64,000 bases of DNA from Catenisphaera adipataccumulans (lineage in GTDB: Bacteria > Bacillota_I > Bacilli_A > Erysipelotrichales > Erysipelotrichaceae), in the NCBI RefSeq assembly GCF_014202755.1, contig NZ_JACHHK010000003.1, positions 248,001 through 312,000 on the forward strand. The letters are read 5' to 3'. Each line of letters opens with the position of its first letter. Position 1 is the stretch's first letter. The notes beneath the pieces are model-generated. The model did not search any database, had not been told where the DNA came from, and worked only from the letters and a program-made list of their open reading frames with translations. A program made the position numbers and the translations under genes. Positions 1-64,000 of the stretch are shown one piece after another.

Positions 1-587
1 CGGACCAAATACGGCGTCGCAAACGTATTATCCACAGCCAGTGGGATCTGATGACGATGGGCAACTTTTGCCCAGGCTTCAATATCCACGATATTTCCTA
101 ACGGATTGCCCAGGGTCTCGATCCACAATCCTTTCGTCTTCTCATCGATGGCTGCTTCGACAGCGTCCAGATCATACGGATCGACGAATTTTGCGGTAAT
201 GCCGTATAAAGGCAAGGTATGCGCCAACAAGTTGTAGGTGCCGCCGTAAATGGTCTTTGCGGCAACAATGTTTTCCCCAGCTTTCGCCAGCCCCTGGATC
301 GCATAGGTCACGGCAGCCGCACCGGAAGCCACTGCGATCGCGCCGGTGCCGCCTTCCAAAGCAGCGATACGCTTTTCGAATACATCCTGTGTCGAGTTGG
401 TCAGACGCCCGTAAATATTGCCTGGATCAGCCAGCCCAAAACGATCGGCGGCATTCTGTGAATCTTTAAAGACATACGATGTTGTCAAATAGATCGGTAC
501 CTGGCGGGAATCCGTTACCGGATCGGCCTCTTCCTGTCCGACGTGCAAAGCAAGTGTTTCAAATTTATATTGTTTTTTTTCTGTCAT
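1..587 (-). CDS. metY: O-acetylhomoserine sulfhydrylase (MetY), 3' end cut by window
   Basis: This is the N-terminal 195 residues of a Cys/Met-metabolism PLP enzyme; the gene runs off the left edge. It reads MTEKKQYKFETLALHVGQ and then GNIYGRLTNSTQDVFEKR, EGGTGAIAVASG and LGNPLGNI, all typical of O-acetylhomoserine (thiol)-lyases. The family uses PLP to make homocysteine (or methionine) from O-acetylhomoserine and sulfide (or methanethiol) in the cytosol. The start has a strong GGAGG site nine bases upstream. The PLP lysine lies beyond the edge, so cystathionine gamma-synthase/lyase relatives are not fully excluded, but the N-terminus is most like MetY. It lies downstream of a LysR regulator on the same strand and is preceded by a small leader ORF, which suggests sulfur-dependent control. 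Confidence 0.9.
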   Translation of the reverse strand, partial: MTEKKQYKFETLALHVGQEEADPVTDSRQVPIYLTTSYVFKDSQNAADRFGLADPGNIYGRLTNSTQDVFEKRIAALEGGTGAIAVASGAAAVTYAIQGLAKAGENIVAAKTIYGGTYNLLAHTLPLYGITAKFVDPYDLDAVEAAIDEKTKGLWIETLGNPLGNIVDIEAWAKVAHRHQIPLAVDNTFATPYLV

Positions 588-615
588 GTGTTCTTCCTCC
601 TTCATTGTTTATTCA

Positions 616-678
616 TTAAAAAGAAGTCCAACACATTCGATTGATATTTAATATTCTCAAACAAAGGGAAGTCTTCAT
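616..678 (-). CDS. Candidate 20-codon leader peptide upstream of metY
   Basis: The ORF encodes MKTSLCLRILNINRMCWTSF and has its own AAGGAG ribosome site six bases before the ATG. It contains two Cys and one internal Met and ends about 28 bases before the metY start. Its first codons form one arm (665-674) of a perfect 10-bp inverted repeat whose other arm lies upstream at 722-731. The hexamer GACTTC recurs at the end of the ORF followed by T5, so alternative pairings are possible. A Cys- or Met-responsive translational attenuator is an inference. The ORF could also be a chance reading frame. Confidence 0.45.
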   Translation of the reverse strand: MKTSLCLRILNINRMCWTSF

Positions 679-731
679 ATTTTTCTCCTTTTCCTATCAG
701 ATTACAAGGATATAATAAGTCAGACTTCCCT
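665..731 (-). repeat. 10-bp inverted repeat in the metY leader
   Basis: The arms AGGGAAGTCT (665-674) and AGACTTCCCT (722-731) are perfectly complementary with a 47-base loop. The loop holds the ribosome site of the leader ORF, and one arm covers its first codons, so folding would hide the leader start. There is no T-tract directly after it, so it is not a simple terminator. An AT-rich stretch (about 733-745) just upstream could be the metY -10 region. Confidence 0.5.
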
Positions 732-769
732 ATTTGTATAATATAGAATTTAAATACTAGTTATAAATT

Positions 770-1687
770 TTATTTATTAAAATATTCTTTCAGACATTCA
801 ATATATTTTCGCCCGGCATCGGACAATATACTATTTTTCTTCACAATATATCCAATTTCCATTATGGCATTCGGGTTTTGAGAATCCGCTTTATATGGAA
901 TCGCGATAAAATCACTGCCGTTCAATTCCTCATCGATGATTCCCGAACATAACATATACCCATTGATCCCGACCATCAGGTTCAACGCTGTCGCCCTGTC
1001 GTTCACCTTGACCACCCGGGCATAATCGTTTTCCGACAAGATTTCTTCCGCCAAGTAATAAGCACTGTCTTTTCCTTGTTCAAAAGACAAATAAGGATAA
1101 TCCTGCAGCTGTTCGAAGGTTATCTCTTTTTCCTTCCCTAACGGATGGCCTTTGTATAAATAAACATAAGCACTGCAGGAAACCAGCGGATGGAATTCCA
1201 GGCTGTCCCGGTTCAGCAGTTTCATGATATATTTTCGGTTCAAACTGCTCAGATACAGGATCCCAATCTCACTTTCTTGCTGGGCCACATCATCGATCAC
1301 ATCCAGTGTCCGCGTTTCCTTGATCGCAAATTCGTACTGTGCCGGATCGTATTCATTGACCGTGTTGGCAAACGCTTTGACCGCAAAAGAATAGTGTTGG
1401 CAGGAAACGCTGAATTTTCGGCGGACCGTACCTTCCGGGCTGTACTTTTCCTTAAGCAGTTCATATTGTTGGTAGATCTGACGGGCATACATGAGAAAAT
1501 CACGGCCGTCAGCCGTCAGTGTCACACCACGGCTGGTGCGGTTAAAAATTGTGATGCCGGTTTCACCTTCCAGTTCTTTGATGGCACTAGTCAGCGTCGG
1601 CTGAGAAATATATAATTTTTCGGCTGCTTTATTCATGGAACCCATATCCGCAGTCGTTAATGCATAAAAAATTTGTTGGAGTGTCAT
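770..1687 (-). CDS. LysR-family transcriptional regulator
   Basis: The 305-residue length is usual for the family. Residues 1-60 form the winged helix-turn-helix (FYALTTADMGSMNKAAEKL, then ISQPTLTSAIKELE), followed by a substrate-binding domain to the C-terminus. The start has a GGGAGGGTGAT ribosome site. It is flanked by metY on the same strand and by a divergent aldehyde dehydrogenase, both plausible targets. LysR proteins next to metY often sense sulfur metabolites such as O-acetylserine, but the effector cannot be read from the sequence. An imperfect palindrome at 1732-1749 overlaps its own -35 box, which suggests autoregulation. Confidence 0.88.
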   Translation of the reverse strand: MTLQQIFYALTTADMGSMNKAAEKLYISQPTLTSAIKELEGETGITIFNRTSRGVTLTADGRDFLMYARQIYQQYELLKEKYSPEGTVRRKFSVSCQHYSFAVKAFANTVNEYDPAQYEFAIKETRTLDVIDDVAQQESEIGILYLSSLNRKYIMKLLNRDSLEFHPLVSCSAYVYLYKGHPLGKEKEITFEQLQDYPYLSFEQGKDSAYYLAEEILSENDYARVVKVNDRATALNLMVGINGYMLCSGIIDEELNGSDFIAIPYKADSQNPNAIMEIGYIVKKNSILSDAGRKYIECLKEYFNK

Positions 1688-1706
1688 ATATCACCCTCCC
1701 TTTTGA

Positions 1707-1734
1707 ATTATATAATACCTATCAAAATTGTAAA
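1707..1734 (-). promoter_or_regulatory. lysR promoter
   Basis: On the minus strand TTTACA (1729-1734) and TATAAT (1707-1712) are separated by 16 bases, about 20 bases upstream of the lysR start. Confidence 0.65.
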
Positions 1735-1749
1735 GTAAATATTTGCTTT
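1732..1749. promoter_or_regulatory. Candidate LysR operator between divergent genes
   Basis: AAAGTAAATATTTGCTTT is an 18-bp palindrome with a single mismatched pair. It overlaps the lysR -35 box and sits about 20 bases upstream of the TATAAT (1770-1775) that precedes the aldehyde dehydrogenase gene. This is the geometry expected for a LysR-controlled divergent pair. The binding assignment is an inference. Confidence 0.4.
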
Positions 1750-1799
1750 CCCCCACGGAATAAGTCTTGTATAATAATTGCTATGTAAAGGAGGCAACA

Positions 1800-3179
1800 A
1801 TGAACGAACAAGAAATCAAAGTCATCCTTCAAAGTCAGAAGAAATTTTTCCGTGAAGGACATACACTGTCCGTCACGTATCGTATCGATGCGCTGAACCG
1901 TTTGAAAGCTTCGATCGAAGCCCATGAAAAAGAACTTTGCGAAGCATTATACAAGGATCTCGGCAAAAGCAGCGACGAAAGCTATATGACCGAAATCGGT
2001 CAGGTGCTCAGTGAGATCAGCTATTTGCTGAAGCACATCCGCTCCTTTGCTAAAGAACATCGGGTCCGGACGCCGCTGGCCCAGTTTGCGGCCCGCAGCT
2101 TTAAAAAACCGTCTCCTTACGGTACGGTGCTGATCATGAGCCCGTGGAATTATCCATTTTTACTTTCTCTGGATCCGCTGTGTGAAGCAATTGCGGCCGG
2201 AAATACCGTTGTGCTGAAACCTAGTGCCTATGCGCCCAATGTCAGTGCAGCCATCCAATCCTTGATCGAAGAGTCCTTCCCAAGATCCTATCTGGCCGTT
2301 GTCACCGGCGGGCGACAGGAAAATACATCGCTGCTGAATCAGCAGTTTGACCTCATTTTCTTTACCGGCAGTCAGGCTGTCGGCAAAGTCGTGCTGGAAC
2401 ATGCAGCGCAGTATCTGACCCCGGCGGTCTTGGAACTGGGCGGCAAAAGTCCCGTCATCATCGATGAACAGGTCAATATCGACCTGGCTGCCCGGCGCAT
2501 TGTGTTCGGCAAATTTTTGAACTGCGGCCAGACCTGCGTTGCTCCGGACTATGTTTTGTGCCATACCTCTGTTGTAGACACCTTCGTTCAAGCCTGCGAG
2601 CGGGAGATCATCAAACAGTTCGGCAAAGAGCCGTTATATAATGAAGACTATGGAAAAATCATCAATGAAAAGCATTTTCACCGGATCCTGAATTTGATCG
2701 ATCCGGAAAAAGTTTACTTCGGCGGTCATAACGATCCATTCAATTTAAAGATCGAGCCTACCATCTTGGTCAATGTCGACGAACAAGATGCCATCATGCA
2801 GGAAGAGATCTTCGGACCGGTATTGCCGATCTTGACCTATGACGACATTCACCGCATCCCAGACTGGCTGAATGACCGTCCGCATCCGCTGGCGTTCTAT
2901 GTCTTCTCGGATAATCAGGAAAACATCCATTATCTGACCGAACATTGCCAGTTCGGCGGCGGCTGCATCAACGACACGATCATCCATCTGGCTACGCCGT
3001 ATCTTGGATTCGGCGGTGTCGGTGCCAGCGGCATGGGGGCTTATCACGGCAAAGTCGGCTTTGATACGTTCTCCCACACCAAATCCATTGTTGATAAGAA
3101 AACTTGGATCGATCTGCCGATGCGCTATCAGCCGTATACAAAACGGCATCGTTCCATGATCAGGAGATTCATGAAATGA
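1800..3179 (+). CDS. NAD(P)-dependent aldehyde dehydrogenase, class-3-like
   Basis: The 459-residue protein oxidises aldehydes to acids. PWNYPF near residue 109, LELGGKSP, the catalytic-cysteine motif GQTCVAPD and a C-terminal FGGVGASGMGAYHG followed by RYQPYT all fit the ALDH3/YwdH group. That group lacks the long N-terminus of class 1/2 enzymes. The start at 1800 is chosen because AAAGGAGG lies directly upstream; an in-frame ATG at 1767 lies inside the promoter. Its stop overlaps the start of the EamA transporter (ATGA), so the two are translationally coupled. Substrate is unknown; aliphatic or aromatic aldehyde detoxification is plausible. Confidence 0.9.
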   Translation: MNEQEIKVILQSQKKFFREGHTLSVTYRIDALNRLKASIEAHEKELCEALYKDLGKSSDESYMTEIGQVLSEISYLLKHIRSFAKEHRVRTPLAQFAARSFKKPSPYGTVLIMSPWNYPFLLSLDPLCEAIAAGNTVVLKPSAYAPNVSAAIQSLIEESFPRSYLAVVTGGRQENTSLLNQQFDLIFFTGSQAVGKVVLEHAAQYLTPAVLELGGKSPVIIDEQVNIDLAARRIVFGKFLNCGQTCVAPDYVLCHTSVVDTFVQACEREIIKQFGKEPLYNEDYGKIINEKHFHRILNLIDPEKVYFGGHNDPFNLKIEPTILVNVDEQDAIMQEEIFGPVLPILTYDDIHRIPDWLNDRPHPLAFYVFSDNQENIHYLTEHCQFGGGCINDTIIHLATPYLGFGGVGASGMGAYHGKVGFDTFSHTKSIVDKKTWIDLPMRYQPYTKRHRSMIRRFMK

Positions 3180-4057
3180 CGCAAGCATCTCATTCATGGA
3201 AGCATGCGCTGCTGTTGGTACTGACGGCATTGATCTGGGGCTGCGCATTCGTTGCACAAAGTGTCGGTGCGGATTACGTCGGCCCTTATACCTTTCTGGC
3301 AGCTCGTTATCTGATCGCGTTTTTGGTCCTGCTGCCGATCGCACATCATCGTGCAGATGCATCAAAACGCAGAGCTTCGATCAAAGCCGGTCTCTTCTGT
3401 GGTGTGTCATTGTTTTTGGGCTCGCTGTTTCAGCAGATCGGCATCGCATATACCACTACGGCCAAATCTGGTTTTATCACCGCCATGTATATGATCATCG
3501 TTCCCTTATTAAGTGTTTTTCTGGGCCAGCGGATCAAACCAAAGGTATGGCTTGCGGTTGCTATGTCCTGCATCGGTCTGTATCTTTTGTGCATTCACGG
3601 AACGATGTCTTTTTCCTTCGGCGATGCCATCACGTTGGTTTGTTCCCTGTTTTTTGCGCTGCACATCCTGATCATCAATCATTTTGTCAAGCAAGCTGAT
3701 CCCTGGACACTGAGCGCCGTTCAGCTGTTGGTCTGCGGCGTATTGGCCGCGTTCTTCATGCCGACCGAAGCACCGACACCGCATGCTTTATATCTCGCCT
3801 TGCCGGCTGTTCTCTATGCCGGTGTGCTCAGTTCAGCTGCCGGTTATACACTGCAGACCTTCGGCCAGCAGGGATTGGATCCAGCTGTGGCCAGCTTGAT
3901 CATGTGCCTGGAAAGTGTTTTCAGTGCATTGGCAGGCTGGGTCTTCCTGCATCAGACCCTGACGCCGATAGAAATTTTTGGCTGTATCTTGATGTTTTTT
4001 GCGATCGTCTGGATCCAGCTGCCGGAACCTCAAAAAAAAGCGGTCCGCTCTGTTTAA
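3176..4057 (+). CDS. EamA/DMT-superfamily transporter
   Basis: The 293-residue integral membrane protein has about ten hydrophobic helices arranged as two EamA repeats. The first begins LLLVLTALIWGCAFVAQS and the second around the segment starting ITLVCSLFFALHILI. AKSGFITAMYMIIVPLLSVFLG is typical of the first repeat's later helices. Family members export amino acids, metabolites or drugs. The ATG overlaps the stop of the aldehyde dehydrogenase, with AGGAGA about seven bases upstream. A strong terminator follows immediately, so the operon has two genes. The coupling suggests export of a product or toxic relative of the dehydrogenase substrate, which is an inference. Confidence 0.88.
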   Translation: MTQASHSWKHALLLVLTALIWGCAFVAQSVGADYVGPYTFLAARYLIAFLVLLPIAHHRADASKRRASIKAGLFCGVSLFLGSLFQQIGIAYTTTAKSGFITAMYMIIVPLLSVFLGQRIKPKVWLAVAMSCIGLYLLCIHGTMSFSFGDAITLVCSLFFALHILIINHFVKQADPWTLSAVQLLVCGVLAAFFMPTEAPTPHALYLALPAVLYAGVLSSAAGYTLQTFGQQGLDPAVASLIMCLESVFSALAGWVFLHQTLTPIEIFGCILMFFAIVWIQLPEPQKKAVRSV

Positions 4058-4080
4058 GATGTCTGCGGACATCTTTTTTT
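4056..4080 (+). terminator. Rho-independent terminator of the ALDH/EamA operon
   Basis: Arms AAGATGTC and GACATCTT enclose a TGCG loop and are followed by a T-run. The hairpin overlaps the EamA stop codon. Confidence 0.85.
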
Positions 4081-5029
4081 ATTGTCCTTTATCGGCTTTC
4101 AGCAGCATACCTGCACATTCTCTGTCGATATAAAGTGTATCGGCATAGCCGCCGCGCAAGCATCCCAAGGTCGGCAGCATCTTTGCCGGACCGACCGATA
4201 CGATGACTTTGTTCGGGATTTTTTTGATCATATCCAGCGGCACGGAAATGACGCGGGCATCTTGTTGGGCATCGACCACATGGCCGTTGATGTCCAGATA
4301 ATGTGAAAATACATCGCCGACCGCATTCTGTGCCAGGCGGTCATATTCCTGCTTGGTAAAATAGCCCATCTGGTAAAGAGTTGAGTCATAGCCGATACAT
4401 CCTGGTGAATAAATCGCTGTTTCACAGTTTTCAGCCATGGAAAAAATCTTCTGAATGGATGAATCCGACATGATCGCATGAGCAATTTCTTCCGAGTCGA
4501 CCATGGCCGGCGCCGGAAACAAGAAGCCATCCGTATGCAGGACATTGGAAAAACGCCGGATCGTATCCGAGCCCTGCGAATCAAATAACGTACGTGAAAT
4601 GCCGCCGTTCAGCTGAATGACAGCTCTGCACCGGCGCTTCGTGTTGATCAGCTGCGTGGACAGCGTGGACGTCGTCCGGCCCCAATCGACACCCACGATC
4701 GTATCATCGCGCACCATCCGGTTCAGATCTTCCGCGGCGGTCCGGCATAGATCTCTTAATAACTGTGTCCGGTTGCCGACGATATCGTTGACGATCACGG
4801 CCTTTTTTAGATGGAAACGTTTCATGATCTCCATCTCTAAATCGGACGATTCTTCGATCGGTGCGCGAATTGTGATCTGGACCAGGCCTTGGTCATGGGC
4901 CTGCTGAATTAAACGGCTGACCGTCGATTTTGACATGTGTTCCTTTTTAGCAATTTCGATCTGGCTCATGCCCAGCTCATAGTGCATCTTCGCAACGCGG
5001 AGGATCTGGTTCATTCGATATTGATTCAT
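4079..5029 (-). CDS. SorC/DeoR-type sugar-binding transcriptional regulator
   Basis: The 316-residue protein has an N-terminal helix-turn-helix (residues about 15-55, MSQIEIAKKEHMSKSTVSRL) and a large C-terminal sugar-phosphate-sensing domain (DWGRTTSTLS, VVSVGPAKMLPTLG-like segments), the SorC layout. It is divergent from a glucitol-type PTS EIIA and a polyol-phosphate dehydrogenase-like gene, so it probably controls them in response to a sugar or polyol phosphate. Two palindromes in the shared intergenic region are candidate operators, one lying within its own promoter. Confidence 0.88.
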   Translation of the reverse strand: MNQYRMNQILRVAKMHYELGMSQIEIAKKEHMSKSTVSRLIQQAHDQGLVQITIRAPIEESSDLEMEIMKRFHLKKAVIVNDIVGNRTQLLRDLCRTAAEDLNRMVRDDTIVGVDWGRTTSTLSTQLINTKRRCRAVIQLNGGISRTLFDSQGSDTIRRFSNVLHTDGFLFPAPAMVDSEEIAHAIMSDSSIQKIFSMAENCETAIYSPGCIGYDSTLYQMGYFTKQEYDRLAQNAVGDVFSHYLDINGHVVDAQQDARVISVPLDMIKKIPNKVIVSVGPAKMLPTLGCLRGGYADTLYIDRECAGMLLKADKGQ

Positions 5030-5055
5030 ATAGCCCCCTGATTTTCATCATTTCT

Positions 5056-5084
5056 ATTTCACAACATGGTTGTTTTTTTGTCAA
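5056..5084 (-). promoter_or_regulatory. Promoter of the SorC-type regulator with embedded palindrome
   Basis: On the minus strand TTGACA (5079-5084) is 17 bases from TGAAAT (5056-5061). The spacer contains the palindrome ACAACATGGTTGT (5061-5073), a candidate site for autorepression. Confidence 0.5.
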
Positions 5085-5100
5085 ATGTACATATGTTCAT
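5085..5100. promoter_or_regulatory. Candidate SorC operator
   Basis: ATGTACATATGTTCAT is a 16-bp palindrome with one mismatched pair. It sits between the two divergent promoters, 28 bases upstream of the EIIA -35 box. Palindromes of the TGnACAT/ATGTnCA kind fit SorC-family operators. Confidence 0.5.
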
Positions 5101-5127
5101 ATTTATGTAATTTTGTTTATTTTTCTA

Positions 5128-5155
5128 TTGACATCTCATTTTTTTGCTTTATATT
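5128..5155 (+). promoter_or_regulatory. Promoter of the EIIA/GpsA-like operon
   Basis: A consensus TTGACA (5128-5133) is separated by 16 bases from TATATT (5150-5155), 23 bases upstream of the EIIA start. Confidence 0.7.
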
Positions 5156-5178
5156 AAAAGTGTAAAGAGGTCATGAAT

Positions 5179-5544
5179 ATGAAATATCAATCCACAATTA
5201 CTGGCTGGGGCGAATTTGCCATGGACTTTTTAAATCCAACAGCCAATTTCATTATTATCTTCAACGAAGATGCACCGCCGGAACTCGCCGAAATCTCATT
5301 TCTTCACACGAAAAGTGAATTAAAAGGAGAACCAAAACCAGGCGACACCTTCCGCATCTGTGATAAAGAATACACGATCAGTGATGTCGGATGGGAAGCG
5401 TTGAACACCCTGCGCGAACTTGGCCACTGCACTGTTTCCTTCCAAGGACGGGATACGGTTCAGCGACCGGGAGTCATTGAATTGATCGGTGAGCCGATGA
5501 AACCGGAAGATTTCTATGTCGGCGGTAAGATCGAAATTGAATAA
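5179..5544 (+). CDS. PTS glucitol/sorbitol-type EIIA component
   Basis: The 121-residue protein matches GutA/SrlB in length and sequence (MKYQSTITGWG, FLHTKSELKG with the likely phospho-histidine, and RPGVIELIGEPMKPEDFYVGG). EIIA passes phosphate from HPr to its EIIB. No glucitol EIIB or EIIC lies in this window, so it is either an orphan with a regulatory role or works with a transporter elsewhere. AGAGG at 5166-5170 suits this ATG better than the in-frame ATG at 5173. It forms an operon with the GpsA-like gene, 49 bases downstream. Confidence 0.85.
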   Translation: MKYQSTITGWGEFAMDFLNPTANFIIIFNEDAPPELAEISFLHTKSELKGEPKPGDTFRICDKEYTISDVGWEALNTLRELGHCTVSFQGRDTVQRPGVIELIGEPMKPEDFYVGGKIEIE

Positions 5545-5593
5545 GGTTGATCGTTTCAACAGAAACTGAAGAGAAATATAGGAGGACCAAAAC

Positions 5594-6637
5594 ATGGCAA
5601 TTTTAACATTTATCGGAGCCGGACAGATGGCTTCGGCATTGACTTTCCCTACATTCGAAAACGGACACGAGATCCGCTTGGTCGGTACGCCGCTGGACCG
5701 TGAGATCATCGATCAGCTGCGCAAAGATAACTACCATATCAATTTAAAACGCACGCTGCATGACGGCATCAAATATTATCAAGTAGAAGAAATGGAAGAA
5801 GCCATTCAAGGTGCAGATGTGATCCTGGGCGGTGTTTCCAGCTTCGGTGTTGACTGGTGGGCAGATGAGGTACTGCCGAAATTAAACAAAGACGTGCCGA
5901 TCATCACCGTCACAAAAGGAATGATCGACCTGGAAAACGGCGATATGATCACATATCCGGATTACTGGCAAAGCAAGCCGGCCGGCAAAGAACTAAACTT
6001 CAATGCGATCGGCGGCCCATGCACCAGCTATGAATTGGCTGATCACGATGATTCCTGGGTCGCATTCTGCGGTCATGACATTGAAACACTGCGTTATTTA
6101 AAACAAATTTTCGAAACATCCTATTACCATATCAGCTTATCGACCGATGTGAAAGGCGTCGAGTTCTCCGTTGCGTTAAAGAATGCGTATGCTTTAGGCG
6201 TCACCCTGGCGGTCGGCCTGGCAGAAAAACGGGAAGGAATCGGTAAAGTGCACTATAATTCGCAGGCTGCCTTATTCGGCGAAGGCGTATGTGAAATGCG
6301 TAAACTGCTGAAATTGGCCGGAGCCGGTGCAGACAACATTGTTTACGGTGCTGGTGATTTATACGTTACCGTATTCGGCGGCCGTACCCGTAAGATCGGT
6401 ACCCTTTTAGGACGCGGTCTGAGCTTTGATGAAGCCATGGCCAAACTGAAAGGGGTCACACTGGAGTCTATTGTCATCGCGACCCGTACCGCTCGTGCGG
6501 TCCGCAATCTGGCTGCCAATGGTAAGGCTGATCTGAAGGACTATCCGCTGTTGATGCACGTGGATGAGATCATCAACCAGGGCAAACCAGTCAACATTCC
6601 ATGGACGGCTTTTGAAACAGAATACGTCGGTGAATGA
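5594..6637 (+). CDS. Glycerol-3-phosphate dehydrogenase-like (GpsA family) oxidoreductase
   Basis: The 347-residue protein has an N-terminal Rossmann motif (FIGAGQMASAL), a GpsA-like VTKGMIDLENG segment, a catalytic-lysine region (VEFSVALKNAYALG) and GAGDLYVT in the C-terminal domain. GpsA reduces DHAP to glycerol-3-phosphate. The usual GxGxWGTA nucleotide motif is replaced by GAGQMASA, and the SGPSFA motif by GGPCTSYE, so the substrate may differ. Its operon with a glucitol-type EIIA and a SorC regulator suggests a catabolic polyol-phosphate dehydrogenase rather than the housekeeping lipid-pathway enzyme. It has an AGGAGG ribosome site and is followed by a strong terminator. Confidence 0.8.
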   Translation: MAILTFIGAGQMASALTFPTFENGHEIRLVGTPLDREIIDQLRKDNYHINLKRTLHDGIKYYQVEEMEEAIQGADVILGGVSSFGVDWWADEVLPKLNKDVPIITVTKGMIDLENGDMITYPDYWQSKPAGKELNFNAIGGPCTSYELADHDDSWVAFCGHDIETLRYLKQIFETSYYHISLSTDVKGVEFSVALKNAYALGVTLAVGLAEKREGIGKVHYNSQAALFGEGVCEMRKLLKLAGAGADNIVYGAGDLYVTVFGGRTRKIGTLLGRGLSFDEAMAKLKGVTLESIVIATRTARAVRNLAANGKADLKDYPLLMHVDEIINQGKPVNIPWTAFETEYVGE

Positions 6638-6648
6638 TCTTCCTCTAT

Positions 6649-6672
6649 GCAAGGCTTCGGCCTTGCTTTTTT
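6649..6672 (+). terminator. Terminator of the EIIA/GpsA-like operon
   Basis: GCAAGGC and GCCTTGC pair around a TTCG tetraloop, followed by T6. Confidence 0.88.
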
Positions 6673-6676
6673 CATG

Positions 6677-6704
6677 AAAAAACTTCCGCTTCATGCGGAA
6701 GTTT
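6677..6704 (-). terminator. Terminator of the DUF4854-like lipoprotein gene
   Basis: On the minus strand AAACTTCCGC and GCGGAAGTTT pair around five bases and run into a T-tract. Confidence 0.82.
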
Positions 6705-6706
6705 GA

Positions 6707-7150
6707 TTAGTTGCTGTCTTTGACCGGACCGTCTTTATCATAGGTCGCGGTATATAGAATATCCCCATCGTCGTTGGTAAAATTAAACGTCATCTTGACA
6801 CCGGAAATATCTCCTTCATCCTCTACATCTTTAATGGCATCAATCAGCTGATCATAGTTATCTTCATCGTATAAATACGCTTCCAGCTGTTCTTTCTGCT
6901 GATCGGTCAATGATTCCATGCTTCCCATCGAAGCCGTAAAGATAATGGTGTTTTCTTTAATTTTGATCTTCATATTATTGGAATCAGCGATGTCATCGAT
7001 TTCTTCCTGCAGATCTTCATCTTCTTCGACAACTTCCTCCAACGTTTTCTGATGACATGCCGTCATCGTCGTCATCACAGCCATTGCCATCATTACAGCT
7101 AAAAGAAACCGGCCGAGACCGAACTTTTTCAATTTTCTACTCTCTTTCAT
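6707..7150 (-). CDS. Small predicted lipoprotein, DUF4854-like
   Basis: The 147-residue protein begins with basic residues, a hydrophobic segment (FLLAVMMAMAVMTTMTAC) and an acceptable lipobox cysteine near residue 32. A strongly acidic stretch (EEVVEEDEDLQEEID) follows, and then a small domain with repeated IIF/MTFNF strands. The protein is probably anchored to the outer face of the membrane. It resembles Firmicute DUF4854 lipoproteins of unknown role; that assignment is from memory of the family pattern. It has its own promoter and terminator, so it is monocistronic. Confidence 0.65.
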   Translation of the reverse strand: MKESRKLKKFGLGRFLLAVMMAMAVMTTMTACHQKTLEEVVEEDEDLQEEIDDIADSNNMKIKIKENTIIFTASMGSMESLTDQQKEQLEAYLYDEDNYDQLIDAIKDVEDEGDISGVKMTFNFTNDDGDILYTATYDKDGPVKDSN

Positions 7151-7189
7151 AACTCCTCCTCAAATTGATAAGTCTATTAAACTACTTTT

Positions 7190-7219
7190 ATTTTATTCAC
7201 TTGAAACTTGTCATGTCAA
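7190..7219 (-). promoter_or_regulatory. Promoter of the lipoprotein gene
   Basis: On the minus strand TTGACA (7214-7219) is 18 bases from TAAAAT (7190-7195). Confidence 0.65.
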
Positions 7220-7252
7220 TGTAAAATTTTTAAAGTATTGGTTTTGATTTTT

Positions 7253-7280
7253 AAAAAAATCGTTTCATAAGAAACGATTT
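7253..7280 (-). terminator. Terminator of mgtE
   Basis: AAATCGTTTC and GAAACGATTT pair around a four-base loop and run into T's on the minus strand. Confidence 0.85.
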
Positions 7281-7298
7281 GTCGAAATTTTCATTTAT

Positions 7299-8618
7299 TT
7301 AAACCAATTTTTGTAAAAAAACTGTCGCCAGTCCCAGGAAAATAAAGAATCCCAGGACATCGGTCGCCGTGGTCAGAAAAATCGATGATGCGATGGCCGG
7401 ATCCGCGTTCAGTTTCTTCAGCGTCAGCGGGATCAGCAGACCGAAAATGCCCGCGATCACCAGATTGCCGATCATGGCCAGTAAAACGATCAGTGACAGA
7501 TAGAAATTGCCATACATAAAATAAACGATCACTGCGGTCACCAAGCCGGTCGAAGCCCCGTCGATGATCCCCAGTAAAATTTCTTTGATCAAAGCCCGGA
7601 CAGCCTGTTTCGTATGCACTTCGTCATGTGACAGATCCCGCACAAGAATAGACATCGTCTGGGTGCCCGCATTGCCGCCCATACCAGAAACAATGGTCAT
7701 GACGGCCGAAAGGGCAACCACTTGTTCGATCGTGCTTTGGAACATCTTGACCGTAAACGAAGCCAGAAAAGCCGTTGCCAGATTGATCATCAGCCAAGGC
7801 AGACGCATGCGAATAGACTCTCCCAAGGTCGTATCGATGCTTTCTTCTTTACTGACACCGGCCATCTGTAAGATATCTTCATCGTACTCGTCGATGATAA
7901 CATCGATGATATCATCGACCGTGATGATACCGAGGATCGCACTCCGTGCATTCACGACCGGGATCGATTTCAGATCGTATTTAGCCACTAAGCTCGCTAC
8001 TTCCTCCTGATCGACTTCCGGATGCACACTGATCACATCGTTGTCCGTGATCGACTGGACCGTCGCGTCCTTCGGCGCGGCCAGCAGATCACGTAGATCG
8101 ACCGTCCCAACCAGCTGCCGGTGCACGTTGATGACATACAGCGTTTCAATGACTTCCGTCTTCGGACCAATTTCACGAATTTTCTGCAAAGCCTGTGAGA
8201 TGCTCAAGGTTTCTTTTAACGCGATATACGCCGTGGTCATGATGCCGCCGGCGGATTCTTCCGGATACTGCAGCAGCTTCGCTATGACCCTGCGGTCATC
8301 TGCCGTCATCCGGTTCATCAGGGCTTTTTTCCGTGCAGTCGGCAGCAGTCCGATACAGTCGGCAATATCGTCCTTCTGCATATGCTCAAACAAACGGACC
8401 AGCCGGTCGTCATCGACCTGTCCGGCAATGTCTTCCCGTTCATCATCATCACATTGTTCCAGCACTTCCGCCAGATCCTCATCTGAAAGATAAGTACACA
8501 TCTTCTGCAGATCTTCCGGTTCCCATTCACCGATCTCTGCCGCAATATCTGCCGGATGCACCGATTCATAATAAGCCAGAAACTTTTCTTTACTGCTCAA
8601 TACTTCTTTGATATCCAT
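7299..8618 (-). CDS. mgtE: Magnesium transporter MgtE
   Basis: The 439-residue protein has the MgtE order: an N-terminal acidic helical domain (residues about 15-125, EDLAEVLEQCDDDEREDI), two CBS domains (about 130-255, GGIMTTAYIALKE, then IPVVNARSAILGIITVDDIIDVI) and a five-helix channel domain (about 275-439, containing SGMGGNAGTQT). It admits Mg2+ at the membrane, with the cytosolic domains closing the pore when Mg2+ is high. An M-box riboswitch with a terminator precedes it. AAGGAGG lies eight bases before the start. Confidence 0.95.
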   Translation of the reverse strand: MDIKEVLSSKEKFLAYYESVHPADIAAEIGEWEPEDLQKMCTYLSDEDLAEVLEQCDDDEREDIAGQVDDDRLVRLFEHMQKDDIADCIGLLPTARKKALMNRMTADDRRVIAKLLQYPEESAGGIMTTAYIALKETLSISQALQKIREIGPKTEVIETLYVINVHRQLVGTVDLRDLLAAPKDATVQSITDNDVISVHPEVDQEEVASLVAKYDLKSIPVVNARSAILGIITVDDIIDVIIDEYDEDILQMAGVSKEESIDTTLGESIRMRLPWLMINLATAFLASFTVKMFQSTIEQVVALSAVMTIVSGMGGNAGTQTMSILVRDLSHDEVHTKQAVRALIKEILLGIIDGASTGLVTAVIVYFMYGNFYLSLIVLLAMIGNLVIAGIFGLLIPLTLKKLNADPAIASSIFLTTATDVLGFFIFLGLATVFLQKLV

Positions 8619-8665
8619 ACCGTTCGCCTCCTTTTTCTATTCGAAGCGAAGGTCAACCTGTGAAT

Positions 8666-8740
8666 TTATCGACGAAGTGGTTCGTGTAAAGACGCAGATT
8701 CCTCCGCTGTCCACCGTCGATCCGGAACTGATGCTTCCAT
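8666..8740 (-). CDS. Candidate 24-codon ORF between the M-box terminator and mgtE
   Basis: The ORF MEASVPDRRWTAEESASLHEPLRR starts with ATG after an AAGGAAG ribosome site seven bases upstream. It would be translated only when the M-box terminator is read through. A perfect 9-bp inverted repeat (8684-8692 with 8740-8748) covers its ribosome-site spacer and the first base of the start codon. Leader peptides regulate mgtA in enterobacteria, but this one is unrelated in sequence. Its reality is uncertain. Confidence 0.35.
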   Translation of the reverse strand: MEASVPDRRWTAEESASLHEPLRR

Positions 8741-8748
8741 CTTTACAC
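8684..8748 (-). repeat. 9-bp inverted repeat in the mgtE leader
   Basis: GTGTAAAGA and TCTTTACAC (plus-strand 8684-8692 and 8740-8748) are fully complementary. On the RNA the hairpin lies between the M-box terminator and the mgtE ribosome site. No T-tract follows, so it may be a translational or stability element. Confidence 0.45.
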
Positions 8749-8759
8749 TTCCTTTCCGT

Positions 8760-8790
8760 AAAAAAACCGTGTGTCCGGCCGAACACACGG
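8760..8790 (-). terminator. Intrinsic terminator, expression platform of the M-box
   Basis: On the minus strand CCGTGTGT and ACACACGG form the outer stem around a GC-rich core, followed by T7. It lies just after the conserved 3' end of the M-box, as expected for Mg2+-induced termination. Confidence 0.88.
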
Positions 8791-8799
8791 GAAAAGTCC

Positions 8800-8952
8800 C
8801 ACTCGATTCGTTTGAGCTTTGACTTTGCGGGGCATGAAAAACTATATTAAAATGCACCTTCGGAATCGATACATCCTGTTCACCAGCGCATGGTGTTTCC
8901 ACCACTCTGCGGCAATAGCCCGGATCCCCGTAGTAGCCTCACCTACCGAACA
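8800..8952 (-). ncRNA. M-box (ykoK-type) magnesium riboswitch
   Basis: The minus strand begins GTTCGGTAGGTGAGGC, continues with a GGTGGAAACACC hairpin and CGCTGGTGAACAGGATG, and ends with CAAAGCTCAAACGA. These are the conserved 5' and 3' core blocks of Mg2+-sensing M-box RNAs. It precedes an intrinsic terminator and mgtE. High Mg2+ is expected to stabilise the aptamer and permit termination. A covariance-model search would confirm it. Confidence 0.88.
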
Positions 8953-8966
8953 ATATATCCACATTC

Positions 8967-8995
8967 AGTATCGTCTTTTCCGTTTCAAGATGCAA
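8967..8995 (-). promoter_or_regulatory. mgtE leader promoter
   Basis: On the minus strand TTGCAT (8990-8995) and GATACT (8967-8972) are separated by 17 bases. Transcription would begin just before the M-box. Confidence 0.55.
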
Positions 8996-9001
8996 GTACT
9001 T

Positions 9002-9199
9002 TTAACGATATTCCATTAAAATTTCGGTATAATCCCGCCGGCCATCGATATAATCCTCAAACACATCCAGCGGATCTTTCCGATGAAAAAGTGTGCAGAT
9101 CCCGCACATCTCACAATTGGACCGGCATTGATACATTTTCTGGATAAAAGATAAACGTTCTTCACGCGTAGAATGAAGATAATCAGGAGCCATATTCAT
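9002..9199 (-). CDS. Small cysteine-rich protein of unknown function
   Basis: The protein is about 65 residues long and carries the cluster CRSNCEMCGIC (spacing C-x3-C-x2-C-x2-C), which could bind zinc or an iron-sulfur cluster. It ends with an acidic DVFEDYIDGRRDYTEILMEYR-type tail. I do not recognise the family. The start is uncertain: a TACAAT box at 9210-9215 overlaps the upstream ATG at 9211, which would put transcription onset at the GTG at 9202 or just before the ATG at 9199. It is transcribed toward the mgtE leader and away from sigA. Confidence 0.5.
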   Translation of the reverse strand: MNMAPDYLHSTREERLSFIQKMYQCRSNCEMCGICTLFHRKDPLDVFEDYIDGRRDYTEILMEYR

Positions 9200-9311
9200 C
9201 ACCGTTTTCATTGTACACCAGGCAAAGAAAAAGGAAAAACGTCACGCATAACGCAAAATATTATATAATAGAAGGAGAAACTCCGTATTGTTTTGTAAAA
9301 AGGAGAAACAC

Positions 9312-10385
9312 ATGGCAAAAAAAATTACCTATCATTCATTAGAGGAAGCGAAGCAAGCTCTCCTCAAAGAAAACGGCAAAATAAAACAAAGCGACTTTAT
9401 GGAAGCCATGAACGATCTGGAACTGGACGACAGTCAGATCGAAGAACTGATGAACTGGTGCACCGATCATAAAATTACTTTCTCGGATGAAGAAGCCGAA
9501 ACGGAACAAAACGATATCGAGCAGCTCGAAAAAGATTTCTCTGACGGCCGCTCCTACTCATCTAATAATTCCGTCAAAGTCTATTTGCATCAGCTGGGTG
9601 AATATCCGCTGCTAAGTCCGGAAGAAGAACAAGAAATAGCCAAACGCGTCAAGGAAGGTGATCCGGAAGCCAAACAGACGCTGATCAATTCCAATCTGCG
9701 TCTGGTCGTTTCCATCGCCAAGAAATACAACGGCCGCGGTCTGTCCTTCCAGGACCTGATCCAGGAAGGAAACTTTGGTCTGATGCGCGCAGTGGATAAG
9801 TTCGACTACACCAAGGGGTATAAATTTTCGACTTATGCGACATGGTGGATCCGTCAGGCCATCACCCGCGCCATCGGCGATCAGAGCCGTACCATCCGCA
9901 TCCCGATCCATATGGTCGAAACCATCGGGCGGGTCAAAAAAGCTGAACGCGATCTGATGCAGAATTTAGGCCGGGAACCGACTTATGAAGAAATCGCCGC
10001 GAAGATGCAGACGCTGACGCCGGAAAAGGTGGCCGAGATCAAACAGATCGCCCAAAGTCCGGAAAGCTTAGAAAAACCGACCGGAAAAGATGACGGTTCC
10101 TTTGTGGCTGACTTTGTGGAAGATAAAAGCACCGTACGTCCGGATGAATATTCTGATCAGCTGCAGCTGAAAACGGAAATCAAGGAAGCGCTGAAACACT
10201 TAAGCGACCGCGATGCACAGATCCTGCGCTTACGATACGGCTTAGAAGACGGCAAGACCCATACCTTGGAAGAAGTCGGAAAACAGTTCGGCATCACGCG
10301 GGAACGGGTCCGGCAGATCGAAGCAAAGGCACTGCGCCAGCTGCGCAATCCTAGAAACTGTAAAAATCTAAAAGACTTTATGTAA
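9312..10385 (+). CDS. sigA: Primary RNA polymerase sigma factor SigA/RpoD
   Basis: The 357-residue protein has region 1.1 (residues about 1-60), region 1.2 ([19 protein letters not shown]), region 2 with [21 protein letters not shown]-type core and promoter-melting residues, region 3, and region 4.2 ([19 protein letters not shown]). It directs RNA polymerase to housekeeping promoters. It is shorter than proteobacterial RpoD because it lacks the non-conserved insert, as usual in Firmicutes. AAAAGGAG lies seven bases before the ATG. dnaG, its usual neighbour, is absent, so it stands alone here with its own terminator. Confidence 0.96.
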
Positions 10386-10387
10386 AA

Positions 10388-10416
10388 AACGAGAGAGGTC
10401 ATCCTCTCTCGTTTCT
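10388..10416. terminator. Bidirectional terminator between sigA and the manA-ROK gene
   Basis: AACGAGAGAGG and CCTCTCTCGTT pair perfectly around TCAT. T's flank the stem on the plus side and A's on the other, so it can serve both convergent genes. Confidence 0.82.
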
Positions 10417-12267
10417 TTATAAGCTGGCTGCGCCGATCATACCGGCATAGTCGCCCAGTTCGGCAACCGCCAGTTTCGGTACACTGCTGTTCGGTCCGCC
10501 GAAACAGTCACGCGCCATAATTTCTTCCAGCGGCGGAATCAAAACATCCGCATGTTCGCTGATCTTACCGCCCAAAAGCACCAGCTGCGGACGGAAAATA
10601 TTTACGATGTTGACAATGCCCGTGCCGAGCATTTGTTCATATTGCTCAACGACCTCCTGCATATCAATATTTCCGTGCGTCGCTCTGCGGAAAATTTCAT
10701 CCAGCGGCATGTCTTTGCCGGATGCTTCTTTGGCAGCCCGCAGCAGCGCCGGCACAGAAGCATAGGCTTCCAGACAGCCGCGCCGGCCGCATGTACACGG
10801 ACGGCCGTTGACCCGCACGACCGTATGGCCGATCTCACTGCCGCCCATGATGCCGCCTTCGAACACTTCGCCGTTCAGGATCAGACCGCCGCCGACACCG
10901 TTGCCCAACGTGAACATGACGACATCGCTGTAGTCTTTGCCCGCACCGGCCACCGCTTCGCCCAAGGCAGCGCAGTCCGCATCGTTGGCAATGCGCACTG
11001 GACACGGGATCACTTTGCCCAGACGCTTGGCAAGTTCAACATTTTCCCAATGAATATTATTCGAATAGATCACAGTTCCCTTCTTGCGGTCGATCGTGCC
11101 CGGCACACCGACACCGACAACCGTGCAGCGATCCAGCGGGATCGCATTCTTTTCCAACAATGCCAGCGTATTTTGAGCGATCTCGTCGATCACATCCTCG
11201 GCAGCCCGGGAATTATCCATCGGATATTTCTCTTTTGCCAGCAGATGATCCTCATTGTCGACCAAACCGATCTGGATCTCGGCAGAACCAATATTGATAC
11301 CGACACGAATCGGATCTTCCTTTTCGCGGATCGTCGTCATCAATGCTTCACAGCGGCCCTCAATTTGCCAGTTGCCGCTGTCTGCGGACAGGAAGAAACT
11401 GTCCCCTTTGGTAAACGGCAGTGTTTCCCCATGCGAACTGATCGTGCCTTCGCCGTCCATGATCAGAATGCTCAGGAAGGAATCTTCATTGATCGATCCT
11501 TGCGTCCGGCTGCGCGTTTTCCCGTCCAGAAGCAGTTTATCGACCGTAAAATAATCGCAGTCTGCCACATGCGGATACCCTACGTTTCGCTGCTCGATCG
11601 GTTTCCGGTTCGTGACATCCAGTGCCTGCCGGATATGCAGATCACGCGGTTTTCCATCTTTGCCCATACGACCGTAATCATAGATCCGGTATGTGACATT
11701 TGAGTTCTGCTGAATTTCCGCGATCAAGATTCCTTTGCCGATCGCATGTAACGTACCGGATCGAATAAAGAACGTATCGCCTTTATGGACCGGCACCGCA
11801 TTCAGCACCTCAAGCAATGTATTGTCTTTGATCCGCTGTTCGAACTCTTCCTTGGAAATTTCTTTTTTGAACCCATAATAAAGGAACGAGCCCGGTTCCG
11901 CGTCAATGATATACCACATTTCCGTCTTGCCGTATTCACCTTCGTTTTTCAGCGCATACGTATTGCCCGGATGGACCTGAATGGATAAATTATCTTTCGC
12001 ATCGATAAACTTCGTCAGGATCGGAAATTCACGGAACCTGCGGCAATGCGTGCCCAGCACTTCAAATCCTTCCGCATCAATGTATTCCTGTAAGGTCTTA
12101 CCGGCATATTTTCCGTTGACGATGGTCGACGGTCCTGCGGGATGGCAGGATAATTCCCATGCCTCGGCAATGACCGGACCAGTGTCCTCTACACCATATT
12201 CATCGGCCAGCCGATGACCGCCCCAGATATAATCTTTGGTGGCGGGTTTTAATTTCAATAAAGCCAT
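10417..12267 (-). CDS. Fusion of mannose-6-phosphate isomerase (ManA) and ROK-family sugar kinase
   Basis: Residues 1-315 are a class I phosphomannose isomerase: metal ligands fit Q97 and H99 (IQVHPG), E116 (KTEMWYI) and H174 (GTLHAIG). From about residue 320 a ROK kinase begins. It has catalytic D429 (IANDAD), H481 and the zinc cluster C491/C493/C498 (CTCGRRGC). The N-terminal phosphate loop is unusual: NIGSAE instead of DIGGT. ManA converts mannose-6-P to fructose-6-P; ROK kinases phosphorylate glucose, mannose, ManNAc or fructose. It is the last gene of the nagB-nanE operon, so a mannose or ManNAc kinase role is attractive but unproven. No frameshift or internal stop separates the halves. 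Confidence 0.9.
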   Translation of the reverse strand: MALLKLKPATKDYIWGGHRLADEYGVEDTGPVIAEAWELSCHPAGPSTIVNGKYAGKTLQEYIDAEGFEVLGTHCRRFREFPILTKFIDAKDNLSIQVHPGNTYALKNEGEYGKTEMWYIIDAEPGSFLYYGFKKEISKEEFEQRIKDNTLLEVLNAVPVHKGDTFFIRSGTLHAIGKGILIAEIQQNSNVTYRIYDYGRMGKDGKPRDLHIRQALDVTNRKPIEQRNVGYPHVADCDYFTVDKLLLDGKTRSRTQGSINEDSFLSILIMDGEGTISSHGETLPFTKGDSFFLSADSGNWQIEGRCEALMTTIREKEDPIRVGINIGSAEIQIGLVDNEDHLLAKEKYPMDNSRAAEDVIDEIAQNTLALLEKNAIPLDRCTVVGVGVPGTIDRKKGTVIYSNNIHWENVELAKRLGKVIPCPVRIANDADCAALGEAVAGAGKDYSDVVMFTLGNGVGGGLILNGEVFEGGIMGGSEIGHTVVRVNGRPCTCGRRGCLEAYASVPALLRAAKEASGKDMPLDEIFRRATHGNIDMQEVVEQYEQMLGTGIVNIVNIFRPQLVLLGGKISEHADVLIPPLEEIMARDCFGGPNSSVPKLAVAELGDYAGMIGAASL

Positions 12268-12279
12268 AGCTTTCTCCTC

Positions 12280-12816
12280 TTATTTCATTACCAAGCGATC
12301 TTGAATTTCCTCCAATGATGAACAAAATTCAAATTTCTGCCGATCGTGTGCTCCCACAAATTCTTTTTCAACCATGTGATCCAAAAATTTTTCCAGATCA
12401 TCATAATACCCATTGATATTAAAAAACAAACACGGTCCTGTTTCGCGGTCCAGCCGCTTCAGCGACATCACCTCGCTGATTTCTTCCAGTGTCCCTGGCC
12501 CGCCGGGCAGCGCTATAAACGCATCTGCCAGTTCGATCATCTTGCTTTTGCGCTGCGGCATCGTATCTACCATGATCGTCTGGGTCATGTTCGGACAGAT
12601 CTTCTCTCGATCTTTGAGAAAATACGGCATGACACCGATCACCTGGCCGCCGGCATCCAAAACCGTCCGGCTGATGATCCCCATCAGTCCGTTTGTCCCG
12701 CCGCCGTAAACCAAGGTATGTCCCGCCGCAGCGAGCCATTTCCCTAACGCTTCGGTCTGGGTCCGGTAATTTGGATCGCTGCCGAATCCCGATCCGCAGT
12801 AAACCGCAATATTCAT
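12280..12816 (-). CDS. LOG-family protein (TIGR00730 type nucleotide phosphoribohydrolase)
   Basis: The 178-residue protein has the LOG signature GGGTNGLMG and PGGPGTLEE, on a Rossmann-like fold starting MNIAVYCGSG. Family members hydrolyse nucleoside 5'-monophosphates to base and ribose-5-phosphate, with cytokinin nucleotides as the best-known substrates; the bacterial role is often unclear. The start at 12816 is chosen for AGAAGG upstream and the conserved N-terminus; longer frames read into the preceding gene. It begins one base after the stop of the PNPOx-NanE gene, so it belongs to the amino-sugar operon, although its link to sugar catabolism is not obvious. Confidence 0.88.
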   Translation of the reverse strand: MNIAVYCGSGFGSDPNYRTQTEALGKWLAAAGHTLVYGGGTNGLMGIISRTVLDAGGQVIGVMPYFLKDREKICPNMTQTIMVDTMPQRKSKMIELADAFIALPGGPGTLEEISEVMSLKRLDRETGPCLFFNINGYYDDLEKFLDHMVEKEFVGAHDRQKFEFCSSLEEIQDRLVMK

Positions 12817-12817
12817 A

Positions 12818-13837
12818 CTATTTTCCTTCTTTCTCAAGGGCTGCCGTAAACCGAGCCGCAATATTCTGCGGCCGCGTGATCGCCGAACCGACAACGACAC
12901 TGAAACAGCCCAGATCCAATACACGGCGTGCCTTTTCCGGCGTATCGATATTGCCTTCCGCGATCAATGGCACATGGATCTGTTCAAGCGCCTGCCGGAT
13001 CCATTCAAAATCATTCTCTTCGATCCGATGTCCCCGGCTGGCTTCTGTATATCCGACCAGCGTCGTGCCGATATAATCAAAGCCTAGTTCATCGGCCTGC
13101 AGGATCTCTGCCGGTGTTGAACAGTCTGCCATCAACTTCTGCTGCGGATAACGGGAACGGATCGCTGCCACAAAATCCGCCAGCGATATATTCCCCGGAC
13201 GCAGACGATCGGTCGCATCCAGCGCGATCACATCTGGACCAGCAGATACCAGTGCATCGATCTCTTTCATCGTCGGTGTGATGTATACCGGACTGTCCGG
13301 ATATTCCGCCTTGATGATCCCGATGATCGGCAGATCGACCTGAGTACGGATCGCCTGGATATCCGCGGTCGAATTGGCCCGGATCCCGGCTGCGCCGGCT
13401 CGTCTTGCCGCCTCTGCCATGCGGGCCATGATCACAGAAGAATGTAACGGTTCTTCGGGCAGTGCCTGACAGGAAACGATCAGCTTTCCGTACACGTTTT
13501 CAAACGGGCGCTGAGCAGAAATATGAAAAGCCTGAGATGTTCCGTCCGGTGAAACCAGCTCTGCCTGAGCACTGCGGAAATAACACCGGCTGTCTTCGAT
13601 CAAAAGGCGGCCTTCCATCCGAAGCTGCTGCTGCCCGCTGACTGCCAGAAGCGCTGCTTTAGGATTCGTATTAAGCCGCTGCAGCGTTTCTTTGTCGCAG
13701 CCGATCACATATAGTCTGCCATTCTCCAAATGAACGCTTCGAATAGGAAGAATGTGCGGCTGTCCTTGTTCCTGTGTTGCCAGGTATAATTCCGGGAATT
13801 GGACCAGGAATGTATAAAGGCGCTCGATCTCATTCAT
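12818..13837 (-). CDS. Fusion of PNPOx-like flavin-binding domain and ManNAc-6-P epimerase (NanE)
   Basis: Residues 1-115 look like a pyridoxamine-5'-phosphate-oxidase-type split barrel (IERLYTFLVQFPELYLAT, RLYVIGCDKETLQRLNTNPK, GRLLIEDS). From about residue 118 a full NanE begins (KLIVSCQALPEEPLHS), with the barrel motifs GAAGIRANS, PIIGIIKAEYP, VIALDATDR and PLIAEGNI. NanE converts ManNAc-6-P to GlcNAc-6-P in sialic acid/ManNAc use. The gene starts directly after the nagB stop (TAAATG). The N-terminal domain may be a small-molecule or flavin sensor, or only structural. Confidence 0.88.
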   Translation of the reverse strand: MNEIERLYTFLVQFPELYLATQEQGQPHILPIRSVHLENGRLYVIGCDKETLQRLNTNPKAALLAVSGQQQLRMEGRLLIEDSRCYFRSAQAELVSPDGTSQAFHISAQRPFENVYGKLIVSCQALPEEPLHSSVIMARMAEAARRAGAAGIRANSTADIQAIRTQVDLPIIGIIKAEYPDSPVYITPTMKEIDALVSAGPDVIALDATDRLRPGNISLADFVAAIRSRYPQQKLMADCSTPAEILQADELGFDYIGTTLVGYTEASRGHRIEENDFEWIRQALEQIHVPLIAEGNIDTPEKARRVLDLGCFSVVVGSAITRPQNIAARFTAALEKEGK

Positions 13838-14560
13838 TTATCGATCCAATCCAGCAGCTGCCGCCTGGTCCAGTACAACGACGACATCATCGTGCTTCTG
13901 CAGTGCACTGGCTGGACAGCTTTCTGTTGCCGGACCTTCGATCATCGCCTTGACAGCGTCTGCCTTTTCAGCGCCGGATGCCACCAGCAGGATCTTCTTA
14001 GCTTTCAGGATCGAACCGATGCCCATCGAAATGGCCTGCTTCGGCACTTTATTGATATCGTGATCAAAAAACCGCGAATTGGCTTCGATCGTGCTCGGGG
14101 TCAGATCCACAATGTGTGTCGTCTGTGCAAACGGTGTCCCCGGTTCGTTGAAACCGATGTGGCCGTTTCGGCCGATACCGAGCAGCTGAAGATCGCACGT
14201 AACGGCATCCCATTGTTTTTCATAAGTGTCTGCTTCTTCCTGTGTCGAGCCGCTTGGCAGATGGGTGTTCTCTTCTTTGATATCGATATGATCAAATAAA
14301 TTTTTATGCATGAATGTATAGTAAGATTCCGGATGATTTTTTGGCAGCCCGACGTATTCATCCAAATTGTATGTCGTGATGTCTTGATAGCTCGTGCCGT
14401 TTTCTTCATGATCCCTGACCATGCATTTGTACAACCCTTCCGGACTGCTTCCGGTTGCTAAACCGAGCACGGCTTTTGGATTCTTTGTGATGACATCTTT
14501 CATCACTTCAAATGCTTTTTCTGACATTTCATTATAATCTTTACAAACAATGACCCTCAT
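13838..14560 (-). CDS. nagB: Glucosamine-6-phosphate deaminase
   Basis: The 240-residue protein has VLGLATGSSPEGLYK, the DEYVGL active-site region and GIGRNGHIGFNEPG, and lacks the C-terminal allosteric extension of the E. coli hexamer, like other Firmicute NagB proteins. It converts GlcN-6-P to fructose-6-P and ammonia. It is the first gene of the operon that continues with NanE, LOG and ManA-ROK. GGAGG lies before the ATG and an extended -10 promoter precedes it. nagA, the preceding step, is encoded separately at 24763-25899. Confidence 0.95.
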   Translation of the reverse strand: MRVIVCKDYNEMSEKAFEVMKDVITKNPKAVLGLATGSSPEGLYKCMVRDHEENGTSYQDITTYNLDEYVGLPKNHPESYYTFMHKNLFDHIDIKEENTHLPSGSTQEEADTYEKQWDAVTCDLQLLGIGRNGHIGFNEPGTPFAQTTHIVDLTPSTIEANSRFFDHDINKVPKQAISMGIGSILKAKKILLVASGAEKADAVKAMIEGPATESCPASALQKHDDVVVVLDQAAAAGLDR

Positions 14561-14585
14561 AAATACCTCCGCTATTGTCCCTCAT

Positions 14586-14613
14586 ACTATAGCATACCCC
14601 CCTGCTTTTTCAA
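14586..14613 (-). promoter_or_regulatory. Promoter of the nagB-nanE-LOG-manA operon
   Basis: On the minus strand TTGAAA (14608-14613) and TATAGT (14586-14591) are 16 bases apart, and TGC immediately before the -10 makes it an extended -10 promoter. Confidence 0.72.
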
Positions 14614-14626
14614 ACGCTTCAGCCGG

Positions 14627-14651
14627 AAAAAAAGATGCCTTCCGGCATCTT
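14627..14651 (-). terminator. Terminator of the XRE regulator gene
   Basis: On the minus strand AAGATGCC and GGCATCTT pair around GGAA and run into a T-tract. Confidence 0.82.
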
Positions 14652-14657
14652 CTGCTT

Positions 14658-14975
14658 TTATAATTCGGACTGCTGTAATTCCATGATCTCCGGAAATATT
14701 TCGAGCCGGCGGATCATGATATGTGTACGAGGATTATAATCAAAAAACATCAATAATGCCAGGTAGGTATTCCAGGACATTTTGCGTTTTCCGCCTTCGA
14801 TCGCATTATAGGTCTGACGGGAAATTCCGACTGCTTCTGCCAGATCCTCCTGCGTAATATTAACGGTACTGCGCAGAACCGGCAGTTCATCTGTCAGTTT
14901 CTCAATGAAATAGTCTTTCTCTTCCGGCATAAAATGCCATGCCTGTTTCTTTCCGGCATGCTTATTGATTTTCAT
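14658..14975 (-). CDS. XRE-family helix-turn-helix regulator
   Basis: The 105-residue protein has a central Cro/CI-type helix-turn-helix (NITQEDLAEAVGISRQTYNAIE, residues about 40-62) with short flanking segments. The ATG at 14975 is preferred because GGAGAG lies just upstream; a GTG at 14987 is an in-frame alternative. Compact XRE proteins of this type are general DNA-binding regulators. It stands alone between terminators, so its target cannot be inferred. Confidence 0.8.
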   Translation of the reverse strand: MKINKHAGKKQAWHFMPEEKDYFIEKLTDELPVLRSTVNITQEDLAEAVGISRQTYNAIEGGKRKMSWNTYLALLMFFDYNPRTHIMIRRLEIFPEIMELQQSEL

Positions 14976-15071
14976 AATACTCTCCACCCAGCTTTAATTG
15001 CATTATTAATTATACATCATTTTATTTCAAAATAAAACTAATGTATAAGGAATTCACTATTTTATCATCAA

Positions 15072-15097
15072 AAAAGCACACCCGAAGGTGTGCTTTT
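15072..15097. terminator. Bidirectional terminator downstream of the sulfotransferase gene
   Basis: AAAAGCACACC and GGTGTGCTTTT are perfectly complementary with a CGAA loop. Confidence 0.82.
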
Positions 15098-15099
15098 CT

Positions 15100-16785
15100 T
15101 TATTTTTGATAGAAAGATTCAAAATCGTACTTATAAACACGATAGATCATATACTTGCTCAGTTTCATCTTGAACTGACGGATCAACTGGCCGTCATTCG
15201 TATACTCTCCAAAGATGCCCTGGAAGCCGGAATCCGCAATGACCGTCGAACCCGTCTCCTGCACGCTGGAAACAAAGCTGGAATATGGTACCGCAAACGA
15301 GGTTTCCAATTCATAAGTACCGGCATTTTCATCTACTTTATACCGATAATAATATGAGTTGGCTGCCGCCAGTTCTTCAGCCGACATCGCGGAAACCGTC
15401 TTGGTTTCGATACCGGAGATCTGGGTCCAGTCGTAATCCGGCTGTGTCGTGCTCTGACCATAGTTATTGTTGAAGAGGTATAAGTAATATACGCCGTCTT
15501 CATCCGTCGGTACATAAGTCACACTGTGCTGGCCGCCGGTATTACTGAAGGTGCCGACCTGTGTCAATACCTTGTCATCATAACCGCTTTCGGTCCAGAA
15601 ATCTTTCTGACCGATGATGTAATCCAGATTCGGGCTCTTCGAGAACAGCTTGGAGATCTTGATGATCGACGAAGTCTCTCTTGAGGATAAGATAACGGTT
15701 CCGCTGCCTAACCATTGAATCGAGTTGACATGGATCCAATCCAGACCGTAGACGCCTTCACCGTTGACGCCGCTTTCCGGCATGGTCGTCGTCTCTTTAT
15801 AATCACCGAGGATATCACCTAGATCAACAACATCCAGGATCTTGTCGGTATCCGGATCGATGCGGATGATCAAATCTTCTGCCTTACACTTGTCTACATC
15901 ATCTGTCTGATACGATGCCAGCACGACAAGGTTGCCGTCATCATCGAAGCAGTAATCATGATGCAGTTCATATTTACCCGTATGGATCACTTTTTGTACC
16001 TGACCTAGATTATCAACGGCCGCAAGTGTATGCTTGCCGATGCTGTAGTACATCAAATTGCCTTTGAATAAGATCCGATGCGAACGATAACCAAGGATCG
16101 GCACTTCGCCGCGGATCGTGCCGCTATTATCGTAGTAGTACATGAAATCCTGTCCGTCGCTGTCATTGCCCAGGATCGTATACAAACCATTGCTCAACGC
16201 TTGTGTGGACGTTCCGTCGGTGGTTGCTAAAGTTGTTTCTTCCGAGCCGAGCAGTTTGCCCATTTTATACGTAACTTTTTCGGTTTTTGTATTGCCGTTG
16301 GCATCGGTCATCGTAAATGTGATCGTATTCTTTGTATTTGGCACCAGACCGATGACAGTAAATTCATGCGTCTTGGTCCGTTTGGATTCAGCCTGCGAAG
16401 AGTAATCTTCATAGCCTTCTGCCGATACAGTATATGAAGTCTTCACGGCTTTATCGGTCTTGAAATAAACATAGAGCGATAATGTATTGGTGCCGTATGG
16501 ATTATGAATGATCAACATATTTGATTCGTCATAATCATCCTGGCTCTTTAGGTCTTCGATATTGTCGTGGATCTTTTCAGAATACTCCGTGGTATAAATT
16601 TCTTCCACTTTATCAGCCAGTTTGTCCGCACTTAAATGATTGTCCGTCGAATTGTTATCTTGTACGTCCTTGTCTTCCGATACGGTGATCGTATCCGCAA
16701 AGGTCTCTTCCTGCTGCTGACAGCCTGTTCCTGCCGCCAGCATCGCCGCTGTACATAATGCAGCCAGCCATTTTTTGCACTTCAT
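15100..16785 (-). CDS. Aryl-sulfate sulfotransferase (AssT-family) lipoprotein
   Basis: The 561-residue protein has a lipoprotein signal (WLAALCTAAMLAAGTGC), an N-terminal beta-rich domain to about residue 180 and a propeller-like AssT domain. Likely catalytic residues are visible: His and Asn in DWIHVNS, Arg in SSRETSS and a second His in GGQHSV. AssT enzymes move sulfate from one phenolic sulfate to another phenol without PAPS, outside the cytoplasm. Here it is probably anchored on the outer face of the membrane. GGAGG lies upstream. A role in handling dietary or host aryl sulfates in the gut is an inference. Confidence 0.85.
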   Translation of the reverse strand: MKCKKWLAALCTAAMLAAGTGCQQQEETFADTITVSEDKDVQDNNSTDNHLSADKLADKVEEIYTTEYSEKIHDNIEDLKSQDDYDESNMLIIHNPYGTNTLSLYVYFKTDKAVKTSYTVSAEGYEDYSSQAESKRTKTHEFTVIGLVPNTKNTITFTMTDANGNTKTEKVTYKMGKLLGSEETTLATTDGTSTQALSNGLYTILGNDSDGQDFMYYYDNSGTIRGEVPILGYRSHRILFKGNLMYYSIGKHTLAAVDNLGQVQKVIHTGKYELHHDYCFDDDGNLVVLASYQTDDVDKCKAEDLIIRIDPDTDKILDVVDLGDILGDYKETTTMPESGVNGEGVYGLDWIHVNSIQWLGSGTVILSSRETSSIIKISKLFSKSPNLDYIIGQKDFWTESGYDDKVLTQVGTFSNTGGQHSVTYVPTDEDGVYYLYLFNNNYGQSTTQPDYDWTQISGIETKTVSAMSAEELAAANSYYYRYKVDENAGTYELETSFAVPYSSFVSSVQETGSTVIADSGFQGIFGEYTNDGQLIRQFKMKLSKYMIYRVYKYDFESFYQK

Positions 16786-16894
16786 ATTTACCTCCTGTCA
16801 AATCACACTTTTTTTTATTATAGTATGCGAAGCTTTATTTTTGCTTAAAATATTTTTTACTTGTTTTTTTCTGATTTCGGGTTACGCTGAAAGT

Positions 16895-17500
16895 ATGGAA
16901 CGATTGATCAGTCTGTTGATCGGTTATTTGTTCGGCTGTTTTTTGACCGCCGAGCTGGTAGCCCGCATCTATGCCCATACTTCTGCCTTTTCCCTGGGCG
17001 GTACCAATAATCCTGGCATGGCCAACGTCATGCACCAGCTGGGACTGGTCCCAGGCCTTCTTGTACTGGCCGGAGACTTATTAAAATGTATCCTGGCCAT
17101 GGCGATCGTGCAGACGTTGTTTGCCCCGCACATCTGTGTACTATATGTGGGACTAGGCTGTACGCTCGGTCATGATTTTCCGTTCTGGACCAAAGGAAAA
17201 GGCGGCAAAGGGGTTGCCGTGACCTGCATTGCAGTCTTTTTATTCGAACATTTTTGGGGCGGTGCAGCGGTGCTGACCGGAGCGGCCATCGTATTGCTGA
17301 CTAAATATTTATGTATCGGCGGCGTCGCGATCCCGGCCTTGTGCATCGTGCCGTTTTGGTTAAAATACGGCACGGAAACCGGCTTGATCATGATCTTTCT
17401 GACCCTGCTGATGCTGCAGCGGCACTACTCCCGGATCAAAGGGATCTTTACCGGTGAAACCGAAAAAACAGATCTCATAAAAAAAATAAGAGGTCATTGA
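16895..17500 (+). CDS. PlsY-like glycerol-3-phosphate acyltransferase family membrane protein
   Basis: The 201-residue membrane protein starts LISLLIGYLFGCFLTAELVA and matches PlsY in length and helix pattern. Motif 2 is well kept (GHDFPFWTKGKGGKGVAV). Motif 1, normally SxxxGSGNxGATN, is GGTNNPGMAN here, so this may be a divergent paralogue rather than the essential acyl-phosphate:G3P acyltransferase. The ATG at 16895 is chosen from alignment with the usual N-terminus. No ribosome site precedes it; a TACGCT box ends six bases before the ATG, suggesting a leaderless mRNA. Confidence 0.78.
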   Translation: MERLISLLIGYLFGCFLTAELVARIYAHTSAFSLGGTNNPGMANVMHQLGLVPGLLVLAGDLLKCILAMAIVQTLFAPHICVLYVGLGCTLGHDFPFWTKGKGGKGVAVTCIAVFLFEHFWGGAAVLTGAAIVLLTKYLCIGGVAIPALCIVPFWLKYGTETGLIMIFLTLLMLQRHYSRIKGIFTGETEKTDLIKKIRGH

Positions 17501-17507
17501 CCTCTTA
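17479..17507 (-). terminator. Terminator of the acylphosphatase gene
   Basis: TAAGAGGTC and GACCTCTTA pair around ATT. The minus-strand 3' side runs into an eight-base T-tract. It overlaps the ends of both convergent genes. Confidence 0.82.
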
Positions 17508-17777
17508 CCAATAATAACGAACCTCCATTTCGGTCTCACCGCGGACTTCAGGAATTTCCCGCGCTGAGATCTTCGTGATCTGAATATTGCGGAAGCTCTC
17601 CAGCTCATGAACGACCCGGTCAATATTCTGACGGGTCCCCTGCAGCTCAGCGGTCACCGTGCCGTCGGCATCATTGCGCACCCAGCCGGTCACATGGTTT
17701 TCCTGCGCAAACCGCCGAAGCATCCAGCGAAATCCAACGCCCTGGACCGTACCATAAAAGTGCATATATTTGCGCAT
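17505..17777 (-). CDS. acyP: Acylphosphatase
   Basis: The 90-residue protein has the acylphosphatase signature GTVQGVGFRWMLRRFA with the catalytic Arg, and GWVRNDADGTVTAELQG with the catalytic Asn. It hydrolyses carboxyl-phosphate bonds such as acetyl phosphate. AAAGGA lies eight bases before this ATG and overlaps the in-frame ATG at 17786, so the shorter start is preferred. It is convergent with the PlsY-like gene, whose enzyme class uses acyl phosphates; any functional link is speculative. Confidence 0.93.
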   Translation of the reverse strand: MRKYMHFYGTVQGVGFRWMLRRFAQENHVTGWVRNDADGTVTAELQGTRQNIDRVVHELESFRNIQITKISAREIPEVRGETEMEVRYYW

Positions 17778-17792
17778 CCTGATCATCCTTTC

Positions 17793-17822
17793 AAAAAATG
17801 GGTGCGTTTATGCCGCACCCAT
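17793..17822 (-). terminator. Terminator of the HD-domain gene
   Basis: ATGGGTGCG and CGCACCCAT pair around six bases and lead into T6 on the minus strand. It lies between the HD-domain gene and acyP. Confidence 0.82.
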
Positions 17823-18308
17823 GACCAATTCCTGACGAACACCTTTGTTCAAATATGAAATATTTAAAAACTCCGCACAGGCACATACCTTATCCATCAG
17901 ACATACCGCAATTGCCTCACGGTATTTTGGCGGGATCGGAGTCAGCGGGAACATGTGACGATGAATGATATTCGCCTCGATCTTACCAATCTCAAAATCC
18001 TGGCTGGCCCGTTTCAGCGCGATGCCCGGATGACGGAATCCGTGCCATTTGTGGTAGTCTTCTTTGACATGCCAATCATAGAGAAAATAATCATGAAGCA
18101 AAGCTCCTCTTACCAATGCATCCTCATCGAAATCAATATGAAGACGTTTCAGCAGCCAATAACTGGAATATGCAACGCCTAAGGAATGATCATAAACCGT
18201 CGTACCGTTGTGCTGTGTGAAGGTTTTCTCCATCTGCATACCTTCCGACGTCAAAATATCTTTACTCTTTTCGATAAATTCTTTTTGTGTTTCCGTTAAG
18301 GATCCCAT
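17808..18308 (-). CDS. HD-domain phosphohydrolase family protein
   Basis: The 166-residue protein has HD-type metal motifs: YDHSLGVAYSSYW, ALLHDYFLYDWH and a later HRHMFP. This layout resembles small predicted HD hydrolases of Firmicutes that act on nucleotides or similar phosphates, but no substrate can be assigned. The C-terminus is a helix ending QELVMGAA. It has its own TTGAAA/TATGCT promoter and AGGAAGG ribosome site. It is transcribed toward acyP, with a terminator between them. Confidence 0.8.
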   Translation of the reverse strand: MGSLTETQKEFIEKSKDILTSEGMQMEKTFTQHNGTTVYDHSLGVAYSSYWLLKRLHIDFDEDALVRGALLHDYFLYDWHVKEDYHKWHGFRHPGIALKRASQDFEIGKIEANIIHRHMFPLTPIPPKYREAIAVCLMDKVCACAEFLNISYLNKGVRQELVMGAA

Positions 18309-18342
18309 CTGTAAAATATTCCTTCCTTCTTATTTCAGAAGT

Positions 18343-18371
18343 AGCATACACAAACGATTTCAAAATTTCAA
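18343..18371 (-). promoter_or_regulatory. Promoter of the HD-domain gene
   Basis: On the minus strand TTGAAA (18366-18371) is 17 bases from TATGCT (18343-18348). Confidence 0.65.
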
Positions 18372-18388
18372 GATGAATGCCCGAAAAT

Positions 18389-19738
18389 TTATGAAAAATT
18401 TAGAAGTTTGCCGCTGCGGCGGGCATGAACATAAACGACCGTCAAGATGGCAGCCGTCACCGCCCAGCTCAGCGGATACACCGACATCAGCGTACCATAG
18501 TCGTGCGAACGCGCAAAGACCGTCAGCACCCATGCGATCCGCACTCCGCAGACCCCAAGAACCGTTACGACCGCCGGTTCCAGTGAACGTCCGTACCCGC
18601 GCATCGCACCGGACAGGACTTCCATGATCACATCCAGCAGCTCGCCGCCGACCAAATACTGCAGCCGGATATACCCGTACTGCACAACGACGGGATCTTC
18701 GTTGAACAATCCCAGCAGCGGTTTGCCGAATGTCAGTAAGATGAACATGATGCCCAGCGTTGCTGCAAGGTCCTGCAATAAAGCCAGTTTGGTCGCCCAG
18801 CGGCAGCGGTCCAGTTTGCCGGCACCCAAATTCTGCGATACAAATGTCGTACATGCCTGGCCGAATGAATTAATAATATAGTAGGCAATGATCTCAATAT
18901 TAAATGCGGCACTGCTGGCCGCCATGATATCCGCTCCAAGCGAATTGATCGCACTTTGGATCGTGACATTGCTGACGGCAAAGACCATGCCTTGTATGCC
19001 GGCCGGTACGCCGATCCGAAAGATCTCAGCCGCCTGTGTGCCGTGGATCCGGATCTCACGCAGACGGACACGGGTCCAGTCTTCCTGATGACAAAGCAAG
19101 GTCAGCAGCAGGCCCGAGCTTACGCAGTTGGCGATTACCGTTGCCCAGGCCACACCGTCAACAGAATGATGGAAGACGACCACAAAAATCAAATTTAGAA
19201 TTACGTTGATCACACCAGAAATCACCAAACAAATCAGCGGCGTACGCGTATTTCCCTGACTGCGGAAGATCCCGGATTCAAAGTTATACAGCAGGATCAC
19301 CGGCAGACCGAGAAAATAAATGCGCAGATACAACACCGAAAGCGGCATGACCGAAGCCGGTACACTGAGCAGACGTAAAAATGGCACGGCCAGCGCTTCT
19401 CCGACCGCCATTAAGGTCAGTCCCGAAACCAAAGCAATCGCAATGGCGGTGTGCACCGCATCATGCACCTTTTCTTCATTCTGCTCACCGGTATACCGCG
19501 CGATCACGACGATCGCGCCCAGCGAGATACCGACAAACAAGTTCACCAGCAGACCGATGACCGGCGTATTGCTGCCGACCGCGGCCATGGCTTCCTTGCC
19601 GACAAAACGGCCGATCACCACAACATCCGCCGCATTGAATAATTGCTGGAGGATACCGGTCAAGGCCAGCGGCAGCGCAAACCGAAAGATCTTATCGCCC
19701 AGGCTGCCTTGGGTCAAATTGCTTTCATTCGTGTTCAT
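18389..19738 (-). CDS. MATE-family efflux transporter (second of a tandem pair)
   Basis: The 449-residue, roughly twelve-helix protein starts GSLGDKIFRFALPLALTGILQQLFNAADVVVIGR, the MATE N-terminal motif, with a second MatE repeat from about residue 235 (AAEIFRIGVPAGIQGMVFAVSN). MATE pumps exchange Na+ or H+ for cationic compounds. Its ATG lies 14 bases inside the upstream MATE gene, so the two are translationally coupled. Substrate is unknown. Confidence 0.9.
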   Translation of the reverse strand: MNTNESNLTQGSLGDKIFRFALPLALTGILQQLFNAADVVVIGRFVGKEAMAAVGSNTPVIGLLVNLFVGISLGAIVVIARYTGEQNEEKVHDAVHTAIAIALVSGLTLMAVGEALAVPFLRLLSVPASVMPLSVLYLRIYFLGLPVILLYNFESGIFRSQGNTRTPLICLVISGVINVILNLIFVVVFHHSVDGVAWATVIANCVSSGLLLTLLCHQEDWTRVRLREIRIHGTQAAEIFRIGVPAGIQGMVFAVSNVTIQSAINSLGADIMAASSAAFNIEIIAYYIINSFGQACTTFVSQNLGAGKLDRCRWATKLALLQDLAATLGIMFILLTFGKPLLGLFNEDPVVVQYGYIRLQYLVGGELLDVIMEVLSGAMRGYGRSLEPAVVTVLGVCGVRIAWVLTVFARSHDYGTLMSVYPLSWAVTAAILTVVYVHARRSGKLLNFS

Positions 19739-21086
19739 TTTCTCTCTCCATCCGTTTTAATTCCGGCAGGACCGTTACCAACATGGTGATGAAACAAGCC
19801 AGGCCGCCGATGATATTTGAAATAGGTTCCGCCATAAAGACACCATCGGTTGCTGGTTCAACCACGGTAGGCAGCCATATGGTCAGCGGAATGACAATGA
19901 CCGCTTTTCGAAGCAAGGAAAAAAAGATCGCTTTTTTCCGCTTATTGAGCGCTTTGAACGTGGTCTGGCCCGTATATTGGAAGACCATGAACACAAACGC
20001 ATAGAAATACAAATGCAGACAGCGCACGGCTGCTTGTTCAATGGCCCGGTCATCACTGAAGATCCGGATAAAGAACGACGGAAACCGTTCGATCAAGCCT
20101 GTCACGATCAATGCATAGGCAAACCCGATCAGAAACATGATCTTCATCGCACTTCGAATGCGCTGCGGATGGCGGGCACCGTAATTAAAGCTGATAAACG
20201 GGCTGGTGCCCTCCATGATGGCCAGGATCGGCACCTCCAACATCTGCCGGACACTGGAAACAATGGTCATGATCGAGATATAAAGTTCTCCGCCGGTCGA
20301 CGCCAGCACATTGTTACAGACGATGTTGACCAAACTGTTGGTGATCTGCATCACGAATGCGGAAGAACCAAGCATGAGGATATCTTTGATATAAGCACGG
20401 GTACAAGTAAATGAAAGCGGGAAAAGCGAACGATCGCTGCGCAGAAAACGCAGCACAAACAGAGCCGATACCGCTTGTGAAATCACCGTTGCCGCAGCCG
20501 CCCCGCGGATCCCCATGCCGAATACGAAAATAAACACAGGATCCAGTACAATATTCAGTACCGCACCGATGATGACTGTCGTCATGCCGACCGACGGAAA
20601 TCCCTGCGCATTGATGAACGGGTTCATGCCGGTGGCGATCATAGAAAAAACGGTCCCCAGCGCATAGATCCGCAGATACTGCAGACAATAGCCGATCGTT
20701 GCCTTTCCGGCGCCGAATGCTTCCATCATCGGCCGCGCGAACAATTCGATCCCGACGATCAGAATCAAACCGGTCACCACCTCTAACCAGAACGAGGTAT
20801 TCATCAGCTCGGCTGCTTTCTTTTCGTTCTGCCGGCCGCGTTCAATCGCAAACAGCGGTGAGCCGCCCATACCATAAAGATTTGTAAAAGCTGTGATCAA
20901 GATCACGACCGGAAAGCACAGCCCGACTGCGCCCAATGCGGTCGTGCCGATCTCAGGGATACGGCCAATATAGACCCGGTCGACGATATTGTAGAGCAGA
21001 TTCAGCGACTGAGCCACAAACATCGGCAGCGTCAGACGAAGAATGGTTTTGGTGATGCTGCCGTTTTCATAATCCATCGGTTTCAT
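19725..21086 (-). CDS. MATE-family efflux transporter (first of a tandem pair)
   Basis: The 453-residue protein has the MATE pattern (ITKTILRLTLPMFVAQSLNLLYNIVDRVYIG) and about twelve membrane helices, with a FERFPSFFIRIFSDD-like loop before the last helices. It is clearly different from its overlapping neighbour rather than a recent duplicate. The ATG at 21086 is preferred; the upstream ATG at 21128 lies inside the lon terminator. No ribosome site precedes 21086. Instead TATACT ends seven bases upstream with TTCACT 17 bases before it, so the mRNA may be leaderless. Confidence 0.88.
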   Translation of the reverse strand: MKPMDYENGSITKTILRLTLPMFVAQSLNLLYNIVDRVYIGRIPEIGTTALGAVGLCFPVVILITAFTNLYGMGGSPLFAIERGRQNEKKAAELMNTSFWLEVVTGLILIVGIELFARPMMEAFGAGKATIGYCLQYLRIYALGTVFSMIATGMNPFINAQGFPSVGMTTVIIGAVLNIVLDPVFIFVFGMGIRGAAAATVISQAVSALFVLRFLRSDRSLFPLSFTCTRAYIKDILMLGSSAFVMQITNSLVNIVCNNVLASTGGELYISIMTIVSSVRQMLEVPILAIMEGTSPFISFNYGARHPQRIRSAMKIMFLIGFAYALIVTGLIERFPSFFIRIFSDDRAIEQAAVRCLHLYFYAFVFMVFQYTGQTTFKALNKRKKAIFFSLLRKAVIVIPLTIWLPTVVEPATDGVFMAEPISNIIGGLACFITMLVTVLPELKRMERENEHE

Positions 21087-21107
21087 AACATTTAGTATAT
21101 GCCAAAT

Positions 21108-21134
21108 AAAAAGGAAAGTGAACTTCACTTTCCT
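21108..21134 (-). terminator. Terminator of lon, overlapping the MATE promoter
   Basis: AGGAAAGTGAA and TTCACTTTCCT form an almost continuous palindrome followed by T5 on the minus strand. Its 3' arm also supplies the -35 box (TTCACT) of the downstream MATE promoter. Confidence 0.75.
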
Positions 21135-23406
21135 AAAGAATACCGGTTTTTTTTAAAACATCACTGACTTCTTCCACAGGGATGATTTCCAAGTTGTTCT
21201 TCACTTCATCCGCCACATCTTTTAAGTCTTCCACATTTTCTTTCGGAATGAAGACCGTTGAGATGCCGGCACGGGAAGCCGCCATCAGTTTTTCCGGCAG
21301 ACCGCCGATCGGCATGACAACACCGCGCAGTGAAACTTCACCAGTCATCGCATACTTCGGATCCACTGCCTTGCCGGTAACCAACGAGGCCAACGCCGTC
21401 GTTAAGGTAATACCAGCGCTTGGGCCGTCTTTTTTGATCGAACCTTCCGGCACATGGATATGGATATCGTTTTCCTCAAAGTATTTTGCCTGCTCCGGGA
21501 ACATCGATTTCACTAATGTGATGGCGATCTGGGCGGATTCTTTCATGACATCGCCCAGTTGTCCGGTGATGATCAGTTTACCGCTGCCTTTGGTCATCAT
21601 CGTTTCGATGAATAAGATCTCGCCGCCGGCCATGGTCCATGCCAGACCGGTCACGATGCCTGGTTTCTTTTTTGCCAGCACATGTTCGTGATGGATCGGC
21701 TTCATATCCAGATAATCGTGCACTTCGTCCGGCTGCACGACGATCTTTTCATGATTGCCTTCGACGATCCGCACCGCCGCGAACCGGCATAAGGTGTCCA
21801 GCCGTTTTTTCAGACCGCGCACGCCGCCTTCCATCGTATAATCCGAAATGATCGTCTTGATCGTTTCATCCGGGACTTCCAGATCATCGGCCGTGATGCC
21901 GGCGGCTTCCATGGCTTTCGGCAGTAAGTGACGGCGGGCAATTTCAAATTTCTCCGTTGCGCTGTAACCATTGAACTGGATCACTTCCATCCGGTTCAGC
22001 AGCGGTTCCGGAATGGTATCCAGGGTATTGGCCGTGCAGATGAACAGAACATCGCTTAAATCATACGGTACATTCATATAATGATCCGTAAAGGTGCTGT
22101 TTTGTTCCGGATCCAGCACCTCCAACAAGGCGCTTGCGGGATCGCCGTTGTAGGATGCGGACAATTTATCGACCTCATCCAGGACCATGACCGGATTCGA
22201 GACACCGCTCTTGTGAATGCCGTCCATGATCCGGCCCGGCATAGCACCAATATACGTCCGACGATGGCCGCGGATATCTGCTTCGTCGCGCACACCGCCT
22301 AAGCTGACACGCACATATTTACGGTGCAGCGCCTTGGCGATGCTTTGGCCGATACTGGTCTTGCCGGTGCCTGGTGCCCCGACGAAACAAAGAATGGAAC
22401 CCTTCTGGTCATGGTTCAGATCCATGACCGCAATCTGCTGAAGAATGCGCTCCTTGACCTTCTTCAAGCCAAAATGATCTTCATCAAGCACCTTGCGCGC
22501 CTGCTCCAGATCCACCGGCTGATAGGTTTCATGTTTCCAAGACAAGCTGGTCACAAAATCCAGGTAATCATACAATGTACCGTATTCCGGCGAGTTGTTG
22601 CCTTCCTGTTTCAAACGATTCAGCACTTTTTCGGCTTCCTTGCGTGCTGTTTCGTTCATATCGGATTCCTGCATCTTGATTTCCATCTTCCGCACTTCGG
22701 TGACGTTTTCCGGATGCATTTCGTCCAGTTCCTTCTGCAGATATTCCATCTGTTTCTTGATGGCCTGCTCCCGATAGGCCTTCTGGTTGTCTTCTTCCTG
22801 CGCCGTGGCCGCTTCGTTGGTGACCTTGGTGATCTCCAAGAACTCATAAAGCATGGTTTCAATCATTTCGGTCTGTTTTTTGACACTGTCTTCGGCAACG
22901 ACCGCGTACTTTTCGGCCGCCGTATTGTTCAGCCACGAAGACATGGCGACAATGATCTCATTCAAGGAATGCCACTGATTGATATAGTTTCGGGAAATGG
23001 TTCCCCATTTAAAATTGGAGACAAAATCGATCAAGGCGCCTTTCATGGCTTCAAGCTTGTTGTTGGCTTCATCCACTTCAAGATCATTGATGTCCGCCCG
23101 TTTCGCGATCGTCAGTTCGATCGGCCGGTCATTGGTGACCGTCAGCAGGTCGACATTGACCCGATCGGTGGTACGGATGACAAGGTAGTTGTTTTCGTTG
23201 ATTTCAGTGATATACCCGGAAACACCGATCGGATAAAAACTGTTTTCATCATAATCGTCCCGGTCTTGTTTTTCTTTCGCAAATAAGAAAACGACTTTCT
23301 TATTCAGCTCCGGTTCGCGTTTCGATAATTCGGTGAAGTTATCACTTTTCATATACACATTCGCGCCCGGCAGGATAATCGCATCATAAATAGGTACTAC
23401 GATCAT
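21133..23406 (-). CDS. lon: ATP-dependent protease Lon
   Basis: The 757-residue protein has an N-terminal substrate domain (about 1-190), a coiled-coil region (about 195-260), an AAA+ domain with Walker A GAPGTGKT and VMVLDEVDK, and a C-terminal protease domain with the catalytic serine in DGPSAGITL and the partner lysine in the following helix region. It degrades misfolded and regulatory proteins in the cytosol. The ribosome site is AAGGAGG. A CIRCE-like element in the 5' UTR suggests HrcA heat-shock control. The N-terminal domain is slightly short compared with 780-residue homologues. Confidence 0.96.
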   Translation of the reverse strand: MIVVPIYDAIILPGANVYMKSDNFTELSKREPELNKKVVFLFAKEKQDRDDYDENSFYPIGVSGYITEINENNYLVIRTTDRVNVDLLTVTNDRPIELTIAKRADINDLEVDEANNKLEAMKGALIDFVSNFKWGTISRNYINQWHSLNEIIVAMSSWLNNTAAEKYAVVAEDSVKKQTEMIETMLYEFLEITKVTNEAATAQEEDNQKAYREQAIKKQMEYLQKELDEMHPENVTEVRKMEIKMQESDMNETARKEAEKVLNRLKQEGNNSPEYGTLYDYLDFVTSLSWKHETYQPVDLEQARKVLDEDHFGLKKVKERILQQIAVMDLNHDQKGSILCFVGAPGTGKTSIGQSIAKALHRKYVRVSLGGVRDEADIRGHRRTYIGAMPGRIMDGIHKSGVSNPVMVLDEVDKLSASYNGDPASALLEVLDPEQNSTFTDHYMNVPYDLSDVLFICTANTLDTIPEPLLNRMEVIQFNGYSATEKFEIARRHLLPKAMEAAGITADDLEVPDETIKTIISDYTMEGGVRGLKKRLDTLCRFAAVRIVEGNHEKIVVQPDEVHDYLDMKPIHHEHVLAKKKPGIVTGLAWTMAGGEILFIETMMTKGSGKLIITGQLGDVMKESAQIAITLVKSMFPEQAKYFEENDIHIHVPEGSIKKDGPSAGITLTTALASLVTGKAVDPKYAMTGEVSLRGVVMPIGGLPEKLMAASRAGISTVFIPKENVEDLKDVADEVKNNLEIIPVEEVSDVLKKTGIL

Positions 23407-23420
23407 AGGTACACCTCCTT

Positions 23421-23447
23421 GTAGCAGTCGTGTGATGAGAGTGCTAA
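23421..23447 (-). promoter_or_regulatory. CIRCE-like operator (HrcA site) upstream of lon
   Basis: GTAGCAGTC, nine bases, then GAGTGCTAA on the plus strand. The right arm is a perfect CIRCE half-site and the left matches seven of nine (consensus TTAGCACTC-N9-GAGTGCTAA). It lies between the lon promoter and its start codon, a usual HrcA position. Confidence 0.7.
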
Positions 23448-23461
23448 TCTCAAGTAATCGT

Positions 23462-23489
23462 ATTATACACCCTCTACCGGTAAAATCAA
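23462..23489 (-). promoter_or_regulatory. lon promoter
   Basis: On the minus strand TTGATT (23484-23489) and TATAAT (23462-23467) are 16 bases apart, just upstream of the CIRCE-like site. Confidence 0.7.
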
Positions 23490-23557
23490 GTCTGATGTTT
23501 CCGCATGTAAAATTGAATGGTATAATGGCTATATTAACAAAGGAAGGTATGCTGAAG

Positions 23558-24766
23558 ATGGATAAAATTCAAATGAAAACGCCGTTGGTCGAAATGGACG
23601 GCGACGAAATGACACGTGTGTTATGGAAAATGATCAAAGAAGAACTGATCCTGCCTTTTGTGGATCTGAAAACCGAATACTATGACTTAGGCCTGCCGCA
23701 TCGTGACGAAACCAATGATCAAGTTACGATCGACGCCGCCAATGCCAACCGCAAGTACGGGGTATCGGTCAAATGTGCGACCATCACGCCGAATGCCCAG
23801 CGGATGGAAGAATATCATCTGCACAAGATGTGGAAAAGTCCGAACGGCACGATCCGTGCCATCATGGACGGTACTGTTTTCCGGGCGCCGATCATGATCG
23901 ATCCGATCCATCCGGTAGTCAAAAACTGGAAACAACCCATCGTCATCGCCCGTCATGCCTATGGGGATGTCTACCGGAATACGGAAATGGTCATCGACCG
24001 GCCGGGCAAAGCGGAACTGGTCTTCACGGATCAAGACGGTCATCGTACGGCGCAGACGATCTTTGATTTTGACAGCGCCGGGGTCCTGCAGGGCCAGTAC
24101 AACCGCCAGGACAGTATTGAATCGTTTGCGCGTTCCTGCTTCAACTATGCGCTGGATGCCAAAAAAGACCTTTGGTTCGGTGCCAAAGATACGATCTCAA
24201 AACAATATGACGGCAAATTCAAAGAAATTTTCCAGCGGATCTACGATGAAGAATACAAGGAACGCTTCGAAGCGGCCGGCATTACCTATTTCTATAGTCT
24301 GATCGACGACATCGTCGCACGGATCATCCGCAGCGAAGGCGGTATGATCTGGGCCTGCAAAAACTATGACGGCGACGTGATGAGCGATATGGTTTCGACC
24401 GCTTTCGGTTCGCTGGCCATGATGACCAGTGTCTTGGTCACCCCGGACGGCAATTATGAATACGAAGCTGCCCATGGTACAGTGACCCGTCACTATTATC
24501 GCTATTTAAAAGGAGAACAAACTTCCACCAATCCGATGGCAACGATCTTTGCCTGGACCGGCGCGCTGCGCAAACGCGGTGAAAAAGACGGTCTCAACGA
24601 TTTGGTCACCTTTGCCGACAAGCTGGAGCAGGCCTGCCTGGATACTTTGAACGAAGGCACCATGACCAAAGACCTCTGCCACTTGGCTGAAGGCATTGAA
24701 CCAAAGGAAGTCAATACTGCTGAATTCATTCAAGCGATCCGCAGCCATCTTGAGGCTTCGTTATGA
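23558..24766 (+). CDS. icd: NADP-dependent isocitrate dehydrogenase, eukaryote-like subfamily
   Basis: The 402-residue protein converts isocitrate to 2-oxoglutarate. It begins with the dimeric eukaryote-like IDH pattern (LVEMDGDEMTRVLW, VSVKCATITPN, NGTIRAIMDGTVFR) and has TNPMATIFAWTGAL in the NADP-binding region, rather than the E. coli-type sequence. An extended -10 (TGG then TATAAT at 23521-23526) precedes it. The ribosome site AGGAAGG suits this ATG or the one at 23549. Its stop overlaps the nagA start (ATGA), an unexpected pairing of TCA-cycle and amino-sugar genes. Confidence 0.93.
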   Translation: MDKIQMKTPLVEMDGDEMTRVLWKMIKEELILPFVDLKTEYYDLGLPHRDETNDQVTIDAANANRKYGVSVKCATITPNAQRMEEYHLHKMWKSPNGTIRAIMDGTVFRAPIMIDPIHPVVKNWKQPIVIARHAYGDVYRNTEMVIDRPGKAELVFTDQDGHRTAQTIFDFDSAGVLQGQYNRQDSIESFARSCFNYALDAKKDLWFGAKDTISKQYDGKFKEIFQRIYDEEYKERFEAAGITYFYSLIDDIVARIIRSEGGMIWACKNYDGDVMSDMVSTAFGSLAMMTSVLVTPDGNYEYEAAHGTVTRHYYRYLKGEQTSTNPMATIFAWTGALRKRGEKDGLNDLVTFADKLEQACLDTLNEGTMTKDLCHLAEGIEPKEVNTAEFIQAIRSHLEASL

Positions 24767-25899
24767 TCCTTCAGAGCAAGCGCATCTGGGCTGTCAATAC
24801 ATGGATCAAAGCCCAGATCACGATCGAAAACGGCAGGATCGAACGCATTGATGCATACAATGCCCGGACCCCGGACATGGATTACGAAAATAAACGGATC
24901 ATTCCGGGCTTGATCGATATCCATACGCACGGCGCCTACGGATTCGACACCAATGATGCGAAGCCGGACGGACTGCGCCACTGGGCAAAGAACGTAGTAA
25001 AAGAAGGCGTCACCGCCTTTTGCCCGACGACCATCACCCAAAGTGAATCGGTATTGACCAATGCGGTCGCCAATGTCGCTGCGGTTGCTGGATCCGGGTA
25101 TGAGGGCGCTGAGATCTTAGGCATCCATTTTGAAGGACCCTATCTGGATCAAACATACAAAGGTGCCCAGCCGGAGGAATACTGCGTACCGGCAGATGTG
25201 GAACAATTCAAACGCTATCAGGCGGCTGCCAAAGGCATGATCCGGATCATCACCATGGCATGTGAACACGATACTGATTTTGCTCTGACGCGTTATTGTG
25301 TCCAGCACGGCGTTGCCGTCAGCCAGGGCCATTCTGGTGCCTCTTATGAACAGGCATGTGCGGCGATCGCCAACGGCGCTTCCGGTATGACCCATGTTTT
25401 CAACGGCATGGCGCCGTTTCATCATCGGCAGCCCGGTCTGGTCGGTGCCGCCTTTCGCTTCCGTAACGTTTACAGTGAAGTGATCGGCGATGCCCGGCAC
25501 AGCACGCCGGCTGCCCTCTATAATTTCTTTCAGGCCAAAGGAGCTGATTCCGGCATCCTGATCACGGATTCCCTACGGGTCAAAGGCCTGCCGGCCGGAA
25601 CCAAAGCGCTGTTCGGCGGACATTGGATCGAATTGTACGAGGACGGCAGCGCCCATCTGGTCGAAGCCGGCAACTTGGCTGGTTCGACCCTGCGGATGAA
25701 CGATGGACTTCGCATCCTGACAGAAGAAGCGCAGGTGCCTTGGCAAAGTGCCATCAACGCCTGCACGATCAATCCGGCACGCTACCTGCATATCGACGGC
25801 CGCAAGGGATCGATCCAAGCCGGAAAGGATGCCGATCTGGTCGTATTAAATGATGATTATTCGGTGCTGTGCACCTATGTAAAAGGACAGGAGATTTAA
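24763..25899 (+). CDS. nagA: N-acetylglucosamine-6-phosphate deacetylase
   Basis: The 378-residue amidohydrolase has the metal motif IDIHTHGAYG, ILGIHFEGPYLD, and downstream SQGHSGA, THVFNGMAPFHHR and the catalytic-Asp region GILITDSLRVKG. It removes acetate from GlcNAc-6-P, feeding GlcN-6-P to NagB (13838-14560). Its start overlaps the icd stop, so it is translationally coupled to icd and not to the other amino-sugar genes. NagA catalytic Asp is usually followed by A/GM; here DSLRVKG is a mild variant. Confidence 0.93.
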   Translation: MILQSKRIWAVNTWIKAQITIENGRIERIDAYNARTPDMDYENKRIIPGLIDIHTHGAYGFDTNDAKPDGLRHWAKNVVKEGVTAFCPTTITQSESVLTNAVANVAAVAGSGYEGAEILGIHFEGPYLDQTYKGAQPEEYCVPADVEQFKRYQAAAKGMIRIITMACEHDTDFALTRYCVQHGVAVSQGHSGASYEQACAAIANGASGMTHVFNGMAPFHHRQPGLVGAAFRFRNVYSEVIGDARHSTPAALYNFFQAKGADSGILITDSLRVKGLPAGTKALFGGHWIELYEDGSAHLVEAGNLAGSTLRMNDGLRILTEEAQVPWQSAINACTINPARYLHIDGRKGSIQAGKDADLVVLNDDYSVLCTYVKGQEI

Positions 25900-25912
25900 T
25901 TTCCTGTCCTTT
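25882..25912. terminator. Bidirectional terminator between nagA and bcp
   Basis: AAAGGACAGGA and TCCTGTCCTTT are perfectly complementary with a nine-base loop, overlapping the ends of both convergent genes. The T-tract is short. Confidence 0.72.
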
Positions 25913-26363
25913 ATAATAATGCTAATTCATTTTGTGCGTCTTCCGCTGCTTTTACCCGGCCTTTGGCATGGGTGATGATGCCGTTTTCATCGATCAGGTA
26001 CGTCGTGCGGATCACGCCCATGGTCTTGCGGCCATACATGTTTTTCTCTTTCCACACATCGTACATCTGCAGGACATCTTTGTTTTCGTCCGAAAGCAGC
26101 AGGAACGGCAGATCGTATTTTTGTTCAAATTTTTTATGTGAAGCCGATGAATCCTTGCTTACGCCGATCACGACTGCGTTCTTTTCACGAAAGTGCGGAT
26201 ACAATTCCGCATAAGCGCAGGCCTGCTTGGTGCAGCCGGCCGTCATATCTTTCGGATAAAAATAAAGCACGACTTTCTGTCCGCGATAGTCCGATAAAGA
26301 ATGCTCCTGCCCGTCTTGATCCGGCAAGGTGAAATCCGGAGCGGGCGTGCCGATTTCTAACAT
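25911..26363 (-). CDS. bcp: Peroxiredoxin, Bcp/PrxQ type
   Basis: The 150-residue thiol peroxidase has PAPDFTLPDQDG, VVLYFYPKDMTAGCTKQACAYAE with the peroxidatic Cys and a resolving Cys five residues later (the PrxQ alpha-2 arrangement), and GVSKDSSASHKKF. It reduces peroxides using thioredoxin in the cytosol. The usual DxTPGCT is DMTAGCT here, so the conserved Pro is Ala. AGGAGG precedes the start. It is monocistronic. Confidence 0.93.
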   Translation of the reverse strand: MLEIGTPAPDFTLPDQDGQEHSLSDYRGQKVVLYFYPKDMTAGCTKQACAYAELYPHFREKNAVVIGVSKDSSASHKKFEQKYDLPFLLLSDENKDVLQMYDVWKEKNMYGRKTMGVIRTTYLIDENGIITHAKGRVKAAEDAQNELALL

Positions 26364-26412
26364 AGGTATTCCTCCTTTGTACCCATTCTACAAAAGATGA
26401 TAGAATAATGCC

Positions 26413-26922
26413 ATGGAAATACATTCGTTTCAGCCGGCGGACCGTTTGGCCGTGCGCCGATTATATGAAGCTGCCTTCCCGGCTGCCGAGCGGCTTCCAT
26501 TTGAAGATCTTGTACGCTGGGGCCAGCAGGAAGATTATCTGTTTGATTGTGCCTATGAAAAGGTTTTCTGCGGCTTTTATTTTGTGCGTCTCTATAAAAA
26601 TATATTATATCTGTACTACATTGCCACCATACCGAATGCCCGCGGACAAGGGCTTGGCGGACAGATGCTCGATCAGCTGCAGATGCGCTATCCCGGCCGG
26701 CAGATCATCGTAGAAATTGAATGGCCGGATACGCCGATGCATATTCGGCGCCGGCAATTTTATCTGCGCCACGGGTTTCACAGTACACGCATGTGCATTC
26801 ACGGTGACAGCTGGAAGTTTGAATTATTGTGTACCAACGGCCCCTTCGATGACAAATCTTATCTAAAACTCGTTAAAAGCTTTAATGAACCATCGTTCGA
26901 TCCCCACCTGGAATCTTTTTAG
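26413..26922 (+). CDS. GNAT-family N-acetyltransferase
   Basis: The 169-residue protein has the GNAT core: strand LYLYYIATIP followed by the acetyl-CoA loop NARGQGLGGQML and FYLRHGFHSTRM near the end. Substrate is unknown. No ribosome site precedes the ATG; TAGAAT (26401-26406) ends six bases before it, with TTGTAC 18 bases further upstream, so the mRNA is probably leaderless. Its stop overlaps the stop of the convergent dipeptidase gene (TTAG). Confidence 0.82.
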   Translation: MEIHSFQPADRLAVRRLYEAAFPAAERLPFEDLVRWGQQEDYLFDCAYEKVFCGFYFVRLYKNILYLYYIATIPNARGQGLGGQMLDQLQMRYPGRQIIVEIEWPDTPMHIRRRQFYLRHGFHSTRMCIHGDSWKFELLCTNGPFDDKSYLKLVKSFNEPSFDPHLESF

Positions 26923-27905
26923 AACATTTGACGCGCCAGCCGCAGCGCATTGCGATAATAGATTTTTTCGATCTCATCGTCAGGCATGCCGGCTTTTTTG
27001 AGTGCCTCTGCTAATTTCCCGATTTGTGATGCATCTTCGATCTCCCGCTGACAATCAATTCCGTCAAAATCCGTACCCAAAGCAAGGCAGTCGATCCCAG
27101 CCAAATTCCGGATATACAAAATCTGCCGAACAATGGCTTCTATCCGGCTCGGTCCGTTTTCGATCGTCTGCTGTTCAAGAAAATCGCCGCAGAAGTTGAT
27201 GCCGATCAACCCGCCGCGCTGGGCGATGCTCCGGATCATTTCATCGCTCAAGTTCCTCGCTGCCGGACAAAGCGCCCGCGCATTGGAATGGGATGCAACG
27301 ATCGGTCCCCTAGAATAATGCATCACATCCCAGAAACCCGCATCGCTTAAATGCGACACATCGATCAGAATACCAAGCTCTTCCATGGTCCGGACATATT
27401 CGATCCCAAAATCTGTCAAACCGTGCTGCTCATCAATGACCTGTTTGACACTGCGGTGAAAATCCGATGCCTGACCGATCATACGCTGCGGATAACCAAT
27501 TTCATTGGGATAATTCCAAGTCAGCGCGATCATGCGTACGCCCATCTGGTACCAGTTTTGCAGCATCCCTAAATCGTGATCGACGACCCCGCCGTCTTCC
27601 AGCGTCAGCACGGCAGAAATTTTGCCGGCTGCTGCATTTTGTTTTATATCCGCATAGGTCCGAGCCTGTGCGATCTCATCGTCATGTTCTGCCATCATTT
27701 GACAGAAACGGTCATAAAGTGCAAGCGCATGATGCTTCGGATCCTGCGTTTTTGAACGATCGGTAAACAACGCAAAATTCTGGACCAGATAGTCCCCTTG
27801 GTGAAGTTTCTTCAAATCAACCGCAAAAGAATTTGAGGCAAACGATTCCTGCGGATGCAGATACAATTCTGAGATCGTATCACAATGCAGATCAATGACT
27901 TTCAT
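26919..27905 (-). CDS. Membrane dipeptidase-family (M19) peptidase
   Basis: The 328-residue protein has the M19 metal motif IDLHCDT, GGVVDHDLGML with the bridging region, ILIDVSHLSD, IVASHSNARAL and GTDFDGID, all expected for renal-dipeptidase relatives. These zinc enzymes cleave dipeptides including D-amino-acid forms. No signal peptide is present, so it should be cytosolic. Its start overlaps the end of the upstream HAD gene by 14 bases, so it is the last gene of the HAD-HAD-dipeptidase run. Confidence 0.92.
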   Translation of the reverse strand: MKVIDLHCDTISELYLHPQESFASNSFAVDLKKLHQGDYLVQNFALFTDRSKTQDPKHHALALYDRFCQMMAEHDDEIAQARTYADIKQNAAAGKISAVLTLEDGGVVDHDLGMLQNWYQMGVRMIALTWNYPNEIGYPQRMIGQASDFHRSVKQVIDEQHGLTDFGIEYVRTMEELGILIDVSHLSDAGFWDVMHYSRGPIVASHSNARALCPAARNLSDEMIRSIAQRGGLIGINFCGDFLEQQTIENGPSRIEAIVRQILYIRNLAGIDCLALGTDFDGIDCQREIEDASQIGKLAEALKKAGMPDDEIEKIYYRNALRLARQMF

Positions 27906-28722
27906 ACGGATGTTCCGCTAGTTCTTTCAGCCAGACCAGACAGCCGTCTTCATCCACGGAAGGCAGGATGCGGTCCGCCGCGGCTTTACAAGCAGCACTG
28001 CCGTTTTCCAGCGTCACACCATAGGCCGCTTTTTTTATACACGACACATCCCCGTCGGTATCGCCGATCGCTGTGCAGTGCTGCCATTCGATCCCAGTTT
28101 TCGCAAACAGCTCGTCCAAGATCTTCATTTTATCCACACCGGCAGGAATAATGTCGATGATCCGCGGCACGCTGTAGACGGCGTTTAAACCAATTGCGGC
28201 CAGTTCCGTTTTTAGTTTGGGAAACAATACGGCTAGTTTTTCCGGATCCCCAGAATAACAGCCTTTCCAGATCGGACTGTCTGTATATTTTTCATAATGA
28301 TCGGTGATGATATAATCGGCATCGCAGTTGTGATGATCCATACGGTACCCGCCGGTCAGATCGGATGCGATCATCCAGCTGCCGACATTCAAACAGGGCA
28401 CGATGCCGCAGGCTTTGCCGATTTCCCATACCTGCCGTCCTTGCTCAAGCGTTAAATGATAGCCAATGAACGTTTCCCCGGTTTTGAGTTCTACGACCTG
28501 CGTCCCATTGTTGGAGACCGCGTATCCGCCGTAGGTGTCCATCTTCAGCTGATAGGCCAGCGGCAGGACGCCGGCACTTTCCCGGGCCGAATTTAATATA
28601 AAAGTATAACCTGCTTTTTCCGCTGCAAGCAATGCATCCCGGACCTGCGGGGAAACATAAAGTCCGCCGCCGATCGGCATGAGCGAACCATCAATATCTA
28701 ATATCACAGTATTTAATTTCAT
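27892..28722 (-). CDS. HAD-family (Cof-type) phosphatase, paralogue 1
   Basis: The 276-residue protein has motif I VILDIDGSLMPIGGG, motif II ILNSARE and the C-terminal GDTDGDVSCIKKA in place of the usual GDGxND. A C2-type cap lies between residues about 85 and 185. Such enzymes dephosphorylate sugar phosphates or nucleotides. It is the product of a tandem duplication with the gene at 28761-29585; the first 20 residues differ at one position. AGGTG precedes the start. Confidence 0.88.
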   Translation of the reverse strand: MKLNTVILDIDGSLMPIGGGLYVSPQVRDALLAAEKAGYTFILNSARESAGVLPLAYQLKMDTYGGYAVSNNGTQVVELKTGETFIGYHLTLEQGRQVWEIGKACGIVPCLNVGSWMIASDLTGGYRMDHHNCDADYIITDHYEKYTDSPIWKGCYSGDPEKLAVLFPKLKTELAAIGLNAVYSVPRIIDIIPAGVDKMKILDELFAKTGIEWQHCTAIGDTDGDVSCIKKAAYGVTLENGSAACKAAADRILPSVDEDGCLVWLKELAEHPYESH

Positions 28723-28735
28723 TTTTCACCTCAAA

Positions 28736-28758
28736 GAAAAACCGCGTATATCCGCGGC
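28736..28758 (-). terminator. Weak hairpin between the two HAD genes
   Basis: On the minus strand a GC-rich stem (CCGCG with CGCGG) is followed by T5. It may attenuate rather than end transcription, because the next gene starts only a few bases on. Confidence 0.5.
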
Positions 28759-28760
28759 TT

Positions 28761-29585
28761 TCAATCAATCTTCCCTTCGATCAGCTGATTCAGCCAGACC
28801 AGACAGCCGTCTTCATCCACCGAAGGCACCACAAAATCTGCTGCTTCCTTACAAAAGGCACTGCCGTTGGCCGGCGTTACGCCGTAAGCCGCTTTGCGGA
28901 TGCACTCCGCATCGCCGTCGGTATCGCCGATCGCTGTACAACTCTGCCATCCGATCCCAATTTTTTCAAACAGTTCATCCAATGCCCGCATCTTACTGAC
29001 ACCGTGCTGAAAGACATCGACCGTCGAAGGAATACTTTGGATCGCATCCAGGCCGAGGGCCGCCAGATCTTTTTTCAAATTTGGGAAAGCCTTTGTCAAT
29101 GCTTCCGGTTCCCCCGAAACGCAGCCTTTCCAGACCGTATCGGTCATAAATTTTTGATAACGCGGTGTTACGACAAAGTCGGTTCCGCCATTGCCGAAAT
29201 CGATACCGTAGCCTTCTGTCCAATCGCGCACGATCATAAATTCTTCGGTGCCGATGCATGGGACAAAATCATAGGATAAAGCAATCTGCCACAACCGTTC
29301 TGCTTTTTGATCCGGAATCGGATATTGAAGAAACTGCTCACCTGTTTTCATATCCGTGCCCAATGCGCCGCTGAAGGAAATCACATAGCCGCCATATTTT
29401 TCCATTTCCAGCTGATGAGCCAGCGGCAGCACGCCCTGGCTTTCCCGCGCCGAATTAATAATGAATGTATAACCTTTTTTCTCCACTTCGATCAAAGCGT
29501 TTTTTACACTTTCTTTAACGTGGATCCCGCCGCCGATCGGCATCAGCGAACCATCAATATCCAATATTACCGTATTTAAATTCAT
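28761..29585 (-). CDS. HAD-family (Cof-type) phosphatase, paralogue 2
   Basis: The 274-residue protein shares VILDIDGSLMPIGGG, INSARES, GDTDGDAECIRKAAYG and VPSVDEDGCLVWL with its neighbour; the cap domains differ more than the cores, which suggests separate substrates. It is the first gene of the run and has an extended -10 promoter (TGG then TATACT near 29605) and GAGGTG before the ATG. Confidence 0.88.
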   Translation of the reverse strand: MNLNTVILDIDGSLMPIGGGIHVKESVKNALIEVEKKGYTFIINSARESQGVLPLAHQLEMEKYGGYVISFSGALGTDMKTGEQFLQYPIPDQKAERLWQIALSYDFVPCIGTEEFMIVRDWTEGYGIDFGNGGTDFVVTPRYQKFMTDTVWKGCVSGEPEALTKAFPNLKKDLAALGLDAIQSIPSTVDVFQHGVSKMRALDELFEKIGIGWQSCTAIGDTDGDAECIRKAAYGVTPANGSAFCKEAADFVVPSVDEDGCLVWLNQLIEGKID

Positions 29586-29668
29586 TTTTTCACCTCAAGA
29601 AAAGTATACCATATTTGTTTCTATTCAAAGATATTCGAATTTCAGCTGTTGTGTGTCATTGTTTCATT

Positions 29669-29694
29669 AAAAAAGAGCTGCTTTGCAGCTCTTT
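29669..29694 (-). terminator. pckA terminator
   Basis: AAAGAGCTGC and GCAGCTCTTT pair around TTT and run into T6 on the minus strand. Confidence 0.87.
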
Positions 29695-29696
29695 GA

Positions 29697-31307
29697 TCAG
29701 TCGTCTAAATGCGGTCCGGCTTTGACCAGTTCTTTGCCGGCGGCATTGTTTTCGTATTTTTTGAAGTTCTTGATGAAACGTCCGGCCAGATCTTCTGCCT
29801 TCTTGTTCCATTCTTCCGCATCCGCATAAGTATCACGCGGATCCAGGATGCCGCTGTCAACGCCCGGCAGTTCTGTCGGCACTTCAAAGTTGAAGTACGG
29901 GATCATCTTGGTCGGCGCTTTATTGACCGATCCGTTCAGGATCGCATCGATGATACCGCGGGTATCTTTGATCGAGATACGCTTGCCGCTGCCGTTCCAG
30001 CCCGTATTCACTAAGTAAGCTTTGGCGCCGGACTGCTCCATGCGTTTTACCAATTCTTCCGCATACTTGGTCGGATGCAGTTCCAGGAATGCCTGACCGA
30101 AGCAAGCCGAGAAAGTCGGGGTCGGCTCCGTGATTCCACGTTCTGTACCGGCTAATTTTGCGGTGAATCCGCTTAAGAAGTAATACTTCGTCTGTTCCGG
30201 TGTCAGGATCGATACCGGCGGCAGGACACCAAAGGCATCGGCGGACAGGAAGATCACATTCTTCGCAGCCGGTCCGTGCGAGATCGGTTTTACGATCTTT
30301 TCAATATGATCAATTGGATAGGAAACACGCGTATTCTCAGTCACAGACTTGTCGGCAAAATCAATCTTGCCGTCCTTGTCAACGGTTACGTTTTCCAGCA
30401 GTGCATTGCGTTTGATCGCGTTGTAAATATCCGGTTCAGATTCTTTATCCAGATTGATGACTTTTGCGTAGCATCCGCCTTCGAAGTTGAAGACGCCGTT
30501 GTCATCCCAGCCGTGCTCATCATCACCGATCAGCAGGCGCTTCGGATCGGTCGACAGTGTTGTCTTACCAGTGCCGGACAGACCAAAGAAGATGGCTGTA
30601 TTTTTACCTTCCATATCCGTGTTGGCCGAGCAGTGCATCGCCGCAATACCTTTTAACGGCAGATAGTAGTTCATCATCGAGAACATACCTTTCTTCATTT
30701 CACCGCCGTACCACGTATTGATGATGACCTGCTCATGACTGGTGATATTGAACACAACGGCTGTTTCTGAGTTCAGTCCTAATTCTTTGTAATTTTTTAC
30801 AACTGCCTTGGAGGCGTTGTAGCAGACGAAATCCGGCTCAAAGTTCTTCAGTTCTTCTTCAGTCGGCTTGATGAACATGTTGCGGATGAAATGTGCCTGC
30901 CATGCGACTTCCACGATAAAGCGGACAGCCATGCGGGTATCTTTGTTTGCGCCGCAGAATGCATCGACCACAAACAAACGTTTGTTGGACAATTCTTTCT
31001 GTGCGATCTTCTTGACTGCTTCCCAAGCTTCTTTTGATGCCGGATGGTTGTCGTTCGGATATTCATCCGAAGTCCACCAGACCGTATCTTTTGAATTTTC
31101 ATCCATCACGATAAATTTATCCTTCGGAGAACGGCCTGTGTAGATGCCGGTCATGACATCGACCGCACCCAGTTCAGTTACAGTACCTTTTTCATAACCG
31201 GTCAGTCCCGGTTTGGTTTCTTCTTCAAATAATGTTTCATACGACGGGTTGTAAACGATCTCGGCCGTACCGGTAATTCCGTACTTTGTCAAATCAATGG
31301 TTCCCAT
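29697..31307 (-). CDS. pckA: Phosphoenolpyruvate carboxykinase (ATP)
   Basis: The 536-residue protein has the ATP-type PEPCK motifs: [10 protein letters not shown], the kinase-1a P-loop [22 protein letters not shown] with the metal-binding Asp, and [14 protein letters not shown]. It interconverts oxaloacetate and PEP; in anaerobic Firmicutes it may run toward oxaloacetate to make succinate. The start at 31307 has GGAGG eight bases upstream; the longer frame begins in the promoter. A GTGACA/TATAAT promoter and an upstream palindrome precede it. Confidence 0.95.
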
Positions 31308-31320
31308 TTTTAACCTCCTG

Positions 31321-31334
31321 CAGGCGCAAGCGCC
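31321..31334 (-). repeat. Short GC-rich palindrome next to the pckA ribosome site
   Basis: CAGGCGCAAGCGCCTA contains AGGCGC/GCGCCT arms separated by two bases, directly upstream of the pckA ribosome site on the RNA. It could protect the 5' end or affect translation. Confidence 0.4.
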
Positions 31335-31352
31335 TATAAAATTCCACTTTTC

Positions 31353-31381
31353 ATTATATATGAAACCGTTTGTAATGTCAC
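31353..31381 (-). promoter_or_regulatory. pckA promoter
   Basis: On the minus strand GTGACA (31376-31381) and TATAAT (31353-31358) are 17 bases apart. TGAAAC-type half-sites lie inside and beside the promoter. Confidence 0.75.
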
Positions 31382-31395
31382 GTTGAAACCTGTAA

Positions 31396-31419
31396 TTTGT
31401 TTCAGCCGACTGAAACAAA
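31396..31419. promoter_or_regulatory. Perfect palindrome upstream of the pckA promoter
   Basis: TTTGTTTCAG and CTGAAACAAA are 10-bp arms around CCGA, ending 15 bases upstream of the -35 box. The half-site TGAAAC recurs at 31361 and 31384 near the promoter, so a regulator with several sites is possible. It also abuts the YgiQ terminator and could be read as its extension. Confidence 0.5.
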
Positions 31420-31446
31420 AACACATCGTCAATGACGATGTGTTTT
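31413..31446 (-). terminator. Terminator of the YgiQ gene
   Basis: Arms AAAACACATCGTCA and TGACGATGTGTTTT (31418-31431, 31433-31446) are complementary over 14 bp and run into a T-rich end on the minus strand. The stop codon lies in the loop region. Confidence 0.8.
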
Positions 31447-33234
31447 CCGTTCCCGGATCAGACATTTTGGTCCGCTGCCGATCAAATCACGGCGTCCGGC
31501 TTTGATCAAGGCTTCATGAACTAAATCATAATTGCGCGGATTACGATATTGGATCAACGCCCGCTGCATGGCTTTTTCATGTGGATTTTTTGCCACATAG
31601 ACTTTCTTCATGGTCACCGGATCGTATCCGGTGTAATACATACAAGTTGATACCGTTCCTGGTGTTGGATAAAAATCCTGCACTTGTTCCGGTGAAAGGT
31701 GATGATCCCGCAGATATTCGGCCAGCGCGACGGCATCCTGCAGCGTACTGCCCGGATGACTGGGCATCAAATACGGCACCAAGTATTGGTCCATGCTCAG
31801 TTCTTTATTGATCTGTTCAAATTTTTTCACAAAGCGGTCATAGACCTGCACCGGCGGTTTGCCCATTTCCCGCAGGACCGCGTCGCTGATATGTTCCGGT
31901 GCGACACGCAGCTGGCCGCTGACATGATAGCGGCACAGATCCCGGAGAAACGAATCATCTGGATCAGCCAACAGGTAGTCAAAACGGATACCGGAACGGA
32001 CAAAAACTTTTTTGACCCCTGGCAGCTGACGAAGCTCTTCAAGCAAGGCGGCATAATCGGAATGGTCAACTTCCAAATTCGGACATGGCTTTGGAAACAG
32101 ACACTGCCGGTTTTTGCATGCCCCGGCCGTCAGTTGTTTCTGACACGCCGGTCTGCGGAATTGCGCGGTCGGTCCGCCGACATCATGAATGTACCCTTTG
32201 AAATCCGGTTCCGCGATCATCTGCTTTGCTTCTTTCAAGATCGACGCATGACTGCGGGCCTGCACGATACGGCCTTGATGAAAAGTCAAGGCACAGAAAC
32301 TGCAGCCGCCGAAGCAGCCCCGGTTCGAAGTCAAAGAAAACTTGATTTCTTTCAAAGCGGGGATCCCGCCTTGTTTTTCATACATTGGATGGTAAGTCCG
32401 CATATATGGCAGATCGTAAACATCATCCATTTCTATTTCAGTCAGCGGCATCGCCGGCGGATTCTGCACCACGAACATCTTGCCGTCATATGCCTCATAC
32501 AGCCGCTTTGCCTGGAACGGATCCGTATTTTCATACTGAATGCCAAAGCTCTTCGCGTACATTTTTTTATTGTTTTTAATTTCTTCAAAGTCGGGCAGCC
32601 GGATCGCATCGTAGATCTCATCTTCCTTGCGTGTCTTATAGACGGTGCCGTTGATGAACGTGATGTCCTGCACGGCCAGGCCGCTGTCCAGCGCATCTGC
32701 AATTTCAACGATACTGTGTTCCCCCATGCCGTAGGAAATCAGATCGGCTCCCGCATCCAGTAAGATCGACCGGCGCACCGAGTCCGACCAATAATCATAG
32801 TGGCCCAAGCGGCGCAGGCTGGCTTCCAGACCGCCGATGATCAGCGGCGTATGCTTATACGTGCGGCGGATCAAGTTGCAGTAGACGGTCGTTGCCCGGT
32901 CCGGACGATAACCAATCTTGCCGCCCGGACTGTATGCATCCTGACGGCGGCGTTTTTTCGCAACAGTATAGTGATTGACCATGGAATCCATGTTGCCGGA
33001 AGAAACCAAGAAGGCCAGCCGCGGTTCGCCGAACACATCGATGCTCGCCGGATCGCGCCAATCCGGCTGGCAGATCATACCGATGCGGTAGCCATGTGCT
33101 TCCAGCACGCGGGTGATGATGGCAGCACCGAAGCTGGAATGATCCACATAGGCGTCCCCGCTCACATAGACAAAATCCACCTGATCCCAGCCGCGGGCCT
33201 TCATTTCTTCATATGTTACTGGTAAAAAAGGCAT
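31429..33234 (-). CDS. YgiQ-family radical SAM protein
   Basis: The 601-residue protein has the YgiQ N-terminal domain ([30 protein letters not shown]), a radical-SAM cluster motif CFGGCSFC near residue 310 (C-x3-C-x2-C), and a C-terminal region with [11 protein letters not shown] and a [15 protein letters not shown] motif. It should bind a 4Fe-4S cluster and SAM; the reaction of the family is not established. Extra cysteines around residues 375-395 may bind another metal. It is followed by pckA but separated by a terminator. Confidence 0.9.
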
Positions 33235-33243
33235 CGTTTCTCC

Positions 33244-33930
33244 TTATATGCTCATATAGATGGCAGAGACCATCAATAGCTGAGCGGCATAATACGTAAA
33301 GTGATTCAGCCAAAGCATCCCAAATCCCGTTTTATGTCTGCCAAAATAAATATGGCTGAGCAGCAAGTCAGAAACCAGGAACAACAGGCCGCCTAAAAAC
33401 AGCCGATTCATCTGCGGATCCTGCAATTGAGCAGCGCCCGCGCCGAATAATCCCATAAACATCGTCGAAAACAACGCAATGCCGTAAAGAACCGAGATCG
33501 GCCGGAACTTGCCGTAATGGATCTGCAGACGGTCACCGCTGAAAACGACCGCAAAGCTGGCAATGATGGCCAATATGATCGGCAGGACCGGCGCAATTCC
33601 CAGTTCTACGACCATCGCTGTACAATAGAAAACATGCCCGATCAAAAACGCGATGAATCCGGCGTACAAATACGTATCGTCATCATGCGTGTACGACCAT
33701 TTCAAACCAAGCCAGATGTCCCCAAGCAGTCCGAAGATCAGCCCCGTCAACATCAATAATGAAAATAAATAAGGTTTTTCATACGTGGCCATGATGCCCG
33801 AAAGCACAAAGCCCATGGAAGCCGACGCCTTCCACAGTAAAGATGAAACCATTTTCCGACGATTGCGCTGCACCACAAATCCGTTCATCAAAATGAACAC
33901 GATCAGCGCAAAGATCCGTTCTTCACTCAT
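33244..33930 (-). CDS. YhhN/TMEM86-family membrane protein (lysoplasmalogenase-like)
   Basis: The 228-residue protein has about eight hydrophobic helices. It carries the family's GLLGDIWLGLK, LIGHVFYC, GGLLFLVSDLLLS and HFTYYAAQLLM segments. Relatives hydrolyse the vinyl-ether bond of lysoplasmalogens in the membrane. Plasmalogens occur in anaerobic Firmicutes, so this activity is plausible. Its ATG overlaps the Nudix gene stop (ATGA), and YgiQ follows nine bases later, giving a Nudix-YhhN-YgiQ operon. Confidence 0.82.
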   Translation of the reverse strand: MSEERIFALIVFILMNGFVVQRNRRKMVSSLLWKASASMGFVLSGIMATYEKPYLFSLLMLTGLIFGLLGDIWLGLKWSYTHDDDTYLYAGFIAFLIGHVFYCTAMVVELGIAPVLPIILAIIASFAVVFSGDRLQIHYGKFRPISVLYGIALFSTMFMGLFGAGAAQLQDPQMNRLFLGGLLFLVSDLLLSHIYFGRHKTGFGMLWLNHFTYYAAQLLMVSAIYMSI

Positions 33931-34526
33931 TGAACGAACCCGAACGGCGCTTCATCGGATACAAACCGGGATAACGGATACGCAGTCTGTAAAGCGACGT
34001 TTTCCTCTTCTAATATACGGCGTGCTTCCTGTCGGTCAGCCAGCACGATCTCAATCTCTTCGCTTGGTTCCGCAAATGCATCGGAAATTGTTCCCGATGC
34101 ATAGCCATAGACCATCGCATTGGTCTCGTCGGTCATGCCCACGCTGGTAAAACGCGGTTTCTCATACAGCGGATCGACATCCAGCAGTTTCAGCTCTAAG
34201 CCCGTTTCTTCTTTCATTTCCCGGACCGCCGCTTCGTGCAGTGTTTCGCCTTCTTCCACCAAGCCGGCCGGAAATTCATAGACTGCGCCGTCGATCGGAT
34301 ATCGATATTGTTTGACCAGTACCACCTGATCGTTGTAGATACTGTAGATGACCACCGCATCGGCGGCTGAATAATCGTGGGTGACCGCTTTCAGCTGCTC
34401 TTTTGACCGGGCACGGGTCGCCACCATATAATGGGATTCATGTCCTTTCGTATTGATCCCGTCAAATTCATACAAATTGACGAAATGTTCATCTGTTTTC
34501 TTTTGAATCGAAAATATTTTTGCCAT
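33927..34526 (-). CDS. Nudix hydrolase, ADP-ribose pyrophosphatase-like
   Basis: The 199-residue protein has a Nudix box, GLVEEGETLHEAAVREMKEETGLEL, around residues 97-121 (Gx5Ex7REUxEExGU). The N-terminal beta region resembles NudF-like ADP-sugar pyrophosphatases. It would cleave a nucleoside diphosphate linked to another group. It starts the Nudix-YhhN-YgiQ operon; GGAGG lies before the ATG. Confidence 0.88.
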   Translation of the reverse strand: MAKIFSIQKKTDEHFVNLYEFDGINTKGHESHYMVATRARSKEQLKAVTHDYSAADAVVIYSIYNDQVVLVKQYRYPIDGAVYEFPAGLVEEGETLHEAAVREMKEETGLELKLLDVDPLYEKPRFTSVGMTDETNAMVYGYASGTISDAFAEPSEEIEIVLADRQEARRILEEENVALQTAYPLSRFVSDEAPFGFVQ

Positions 34527-34538
34527 TTGTCGTCCTCC

Positions 34539-34563
34539 AAAAAAAATGCCCTTTCGGGCACTT
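34539..34563 (-). terminator. Terminator of the universal stress protein gene
   Basis: On the minus strand a GTGCCC/GGGCAT stem with a GAAA loop leads into a T8 tract. Confidence 0.83.
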
Positions 34564-34565
34564 TG

Positions 34566-34976
34566 TTATTTGTTTTCCGGAATGATCATAACCGGACACT
34601 TCGCATATTTTACGACATAAGTCGTGACCGAACCGATCGTATCGAACCAGTTCTCTTTTGTCGACTTTGTCATCACAATGATATCCGCTTTGTTTTCTTT
34701 CGCGTAATCACAAATTTCTTTGCCCGGATCGCCAAACAGTGCTTCAAACGAAACCTGATATCCTTTTTCTTTCAAAACACCACAGTTTCGCTTCAACGTT
34801 GTGATCATGTACTGCGCAGCCGAATTGTACTCCTGCTGATAACGCAGTTCATCCATCGAATCTGCCACCATCACGATCACAATTTCTACTTCTTCCGTCG
34901 AATATGTATTCATGACCCAAGTGGCTGTCTGTAAACTACGTTTCGTTCCGTCAATCGGTAAAATCAACTTCTTCAT
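34566..34976 (-). CDS. Universal stress protein (UspA family)
   Basis: The 136-residue protein has the Usp fold: strand KKLILPIDG, a central AKENKADIIVMT and a C-terminal IGSVTTYVVKYAKCPVMIIP. The ATP-binding G-x2-G-x9-GS motif is incomplete (no clear G-x-x-G before GSVTT), so nucleotide binding is uncertain. Such proteins act in stress survival. It is monocistronic with AAGGAG upstream and its own terminator. Confidence 0.87.
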   Translation of the reverse strand: MKKLILPIDGTKRSLQTATWVMNTYSTEEVEIVIVMVADSMDELRYQQEYNSAAQYMITTLKRNCGVLKEKGYQVSFEALFGDPGKEICDYAKENKADIIVMTKSTKENWFDTIGSVTTYVVKYAKCPVMIIPENK

Positions 34977-35029
34977 AAACGTTCTCCTTAAGAATCACTT
35001 CTTATTTATCAATTATAAAATTAAGTGAA

Positions 35030-36340
35030 TTATTCGTCAACTGCCGGCAGCCGACCGTACAGCTTGCTTAATTGATACATGCTGTCCGCCAATTCATCCG
35101 ACAGAAAGTTTGGTTCCAGCCGCCACTGCCAGTTGCCCTGCGAAGTTCCCGGCTGATTGATGCGTGCTTCCTCGCCCTTGACCAAATAATCCTGCAGCGG
35201 CACAATGATCGTATCCGCCACCGAACGGTACGCTTCGCGGATGAAATCCCACACAAAACCACCGGTATTCGTATTTTCTGAATGGATGTAACGCCGCACA
35301 TAATCCCGGTCGTGATCGTTGATCGTTTCGATCCACTCTGCGGCCGTCGGATTGTCATGGTTGCCCGTATAGACCACGCAGTTGCGAATATGTTTATACG
35401 GCAGATAGAAACTGTCTTCATTCCAGCCGGTAAACGCATACTGTAAGATCATCATGCCCGGCAGTCCGGGCTCCTTCAGCAGTTTGGCATTCGTCTTCGT
35501 GATGGTACCCAGATCTTCTGCGATCATCGGTACATCGCCCAAGGTATCCTGTAATTCGGTAAAAAATTTCATGCGCGGACCGGCCATCCATTTTCCTTCT
35601 TCGGCTGATTCGGCATCGGCCGGAATCTGGTAATAATCCGAAAAACCATTCATTTTAAACGATTCCGGATGCGCCCAGACATCGGCACTGTCCAATCCCA
35701 TATAAAACGGCAGATCCCCGATGATACGGATGCCGTTTTCCTTCGCATAAGCACGCAGCTTTGTCCATTGTTTCTGAAACATATACTGCAGGAACGAATA
35801 GAAATCAATTTGCTCTTTGTATTCCGTTTCAATTTTTTTCATGGCGGCCGGCGTACGTTTCTTATACGCCGCCGGCCAATCCTGCCAGCTCTTGCCTTCT
35901 TCCAGATTTTTCAGCGTCATGAACCGCGCATAATCTTTGAGCCAGTATGCTTCTTTATTGACAAACTTCCGATAATCCGCATCCGGTTTGAATCGCGCAA
36001 ATGCCTGCTTGAGCATCGGATAGCGATAATTGTACAGTGCGCCGTAATCGATTTTATGAATATCGTCACCGAATGAATAGGCTTCTGCTTCTTCCTTGGT
36101 CAGCAGTCCTTCTTCGATCAAGCCGTCCGGAGAAATAAAATACGGGTTGCCCGCAAAAGAAGAAACCGGTTGATACGGCGAATCGCCGAATCCCGTCGGC
36201 CCTAACGGCAAGATCTCCCAATATGTTTGGCCAGCTTTTTTCAGGAAATCAATAAAATCATAGGCTTCCTGTGAAAAGCATCCGATCCCATAGGCGGACG
36301 GTAATGAAAATATCGGAAATAATACTCCGCTTCCTCTCAT
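35030..36340 (-). CDS. malQ: 4-alpha-glucanotransferase (GH77, amylomaltase)
   Basis: The 436-residue protein has GIGCFSQEAYDFIDFLKKAGQTYWEILPLGPTG, DLPFYMGLDSADVWAHPE (with the nucleophile region), MIAEDLGTIT (acid/base Glu) and NHDNPTAAEWIE. It transfers segments between alpha-1,4-glucans, processing maltodextrin or glycogen. It is shorter than the usual 480-520 residues, but the catalytic motifs and the C-terminal PGTSQGNWQWRL are present, so it is compact rather than truncated. The start has AGGGAG upstream. No other glycogen or maltose genes lie nearby. Confidence 0.93.
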   Translation of the reverse strand: MRGSGVLFPIFSLPSAYGIGCFSQEAYDFIDFLKKAGQTYWEILPLGPTGFGDSPYQPVSSFAGNPYFISPDGLIEEGLLTKEEAEAYSFGDDIHKIDYGALYNYRYPMLKQAFARFKPDADYRKFVNKEAYWLKDYARFMTLKNLEEGKSWQDWPAAYKKRTPAAMKKIETEYKEQIDFYSFLQYMFQKQWTKLRAYAKENGIRIIGDLPFYMGLDSADVWAHPESFKMNGFSDYYQIPADAESAEEGKWMAGPRMKFFTELQDTLGDVPMIAEDLGTITKTNAKLLKEPGLPGMMILQYAFTGWNEDSFYLPYKHIRNCVVYTGNHDNPTAAEWIETINDHDRDYVRRYIHSENTNTGGFVWDFIREAYRSVADTIIVPLQDYLVKGEEARINQPGTSQGNWQWRLEPNFLSDELADSMYQLSKLYGRLPAVDE

Positions 36341-36433
36341 GTAAAAACTCCCTTTCTGCGTATCGGATCCAAAAAACAGAGAATCCTGGCCGCTATAAAT
36401 ATATATTTCATTATCCTACATTTTCAGGCAAAA

Positions 36434-36456
36434 GAAAAGGCCTGCTCTGCAGGTCA
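36434..36456 (-). terminator. Possible terminator of the PAT-type GNAT gene
   Basis: CCTGC and GCAGG pair around TCT (36441-36453), followed on the minus strand by CCTTTTC. The stem and T-tract are short. Confidence 0.4.
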
Positions 36457-37017
36457 GTCTTTTTCCAGATCAGGGTATGGGATCAATTTCTGCGGTACAT
36501 CCGGATGCGGACCAAGCATCTTTTCCATCCACACCATATCGTACCAGCGGCCGAATTTATACCCGCACTTGTGGAACAATCCGACCCACTGATACCCGAG
36601 ATGCGCATGGAAATCCACACTGTTATGATTCAGATATTCATCTTCCTCTTCCACATAACCAATGCACGCATTGATATTGATCACGCCCATTTTCTTTAAT
36701 AAGCTTTCCATTTCGTTATACAAGGCTTTGCCGATACCACCGTGCCGGGCATTCCAATCAATATAAATCGACATTTCTGCCGACCAATCATATGCTTCCC
36801 GGCCGACAAACGGTCCGGCATACGCATAGCCGATCACCCGGCCTTCTTTCTCAGCGATCAAATACGGATATTTTTTCAATACGGCTGCCATACGGCGGGC
36901 CATCTCATCGGCATCCGGTGCTTCATATTCAAAAGAGATAGCGGTTTTCTCCACATACGGACGATAAATTTCTGCGATCCGCGGCGCATCGGCCGCCCGT
37001 GCTGTTCTGATCTTCAT
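36454..37017 (-). CDS. GNAT acetyltransferase, phosphinothricin-acetyltransferase-like
   Basis: The 187-residue protein resembles the PAT/YncA group: IRTARAADAPRIAEIYRPYVEKTAISFEYE, then EMSIYIDWNARHGGIGKALY as the acetyl-CoA loop and HKCGYKFGRWYDMVWMEKML near the C-terminus. Family members acetylate phosphinothricin, methionine sulfone or related amino acids. The start at 37017 has GGAGGGAACGC upstream; the longer frame overlaps the promoter. Confidence 0.85.
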   Translation of the reverse strand: MKIRTARAADAPRIAEIYRPYVEKTAISFEYEAPDADEMARRMAAVLKKYPYLIAEKEGRVIGYAYAGPFVGREAYDWSAEMSIYIDWNARHGGIGKALYNEMESLLKKMGVININACIGYVEEEDEYLNHNSVDFHAHLGYQWVGLFHKCGYKFGRWYDMVWMEKMLGPHPDVPQKLIPYPDLEKD

Positions 37018-37072
37018 TGCGTTCCCTCCAATTTTTTTCATTATCCTACAAAACCATCCAATTGAAAAGACG

Positions 37073-37339
37073 TTATACAAGTCCTTCACGGATCCCGCCG
37101 ATGTTTTTGACAAACCGGAATCCTTTTGCTTTTAAAATTCGGCAGGCAAGGCCTGCCCGCGATCCGGTCGCACAGTAAACATACAGCGGGGTATCCAGCG
37201 GTGCCTGAAACTTTTTGATCGCCGAAAGCGGCACCGACAGGCTTTCTTCAATATGGCCTGTTTCGTATTCTTCTCTTGAACGGACATCCAATAATAATCC
37301 GCCTGATTGTTTCCATTCCTCAATATCTGTCTTTTTCAT
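37073..37339 (-). CDS. Rhodanese-like sulfurtransferase domain protein
   Basis: The 88-residue protein is a single rhodanese domain with LLLDVRSREEYETGHIEESLSVPL and the active-site loop VYCATGSRAG, where Cys can carry a persulfide. It is a likely sulfur carrier in the cytosol. Its start overlaps the DUF445 gene stop (ATGA), making it the last gene of the ABC-ABC-DUF445-rhodanese operon. Confidence 0.88.
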   Translation of the reverse strand: MKKTDIEEWKQSGGLLLDVRSREEYETGHIEESLSVPLSAIKKFQAPLDTPLYVYCATGSRAGLACRILKAKGFRFVKNIGGIREGLV

Positions 37340-38187
37340 ACGATCAAATTGATGCAGCCGAGCACAAATCCGATCAAGGCGCCCAATCGGATGATCAACG
37401 TCAGCTCTTTGTTCATGGCCATCAGCACCAGATCCTCCACTTGTTTCACACTCATTACGTTGATCTTTTCTTCTACCATACCCGATACATGAAAGGTTTC
37501 CAATACCGTCGGCAGATAACGATCGACCGCCTGCCGATAATACATATGGATCCGTTCATTGATCCGGTCTTCATCCAAGCCGCCGTCGGTCATCAGCTCG
37601 TGCAGCGACTGATGACGTAAAGCAGAAACTTGATCATGAACGGCCTGTTCGATATAATCCGGACCTTCTTCTGCAACGAATTTTTCCACTTCATCGGCCA
37701 TCATGCCGGCCATCGAATCGCCGAAACCATCCGAAAGCAGACGGCCCACAAAAGATCCTTTGGTTTTTTCTGCGATCATCTTAGATGCTTTCTTCTGGAC
37801 CATACCATGAATATCTGCTTCGTTCACGGTCTGTTCGATCCGTCCGGCAATCAGCTTTTCCCACGGCTGCGTATCAGCCGGCATCCAGTCGCTCAATGGC
37901 TGCTGCAGCGCCTGTCGAATTTTATCGGTGATCAATTTCTCCAATGGGCTGTCAATGAGCTGACTGCGCACATCTTCAACAGACATCAATTGTTCCGATA
38001 CGATCGCGCCAGCCGCTTTGGCGATCCGCGCTTTGCCTTTCGGCACCGCCCCGGGCGTAAACGGCAGCCGGAAACCAAACAGCCGGATCTCCCGACGCGG
38101 ATAAAACAACATCTTGACCGCAATATAATTGGTGCAGTAACCAATCAAGGCACCGATCAGCGGTCCGGTCCACATTTGTAAATTCAT
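37336..38187 (-). CDS. DUF445-family (YheB-like) membrane protein
   Basis: The 283-residue protein starts with a membrane segment LIGALIGYCTNYIAVKMLFYP, followed by LPFTPGAVPKGKARIAKAAG, and ends with another membrane segment (LGALIGFVLGCINLIV). The middle is helical and charged. This layout is DUF445; its function is unknown, although Bacillus YheB relatives sit near the ABC pair yheH/yheI. Overlaps of four bases at both ends indicate coupling to the ABC genes and the rhodanese gene. Confidence 0.82.
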   Translation of the reverse strand: MNLQMWTGPLIGALIGYCTNYIAVKMLFYPRREIRLFGFRLPFTPGAVPKGKARIAKAAGAIVSEQLMSVEDVRSQLIDSPLEKLITDKIRQALQQPLSDWMPADTQPWEKLIAGRIEQTVNEADIHGMVQKKASKMIAEKTKGSFVGRLLSDGFGDSMAGMMADEVEKFVAEEGPDYIEQAVHDQVSALRHQSLHELMTDGGLDEDRINERIHMYYRQAVDRYLPTVLETFHVSGMVEEKINVMSVKQVEDLVLMAMNKELTLIIRLGALIGFVLGCINLIV

Positions 38188-39962
38188 GCAATTCCTCCGT
38201 TTTCGGCTGACGCCGACATGTTTTGATGCCGAACCAACTCGGCATAATATCCATTTTGTTTCATCAATTCAGCATGTGTGCCTTGTTCCTCGATCTTGCC
38301 GTCACGGATCGCGATGATCCAGTCCGCATCGGTAACGGTCGATAATCGATGGGCGATCACGAACGTCGTCCGGCCGGCAGAAACCGTACGGATCGCATTT
38401 TGTATCTTCCGTTCCGTCAGTGTATCAATGGAAGCCGTCGCTTCATCCAGGATCAGGATCTGCGGATCAGCCAGCAGCGCCCGGGTAAGCGACAGCAGCT
38501 GTTTCTGACCGGTAGACAGACTGTCGCCGCCTTCCCCGATCTCATGGTCAAGACCTTCCGGAAACTGACGGACAATATCGTCTGCCGCCATCAAGTGCAG
38601 TGCTTTTTCAATTTGGCGGTCATCCGCCTGTTCATTGCCATACTTCAAGTTCTCCCGGATCGTTCCTGAAAACAACTGCGGTGTCTGCAGCACATAACCA
38701 ATATGGGCATGCAGCCACGACTGACTGCGCTTTCGGACATCTCTGCCGTCGATCAGGATACGGCCCTGCTGCGGTTCGTAAAATCGGCAAACCAGATTGA
38801 CCAACGTTGATTTTCCGGCACCCGTTTCCCCGACAATGCCAACGGTGCTGCCCTGCGGCACATGGAGCGAGAAATGTTCCAGAACATTTTCTGTTCCGTC
38901 CGGATAACGGAAAGTCACATCTTCAAAGGACACATCGCCGTTCAAAGGTTCCCAGTTGTTACGTTTCTGGACAAAAACTGTGCCGTATTTTTCAATTACA
39001 GCCGGCGTATCTTTGACTTCCGGCTGCTGTGCCAGCAGTTCACTTAAACGATCAATGTTGACGCGGATGCCGATCCACGACGCAATGGTATCCATGATAT
39101 TCTGGATCGGAGAAAGAAGGCCGATCGCATAGGACATGAATACCGCCAGCGTACCGATGCGCAAAGCTCCCGAAGCGGTCAAATATCCACCCTGCTGAAG
39201 GACGATAGCCAGCGCACAGGAGGACATCATCGTCACGACCGCGGTCAGCAGCGCGGCATAATGCGTCGTTTTGATCGATGTCTGATACATCCGGCTGGTC
39301 GTATCCTGAAACCGACGAAACATTTTTTGTTCCACATGGTTGATCTGAATACTTTGCATACCCGACAATCCTTCATTGAACCGGTCAGTGATTTCCGCAT
39401 TGATCTCACGGACCTTTCGGTTATAGCCGGTCAGCTTTTTTTGAAAGCTGTAAATGATCACGACCGCGATCGGAATGATCAGTGCCACGAAGAAGGCCAG
39501 CTGCCGGTGGATCGTAAACATGACCGCAAATACGCAGATAACATACGATACGTTCCAGACCAGATCCATCAGACGCCACGCAAACATTTCACCGATCTTG
39601 CCCGTATCGCTCATGACCCGGGCATGGATCGATCCGACATTGTGCTGGTTAAAATACGTAAAGGACAAGGTCTGCAGATGATGAAAAGCCGTATCGCGCA
39701 GATCGCAGTCCAGGCACATCTCGATGCGTCCGCATTGAAACAAACAATAATAATTGTCCAGTTCCTGCAGGATCATCAAGCCAATATACGCACCAATGAA
39801 CATCGGCATCGTATCCAGCGTCTGTCCGGCAATAAAATGATCCAGCGCGTAGCTGGTAAACAGCGGATAAAACGAATCCGCTACGCTGCTCAGGGTTCCG
39901 AGCACGACCATCAGAATCAATGTGCGCCGGTAAGGAATCAAAAAATGACGGATCTTTTTCAT
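38184..39962 (-). CDS. ABC exporter half-transporter (consensus catalytic Glu subunit)
   Basis: The 592-residue protein has a six-helix transmembrane domain (about 1-320) and an ATPase domain with Walker A GETGAGKST, signature LSTGQ, Walker B ILILDEATAS and H-loop IAHRLST. Its catalytic Glu is intact but the signature has T for the second G. With the overlapping partner at 39959-41740 it forms a heterodimer of the BmrCD/TM287-288 type that exports drugs or lipids. The partner starts four bases inside, so stoichiometry is coupled. Confidence 0.9.
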   Translation of the reverse strand: MKKIRHFLIPYRRTLILMVVLGTLSSVADSFYPLFTSYALDHFIAGQTLDTMPMFIGAYIGLMILQELDNYYCLFQCGRIEMCLDCDLRDTAFHHLQTLSFTYFNQHNVGSIHARVMSDTGKIGEMFAWRLMDLVWNVSYVICVFAVMFTIHRQLAFFVALIIPIAVVIIYSFQKKLTGYNRKVREINAEITDRFNEGLSGMQSIQINHVEQKMFRRFQDTTSRMYQTSIKTTHYAALLTAVVTMMSSCALAIVLQQGGYLTASGALRIGTLAVFMSYAIGLLSPIQNIMDTIASWIGIRVNIDRLSELLAQQPEVKDTPAVIEKYGTVFVQKRNNWEPLNGDVSFEDVTFRYPDGTENVLEHFSLHVPQGSTVGIVGETGAGKSTLVNLVCRFYEPQQGRILIDGRDVRKRSQSWLHAHIGYVLQTPQLFSGTIRENLKYGNEQADDRQIEKALHLMAADDIVRQFPEGLDHEIGEGGDSLSTGQKQLLSLTRALLADPQILILDEATASIDTLTERKIQNAIRTVSAGRTTFVIAHRLSTVTDADWIIAIRDGKIEEQGTHAELMKQNGYYAELVRHQNMSASAENGGIA

Positions 39963-41740
39963 TGCTTCTCCTCCCCGCGCATCTGCAGCGCCGCACTTTT
40001 CGCATAAAGACCGCCTTGCCGGATCAATTCTTCATGCGTTCCCTGCTCCACGATCCGGCCATGATCCAAAACATAGATCCGGTCAGCATGCATCAAGGTG
40101 GCCACCCGATGCGAAATGTAGATCCGGGTCGCGCTTTGTGGTTCTGCACGCAGACGTCTGCGGATGGCTTCATCCGTTTCGGCATCCAGCGCCGAAAAAG
40201 AGTCATCGAAAATCATGATCGGCGTCCGACGAATAAGCATCTGCGCAATGGCTGTCCGTTGTTTCTGACCGCCGGACAGCGTGATTCCCCTTTGACCTAC
40301 ATAAGTTTCATAACCTTGCGGAAAGGTTTCCACCGTATGTGTCAGACCAGCCATCGCTGTCACATGATCTATTGCACTGGTCTGATCAGCTGCCAGCAGG
40401 ATATTGTCTTTCAGCGTGCCGGAAAACAAATAGGGCTCCTGACTGACGATGCCGACATGATCACGCAGCCAGCTGCGTTCAATCTCCGACAACGGTGTGC
40501 CGCCGATCGTGATCGTACCTCGATCTGGTTCATAGAACCGATCCAGAAGCATGGCCAATGTAGACTTGCCCGAACCGGTCGCCCCGAAAATTCCGATCGT
40601 CGCACCGGCAGGGATCACCATGGACACATCTTCCAGTACCATTTGTTTCCGATAAGCAAATGATACATGGTTGAAAGAAATCGTCTGGTTCATATTCGGT
40701 TTCGCAGTGCCGGTTTCTGGTTCGGTCGGCGCTTCCATGATCTCACGCAGACGGCCCAAAGAAATACCGGCCTTGCTTAATTCTGCAATGATCCGTCCCA
40801 AGCCGCGCACCGGCATTGCCAGCAGGGCATTATAAGAAATGAATGCGGTAAATTCACCGGCAGTCAGTGATCCGTTGACGCAGAAAATGATACCAGCACT
40901 CATGACGATCAGATCCCGCAGCGTCGCGATCACATTGCCCGAGACCCAGAAGGATGCCATGATCTTCATCAAATGGACCCACAGATTGGTATAACCATGA
41001 TTCTGTTTTTTGAATCGCTCTTGTTCATACGCTTCTTTGCCGAAAGCCCGCACCACCCGAACACCGGTCAGGTTCTCCTGGACAATGGCTGATAATTTGC
41101 CTTCCTCCCGGTCGACAGTCTCAAATGACTCGCCGATCCGACGGTGAAAATAAATTGAACCGCCGACCATCACCGGAATATAGGCTGCGGCGATCAGCGC
41201 CAGCACCGGATGAATGGAAATCATAAAATACAACGAGAAAGCGATCATCAGTAATATCTGGAACAACTTCGTCATCTGCTCCGAAACAAACACTTTGATC
41301 GTTTCCACATCCGAAGTACAACGCTGCAGCAAATCGCCGCTGCGATGCGCAGAACGCCAGGCGGCAGTTGTCCGGGTCAGGTGTTCAAACAGCAGATCGC
41401 GCATCCGCCGGGTCAGTGCTTCGGCCCCCTTGGCATTCAGATACTGAAACGCATAACGAAAGGCTGCGGCCGCCATTGCCATCACGACTACCAAAGCAGC
41501 CATGGCAGAATAGTTTTTCGCAACGGACAGGCTGCGGATATACCGCATCAGCCCGGAAGAGGCCGATGCTGGTGTGCCGACCAGCGCATCGACAAAATAC
41601 TGTATAATTTTTGGATTGATCAGATCGAAAAAAGCCACGAAGCAGGCACAGATCATACCGGCAATAAAAAAGCGCTTTGAGCCAGACAGAAAACGGATCA
41701 TCAAATGTCGATTTTTGATTCGTTCATTTTGTTTATCCAT
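39959..41740 (-). CDS. ABC exporter half-transporter (degenerate-site subunit)
   Basis: The 593-residue protein has a six-helix domain followed by an ATPase domain with Walker A GATGSGKST, signature LSGGQ, Walker B IMIFDDSFSALD and H-loop ISHRVAT. The residue after Walker B is Asp instead of catalytic Glu, so this subunit supplies the degenerate ATP site, as in BmrC and TM287. It is the first gene of the operon and divergent from the GTPase-nuclease gene. No clear ribosome site is visible near the start at 41740. Confidence 0.9.
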   Translation of the reverse strand: MDKQNERIKNRHLMIRFLSGSKRFFIAGMICACFVAFFDLINPKIIQYFVDALVGTPASASSGLMRYIRSLSVAKNYSAMAALVVVMAMAAAAFRYAFQYLNAKGAEALTRRMRDLLFEHLTRTTAAWRSAHRSGDLLQRCTSDVETIKVFVSEQMTKLFQILLMIAFSLYFMISIHPVLALIAAAYIPVMVGGSIYFHRRIGESFETVDREEGKLSAIVQENLTGVRVVRAFGKEAYEQERFKKQNHGYTNLWVHLMKIMASFWVSGNVIATLRDLIVMSAGIIFCVNGSLTAGEFTAFISYNALLAMPVRGLGRIIAELSKAGISLGRLREIMEAPTEPETGTAKPNMNQTISFNHVSFAYRKQMVLEDVSMVIPAGATIGIFGATGSGKSTLAMLLDRFYEPDRGTITIGGTPLSEIERSWLRDHVGIVSQEPYLFSGTLKDNILLAADQTSAIDHVTAMAGLTHTVETFPQGYETYVGQRGITLSGGQKQRTAIAQMLIRRTPIMIFDDSFSALDAETDEAIRRRLRAEPQSATRIYISHRVATLMHADRIYVLDHGRIVEQGTHEELIRQGGLYAKSAALQMRGEEKQ

Positions 41741-41798
41741 AGCTTATACCATATCACAAAATGATCCGCAGATTCTATAATTATGATATTCTATTCGT

Positions 41799-44291
41799 AT
41801 GAAACAAATCACGATCGGTCTGGTCGCCCATGTGGATGCAGGGAAAACGACCACCATTGAAAGTATATTATACGAAGCCGGGGCCATTCGTCATTTCGGC
41901 CGGGTGGATCATCAGGACGCCTTTTTAGACTACAATGAACAAGAGCGCAGCCGCGGCATCACGATCTACGCCAAAGAAGCCCGCTTTACCTGGCACGATG
42001 CCGAAGTCTGCCTGATCGATACCCCGGGTCATATTGATTTCTCCAGTGAAATGGAACGTACGCTTCAAGTACTGGATGCGGCCATTCTGATCATCAACGG
42101 ACAGGACGGCGTCCAAAGCCATACCCGTACGATCTGGGACTGTCTGCAGCACTACCACATTCCAACCTATGTGTTCGTCAATAAAATGGACATTTCCTAT
42201 CAAACACCCGCCCAGCTGATGGCCGATCTGCAGAAAGAATGCAGCGAAAACTGCATTCACTGGAATCAGGAAGACACATGGGAAAACTGTGCCACCATCA
42301 ACGATGAAATGTTGGAGGCATTCGTTGAAAACGGGACCATTGATGAACCGTCCATCCGTCAAGCTATCCGCAGCCGGGAATTGTTTCCGGTTTGTTTCGG
42401 CAGTGCCTTAAAACGCGAAGGCATCAAAGAACTGATCGACCTGGCCGTCCGTTACACTGAACCGCCGGCGGCCAAAGAAACATTTGGAGCCAAAGTATTT
42501 CTGGTGACCGAGGATGAACAAGGCCATCCGCTGACTCATATCAAGATGACCGGCGGCACCCTGAAAGTCAAAGAAACGATCGATGAACAGAAAGTCGATC
42601 AGATCCGGCTGTATCATGGCACTTCCTATACCGCCGTCGAAGCAGTACAGGCAGGGATGATCTGTGCATTAAAAGGTTTAAAAGATACCTATCCAGGACA
42701 AGGATTAGGCAGTGAACCGGACAGCGAGGCCCCGGTTCTGCAGGCGTACATGAGCTACCAAATGATGCTTCCGGAAACGGTCGATCCGCTGCAGATGATG
42801 AACGTGCTCGAACCGATCGCCAGAGAAGATCCCCAGCTGCAGATCGAATACGATGAACGCCGCCATCAGATTTCGGTCCGCATCATGGGTGAGATGCAGA
42901 TGCAGGTGCTGCAGAAAACGATCGCCGATCAATGCGGGGTGACCGTTGGTTTTCAAGCCGGTAAAGTCGTGCTGAAAGAAACCATTGCCGAGCCTGTATA
43001 CGGCGTCGGTCATTTCGAGCCGCTGCGTCATTATGCCGAGGTGCTGCTGAAGATCGAGCCGCTGCCGCGCGGAGCCGGCATCAAGGTGGACAACCGCTGC
43101 CCGATGGAACACCTGGCATACAATTGGCAAAGCGCAATTGTACGCCAGTTAACGGAACGCACACAAATTGGTGTACTGACCGGCAGTGCGCTGACCGATG
43201 TGAAATTCACGCTGCTTGGCGGCAAGGCCAATGTCAAGCATACCTCCGGCGGCGATTTCCGGCAGGCAACAAGCCGTGCGGTACGGCAGGGATTGATGAA
43301 AGCACAGAATATTCTGCTTGAGCCGTACTATCAGTTTACGATCACTGTGCCGAATGCCGTATTAAGCAATGTGCTCTATGATCTGGATCAACGCGGCGCA
43401 CAGGTGGACGTTGCCCAAAGCGACAGCCAAATGATCATTACCGGCACCGGTCCGGTCCGTCAGCTGGCCAATTATCAAATGCGTCTGACTGCCATCACCA
43501 AAGGCCAAGGCACATTTACCTGCACCCTGGCCGGTTACGAAGAAAGTCCGGATGCCGAAGCATTGATCCAAGCGGCGGAATATGATCCGGAAAGCGACCG
43601 CCGTCATCCAACTGGTTCGGTGTTCTGTACCCATGGATCCTCGTTTTCTGTACCGTATGATGAAGTCGAGAATTACATGCACCTGCAATGGGACCATTCA
43701 ACATCGTCCGGTTCTTATCATGCCGTGCGTTATACGATCAGCGAAGAAGAAGCCAAACGCGTATTCAGCCAGGTCTCCGGCCGTAACCGCAGTGAAAAAA
43801 AGATAGACCGCCGGCCAAAGAAAAAAATCGATCTGGAGGCCCAGCCGATCCGTTCACAAACCGTCAAACCGACCTGTATCGTGGTCGACGGCTACAATCA
43901 GATTTTTTCCTGGGACAGCTTGAGAGAACTGGCCCGCAAAGATTATGATGCCGCCAGAGACCGTCTGATCCAGGTATTGGTGGATTATCAGGCCTTTCAT
44001 AATTACCGGATGATCCTTGTATTTGATGCCTATCGGGTGCCGGGCAGCCAGCCGCACGATCAGACCTTGGAAAATACGACCATCGTTTATACCCGCCATG
44101 GCCAGACAGCCGACAGTTATATCGAAAAAATCGTCGGCGATCTGCAGAAGGAATACAACGTGATCGTGGCCAGTTCCGACGGCTTGATCCAAAACTCGAT
44201 CCTGGCGCAGGGAGCCCGACGCATGTCCAGCCGGGAACTGGAACACCAGGCACTGCGGGTCAGTGAACAGGCCAAAGCGTATATAAAATAA
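41799..44291 (+). CDS. Tet(M)-like ribosomal-protection GTPase fused to a Rae1/YacP-like NYN endonuclease
   Basis: Residues 1-650 match the EF-G/Tet(M) class: G1 AHVDAGKT (10-17), G3 DTPGH (74-78), G4 NKMD (128-131), and domain IV/V ending in TAITKGQGTFTCTLAGYEE. The Tet(M) SPV loop is replaced by HTSGG in the domain-IV tip, so tetracycline resistance is doubtful. After a Lys/Arg-rich linker (about 665-690), residues 691-830 form a full NYN domain like Rae1: VDGYN (D697), FDAY (D743), TAD (D772) and ASSD (D794), then QGARRMSSREL. Rae1 cleaves mRNA in the ribosomal A site. No ribosome site precedes the ATG; -10-like boxes end 6 and 17 bases upstream. Confidence 0.88.
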   Translation: MKQITIGLVAHVDAGKTTTIESILYEAGAIRHFGRVDHQDAFLDYNEQERSRGITIYAKEARFTWHDAEVCLIDTPGHIDFSSEMERTLQVLDAAILIINGQDGVQSHTRTIWDCLQHYHIPTYVFVNKMDISYQTPAQLMADLQKECSENCIHWNQEDTWENCATINDEMLEAFVENGTIDEPSIRQAIRSRELFPVCFGSALKREGIKELIDLAVRYTEPPAAKETFGAKVFLVTEDEQGHPLTHIKMTGGTLKVKETIDEQKVDQIRLYHGTSYTAVEAVQAGMICALKGLKDTYPGQGLGSEPDSEAPVLQAYMSYQMMLPETVDPLQMMNVLEPIAREDPQLQIEYDERRHQISVRIMGEMQMQVLQKTIADQCGVTVGFQAGKVVLKETIAEPVYGVGHFEPLRHYAEVLLKIEPLPRGAGIKVDNRCPMEHLAYNWQSAIVRQLTERTQIGVLTGSALTDVKFTLLGGKANVKHTSGGDFRQATSRAVRQGLMKAQNILLEPYYQFTITVPNAVLSNVLYDLDQRGAQVDVAQSDSQMIITGTGPVRQLANYQMRLTAITKGQGTFTCTLAGYEESPDAEALIQAAEYDPESDRRHPTGSVFCTHGSSFSVPYDEVENYMHLQWDHSTSSGSYHAVRYTISEEEAKRVFSQVSGRNRSEKKIDRRPKKKIDLEAQPIRSQTVKPTCIVVDGYNQIFSWDSLRELARKDYDAARDRLIQVLVDYQAFHNYRMILVFDAYRVPGSQPHDQTLENTTIVYTRHGQTADSYIEKIVGDLQKEYNVIVASSDGLIQNSILAQGARRMSSRELEHQALRVSEQAKAYIK

Positions 44292-44315
44292 CGATCGGAT
44301 ATTCATCCGATCGTT
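44290..44315. terminator. Bidirectional terminator after the GTPase-nuclease gene
   Basis: AACGATCGGAT and ATCCGATCGTT are perfectly complementary around a four-base loop and lie between convergent genes. Confidence 0.8.
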
Positions 44316-44656
44316 TATTCGTTATAGATCAATGCCATGAACACAAGATCCTCATCATATGGATTGGATAAGCCGTGGCTCTGTCCCGGTTCAATGATGC
44401 AGCAGTCGCCCGGGCCGACTTTATGCACCGTGCCGTCGGCATCCGTAAAATCACCGTGCCCCGATAAGATGTAATACGGTTCGGTATTGTGAACATGAGT
44501 GTGAACGCCGATGCCGGCTTTAGGCGGCATCACTACGCGCGCATACATCGTACCGTGGCCGTACAGCTCTTCTGTTTCCAAAATGTGATAGAACGTCAGT
44601 TCGCCGGGGCCGCCTTTCAAGTTCTTTTTAATTTCTTTTCTCTCTTTACGAATCAT
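44315..44656 (-). CDS. Cupin-domain protein
   Basis: The 113-residue protein is a single cupin barrel with metal-ligand motif GVHTHVHNTEPYYILSG (two His, one Glu) and a second motif GDCCIIEPGQSHGLSN (His). It likely binds a divalent metal; the reaction is unknown. Its start overlaps the end of the upstream membrane-protein gene by 11 bases, so they share a transcript. Confidence 0.85.
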   Translation of the reverse strand: MIRKERKEIKKNLKGGPGELTFYHILETEELYGHGTMYARVVMPPKAGIGVHTHVHNTEPYYILSGHGDFTDADGTVHKVGPGDCCIIEPGQSHGLSNPYDEDLVFMALIYNE

Positions 44657-45479
44657 CTGCTTGTTTCCTTTCTGCTTCGACCTGACGGTCGATATCCATC
44701 TGTCCTCTGCGGATCATCTGCCGCATCAGGACCACCATCAGCATCATGATGACCGTTGCGGCAATGATGTCGATCGGCATAGCTGCCGCGGCATCGATCC
44801 CCAACGCATCGACGATACCGGTAATGACAAAGAAAAATGAAGCACAAAGCTCATATAAATCAACGGTGTTCATCGTTTGATGCAGCCAGTCCCGGCGCAG
44901 AGGTCTCATCTGGCTGCGCAGCCACAAATCGAACAACTGGATCAGCGTAAAAACAAAAACTGCCATGATCATGGCTTGATAATATAAATAAGCCCGCAGC
45001 TGGAACGCTGAATATAAGATCACTCCATACATTGCCAGCGCAAGGATCAGCAGATTCCAGCCGATCCGGATAGCGGCCGCCCGCTGACGGTCATGGCTGC
45101 CGCGGCGCAGCCTGAGCAAGGCCAGCCGGCAGATACACATCGCGGTATATTCGCAGCCGATCGCGGCGACCCAGATATAATGGTGATGCAGCCCGATATA
45201 CAAAAATAAAATGGCCAGGATCGGTTCACCGAAGACCCGCAGTACGGCATATAACACTCTTCGGTTCTGACGGTAACGCAGCCCGGCAATTGCTTTGCGC
45301 TCGTTCAAAAAACGATACGTAAACTTATGTGCGACTTCGATGACCGTAACAACCGCAAACAGGGCCCAATAAATAAAAACAATGTTACGGACCCATGTTT
45401 GTGTTGTCACCATCAGCGCAATCGCACCGATGATTGCCAGACACGTCAGGATCAGATACCCTTGTACGATTTTTATCAT
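44646..45479 (-). CDS. Predicted seven-helix membrane protein of unknown function
   Basis: The 277-residue protein has about eight hydrophobic segments, beginning GYLILTCLAIIGAIALMV, with Arg-rich cytosolic loops (RRGSHDRQRAAAIR, RSQMRPLRRDW) and a charged C-terminus. I do not recognise the family. It starts with no ribosome site: the extended -10 TATGAT (45486-45491) ends six bases before the ATG, so its mRNA is probably leaderless. It precedes the cupin gene in the same transcript. Confidence 0.6.
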   Translation of the reverse strand: MIKIVQGYLILTCLAIIGAIALMVTTQTWVRNIVFIYWALFAVVTVIEVAHKFTYRFLNERKAIAGLRYRQNRRVLYAVLRVFGEPILAILFLYIGLHHHYIWVAAIGCEYTAMCICRLALLRLRRGSHDRQRAAAIRIGWNLLILALAMYGVILYSAFQLRAYLYYQAMIMAVFVFTLIQLFDLWLRSQMRPLRRDWLHQTMNTVDLYELCASFFFVITGIVDALGIDAAAAMPIDIIAATVIMMLMVVLMRQMIRRGQMDIDRQVEAERKQADDS

Positions 45480-45520
45480 ACTATAATCATACCATATTCT
45501 GCGCGGTTCTTTCCACAGCC

Positions 45521-46012
45521 CTAATAATCAAGAGCCCTGCGCATCTGATACCATACGGCACCGCCGTGCATCGATAAATCGGTGACTCCTTCATCGATAA
45601 ATCCAAAACGTGCATAGTACGGGATCATATGCTCTTTGCATGTCAAAACAATGCCGGACCGATGCTGCTTCCGGCAGTCTTCGATGACCGCATTCAGGAC
45701 CGCTGTCGCATAGCCTTGATTCCGGTATTCCGGCAGCGTGTTGACGCCGAAGATCATTTGCCAGTGGCCTTTTTCATTATGCATTTCGGCATGTTCATAC
45801 ATCGCATCCGTCAAATTCAGATAGTCGGTCACGAAACCGTCCGCAAAACTGACAATGCCCTGTTTTTCCGCCGCCAGCCAAAAATGATTGCCATAGTACT
45901 GCACCCGATGAGCGATCTCAGCAGCGCTGGCTGCTTCCGCTTCCGGAAAACAACGTGATTCAATTTGAGCCAGCTGCCATATGTCTCTTTCTGTCGCATG
46001 TCTGATGTTCAT
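45521..46012 (-). CDS. GNAT-family N-acetyltransferase
   Basis: The 163-residue protein has the GNAT pattern: MNIRHATERDIWQLAQIE, the acetyl-CoA loop LPEYRNQGYATAVLNAVI and a C-terminal MIPYYARFGFIDEG. Substrate is unknown. The start at 46012 is preferred because TACAAT (46019-46024) ends exactly six bases before the ATG and no ribosome site is present, indicating a leaderless mRNA; the longer upstream frame would begin before the promoter. Confidence 0.85.
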   Translation of the reverse strand: MNIRHATERDIWQLAQIESRCFPEAEAASAAEIAHRVQYYGNHFWLAAEKQGIVSFADGFVTDYLNLTDAMYEHAEMHNEKGHWQMIFGVNTLPEYRNQGYATAVLNAVIEDCRKQHRSGIVLTCKEHMIPYYARFGFIDEGVTDLSMHGGAVWYQMRRALDY

Positions 46013-46047
46013 ACTTTTATTGTACACAAAATTAAAAATTATTGAAC

Positions 46048-46075
46048 AAAAAAAATGATCCTTTCGGATCATTTT
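46048..46075 (-). terminator. Terminator of the cytidylate-kinase-like gene
   Basis: AAAATGATCC and GGATCATTTT pair around a GAAA loop and lead into T8 on the minus strand. Confidence 0.85.
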
Positions 46076-46680
46076 AACGACTGAAAATACCCTTCTTGGT
46101 AGGCCACCAAGCCGGGGATGATCGATTTAATGGAAATATTGGTCGTGTTGACCATCAAATCACACGTCAGTGGATTGCCCCATTCCCGATCGCCGATCAA
46201 GTCACGGTAATGTGAGCGATTGCGGTCAGTGGCTTTGATGAATTTCTTGTATTCCCAATCCGTTCGTTCATGCCCGTGATCGCGCCTGCGGCAGCGTTCG
46301 ATGCGCGCCGCCATTTCGGCATACACAAAAATCCGCAGTGGGTGGTAATCCGCAAGAATGACATCGGCAGCCCGGCCGACGATCACACAATCGGATTTCT
46401 CTGCCAGTTCTTTGATGATTTCATTCTGCTGCGCCATGATGTTGTTTTGATAACGGATCGGCTCCAGAGAAAATGAATTTGAGTAAGTGATCGGGTAATA
46501 GAAAGAGATCCGCTTTTCGGAAATCCCCTCCAGATATTCTTCCGCCAGTCCGCTCTTTTGTGCCAATGCTTCCACGATTTCCTTATCGTAGTACGCAATA
46601 TCCAGTGCTTCCGCCAGGCGTTTGCCCAGTTCGCGGCCGCCGCTGCCTAACTCGCGGCTAATGGTAATGATCCGATTCAT
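46069..46680 (-). CDS. Cytidylate-kinase-like family protein
   Basis: The 203-residue protein has a P-loop-like ITISRELGSGGRELGKRLAEAL, DIAYYDKEI, VIVGRAADVI and RIERCRRRD, matching the cytidylate kinase-like (CMK-2) family rather than true Cmk, whose GxxGxGKS loop is replaced by GSGGRELG. It would be a nucleotide or small-molecule kinase of uncertain substrate. The start at 46680 has GGAGG upstream; the longer frame reads through its promoter. Confidence 0.85.
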   Translation of the reverse strand: MNRIITISRELGSGGRELGKRLAEALDIAYYDKEIVEALAQKSGLAEEYLEGISEKRISFYYPITYSNSFSLEPIRYQNNIMAQQNEIIKELAEKSDCVIVGRAADVILADYHPLRIFVYAEMAARIERCRRRDHGHERTDWEYKKFIKATDRNRSHYRDLIGDREWGNPLTCDLMVNTTNISIKSIIPGLVAYQEGYFQSLK

Positions 46681-46731
46681 AAGACCTCCGTAACACGTAA
46701 TATTAATACAAGCATTGTAACACAATTATAG

Positions 46732-46763
46732 AAAAAAATACCGCCGATTTTACAGCGGTATTT
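46732..46763 (-). terminator. Terminator of the ATP synthase operon
   Basis: AAATACCGC and GCGGTATTT pair around ten bases and end in a T-tract on the minus strand, just after atpC. Confidence 0.85.
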
Positions 46764-46765
46764 CA

Positions 46766-49502
<2,737 letters not shown>

Positions 49503-49503
49503 C

Positions 49504-51255
49504 TTACGCTTGGCTCTCCTTAAAGCCGTCTGCCGTCTGTAAAATTTCTTCTTTCAATTCTGGTTCCAGACGTCCGGTCCGCCGGTATTGATCCAGCAGA
49601 TCTTCGTGTTCCTCATGGAACCATGCGACCATCTTCATCATATACGGACGGACTTCCTTGACCGGCAGTTCCTCCAGTGAAGGATGGTTGGCCAAGATCA
49701 ACATCAATACTTCATCAACCTGCGATACGGGATGATTCTGCGGCTGTTTCAGCAGTTCCATCAATACCGCACCATGTGACAGCAGTTTTTCCGTCGACTC
49801 ATCCAGATCGGATGAAAACTGCGTAAATTCTTTCATTTCACGATAACGGGCCAGATCGATCCGCAAGGAACCGGAGGCGGTCTTCATCGCTTTGGTCTGA
49901 GCAGCACCGCCGACACGGGAAACCGACAAGCCGACATTGACGGCCGGCCGCTGTCCTTCAAAAAACAAGTCACTTTCCAAAAAGATCTGACCGTCGGTAA
50001 TGGAAATTACGTTGGTCGGAATATAGGCGCTGACATCACCGTCCTGGGTTTCAATGATCGGCAGAGCTGTGATCGATCCGCCGCCGACCAGACGGCTGCT
50101 GCGCTCCAATAAACGCGAATGTAAATAGAAGACATCGCCCGGATAAGCTTCCCGGCCCGGACTGCGGCCCAGCAGCAGCGACAGCGTTCGATAAGCCACC
50201 GCATGCTTGCTTAAATCATCGTAAACGATCAAGACATCTTTGCCTTGGCGCATGAAATATTCCGCCAGCGATGTGGCCGAATACGGCGCGATATACTGCA
50301 GCGAAGCCGGATCGGCAGCTGTAGAATTGACAACGATCGTATAATCCAGCGCACCGGCTGCCCGTAAGACATTGACAATATTCGCTACGGTACTTGCCTT
50401 CTGTGCGATCGAAACATAGATACAAATACAGTTTTGATCCTTCTGGTTCAAAATAGTATCAATGGCAATACTTGTTTTGCCGGTCTGACGGTCACCGATG
50501 ATCAGCTCACGCTGACCGCGGCCGATCGGGAACATTGAATCAATGGCCAGGATACCGGTTGCCAGCGGTTCGGCCACCGGCTTGCGGGCAATGATGCTTG
50601 GCGCCGGTTCTTCGATCGGACGGTACCCGTCGGCATGTATATCCCCGCGGGCATCGATCGGGTTGCCTAACGCATCCACGACCCGGCCCAGGAATTCTTC
50701 ACCGACCGGCATGCCGGCTTTCTTACCGGTACCGGAAACACGGGTCCCTTCGCCGATGGTGCCTTCGGTATCAAATAAGATCACACCGATCTCATCTTCG
50801 CCAATATTCTGCACCATGCCTTTGGTGCCGTTTTCAAAGACCACGACTTCGCCGTACATCACATGATCCAAGCCGCGGATCAACGCAATGCCGTCGCCGA
50901 CTTCTTCCACCTCGCCGACTTCATTGTGTTTCGCTTCAGCATGAAACCGGTCGATGGCTTCTTTCAGGATAGAGACCAGACTGCCGTCTTCTTCGGCTTT
51001 GATCGCATCCGCTTTGGCCTGATCGATCGCATCGACCAGCTGTTCCTGACGGCCGCGGATGCTCCAGTCGAATTCATCACTGCCGACGGTCAGAATGAAA
51101 CCGCCCTTCACGGATGAATCGATTTCGACATCCAGATCAACATCCTGCGTATGGTATTTTTTTTGAACAAATTGCTTCAGTTGTTCTTCCTGTTCCTCGG
51201 TAGGACGAGTAACGCACCGGAGAACGGCGCGCAGACTGTTCGATGTTTCACTCAT
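49504..51255 (-). CDS. atpA: F-type ATP synthase alpha subunit with fused delta C-terminal domain
   Basis: The 583-residue protein exceeds usual alpha length by about 80 residues. Residues 1-85 resemble the delta C-terminal domain: LRAVLRCVTRPTEEQEEQLK, VDLDVEIDSSVKGGFIL and DWSIRGRQEQL correspond to delta's end (VxSAxPLs.., DPSLIGG, DGSVRxxL). Alpha begins near residue 92 (SLVSILKEAIDRF, then EVGDGIALIRGLDHVMYGE) and keeps Walker A GDRQTGKT (254-261). No separate atpH lies in the operon; only 12 bases separate atpF from this gene. Delta's N-terminal domain, which normally grips the alpha N-terminus, is therefore absent. Fusion across a sequencing error is unlikely because the frame is open throughout. 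Confidence 0.93.
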   Translation of the reverse strand: MSETSNSLRAVLRCVTRPTEEQEEQLKQFVQKKYHTQDVDLDVEIDSSVKGGFILTVGSDEFDWSIRGRQEQLVDAIDQAKADAIKAEEDGSLVSILKEAIDRFHAEAKHNEVGEVEEVGDGIALIRGLDHVMYGEVVVFENGTKGMVQNIGEDEIGVILFDTEGTIGEGTRVSGTGKKAGMPVGEEFLGRVVDALGNPIDARGDIHADGYRPIEEPAPSIIARKPVAEPLATGILAIDSMFPIGRGQRELIIGDRQTGKTSIAIDTILNQKDQNCICIYVSIAQKASTVANIVNVLRAAGALDYTIVVNSTAADPASLQYIAPYSATSLAEYFMRQGKDVLIVYDDLSKHAVAYRTLSLLLGRSPGREAYPGDVFYLHSRLLERSSRLVGGGSITALPIIETQDGDVSAYIPTNVISITDGQIFLESDLFFEGQRPAVNVGLSVSRVGGAAQTKAMKTASGSLRIDLARYREMKEFTQFSSDLDESTEKLLSHGAVLMELLKQPQNHPVSQVDEVLMLILANHPSLEELPVKEVRPYMMKMVAWFHEEHEDLLDQYRRTGRLEPELKEEILQTADGFKESQA

Positions 51256-51267
51256 CGTCTCACCTTC

Positions 51268-51759
51268 CTATTCATCCATTTCTTTCAGGAATTTATCGTA
51301 TAATTCTTGATCGCTTTTTTCGTTGGAAATCTTCAACGAAGCATCTTCGATCATCGTGCTGATTTCTTCCTTCGCTTTCTGTTTTTCCTCCATGATCACC
51401 AGCTTCGTATCATGACGAGCTTCTTCCAGAATTTCATCCGACTGCTTCTTCGCATCCGCGATGATGGAATCGTAAACTTCGTTCGCCTCACGTTTTGCCT
51501 TCCGCACGGCTTCTTTGCGGTTTTGTTCAATTTCGGCCAAACGGGCGTCCGCTTCTTTGTTTTTCGATTGAGCTTCTTCCGTTTTTGTTTTGATATCTTG
51601 ATAAGTAGCGTCGATTTCTGCGTTCCTTTGGGCAATGACTTTCCGTATGGGTTTAAACAGGAACTTCATCATCAACCAATATAAGACCAGCAGGTTGATG
51701 ATCGTGCAGATCAGATTGAAGACATCAAAATGCAGCAGATCTACATTTACTGTATCCAT
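51268..51759 (-). CDS. atpF: F-type ATP synthase b subunit
   Basis: The 163-residue protein has one N-terminal membrane helix (FNLICTIINLLVLYWLMMKFLF) and a long charged helix (about 40-160) that forms the peripheral stalk. Length is normal, so it does not carry a delta domain as in mycobacterial b-delta fusions. It lies between atpE and the delta-alpha fusion gene. Confidence 0.93.
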   Translation of the reverse strand: MDTVNVDLLHFDVFNLICTIINLLVLYWLMMKFLFKPIRKVIAQRNAEIDATYQDIKTKTEEAQSKNKEADARLAEIEQNRKEAVRKAKREANEVYDSIIADAKKQSDEILEEARHDTKLVIMEEKQKAKEEISTMIEDASLKISNEKSDQELYDKFLKEMDE

Positions 51760-51770
51760 TAATCTGTCCT

Positions 51771-51995
51771 CTATTTACCTAAAATAAAGATAATCAGAAG
51801 ACCCAGAACGAATCCATAAATGGCGGTTGCTTCCGCCAATGCACTACCCAATAATAAGTTTCTCATGATCTTGCCGTCAGCTTCCGGCTGCTGCGCGATC
51901 GCCTTCACTGCGGAGCTGGTCGCAATACCGATACCAATACCGGCGCCAACACAAGCCAGTGCGGCAATACCTACACCCAATGCTGTTGAACTCAT
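51771..51995 (-). CDS. atpE: F-type ATP synthase c subunit
   Basis: The 74-residue hairpin protein has [22 protein letters not shown], a polar [11 protein letters not shown] loop and the second helix [19 protein letters not shown] with the ion-binding Glu. The Gln and Ser that bind Na+ in Na+-type c subunits are Ile and Ala here, so proton use is likely. GGAGG suits the ATG at 51995; an in-frame ATG at 52001 is too close. Confidence 0.93.
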
Positions 51996-52009
51996 ATACA
52001 TTTCCTCCT

Positions 52010-52687
52010 CTATTCCGTTGCATCTGCAATATACAACGATGTCAAAAATACAAATACGTACGCTTGAATCAAGCCGTCGAATATATCAAAATATAAACTG
52101 AAGATTGCAGGGATAATCGCCGGGCAGACCAGCTTGATCATTTCCATGATGACAAAGGCTCCCAACACGTTTCCGAACAATCGCATACATAATGACAGCG
52201 GCCGAATGAACACTTCCAGAATATTGATCGGTGTAACGATGGCGATCGGCTGTGCAAAACTCTTCAGCCAGCCTTTGACACCGCGCGCATGCACACCGGC
52301 AGCCTCGATCAATACGATGCTCATGATGGCCAGACCGGCCGTAACATTGATATCTTTCGTCGGCGGTTTGAGGCCGATGATCCCGATCAAATTGGCAAAG
52401 CCGAGAAACAGCAGCACCGTAGCAATATATCCGCTGTACTGTTTTCCTTTTGCCCCCAACATGCCTTCCGTCAGTGCGTCCAATTTCGTTACGATCACTT
52501 CTGCCGCCGCCTGACGACGACTCGGATGCTGTACAGATAAACCATGTCCAAGCCATGCCGCAATCAAAACCATGATCAACATGATGATCCATGTCACGAC
52601 GACGGATTCAAATATTTTAAAATGAAAAATCGTAAATACCGTCTCGACATTTAATTGACTGACCAGGTCTTGAACAAACTCTTCCAC
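52010..52687 (-). CDS. atpB: F-type ATP synthase a subunit
   Basis: The 225-residue protein has about five to six membrane helices and the essential Arg region [14 protein letters not shown], with a C-terminal [15 protein letters not shown] helix. It forms the proton half-channels beside the c-ring. The start is read as GTG at 52687, seven bases after AAAGGAAG. It is the first gene of the operon; no atpI precedes it. Confidence 0.93.
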
Positions 52688-52773
52688 ATCCCCACTTCCT
52701 TTCCAATAAAAAAACAAAAAAGCGCCAAAAAAAGTTTCCTTTCTTTCCCCGGCACCATTGTCTTTTCTTATGT

Positions 52774-52802
52774 AATATATTCTTTTTTTATCTACATTTC
52801 AA
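52774..52802 (-). promoter_or_regulatory. ATP synthase operon promoter
   Basis: On the minus strand TTGAAA (52797-52802) and TATATT (52774-52779) are 17 bases apart. The 5' UTR of about 80 bases is A/T-rich, with two T-runs flanking a GGCGC. Confidence 0.65.
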
Positions 52803-52829
52803 GCTATTTTTATCATAAAAAAAGCCGGA

Positions 52830-53501
52830 TCAGCTATGATCCAGTTTCGTTTCCCGATTCTGCTGCCGCTGACGGCTGAGATACCAGTTACTGGAAGCCG
52901 TCCAAACGTTTTTCGTCCAGTTGGAAAACCAGATGCATGAAAACAAATACACGAAGATCGCGATCCGGTTGCCGAACACCGGCACAAGCAGGTGATAGAC
53001 CGGCAGATCCATATTGATGGCCGGATTCATATTAAACAAATTGATGCCATGATATGGATAAATGATCGCATTCAGCACACCGGCAATCAGGCAGCACGTC
53101 AGATAGACCCAGGTGGCCTTGGTGAAATCCTGCGACGGCCGGATCGTCTGCATCCAGATATGGCCGCAGCGCCAGCCCAGATAAATCTGGAAAATATGCC
53201 ACGAATACGTGTGCGCAATCAGCTGCCACGCAGTATAATGCAGCCCTGTCCCCCCCAGCAGACCGGCGCATCCGCTGACCATCCCGTAGGTCATCATATA
53301 CCGCAGGATGATGCTTCGATGCTTTTCATTGAGCCAGGGCATGGCCGCCATAAAATACATCGGCAGACTGCACATTTGAAACGGAAAGTGCCACCATGAA
53401 TAATGACCGCTGATGTATGTTAAAAACAACTGTTTCCAAATCTCGAAACCGATCATGATCAATCCGCAAATTTGTAAGAAACGTACATCCTTCCTTTGCA
53501 T
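52830..53501 (-). CDS. YwaF/TIGR02206-like integral membrane protein
   Basis: The roughly 223-residue protein has about six membrane helices and the family's YSWWHFPFQMCSLPMYF segment, LGGTGLHY and HGINLFNMNPAINM. Its function is unknown. A 21-bp tandem repeat spans the start: the SD-like AAGGAAGG of the first copy lies eight bases before the ATG of the second copy (53501). The ATG of the first copy, 21 bases upstream in frame, would give MQRKDVG twice. Confidence 0.78.
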   Translation of the reverse strand: MQRKDVRFLQICGLIMIGFEIWKQLFLTYISGHYSWWHFPFQMCSLPMYFMAAMPWLNEKHRSIILRYMMTYGMVSGCAGLLGGTGLHYTAWQLIAHTYSWHIFQIYLGWRCGHIWMQTIRPSQDFTKATWVYLTCCLIAGVLNAIIYPYHGINLFNMNPAINMDLPVYHLLVPVFGNRIAIFVYLFSCIWFSNWTKNVWTASSNWYLSRQRQQNRETKLDHS

Positions 53502-53530
53502 ACCAACATCCTTCCTTTGCATACCAACAT
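53486..53530 (-). repeat. Tandem 21-bp repeat across the start of the YwaF-like gene
   Basis: The 21-bp unit starting CATCCTTCCTTTGC on the plus strand occurs twice without mismatch (53486-53506, 53507-53527), plus three bases of a third. Each copy carries an ATG and an SD-like AAGGAAGG. Because 21 is a multiple of three, copy changes keep the reading frame. Confidence 0.9.
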
Positions 53531-53586
53531 AATAAGAAAAAAAATGTCATATTTCAACATACAAAAGCAGGTCATTTGTTGAGTAT

Positions 53587-53856
53587 TTACTCCTTTTGGA
53601 AGGATAAATACGCATGATAGGAGCGGTCGCTGCGCCCCTGACAATGCAGATAGCCGCTGTTCATCTCCAGCATCTCTGCTTCATCCCAAGCCGGGACCGA
53701 CGGCATCTTCAGCCTTTGAAACGGAATGCCCTTCTCCCAGACGATCCGGCGCAGATACGCATCGACCGCGTCCTGGACCGAGATCCCCAGCGGCTCTAAG
53801 ACATTCGCAGCCGAATGGATCAACGCCGCCGGGACCTCGATACGGCAGGTTTCCAT
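53587..53856 (-). CDS. RelB/DinJ-like antitoxin-domain protein, without an adjacent toxin
   Basis: The 89-residue protein starts METCRIEVPAALIHSAANVLEPLGISVQDAVDAYLRRIVWEKGIPFQ, the ribbon-helix-helix pattern of RelB/DinJ antitoxins. The C-terminal half is longer than usual and ends RSYHAYLSFQKE. No RelE/YafQ-type toxin lies beside it. It follows mmuM by 17 bases with a GGAGG site, so it is co-transcribed. It may be a solitary DNA-binding protein. Confidence 0.7.
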   Translation of the reverse strand: METCRIEVPAALIHSAANVLEPLGISVQDAVDAYLRRIVWEKGIPFQRLKMPSVPAWDEAEMLEMNSGYLHCQGRSDRSYHAYLSFQKE

Positions 53857-53873
53857 AAGCTCACCTCCGAGCG

Positions 53874-54845
53874 TTATATACGGTCCGTTGGTGCTTTTGA
53901 ACAAAATTCCTCACGGGCCGCCGCAACCTGCCGGATATGATCTTCGTCCGTCTGACAGCACCCGCCGACCGCTTTGGCACCGGCTTTCATCCAGATCAGC
54001 GCATAATCTTTGAATCGAAGCGCCTGCTTCGCGCCGTACCACTTTTTGGTCAGCGGATCATATTGTTCCCCGCTGTTTGGATATACACTGATCGGCAGCG
54101 AGGTTGAGGTTTTCAGTTCTTTGATCAAGGATTCAATATATTTGGGATGTGTGCAGTTGACACCGATCATCCGTAAATGTGGATGTCCTGATGATAGTTC
54201 GGCGGCACAATCGGCGATCAAATCGCCTTCATTGATATGTTTTCCGTCCGCGCAGGAAAAACTGATCGCATAATCGGCACCAAGCTGCTCCGCGAGTTCT
54301 GCTTCGATCAGCGCTTCCTGCAGCGACGGCTGGGTTTCGATCATCAATACATCCGCACCTGCCTGCCAGAGCAGTTCCATGCGGCGGGCATGAAAGTCCC
54401 GGAGGACTTCATCGCTGACGCCATAATGACCGCGGTATTCCGAACCGTCTGCCAGATATGCTCCGTAAGGACCGACAGCGCCCAGGCAGACGGGATAAGC
54501 ACGCCCGGCAGCCTTGCCCTCCTGCTGCCACCACTCTTCCCGGGCTTCCCGAAAAATAGTGACCGCAGATCGGATCAGCGCTTCCGCTTCTTGTTGGGAG
54601 TACCCGCGCTCGATCAGCCGCGGCAGACTGGCCTGATAGCTGTCGGTGATGCCGCAGTCTGCACCAGCCTGAAAATATTGGATATGAACTTGCTTGACCA
54701 GGTCCGGCCGGTCGGCCAGTACCTTTGCGGTCCATAAGGTATCGTTTAAATCACAGCCCAGATGTTCCAGACCGGTCGCCATGGAACCATCAATGACCAT
54801 GACCTGATTCTGCTTTAGTATGGATTCAATCGTGGTGCGTTTCAT
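53874..54845 (-). CDS. mmuM: Homocysteine S-methyltransferase
   Basis: The 323-residue protein has VIDGSMATGLEHLG, GVNCTHP and VGGCCQTDEDH; these cysteines bind the zinc that activates homocysteine. MmuM transfers a methyl group from S-methylmethionine (or SAM) to homocysteine, giving methionine. The start at 54845 is chosen for AAAGGA 11 bases upstream and homologous N-termini. It overlaps the end of the AGCS transporter gene by 20 bases, suggesting that the transporter supplies its substrate. Confidence 0.9.
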   Translation of the reverse strand: MKRTTIESILKQNQVMVIDGSMATGLEHLGCDLNDTLWTAKVLADRPDLVKQVHIQYFQAGADCGITDSYQASLPRLIERGYSQQEAEALIRSAVTIFREAREEWWQQEGKAAGRAYPVCLGAVGPYGAYLADGSEYRGHYGVSDEVLRDFHARRMELLWQAGADVLMIETQPSLQEALIEAELAEQLGADYAISFSCADGKHINEGDLIADCAAELSSGHPHLRMIGVNCTHPKYIESLIKELKTSTSLPISVYPNSGEQYDPLTKKWYGAKQALRFKDYALIWMKAGAKAVGGCCQTDEDHIRQVAAAREEFCSKAPTDRI

Positions 54846-56265
54846 AACTTGTCTCATCCTTTCCATAAATGACCGGCGCCGGGTGTTCGCCGCGGTCCAA
54901 TGCCGGTATATATCGATCCCAGAAATCATGGAACAAGCGCATGATTTCTTTTCTCTGCGTATAAATAAAGATCAACGTGATAATAATATAAATGGCCGAA
55001 AGAATATCCGTCATCGCCCATAAAGAGTCCGCCTGGATGTTGTAAAAGAGCACGCATGGGATCATATAGTAGACCATGTAGATCCGCGTCGCAATACGGT
55101 TGGACCGCGTATCACCGAAGGCGTAATTCACCGATTTTTCACAGCTGTAATACATACCGATGATCGTGGTCCACGCAAAGACGACGATCGCGAGCGACAA
55201 GAACCAACCGCCAGCCTGGCCATAGGCCGTTTCAAACGCGACCGTCGTCAGTTCAGCACTGCTCACGTTCGGAAAATCCACATACACATTTGTCAGTAAA
55301 ATAGACAGTGCCGTTACCGTGCAGACAACGATCGTGTCCAGGAAGACTTCGCCCCATCCCCAGCACGACTGCCGCACCGGGTGATCAGTCTTCGCACTGG
55401 CGTGTGCAATGATGCCGTAGCCGGTGCCCGCATCGTTGGAGTAAAGACCGCGGGCCACGCCATAACGGATGGCATCGCGGACGGTCGCGCCCGCAAAACC
55501 GCCGATGCCCGCCATCGGTGTAAAAGCTGACTTAAAAATCAGCGCAATCGTTGCCGGCAGGATATCCAAATGCATGATCAGGATCCCCAAACCACCTAAA
55601 ATATAGACAAAAGCCATGAACGGCACGACCTTTTCCATCACGGACGAGATCCGGTGCAGACCGCCGAAGATCGTCACAAAACAAGTCACACCTAAAACAA
55701 TGACACTGATCAGCGGATCGATCTGCAGTCCCTCTTGTAAAGAACTGGTCACCGCCTGTGTCTGGACACAGCACGTCCAGGGGCCGAGGATAAAACAAGC
55801 CGCCGCCAGCACCACCGCACCGCGTTTCCAGCCTAATGCGTTGCGCATCACAAACGAACGATCACACATATACTCATCGACAGACTTATTGTATTTGACC
55901 CGATAACGCTGGCCTAGGATGATCTCACAGGCCTTGGTGGACATGCCGAACAGACCGGAGATCCACATCCAGAAGATCGCCCCCGGGCCGCCGGACACAA
56001 TGGCGGTCGCCACCCCGCCGATGTTGCCGACACCGATCGTATTGGCCATCGCGGTACAGGCGGCCGCAAAGCCGGAAACGGTACCCGTACCTTCACCGGG
56101 CTTGAACATCTTGCCAAAAGTATTGCGGTAGTTAAAGCGAATATTGCGGAAATTGTAGCGGAACCCGAATCGGATCGAAAGGTAGATGCCTGTGCCGATC
56201 AGGGCAATGGTCATCGGCGTTCCCCATAAAAAATCCGAAATCTGTGTCAGAATTTTCAAAAGCAT
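54826..56265 (-). CDS. Sodium:alanine symporter (AGCS) family transporter
   Basis: The 479-residue protein has about eleven membrane helices and AGCS motifs: GTGTVSGFAAACTAMANTIGVGNIGGVATAI, GPGAIFWMWISGLFGMSTK and GIIAHASAKTDHPVRQ. The family imports alanine or glycine with Na+. Overlap with mmuM hints at S-methylmethionine or another sulfur amino acid as substrate, an inference only. GAGGGAG lies before the start, and it is divergent from the methyltransferase gene. Confidence 0.9.
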   Translation of the reverse strand: MLLKILTQISDFLWGTPMTIALIGTGIYLSIRFGFRYNFRNIRFNYRNTFGKMFKPGEGTGTVSGFAAACTAMANTIGVGNIGGVATAIVSGGPGAIFWMWISGLFGMSTKACEIILGQRYRVKYNKSVDEYMCDRSFVMRNALGWKRGAVVLAAACFILGPWTCCVQTQAVTSSLQEGLQIDPLISVIVLGVTCFVTIFGGLHRISSVMEKVVPFMAFVYILGGLGILIMHLDILPATIALIFKSAFTPMAGIGGFAGATVRDAIRYGVARGLYSNDAGTGYGIIAHASAKTDHPVRQSCWGWGEVFLDTIVVCTVTALSILLTNVYVDFPNVSSAELTTVAFETAYGQAGGWFLSLAIVVFAWTTIIGMYYSCEKSVNYAFGDTRSNRIATRIYMVYYMIPCVLFYNIQADSLWAMTDILSAIYIIITLIFIYTQRKEIMRLFHDFWDRYIPALDRGEHPAPVIYGKDETSYETHHD

Positions 56266-56314
56266 AATTTCTCCCTCGTTTCAGTTCATAATTATAACAT
56301 GCTATAATGAGTCC

Positions 56315-57634
56315 ATGGAATTACCGAAAAGTTATATCCGGCAAATGGAAAATCTATTGCCGGACGAATATGATCGTTATTTTTCATCCCTGCAGGACCC
56401 CTCTTATACGGCCATCCGCGTGAATACGTTAAAGATCTCGGTCGAAGAATTCTGCCGTCGTTCACCGTTTGCGCTGAAGCCGGTCCCCTGGACCGCTGAC
56501 GGTTTTTATGTCGATCCGGATGCACGCCCGGCCAAACATCCGTACTATGCTGCCGGCCTGTATTACATTCAGGAACCCTCGGCCATGCTTCCGGCCCAGC
56601 TGCTCCCCGTTAAAAAAGGCGATCATGTGCTGGATACTTGTGCTGCCCCGGGCGGCAAGAGCACGGAACTGGCCTGCAAGCTGCGGGGAACCGGACTGCT
56701 GGCAGCCAATGATATCAGCACTTCACGCTGCCAAAGCCTGCTGAAAAATCTGGAATCCTTCGGGACGCGCGATGCGATCATCTGCAGCGAGGATACCAGC
56801 CAACTGAAAAAACGATTTCCAAAACAGTTCGATGCGATCTTGGTCGATGCTCCCTGCAGCGGACAAGGCATGTTCCGTAAGGAACACCATCTCATTGACA
56901 GTTATCGACAAAAAGGGCCGGCATACTACGCGCCGATCCAGAAACAGATCCTCGATGATGCCGCTGATATGCTGCAGCCGGGCGGCCATCTGGTCTATTC
57001 GACCTGTACCTTTGCCCCGGAAGAAAACGAAGAGGTCATCCGTCATGTATTAAAGACGCATCCGGACCTAAAGCTGCTGCCGATCCCGATGACCGAAGGC
57101 TTTGTCGGCGGGATCGATATGCCGGAAGCAGTCCGGCTCTATCCACACCGGATCCAGGGAGAAGGTCATTTTGCCGCCTTGCTTCAGAATGCAGGCCAGC
57201 CTAAGTCCCATCAGCAGACCGTCAAAAGCGGACCTATCGATGCGGCTGCCCAAGAATTTCTGCGCCGCGTAGATCTGCCGGATCGATATTTTCAAAAGGG
57301 CGATAAAATCTTGTGGATGGCAGACCGTCTGCCGGAGCAGAAAGGCTGGCGGGTCTTACGTTCCGGGCTGCTGGCTAGTACGATCAAACGCGGCCGCTTT
57401 GAACCGGCACAGGCTCTGGCGCTCGCCTTGAAACCGGAACAATTCGATCAAACGGTTTCTTTTTCGCTTGATGACGAACGGGTCCTTCGTTACCTGCGCG
57501 GCGAAACCGTAATGGCTGATACGAAACAAAACGGCTGGACCTTAGTGTGCGTGGAAAATTTCCCGCTGGGTTTTGCGAAAGCTGAATCCGGACGGTTAAA
57601 AAATAAGCTTGAAAAAAGCCGGCGTTGGCAATAG
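56315..57634 (+). CDS. RsmF-like rRNA/tRNA m5C methyltransferase (NOL1/NOP2/Sun family)
   Basis: The 439-residue protein has an N-terminal RNA-binding segment, a SAM-binding core with LDTCAAPGGKSTELA, ILVDAPCSGQGMFRK (first Cys) and VYSTCTFAPEENEEVI (catalytic Cys), and a C-terminal RsmF-type PUA-like region. It methylates cytosine in ribosomal or transfer RNA. TATAAT (56303-56308) with an extended TGC lies exactly six bases before the ATG and there is no ribosome site, so the mRNA is probably leaderless. Confidence 0.9.
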   Translation: MELPKSYIRQMENLLPDEYDRYFSSLQDPSYTAIRVNTLKISVEEFCRRSPFALKPVPWTADGFYVDPDARPAKHPYYAAGLYYIQEPSAMLPAQLLPVKKGDHVLDTCAAPGGKSTELACKLRGTGLLAANDISTSRCQSLLKNLESFGTRDAIICSEDTSQLKKRFPKQFDAILVDAPCSGQGMFRKEHHLIDSYRQKGPAYYAPIQKQILDDAADMLQPGGHLVYSTCTFAPEENEEVIRHVLKTHPDLKLLPIPMTEGFVGGIDMPEAVRLYPHRIQGEGHFAALLQNAGQPKSHQQTVKSGPIDAAAQEFLRRVDLPDRYFQKGDKILWMADRLPEQKGWRVLRSGLLASTIKRGRFEPAQALALALKPEQFDQTVSFSLDDERVLRYLRGETVMADTKQNGWTLVCVENFPLGFAKAESGRLKNKLEKSRRWQ

Positions 57635-57650
57635 CCTAACCGGCTTTTTG
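57609..57650. terminator. Bidirectional terminator between the methyltransferase and YcxB-like genes
   Basis: AAAAAGCCGG and CCGGCTTTTT form the outer stem, with a GTTGGC/GCCTAAC inner region; T's follow in both directions. Confidence 0.8.
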
Positions 57651-58151
57651 AATAGGCACAGGACTGCGTTTTTCAATAAATTTGTGCAGTTGTTCTTTTT
57701 GATAATCGTTCAAATCAACTGTTAAAAACGGGATCGTGCCGTCATCAAATGAAAAGATCATCAAATGTTCCGTTTCATCGACAGCTTTTATATCCATATA
57801 GCTGCATTTCATAAATGTGCCGCCGATGCGATAATGGATCACTTCCGCAAGACGCACCTGTACTTCAACCTCCTCGCTGCCGTATTCTTTCCGGTAGGTC
57901 TTCCGCAGCTGAGAGGCTGAATGACGACGCAGCAAAAACTGTCCGTCCAAATAAAGCATCAGCCCAATGGCCGCGGTCCATACCGCATAAAACAAGCCAT
58001 TGCCGAAAACCAGGATCACAATGGCGGCTGCCCATGTCAGCAGTGCAGCGATCTTTAGAAAGCGTTCGGTTTTCTTCATCGTTGCGGCAACATACTCATC
58101 GATCAGTTCCCTGGTCAGCTTATACTTACATGTAAAATCTCTCTGTGCCAT
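57636..58151 (-). CDS. YcxB-like membrane protein of unknown function
   Basis: The 171-residue protein has two membrane helices (residues about 30-70, AALLTWAAAIVILVFGNGLFYAV) and a C-terminal soluble domain with IHYRIGGTFMKCSYMDIKAVDETEHLMIF, a layout like YcxB-family proteins. I cannot assign a function. Its start abuts the EIIA-Glc stop (TAAATG), so the two are co-expressed. Confidence 0.65.
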   Translation of the reverse strand: MAQRDFTCKYKLTRELIDEYVAATMKKTERFLKIAALLTWAAAIVILVFGNGLFYAVWTAAIGLMLYLDGQFLLRRHSASQLRKTYRKEYGSEEVEVQVRLAEVIHYRIGGTFMKCSYMDIKAVDETEHLMIFSFDDGTIPFLTVDLNDYQKEQLHKFIEKRSPVPIQKAG

Positions 58152-58634
58152 TTACACGCTTCCTTTCAAGACAACATCATCGCGGGTCACCTGCTGATTC
58201 AGCATCGGCTTTTCAAAATGAAACCGTTTTTCTTTCCAAAGCAGGATACTGATGGTCATATTATAAATTTTATCCATCTTCGACGTATCGAAAGAAACAA
58301 TCACATCACCGGCTTTGACCGTATCGCCTACTTTGACGTGGGCGGTCATGCCTCTGCCCTGCAGCTCGACCGTATCGATCCCGACATGGACCAAGATTTC
58401 CAAGTCTTCTTCCGTCCGGATGCAGAACGCATGGCACGTCGGATACAGAAGGATGATCGTGCCTGCGCACGGGGCGCATACCTGCTGTTCATACGGTACG
58501 ATCGCGACACCGTCCCCTAGATTTTTGGCCGCAATGACCTCATCCTGAACATCTGTCACATCGATACAATTCCCTTTACATGGGGAATAAAGCAGAACCG
58601 AATGCGGTTCTTTCCGATGCAGCCAATCAAACAT
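58152..58634 (-). CDS. PTS glucose-type EIIA (Crr-like)
   Basis: The 160-residue protein matches EIIA-Glc: VLLYSPCKGNCIDVTDVQDEV, GTIILLYPTCHAFCIRTE with the first His, and ILVHVGIDTVELQG with the phospho-His. It carries no EIIB or EIIC. It may supply phosphate to transporters encoded elsewhere or act as a regulator. AGGAG lies nine bases before the ATG at 58634; a TTG six bases upstream is an alternative. It is coupled to the YcxB-like gene. Confidence 0.9.
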   Translation of the reverse strand: MFDWLHRKEPHSVLLYSPCKGNCIDVTDVQDEVIAAKNLGDGVAIVPYEQQVCAPCAGTIILLYPTCHAFCIRTEEDLEILVHVGIDTVELQGRGMTAHVKVGDTVKAGDVIVSFDTSKMDKIYNMTISILLWKEKRFHFEKPMLNQQVTRDDVVLKGSV

Positions 58635-58687
58635 ATACAATTTCTCCTCACATTCCTATAAGATGATATGACGGTTCCCACAAACTG

Positions 58688-59242
58688 TCAATTCTCTTGA
58701 AACCGATCAAGATCCAGCTGTTTGATCACATGTGCCGGGTTGCCGGCCACGACGGCTCCATCCGGTACATCCTTGGTCACCACCGATCCGGCACCGACGA
58801 TCGCATGCCGGCCGATTTCCACACCGGGCAGGATGACCGCATTAGCACCGATCCATGCACCTTTGCGGATGATGACCGGTTTACATAATAAAATCTGCCG
58901 ATCATAGAAATCATGGTTGTTCGAAAGGATCGAGACATTGGCCGCTATTTGGACGTCATCTTCGATCGTTATGGTGCCGCGGGCCATAAACAACGCATTT
59001 GCGTTGATGAATACATGAGAACCGATGCAAAGTCGATCAAATGCTGCACCGGCAAACGGCGCAATAATGGTACTGCCTTCGCCCAGGCGGCTGCCCAGCA
59101 GCTCTTTGAGCAATGCCGCATATTCTGGCCGGGTCGGCTTCGTCTGCGTCAGACGGAAGACAAGGTCCGCATCATGGGCTGCCTGCTGCCGTTCTTTTTC
59201 TGTCGCTTTTCGCATATCATACTTTATTTCTTCACATTCCAT
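58688..59242 (-). CDS. Maltose/galactoside O-acetyltransferase family protein
   Basis: The 184-residue protein has an N-terminal helical segment (about 1-55) and a left-handed beta-helix of hexapeptide repeats (about 70-170, e.g. [16 protein letters not shown] with the catalytic His, [17 protein letters not shown]). It acetylates sugars with acetyl-CoA. GGAGG precedes the start. It stands between the EIIA-Glc gene and the mannose PTS operon on the same strand. Confidence 0.9.
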
Positions 59243-59256
59243 GTCGTTCCTCCAAC

Positions 59257-59288
59257 AGAAAAGGAAGAAAGCTATTTGGCTTTCTTCC
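59257..59288 (-). terminator. Terminator of the mannose-family PTS operon
   Basis: GGAAGAAAGC and GCTTTCTTCC are perfectly complementary around six bases, followed by TTTTC on the minus strand; it overlaps the manO stop. Confidence 0.72.
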
Positions 59289-59661
59289 CGATGGAAAACA
59301 GATTCTTGGTGCCGCGCTTCAGGACATCGAAGAAACTCAAGGAGCGGACCATACGGTCAGCGGGGACATAGTTTCGAATAGCACGGAGCATTTTCTTGTT
59401 GTCGCGTGCAGAAAACGTGTAGTTGCCGTTTTCTTTGGTCATGATCACGAAGCGGGAGATCTTCCGGCCGCCAAATAAGACGGAGGCGGCGATCAGGTCG
59501 ATCTCGCTCCACGGAATTTGGACATAATCTTGTACGTTGCGATCATTATAGTATTCGAATGCTTTATCGCCGACCATCGCTTTGCCCACAGAAGTCAGTC
59601 CATACAAGGATGACGTCGGCATGGTCAGATCCACTTTGGTATTCTGCGACTGCACAGGCAT
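59272..59661 (-). CDS. manO: ManO-like DUF956 protein
   Basis: The 129-residue protein has the DUF956 pattern: [55 protein letters not shown] and [13 protein letters not shown]. Genes of this family follow mannose-type PTS operons in Firmicutes and are thought to control them. Here it is the last gene after the EIID gene, 23 bases downstream. Confidence 0.87.
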
Positions 59662-59684
59662 ATCAACACCTCTGTTTCTTTATC

Positions 59685-60602
59685 TTACAATAATCCGATC
59701 ACACGACCGACGATACCTACACCAAAAAGGCACAGGATGATGACGATCGGAGATACTTCCTTTTTCAGCAAGTGGCAGATATACAGCGTCAGCAGTAAAG
59801 CAGCCAAACCTGGGATCAGTGAATCCAGGTTCTCCTGCAGAGTCGTGACCTTGACCTGATTCAAGGCACTGCTGCCGATGGAATCATACATCGTCAATGC
59901 TTCTTTGATGCCTTTGGTACCTTTCGGCAGGTTGCTCCAATCAATATAAGCACCTTCCGACTGCGTTACACGGGATACCACCGGTGTAAAACTGATGCTT
60001 ACCCAACGCTGAACCAGGGCACCGATGATGAACATACCTAAGATACTTGCACCTTCGGTTACTTTTCCCAGCAGACCGCCGGACAAGTCTTTGGCAATAT
60101 CGGTTCCGACTTTGTAGCCGAACTCCTGCGTGTACCACAAGAAAGCCACACGGATCACGTTCCATGCGATAAAGAAGATCAACGGTCCGGCGATGCTTCC
60201 GCTCATTGCCATAGAAGCACCCAGGGCGCCTAAGATCGGACGGATCGTGAACCAGAATACCGGGTCACCGACACCGGCCAACGGACCCATCATACCGACT
60301 TTTACACCTTGGATCGCCTGATCATCGACCGGAGCACCGTTGGCACGCTCTTCTTCCAGTGCCAAGGTAACACCGATGACCGGTGCAGATACATACGGGT
60401 GTGTGTTATAGAATTCCAAGTGACGCTTCAAAGCTGCTGCCTGGTCTTCTTTATTGGTGTACAACTTTTTGATGGCCGGGATCATCGCGAAGCACCAGCC
60501 ACCATTCTGCATACGCTCATAGTTCCAGGATCCCTGAAGGAACTGATGACGGCGCATGACGGCCTTACGGTCTTGTTTTGTTAAGGTAATTTTTTCTGCC
60601 AT
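59685..60602 (-). CDS. manZ: Mannose-family PTS EIID component
   Basis: The 305-residue protein matches ManZ: LTKQDRKAVMRRHQFLQGSWNYERMQNGGWCFAMIPAIKKLY at the N-terminus, VKVGMMGPLAGVGDPVFWF, and hydrophobic helices ending LLTLYICHLLKKEVSPIVIILCLFG. EIID and EIIC together form the sugar channel. The gene lies between EIIC and manO with AGGAGG upstream. Confidence 0.93.
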   Translation of the reverse strand: MAEKITLTKQDRKAVMRRHQFLQGSWNYERMQNGGWCFAMIPAIKKLYTNKEDQAAALKRHLEFYNTHPYVSAPVIGVTLALEEERANGAPVDDQAIQGVKVGMMGPLAGVGDPVFWFTIRPILGALGASMAMSGSIAGPLIFFIAWNVIRVAFLWYTQEFGYKVGTDIAKDLSGGLLGKVTEGASILGMFIIGALVQRWVSISFTPVVSRVTQSEGAYIDWSNLPKGTKGIKEALTMYDSIGSSALNQVKVTTLQENLDSLIPGLAALLLTLYICHLLKKEVSPIVIILCLFGVGIVGRVIGLL

Positions 60603-60621
60603 GTTTCATTCCTCCTTCATC

Positions 60622-61440
60622 CTAGTAATCATTCAAGATATCACCCAACGGATCGCCGGTACCGGTATTTCCGGAACCGCCGCTGTTTTTCGCATTATCT
60701 TTCAAGCCTAAGTACAACAGCGCCAGTACGACACCGATCGCGCCCAAAGCGATCAGGGTCAGTTCCTGCAGCGTTGCGAAGACAAAACCTAAAGCGAAGA
60801 ACGGCCAAGTTTCCTTGGTTGCCATCATGTTGATGATCATCGCATAACCAACAGCAGCGACCATACCGCCGCCAACCGACATACCGCCGGTCAGCCAGTC
60901 CGGCATCGCATTCAAGGCATTGGTTACGACCGAAGCCGGAACCAGGCACAATGCCATGGCCGGGATCGCAATACGCAGACCCTGCATCAGGATGGCAATG
61001 ATCTGCCAACGGTCGATAGCTGCGAAGTTTGCCTTTTCTGCCGCTGCATCCATCGCGTGCACAATCGGGATGGCGATCGTACGGCAGACCATCGTTAAGA
61101 ACAGACCTGCAACGCTCAGCGGCACAGCTACGGCAATGGATGTATTGATGGCATTGCTGACATCAACATCACCGCCGCTCAAACCTTTTACCATGATGAT
61201 CGCACTGGCAACAGCGGCCAATGCAGCATCCGGTGCTACGGCAGCACCGATATTTGCCCAGCCCAGGGCAATCATTTGCAGCGAACCACCTAAGATGATT
61301 CCTTCTCTTAAGTGTCCGGTTACTAATCCGATCAACGTACATGCGACCAGCGGCTGGTGGAATTCGAACTCATCCAAAATTCCTTCCATGCCGGCCAGCA
61401 TAGATACGATAAAGACCAGAATAAGTGTAATTGCTGACAT
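60622..61440 (-). CDS. manY: Mannose-family PTS EIIC component
   Basis: The 272-residue membrane protein starts LILVFIVSMLAGMEGILDEFEFHQPLVACTLIGLVTGHL, followed by LGGSLQMIALGWANIGAAVAPDAAL, the ManY pattern. It ends in an acidic, Gly-rich cytosolic tail (NSGGSGNTGTGDPLGDIL), longer than in many homologues. It has AGGAGG and is spaced 15 bases from the EIIAB gene. Confidence 0.93.
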   Translation of the reverse strand: MSAITLILVFIVSMLAGMEGILDEFEFHQPLVACTLIGLVTGHLREGIILGGSLQMIALGWANIGAAVAPDAALAAVASAIIMVKGLSGGDVDVSNAINTSIAVAVPLSVAGLFLTMVCRTIAIPIVHAMDAAAEKANFAAIDRWQIIAILMQGLRIAIPAMALCLVPASVVTNALNAMPDWLTGGMSVGGGMVAAVGYAMIINMMATKETWPFFALGFVFATLQELTLIALGAIGVVLALLYLGLKDNAKNSGGSGNTGTGDPLGDILNDY

Positions 61441-61455
61441 TCTTATTCCTCCTAT

Positions 61456-62448
61456 TTACATGCCGAGCTCTTTTTTAGCTTTCTTCAGCAGATCGTCAAT
61501 ATTTTCTTTGCTGTCGCTCGGTACTTTGCGGACATCAAAGGTGATGCCCTTAGCTTTTAATTCTTCTAATGTCTTTACATCATCCGGTCCCATGGCGATG
61601 GCGTTGTTGACAACGACTTTACCCTGTGAATGGGCCATTGAACCTAAGTTGACGGTCTTGATGTCGACGCCGCCTTCTACCGCTTTCAGTAAATCCTGCG
61701 GTGTCTCAAACAAAAGCATGGCTTTCGTTGCACCAAAACGGACATCTTTGGAAACGTCGATCATTTTCTGGATCGGAACAACGTGCGCTTTTACGCCCGG
61801 AGGCGCTGCCTGTTCGATCATGCTTTTACGCAGATCGTCTTTGGCGACCGCGTCGGATACAACGATGATACGATCCGGCTGTACGGCTTTTGTCCATGTG
61901 GTCGCAACCTGTCCGTGCAGCAGGCGGGTATCCACACGTGCCAATCCGATCTTGATGTGTCCGTCTCCCAGAACCGTTCCCGGCGGGATGGCGCCCTGCA
62001 TCTGCGGTGCAGCTCCCGCATTGGCTTTTTCTTCTTTCTTCGGTTCCAAAGAACCTGGCTGCGGTTTGATACCTTCTCTTGCCGATTCGATAATATGCGT
62101 GGCAATACTGTGTGCCGTCGCATCTTCCTGCATTCTTGCTGCATAAGCTTCCAGCAGCATCGGCAGATTCAAACCGGTAACGATTGCCCAAGTGTCTTCG
62201 TGTCCGTCAATGTATCCGTTGGCTTGGTTGAACGGTGTTCCGCCCCATAAGTCGATCAGGAACAAAACTTGTTCCGGATCATCAAAGGACGCAACCGCAT
62301 CTTCCATTTTTTTGCGGATATCATCCGGACCTTCACTTGGCATTAAAGTCACAGCAGCGACATTCGGCTGATTGCCGAAGATCATTTCGCCGGACTGTTT
62401 GATTCCTTCGGCGAATTTTCCGTGACTTCCGATGATAATTCCTACCAT
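61456..62448 (-). CDS. manX: Mannose-family PTS EIIAB component
   Basis: The 330-residue protein joins EIIA (residues 1-135, phospho-His in GIIIGSHGKFAEG, LIDLWGGTPFNQA) and EIIB (about 165-330, phospho-His in ARVDTRLLHGQVATTW) through a Pro/Ala linker. It passes phosphate from HPr to the incoming sugar, probably mannose, glucose or an amino sugar. The start at 62448 is supported by AAAGGAAG. It opens the manXYZ-manO operon. Confidence 0.93.
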   Translation of the reverse strand: MVGIIIGSHGKFAEGIKQSGEMIFGNQPNVAAVTLMPSEGPDDIRKKMEDAVASFDDPEQVLFLIDLWGGTPFNQANGYIDGHEDTWAIVTGLNLPMLLEAYAARMQEDATAHSIATHIIESAREGIKPQPGSLEPKKEEKANAGAAPQMQGAIPPGTVLGDGHIKIGLARVDTRLLHGQVATTWTKAVQPDRIIVVSDAVAKDDLRKSMIEQAAPPGVKAHVVPIQKMIDVSKDVRFGATKAMLLFETPQDLLKAVEGGVDIKTVNLGSMAHSQGKVVVNNAIAMGPDDVKTLEELKAKGITFDVRKVPSDSKENIDDLLKKAKKELGM

Positions 62449-62794
62449 TATTTTTTCTTCCTTTCTCCTCGAGCATCCAAGCAAGTCAAAATAAAAGCCA
62501 GCACGGCGGCCATACTTTAACTTACTTATTGTTCGTTATTATCTTAACATCTTTTATTTTGAATTGGAAACGATTTCACTATATTATTTCTGAATTCTCG
62601 ACATTTTTTCACATAATTTAGCTTATATTTTTCTTCTTTTTTCACATTCATCTCATTATTTCGGATAATTTTATCTGATTTTTTCGTTTTTTTGAACAGA
62701 TATTGAACTTCATGTTGGATAACGGATTTTCTCATTTTACTTGTCTGCCGCTTCTTCATTTTTTCCCTTATAATAGAAATGAGGTGATCAAATA
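62449..62794. other. Divergent regulatory region between manX and the UlaC-like EIIA gene
   Basis: This AT-rich 346-bp region contains a cre-like site (62565-62578), a TATAGT box (minus strand) just upstream of that site, an imperfect 18-bp palindrome TCGGATAATTTTATCTGA at 62661-62678, and TATAAT (62769-62774) for the plus-strand gene. I see no convincing gene in it. Confidence 0.6.
62565..62578. promoter_or_regulatory. cre site (CcpA operator) upstream of manXYZ-manO
   Basis: TGGAAACGATTTCA matches the catabolite-responsive element TGnAAnCGnTnnCA, including the central CG. Binding of CcpA with HPr-Ser-P would place the mannose-family PTS under carbon catabolite control. Confidence 0.68.
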
Positions 62795-63250
62795 ATGCTC
62801 CAAAATATCCTGAAAAAGAAAAACTGCCGGGTGCTGGATCATGTGGAAAACTGGCAGGACGCCGTTCACGCGGCATTAGCACCGCTGCTGGCAGAGGGCG
62901 CCTGTGATGAACGATACGAACAAGCCGTCTTCGACAACACTGAAAAATACGGTGCCTACTATGTACTGACCGATGACATGGCACTGATCCATGCATCCAA
63001 TGAAGCCGATGTATACGATACCCAGATGGCAGTCACTATTTTAAAGAAGCCTGTCCAGTTCACAACGGACGGTCCAGGTATCCGGATCCTGATCGCGTTA
63101 TGCGCCAAAGACAATTCATCCCACATGGAAGGCATGATGGCCGTAGCAACGATCTTCGGCGATGACGGCAATGTCGGGCCGCTTTTAGAAGCAAAAGACA
63201 GCGAATCAATTTATAATGTTTTCATGCAGGCGGCAGAAAAAAATGCGTAA
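62795..63250 (+). CDS. PTS EIIA, ascorbate/mannitol (UlaC-like) type
   Basis: The 151-residue protein has the EIIA_2 fold: ENWQDAVHAALAPLLAEGACDERYEQAV, then YGAYYVLTDDMALIHAS with the phospho-His, and IRILIALCAKDNSSHMEGM. Its closest pattern is UlaC. No ascorbate EIIB or EIIC is nearby, so it is an orphan. GAGGTGATC and TATAAT lie upstream. It is divergent from manX, suggesting shared control. Confidence 0.85.
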   Translation: MLQNILKKKNCRVLDHVENWQDAVHAALAPLLAEGACDERYEQAVFDNTEKYGAYYVLTDDMALIHASNEADVYDTQMAVTILKKPVQFTTDGPGIRILIALCAKDNSSHMEGMMAVATIFGDDGNVGPLLEAKDSESIYNVFMQAAEKNA

Positions 63251-63270
63251 CCATGACGGTTTACGCATTT
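63241..63270. terminator. Bidirectional terminator between the EIIA gene and deoC
   Basis: AAATGCGTAA and TTACGCATTT are complementary and enclose a CC/GG-extended loop; T's follow on the plus side and A's precede. It overlaps both stop codons. Confidence 0.8.
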
Positions 63271-63935
63271 TCTTTTTCCAGTTCTTCCAGGATCTTTGTG
63301 CCTGAGCTTGTGCCGATCCGGGTCGCGCCGGCATCGATCATTGCTTTGCATGTCTTCCAGTCTCGGATCCCGCCGCTGGCTTTGACCTCGACCGCATCAC
63401 CGACCGTATCCTTCATCAAACGAACCGCTCCGACGGTTGCCCCGCCAGTGCCGAATCCAGTACTCGTCTTGACGAAATCCGGCCGCACATCCACGGCGAT
63501 CTTGCAGACCCACTGAATTTCCGATGGTTCCAGATAACATGTTTCCAGGATCACTTTGATTTTCTTGCCGGCATTGTGCACGATCGTCGTCAAGGTGCGC
63601 ATTTCGTTTTCGATATACGCATGATCCTGCATCTTCACACGGCCGATATCCAGTACATAATCCACTTCATCGGCGCCCTTTGCGATGGCATCCATCACTT
63701 CATACTTTTTCGCATCCAGACCGCCTTGTCCCAGCGGGAAAGCAACGACACTGGTCACATGTACGCCGGTTCCCTTTAACTGTTCATGACAGAACGGCGT
63801 CCAGGCACTGCTGACGGCAACGCTGGCGGTATGCATGGCTTTGGCCTCATCACACAGTTTTTGTAAAATATCCTGCGTTGCGAATGCTTTCAAATACGTG
63901 TGATCGATCATATGTGCTACGGTTTGTGTTTTCAT
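63261..63935 (-). CDS. deoC: Deoxyribose-phosphate aldolase
   Basis: The 224-residue protein has MIDHTYLKAFAT, VVAFPLGQGG, EVDYVLDIGRVK, KVILETCYL, DFVKTSTGFG with the Schiff-base Lys and VKASGGIRDW. It splits deoxyribose-5-phosphate to acetaldehyde and glyceraldehyde-3-phosphate. DIGRVK replaces the usual NIGxLK/NxG motif. The start has AAAGGAG and lies two bases after the preceding gene's stop, so it is in an operon that continues past the right edge. Confidence 0.94.
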   Translation of the reverse strand: MKTQTVAHMIDHTYLKAFATQDILQKLCDEAKAMHTASVAVSSAWTPFCHEQLKGTGVHVTSVVAFPLGQGGLDAKKYEVMDAIAKGADEVDYVLDIGRVKMQDHAYIENEMRTLTTIVHNAGKKIKVILETCYLEPSEIQWVCKIAVDVRPDFVKTSTGFGTGGATVGAVRLMKDTVGDAVEVKASGGIRDWKTCKAMIDAGATRIGTSSGTKILEELEKENA

Positions 63936-63937
63936 CC

Positions 63938-64000
63938 TTATTCTCCTTTTAAAATCTTATGAATTGTTTGATACATCGTTTCTTTATCTTTGCATCGTTC
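63938..64000 (-). CDS. C-terminal end of an unidentified gene, cut by window
   Basis: The minus strand reads ERCKDKETMYQTIHKILKGE then a stop. The AGGAG before deoC lies within its last codons. Its position upstream of deoC suggests a nucleoside-catabolism gene, but 20 residues are too few to identify it. Confidence 0.5.
   Translation of the reverse strand, partial: ERCKDKETMYQTIHKILKGE

Follow-up and report, generated by a model that had tools for sequence, protein, structure and literature searches.

The window, a 64,000-nucleotide stretch of a Catenisphaera adipataccumulans contig (NZ_JACHHK010000003.1, positions 248,001 to 312,000 of the forward strand), contains a gene that joins an EF-G-type GTPase to a Rae1/YacP nuclease domain. 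The gene is a single intact frame of 830 codons plus a TAA stop (Table 1). Pfam assigns GTP_EFTU, EFG_III, EFG_IV, EFG_C and then NYN_YacP to the 830-residue product, which can be divided into a GTPase body (residues 1 to approximately 632), a linker (633-690) and the NYN domain (692-829).

Two ABC exporter genes forming a heterodimeric pair (38184-39962 and 39959-41740, minus strand) lie upstream and are divergently oriented, with 58 bp between the start codons of the exporter and the fusion. The TATAAT of a promoter-like element ends 17 bases before the ATG of the fusion, and its mRNA may therefore have a very short 5' leader; the element is a weak candidate, as the promoter scan gave no higher count than shuffled sequences. 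A Shine-Dalgarno site is absent before the window fusion and present in 64 of 77 other copies. Rfam revealed no RNA leader or riboswitch at the fusion gene.

Table 1. Features of the fusion gene and its flanks (window coordinates)
Feature	Position	Strand	Basis
Promoter-like ATCACA-17-TATAAT	41753..41781	+	Weak; scan count not above shuffles
Whole fusion gene	41799..44291	+	Open frame; Pfam; orthologues in other genomes
GTPase (G) domain, residues 1-221	41799..42461	+	Pfam GTP_EFTU; motifs G1-G5 intact; H78 of DTPGH invariant
Domains III and IV, EF-G type, residues 329-503	42783..43307	+	Pfam EFG_III, EFG_IV; model aligns with EF-G over 1-596
Domain-IV tip loop, residues 474-486	43218..43256	+	Alignment; conserved columns
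Domain V, residues 506-586	43314..43556	+	Pfam EFG_C
C-terminal extension, residues 586-632	43554..43694	+	Ordered in model; also in unfused relatives
Linker, residues 633-690	43695..43868	+	pLDDT mostly under 50
Rae1/YacP NYN (PIN-like) nuclease domain, residues 692-829	43872..44285	+	Pfam NYN_YacP; Rae1 by sequence and fold
D697 codon, active-site acid (Rae1 D7)	43887..43889	+	Alignment with Rae1
D743 codon (Rae1 D53)	44025..44027	+	Alignment with Rae1
D772 codon (Rae1 D81)	44112..44114	+	Alignment with Rae1
D794 codon (Rae1 D104)	44178..44180	+	Alignment with Rae1
11-bp stem, T-rich tails; terminator-like in either direction	44290..44315	+	Between convergent genes

An earlier note on this DNA, made from the sequence alone, took the neighbouring exporter as a sign of antibiotic or stalling stress. 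A comparison of 94 loci does not bear this out: no gene neighbour is conserved among them, stalling-related or otherwise, an ABC protein occurs within two genes at only 5 (scattered) loci, and an ABC exporter as the adjacent gene is unique to the window. Going by the title of a cited paper, Rae1 of B. subtilis reportedly shuts down the mRNA of the bmrCD multidrug ABC transporter. By this parallel the exporter in the window might be viewed as a Rae1-type target, but the resemblance may be a coincidence.

The nuclease half is readily recognized. The NYN_YacP match (E 1e-42, residues 694-826) reaches 146.5 bits against a curated cut-off of 24.6, and a PDB sequence search with the last 139 residues yields only B. 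subtilis Rae1/YacP (5MQ8/5MQ9, E about 5e-22). A separate model of the domain (pLDDT 90) superimposes on Rae1 5MQ9 with a Z-score of 20.3 and an rmsd of 1.8 A over 130 residues, the runner-up having a Z-score of 9.4. The four aspartates listed in Table 1 had been positioned correctly in the earlier note; they match those of Rae1 and are invariant in sets of 19 and 49 aligned fusions. Together with the Rae1-like fold of the model, these conserved acids place the domain in the Rae1 group and support the claim of an intact active site. The earlier description of the NYN domain as full calls for a slight correction: of the 166 positions in the family model, the window copy covers 1-135. It stops at the point corresponding to Rae1 residue 140, and the C-terminal part of approximately 30 residues is missing. 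In Lachnospiraceae fusions the match covers positions 1-165 of 166. Rae1 in B. subtilis is an mRNA endonuclease that cuts in the ribosomal A site (PMC6613710; PMC12320835). It stands alone in the cysS-mrnC-rlmB cluster, whereas the NYN domain of the window is tethered and located elsewhere; the fold, the four aspartates and the ribosome theme are common to both.

In the GTPase half, the GTP_EFTU match (E 1e-50) spans residues 3-221 and the motifs AHVDAGKTT, RGITI, DTPGH, NKMD and GSALK are all intact, as they are, without variation, in the aligned sets of 19 and 49 fusions. These motifs, the DTPGH histidine and the EF-G fold assign the protein to the translational GTPase superfamily (EF2/EF-G type). 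With the first 582 residues as query, the PDB sequence search ranks Tet(O) first and EF-G next. Comparison of the modelled body gives Z-scores up to 40 for EF-G and 31.6 for Tet(M); the rmsd of these superpositions is large because the relative placement of the domains differs. Family models nonetheless leave the protein outside both groups: it obtains 394 bits for tet_protect (NCBIfam; cut-off 775), 274 for Tet(M/W) (cut-off 1100) and 269.9 for the EF-G family TIGR00484 (cut-off 659.4). Two other EF-G-like genes are present in the window genome. The fold over residues 1-596 and the G motifs are shared with EF-G, from which the fusion differs in a shorter domain-IV loop I (EPLRHYAEV), another tip, the C-terminal extension and the nuclease. 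The extension carries the family motif SxFCxHGxx..V..D.V..YMH, is absent from EF-G and is dissimilar to the Tet(M) tail. A metal site formed by its conserved cysteine and histidine was considered and rejected, since the cysteine is missing in some fusions.

The tip of domain IV deserves separate attention. It reads GGKANVKHTSGGD in the window copy, the family form being G(K/R)AHxKHTEGGD. In an ungapped alignment of equal length, AHxKHTEGGDF of the family is opposed to YYSPVSTPADF in Tet(M) loop III and YHEVDSSEMAF in EF-G, and the window copy has ANVKHTSGGDF at these positions. At the tip loop Tet(M/O/W) read YYSPVSTPAD and EF-G reads SYHEVDSSEM; the Tet loop III sequence YSPVSTPAD is absent from the window copy and NVKHTSGGDF stands in its place. 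The histidine that aligns with EF-G H573 is kept in most family members and is replaced by N478 in the window copy. The earlier note had argued that the SPV loop is required by Tet(M) and that a resistance label would thus be misleading. The premise is refuted by the Tet(M) triple mutant S508A/P509A/V510A, which is still active, loop length and shape being what matters (PMC4750697); the missing SPV alone therefore does not rule out drug protection. The advice itself is upheld: clade position, low family scores and a loop that differs throughout are better grounds than SPV for doubting the label. Automatic 'tetracycline resistance protein' labels for this clade may be wrong in many gut genomes.

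In a maximum-likelihood tree the fused and unfused GTPases fall in one clade (100/100), apart from both EF-G and Tet(M/O/W), with EF-G and four Tet-type proteins (one on a very long branch) as the only outgroups. Fused forms cluster weakly within the clade (71/32). The unfused members, proteins of approximately 650 residues in some Clostridium-type genomes, were retrieved by a search with domains IV-V, in which they score 239-261 bits against 299-334 for fusions and less than 119 for EF-G and other paralogues. They share the tip type and the C-terminal extension with the fusions (L173 of Ligilactobacillus salivarius and L150-L155 of the Clostridium type), but lack the nuclease and stop directly past the extension, which has the motif S-x-F/S-C-x-H/K-G...MH. 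Since they end at this point, the nuclease was most simply joined to an already existing extension. One of them, L173 (3986-5920, plus strand), resides on plasmid NZ_CP102520.1, is divergent from rpsN (S14) and carries the NCBI label TetM/TetW/TetO/TetS-family protein. Three fusions from a different family within the class of the window (L041, L042 and L043 in genomes G039, G057 and G018) nest inside the Clostridia clade, which suggests lateral transfer.

An AlphaFold2 model of the fusion, based on 49 aligned fusions, has a mean pLDDT of 85. It displays an EF-G-like body, an ordered extension, a mostly disordered linker and an ordered NYN domain. A frameshift or misassembly artefact can be ruled out: the identical domain order recurs in independent copies from hundreds of genomes, and the fusion is thus neither a chance nor an assembly join. 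With Pfam, the PDB sequence match and the modelled folds in agreement, the two-domain GTPase-nuclease fusion in the window, in one open frame as first described, is confirmed. Measured from MH to VDGYN, the linker spans 67-120 residues in 59 fusions. A 594-residue variant (L054, 5843-7627, minus strand), the sole nuclease copy in genome G053, has the G domain, domain II and part of III running straight into late linker and NYN, without domains IV-V. In genome G322 the GTPase (680 residues) and the NYN domain (160 residues) occupy overlapping frames (L060, 4039-6081 and 6036-6518, plus strand); this split by frameshift may be due to sequencing error, decay or recoding.

How common the domain pair is had been left as a question. 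It turns out to be very widespread in Firmicutes: a scan of GTDB species genomes with the domain-IV signature of the family gave at least 592 confirmed genome matches. The best 80 of these belong chiefly to Lachnospiraceae and Oscillospiraceae, along with Desulfosporosinus, Anaerovorax, Peptostreptococcaceae and Massilimicrobiota, and among these 80 every locus with a complete readable frame carries the NYN domain. In the window's phylum, NYN_YacP exceeds the cut-off in 39 of 392 sampled genomes, all with fusion-sized frames except for one interrupted by a frameshift. The class of Desulfosporosinus has 27 genomes with fused and 8 with free-standing copies (170-193 residues). For Clostridia the domain is found in 161 of 243 genomes; 150 listed rows comprise 79 fusions, 65 free-standing copies and 6 of intermediate length. 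These six, like the other short or odd frames that were inspected, are broken or contig-edge copies (G747 and G556 contain frame breaks, G702 has two open stretches that abut, the 5' end is open in G697, and G684 and G668 are located close to contig ends). NYN_YacP above the cut-off is absent in 178 of 198 class members and in 82 of the 243 Clostridia genomes, so the gene is not essential group-wide.

The distribution of fused and free copies is strikingly regular. Not one of about 250 nuclease-bearing genomes holds two NYN_YacP domains above the cut-off, although these genomes are not independent trials, as the pattern stems partly from shared ancestry. A second domain is lacking in 39 of 39 genomes of the phylum sample, in 20 of 20 fusion genomes reached via named loci and in all 161 Clostridia genomes, and fused and free copies do not occur together in any of the 27 fused and 8 free-standing genomes in the class of Desulfosporosinus. 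The three hits in Clostridia that look like second copies are partial matches of 21 bits (positions 3-49 of 166), and one more among the named-loci genomes is a 20.9-bit fragment. The idea in the earlier note that free-standing Rae1 might be missing where the fusion exists was thus borne out in every genome searched.

The position of the lost gene can also be seen. In the window genome the cluster cysS-mrnC-rlmB-sigma factor-secE-nusG (named from sequence and order, only rlmB via a family search) is intact with rae1 gone; 24 bp separate rlmB from the sigma-factor gene, exactly in the slot after rlmB that free-standing rae1 copies occupy in other genomes. No free-standing gene follows rlmB here, the nuclease being fused and elsewhere in the genome. 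A takeover of the Rae1 role by the fusion finds its strongest support in this empty slot and the exclusion pattern. In a tree of NYN domains ten free-standing copies cluster together (100/94). Another free copy, L193 (2787-3308, minus strand; genome G721), lies outside the rlmB cluster and falls within the fused ones, so that it is possibly a NYN domain split off from a fusion. An unfused clade GTPase is found elsewhere in G721.

The window gene is a member of the known Tet-NYN family. Atkinson (2015) described Tet proteins with a YacP-like NYN domain in ten Clostridiales species, suggested a new resistance mechanism via RNase activity and proposed testing it (PMC4342817). Compared by the description in that paper, the domain order is the same as in the window fusion. 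A literature search found no functional test of a Tet-NYN fusion. Whereas the fusions were treated there as Tet proteins, we find that the GTPase forms a separate clade and that the fusion is far more widely spread and takes the place of free Rae1. New here are the breadth, the finding that fused and free Rae1 exclude each other, the vacant rae1 slot, the separate clade with its own domain-IV tip, C-terminal extension and unfused members, and the correction concerning SPV.

These results lead us to favour, with a confidence a little better than even, a translation GTPase equipped with an mRNA nuclease of its own and acting in place of free-standing Rae1. The ribosomal A-site region, where Rae1 is described to act, is also the docking site of EF-G-type factors. 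The EF-G/Tet-shaped part, GTP-bound, would occupy the factor-binding site on a ribosome that has paused and whose A site is accessible, and the linker would let the Rae1 domain reach and cut mRNA at the A site or the mRNA entry, on the same ribosome or on a queued one. Upon GTP hydrolysis the factor would leave, and tmRNA-SmpB or decay enzymes could complete the rescue (smpB and the tmRNA gene are present and adjacent to each other in the window genome). We infer ribosome binding, GTPase and nuclease activity, the cut position and the order of these steps from the comparisons above. A natural fusion of Rae1 and an EF-G-like GTPase suggests docking by a factor and offers one protein on which this can be tested.

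Some constraints follow from the geometry. When EF-G is bound to the ribosome, the A site is filled by domain IV, with the C terminus far off, near the factor-binding centre. If Rae1 acts within the A site and docking is EF-G-like, domain IV and NYN could not share one A site simultaneously, which would require sequential steps or two ribosomes. A tether of 67-120 residues would permit a hand-over once GTP is hydrolysed, or cleavage either at the mRNA entry or on an adjacent ribosome. The single variant without domains IV-V would fit the hand-over, but may also reflect decay. The window copy, being without some 30 Rae1 residues and having N478 for the histidine, may be altered in function. A bolder form of the proposal, possible if somewhat doubtful, makes mRNA cleavage the output of the GTPase: ribosome-triggered GTP hydrolysis would license the tethered nuclease into the paused A site, defining a new factor class. 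If true, this would be the standard route by which hundreds of gut Firmicutes make a stalled ribosome a tmRNA substrate.

The replacement of Rae1 could also be a plain gene fusion with an unchanged mechanism. It might be argued that the halves do two independent jobs, NYN acting like free Rae1 and the GTPase being a separate ribosome factor that, for example, sets blocked ribosomes moving or releases them; their joining would then serve only proximity of the nuclease to ribosomes or a 1:1 ratio. We regard this as unlikely. Unfused clade GTPases coexist with free Rae1 in five genomes (G618, G726, G640, G675 and G721) and occur without it in G540, showing that the GTPase has its own use, and many genomes with free Rae1 are without any such GTPase. 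The long disordered tether and the free NYN of L193, which looks as if re-split, point the same way. Against these observations, the fused state has been retained across Clostridia, the class of Desulfosporosinus and the window's order, and apparent breakage is rare.

The second alternative is that of Atkinson, namely a ribosome protection protein of the Tet group with a nuclease serving drug resistance. Tet(O) as the top PDB match, the NCBI name of the unfused relative and an EF-G-like layout shared with Tet(M)/Tet(O) (580 residues at about 30% identity, a loop III of the same length) would agree with this, and a differing tip is compatible with activity given that SPV is dispensable in Tet(M) (PMC4750697). 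However, the tree separates this clade from Tet(M/O/W) at full support, family scores are far below the cut-offs, HxKHTEGG replaces YSPVSTP at the tip, the C-terminal segment differs and a nuclease has been added. Given, in addition, a spread over hundreds of species with no tie to resistance neighbours, we consider a resistance role improbable.

PIN-like nucleases often process structured RNA, which counts in favour of a third alternative. Here the GTPase would place NYN on ribosomal subunits rather than on translating ribosomes for rRNA or tRNA maturation, which, according to a citation in PMC4342817, was the first role to be suggested for NYN domains of the YacP type, but this is very improbable in view of the nearest studied relative, Rae1, acting on translated mRNA and of a domain IV and G domain anatomy as in 70S factors.

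Some minor observations concern the wider material. Full fusions were encountered in two records filed as fecal 'Bacteriophage sp.' (L175, MT835563.1, marked unverified; H42, MT835514.1), which are probably bacterial DNA filed as phage. PADLOC gives no match that would suggest a phage or defence gene. On two IMG/VR contigs the sole relative is unfused and lies close to the start of the contig; these contigs are probably host DNA. Elsewhere in the window, an M-box magnesium riboswitch is located at 8795-8957 (minus strand; Rfam RF00380, 91.8 bits), and 46766-49502 (minus strand) holds the ATP synthase genes for epsilon, beta and gamma, ordinary ones as identified by sequence.
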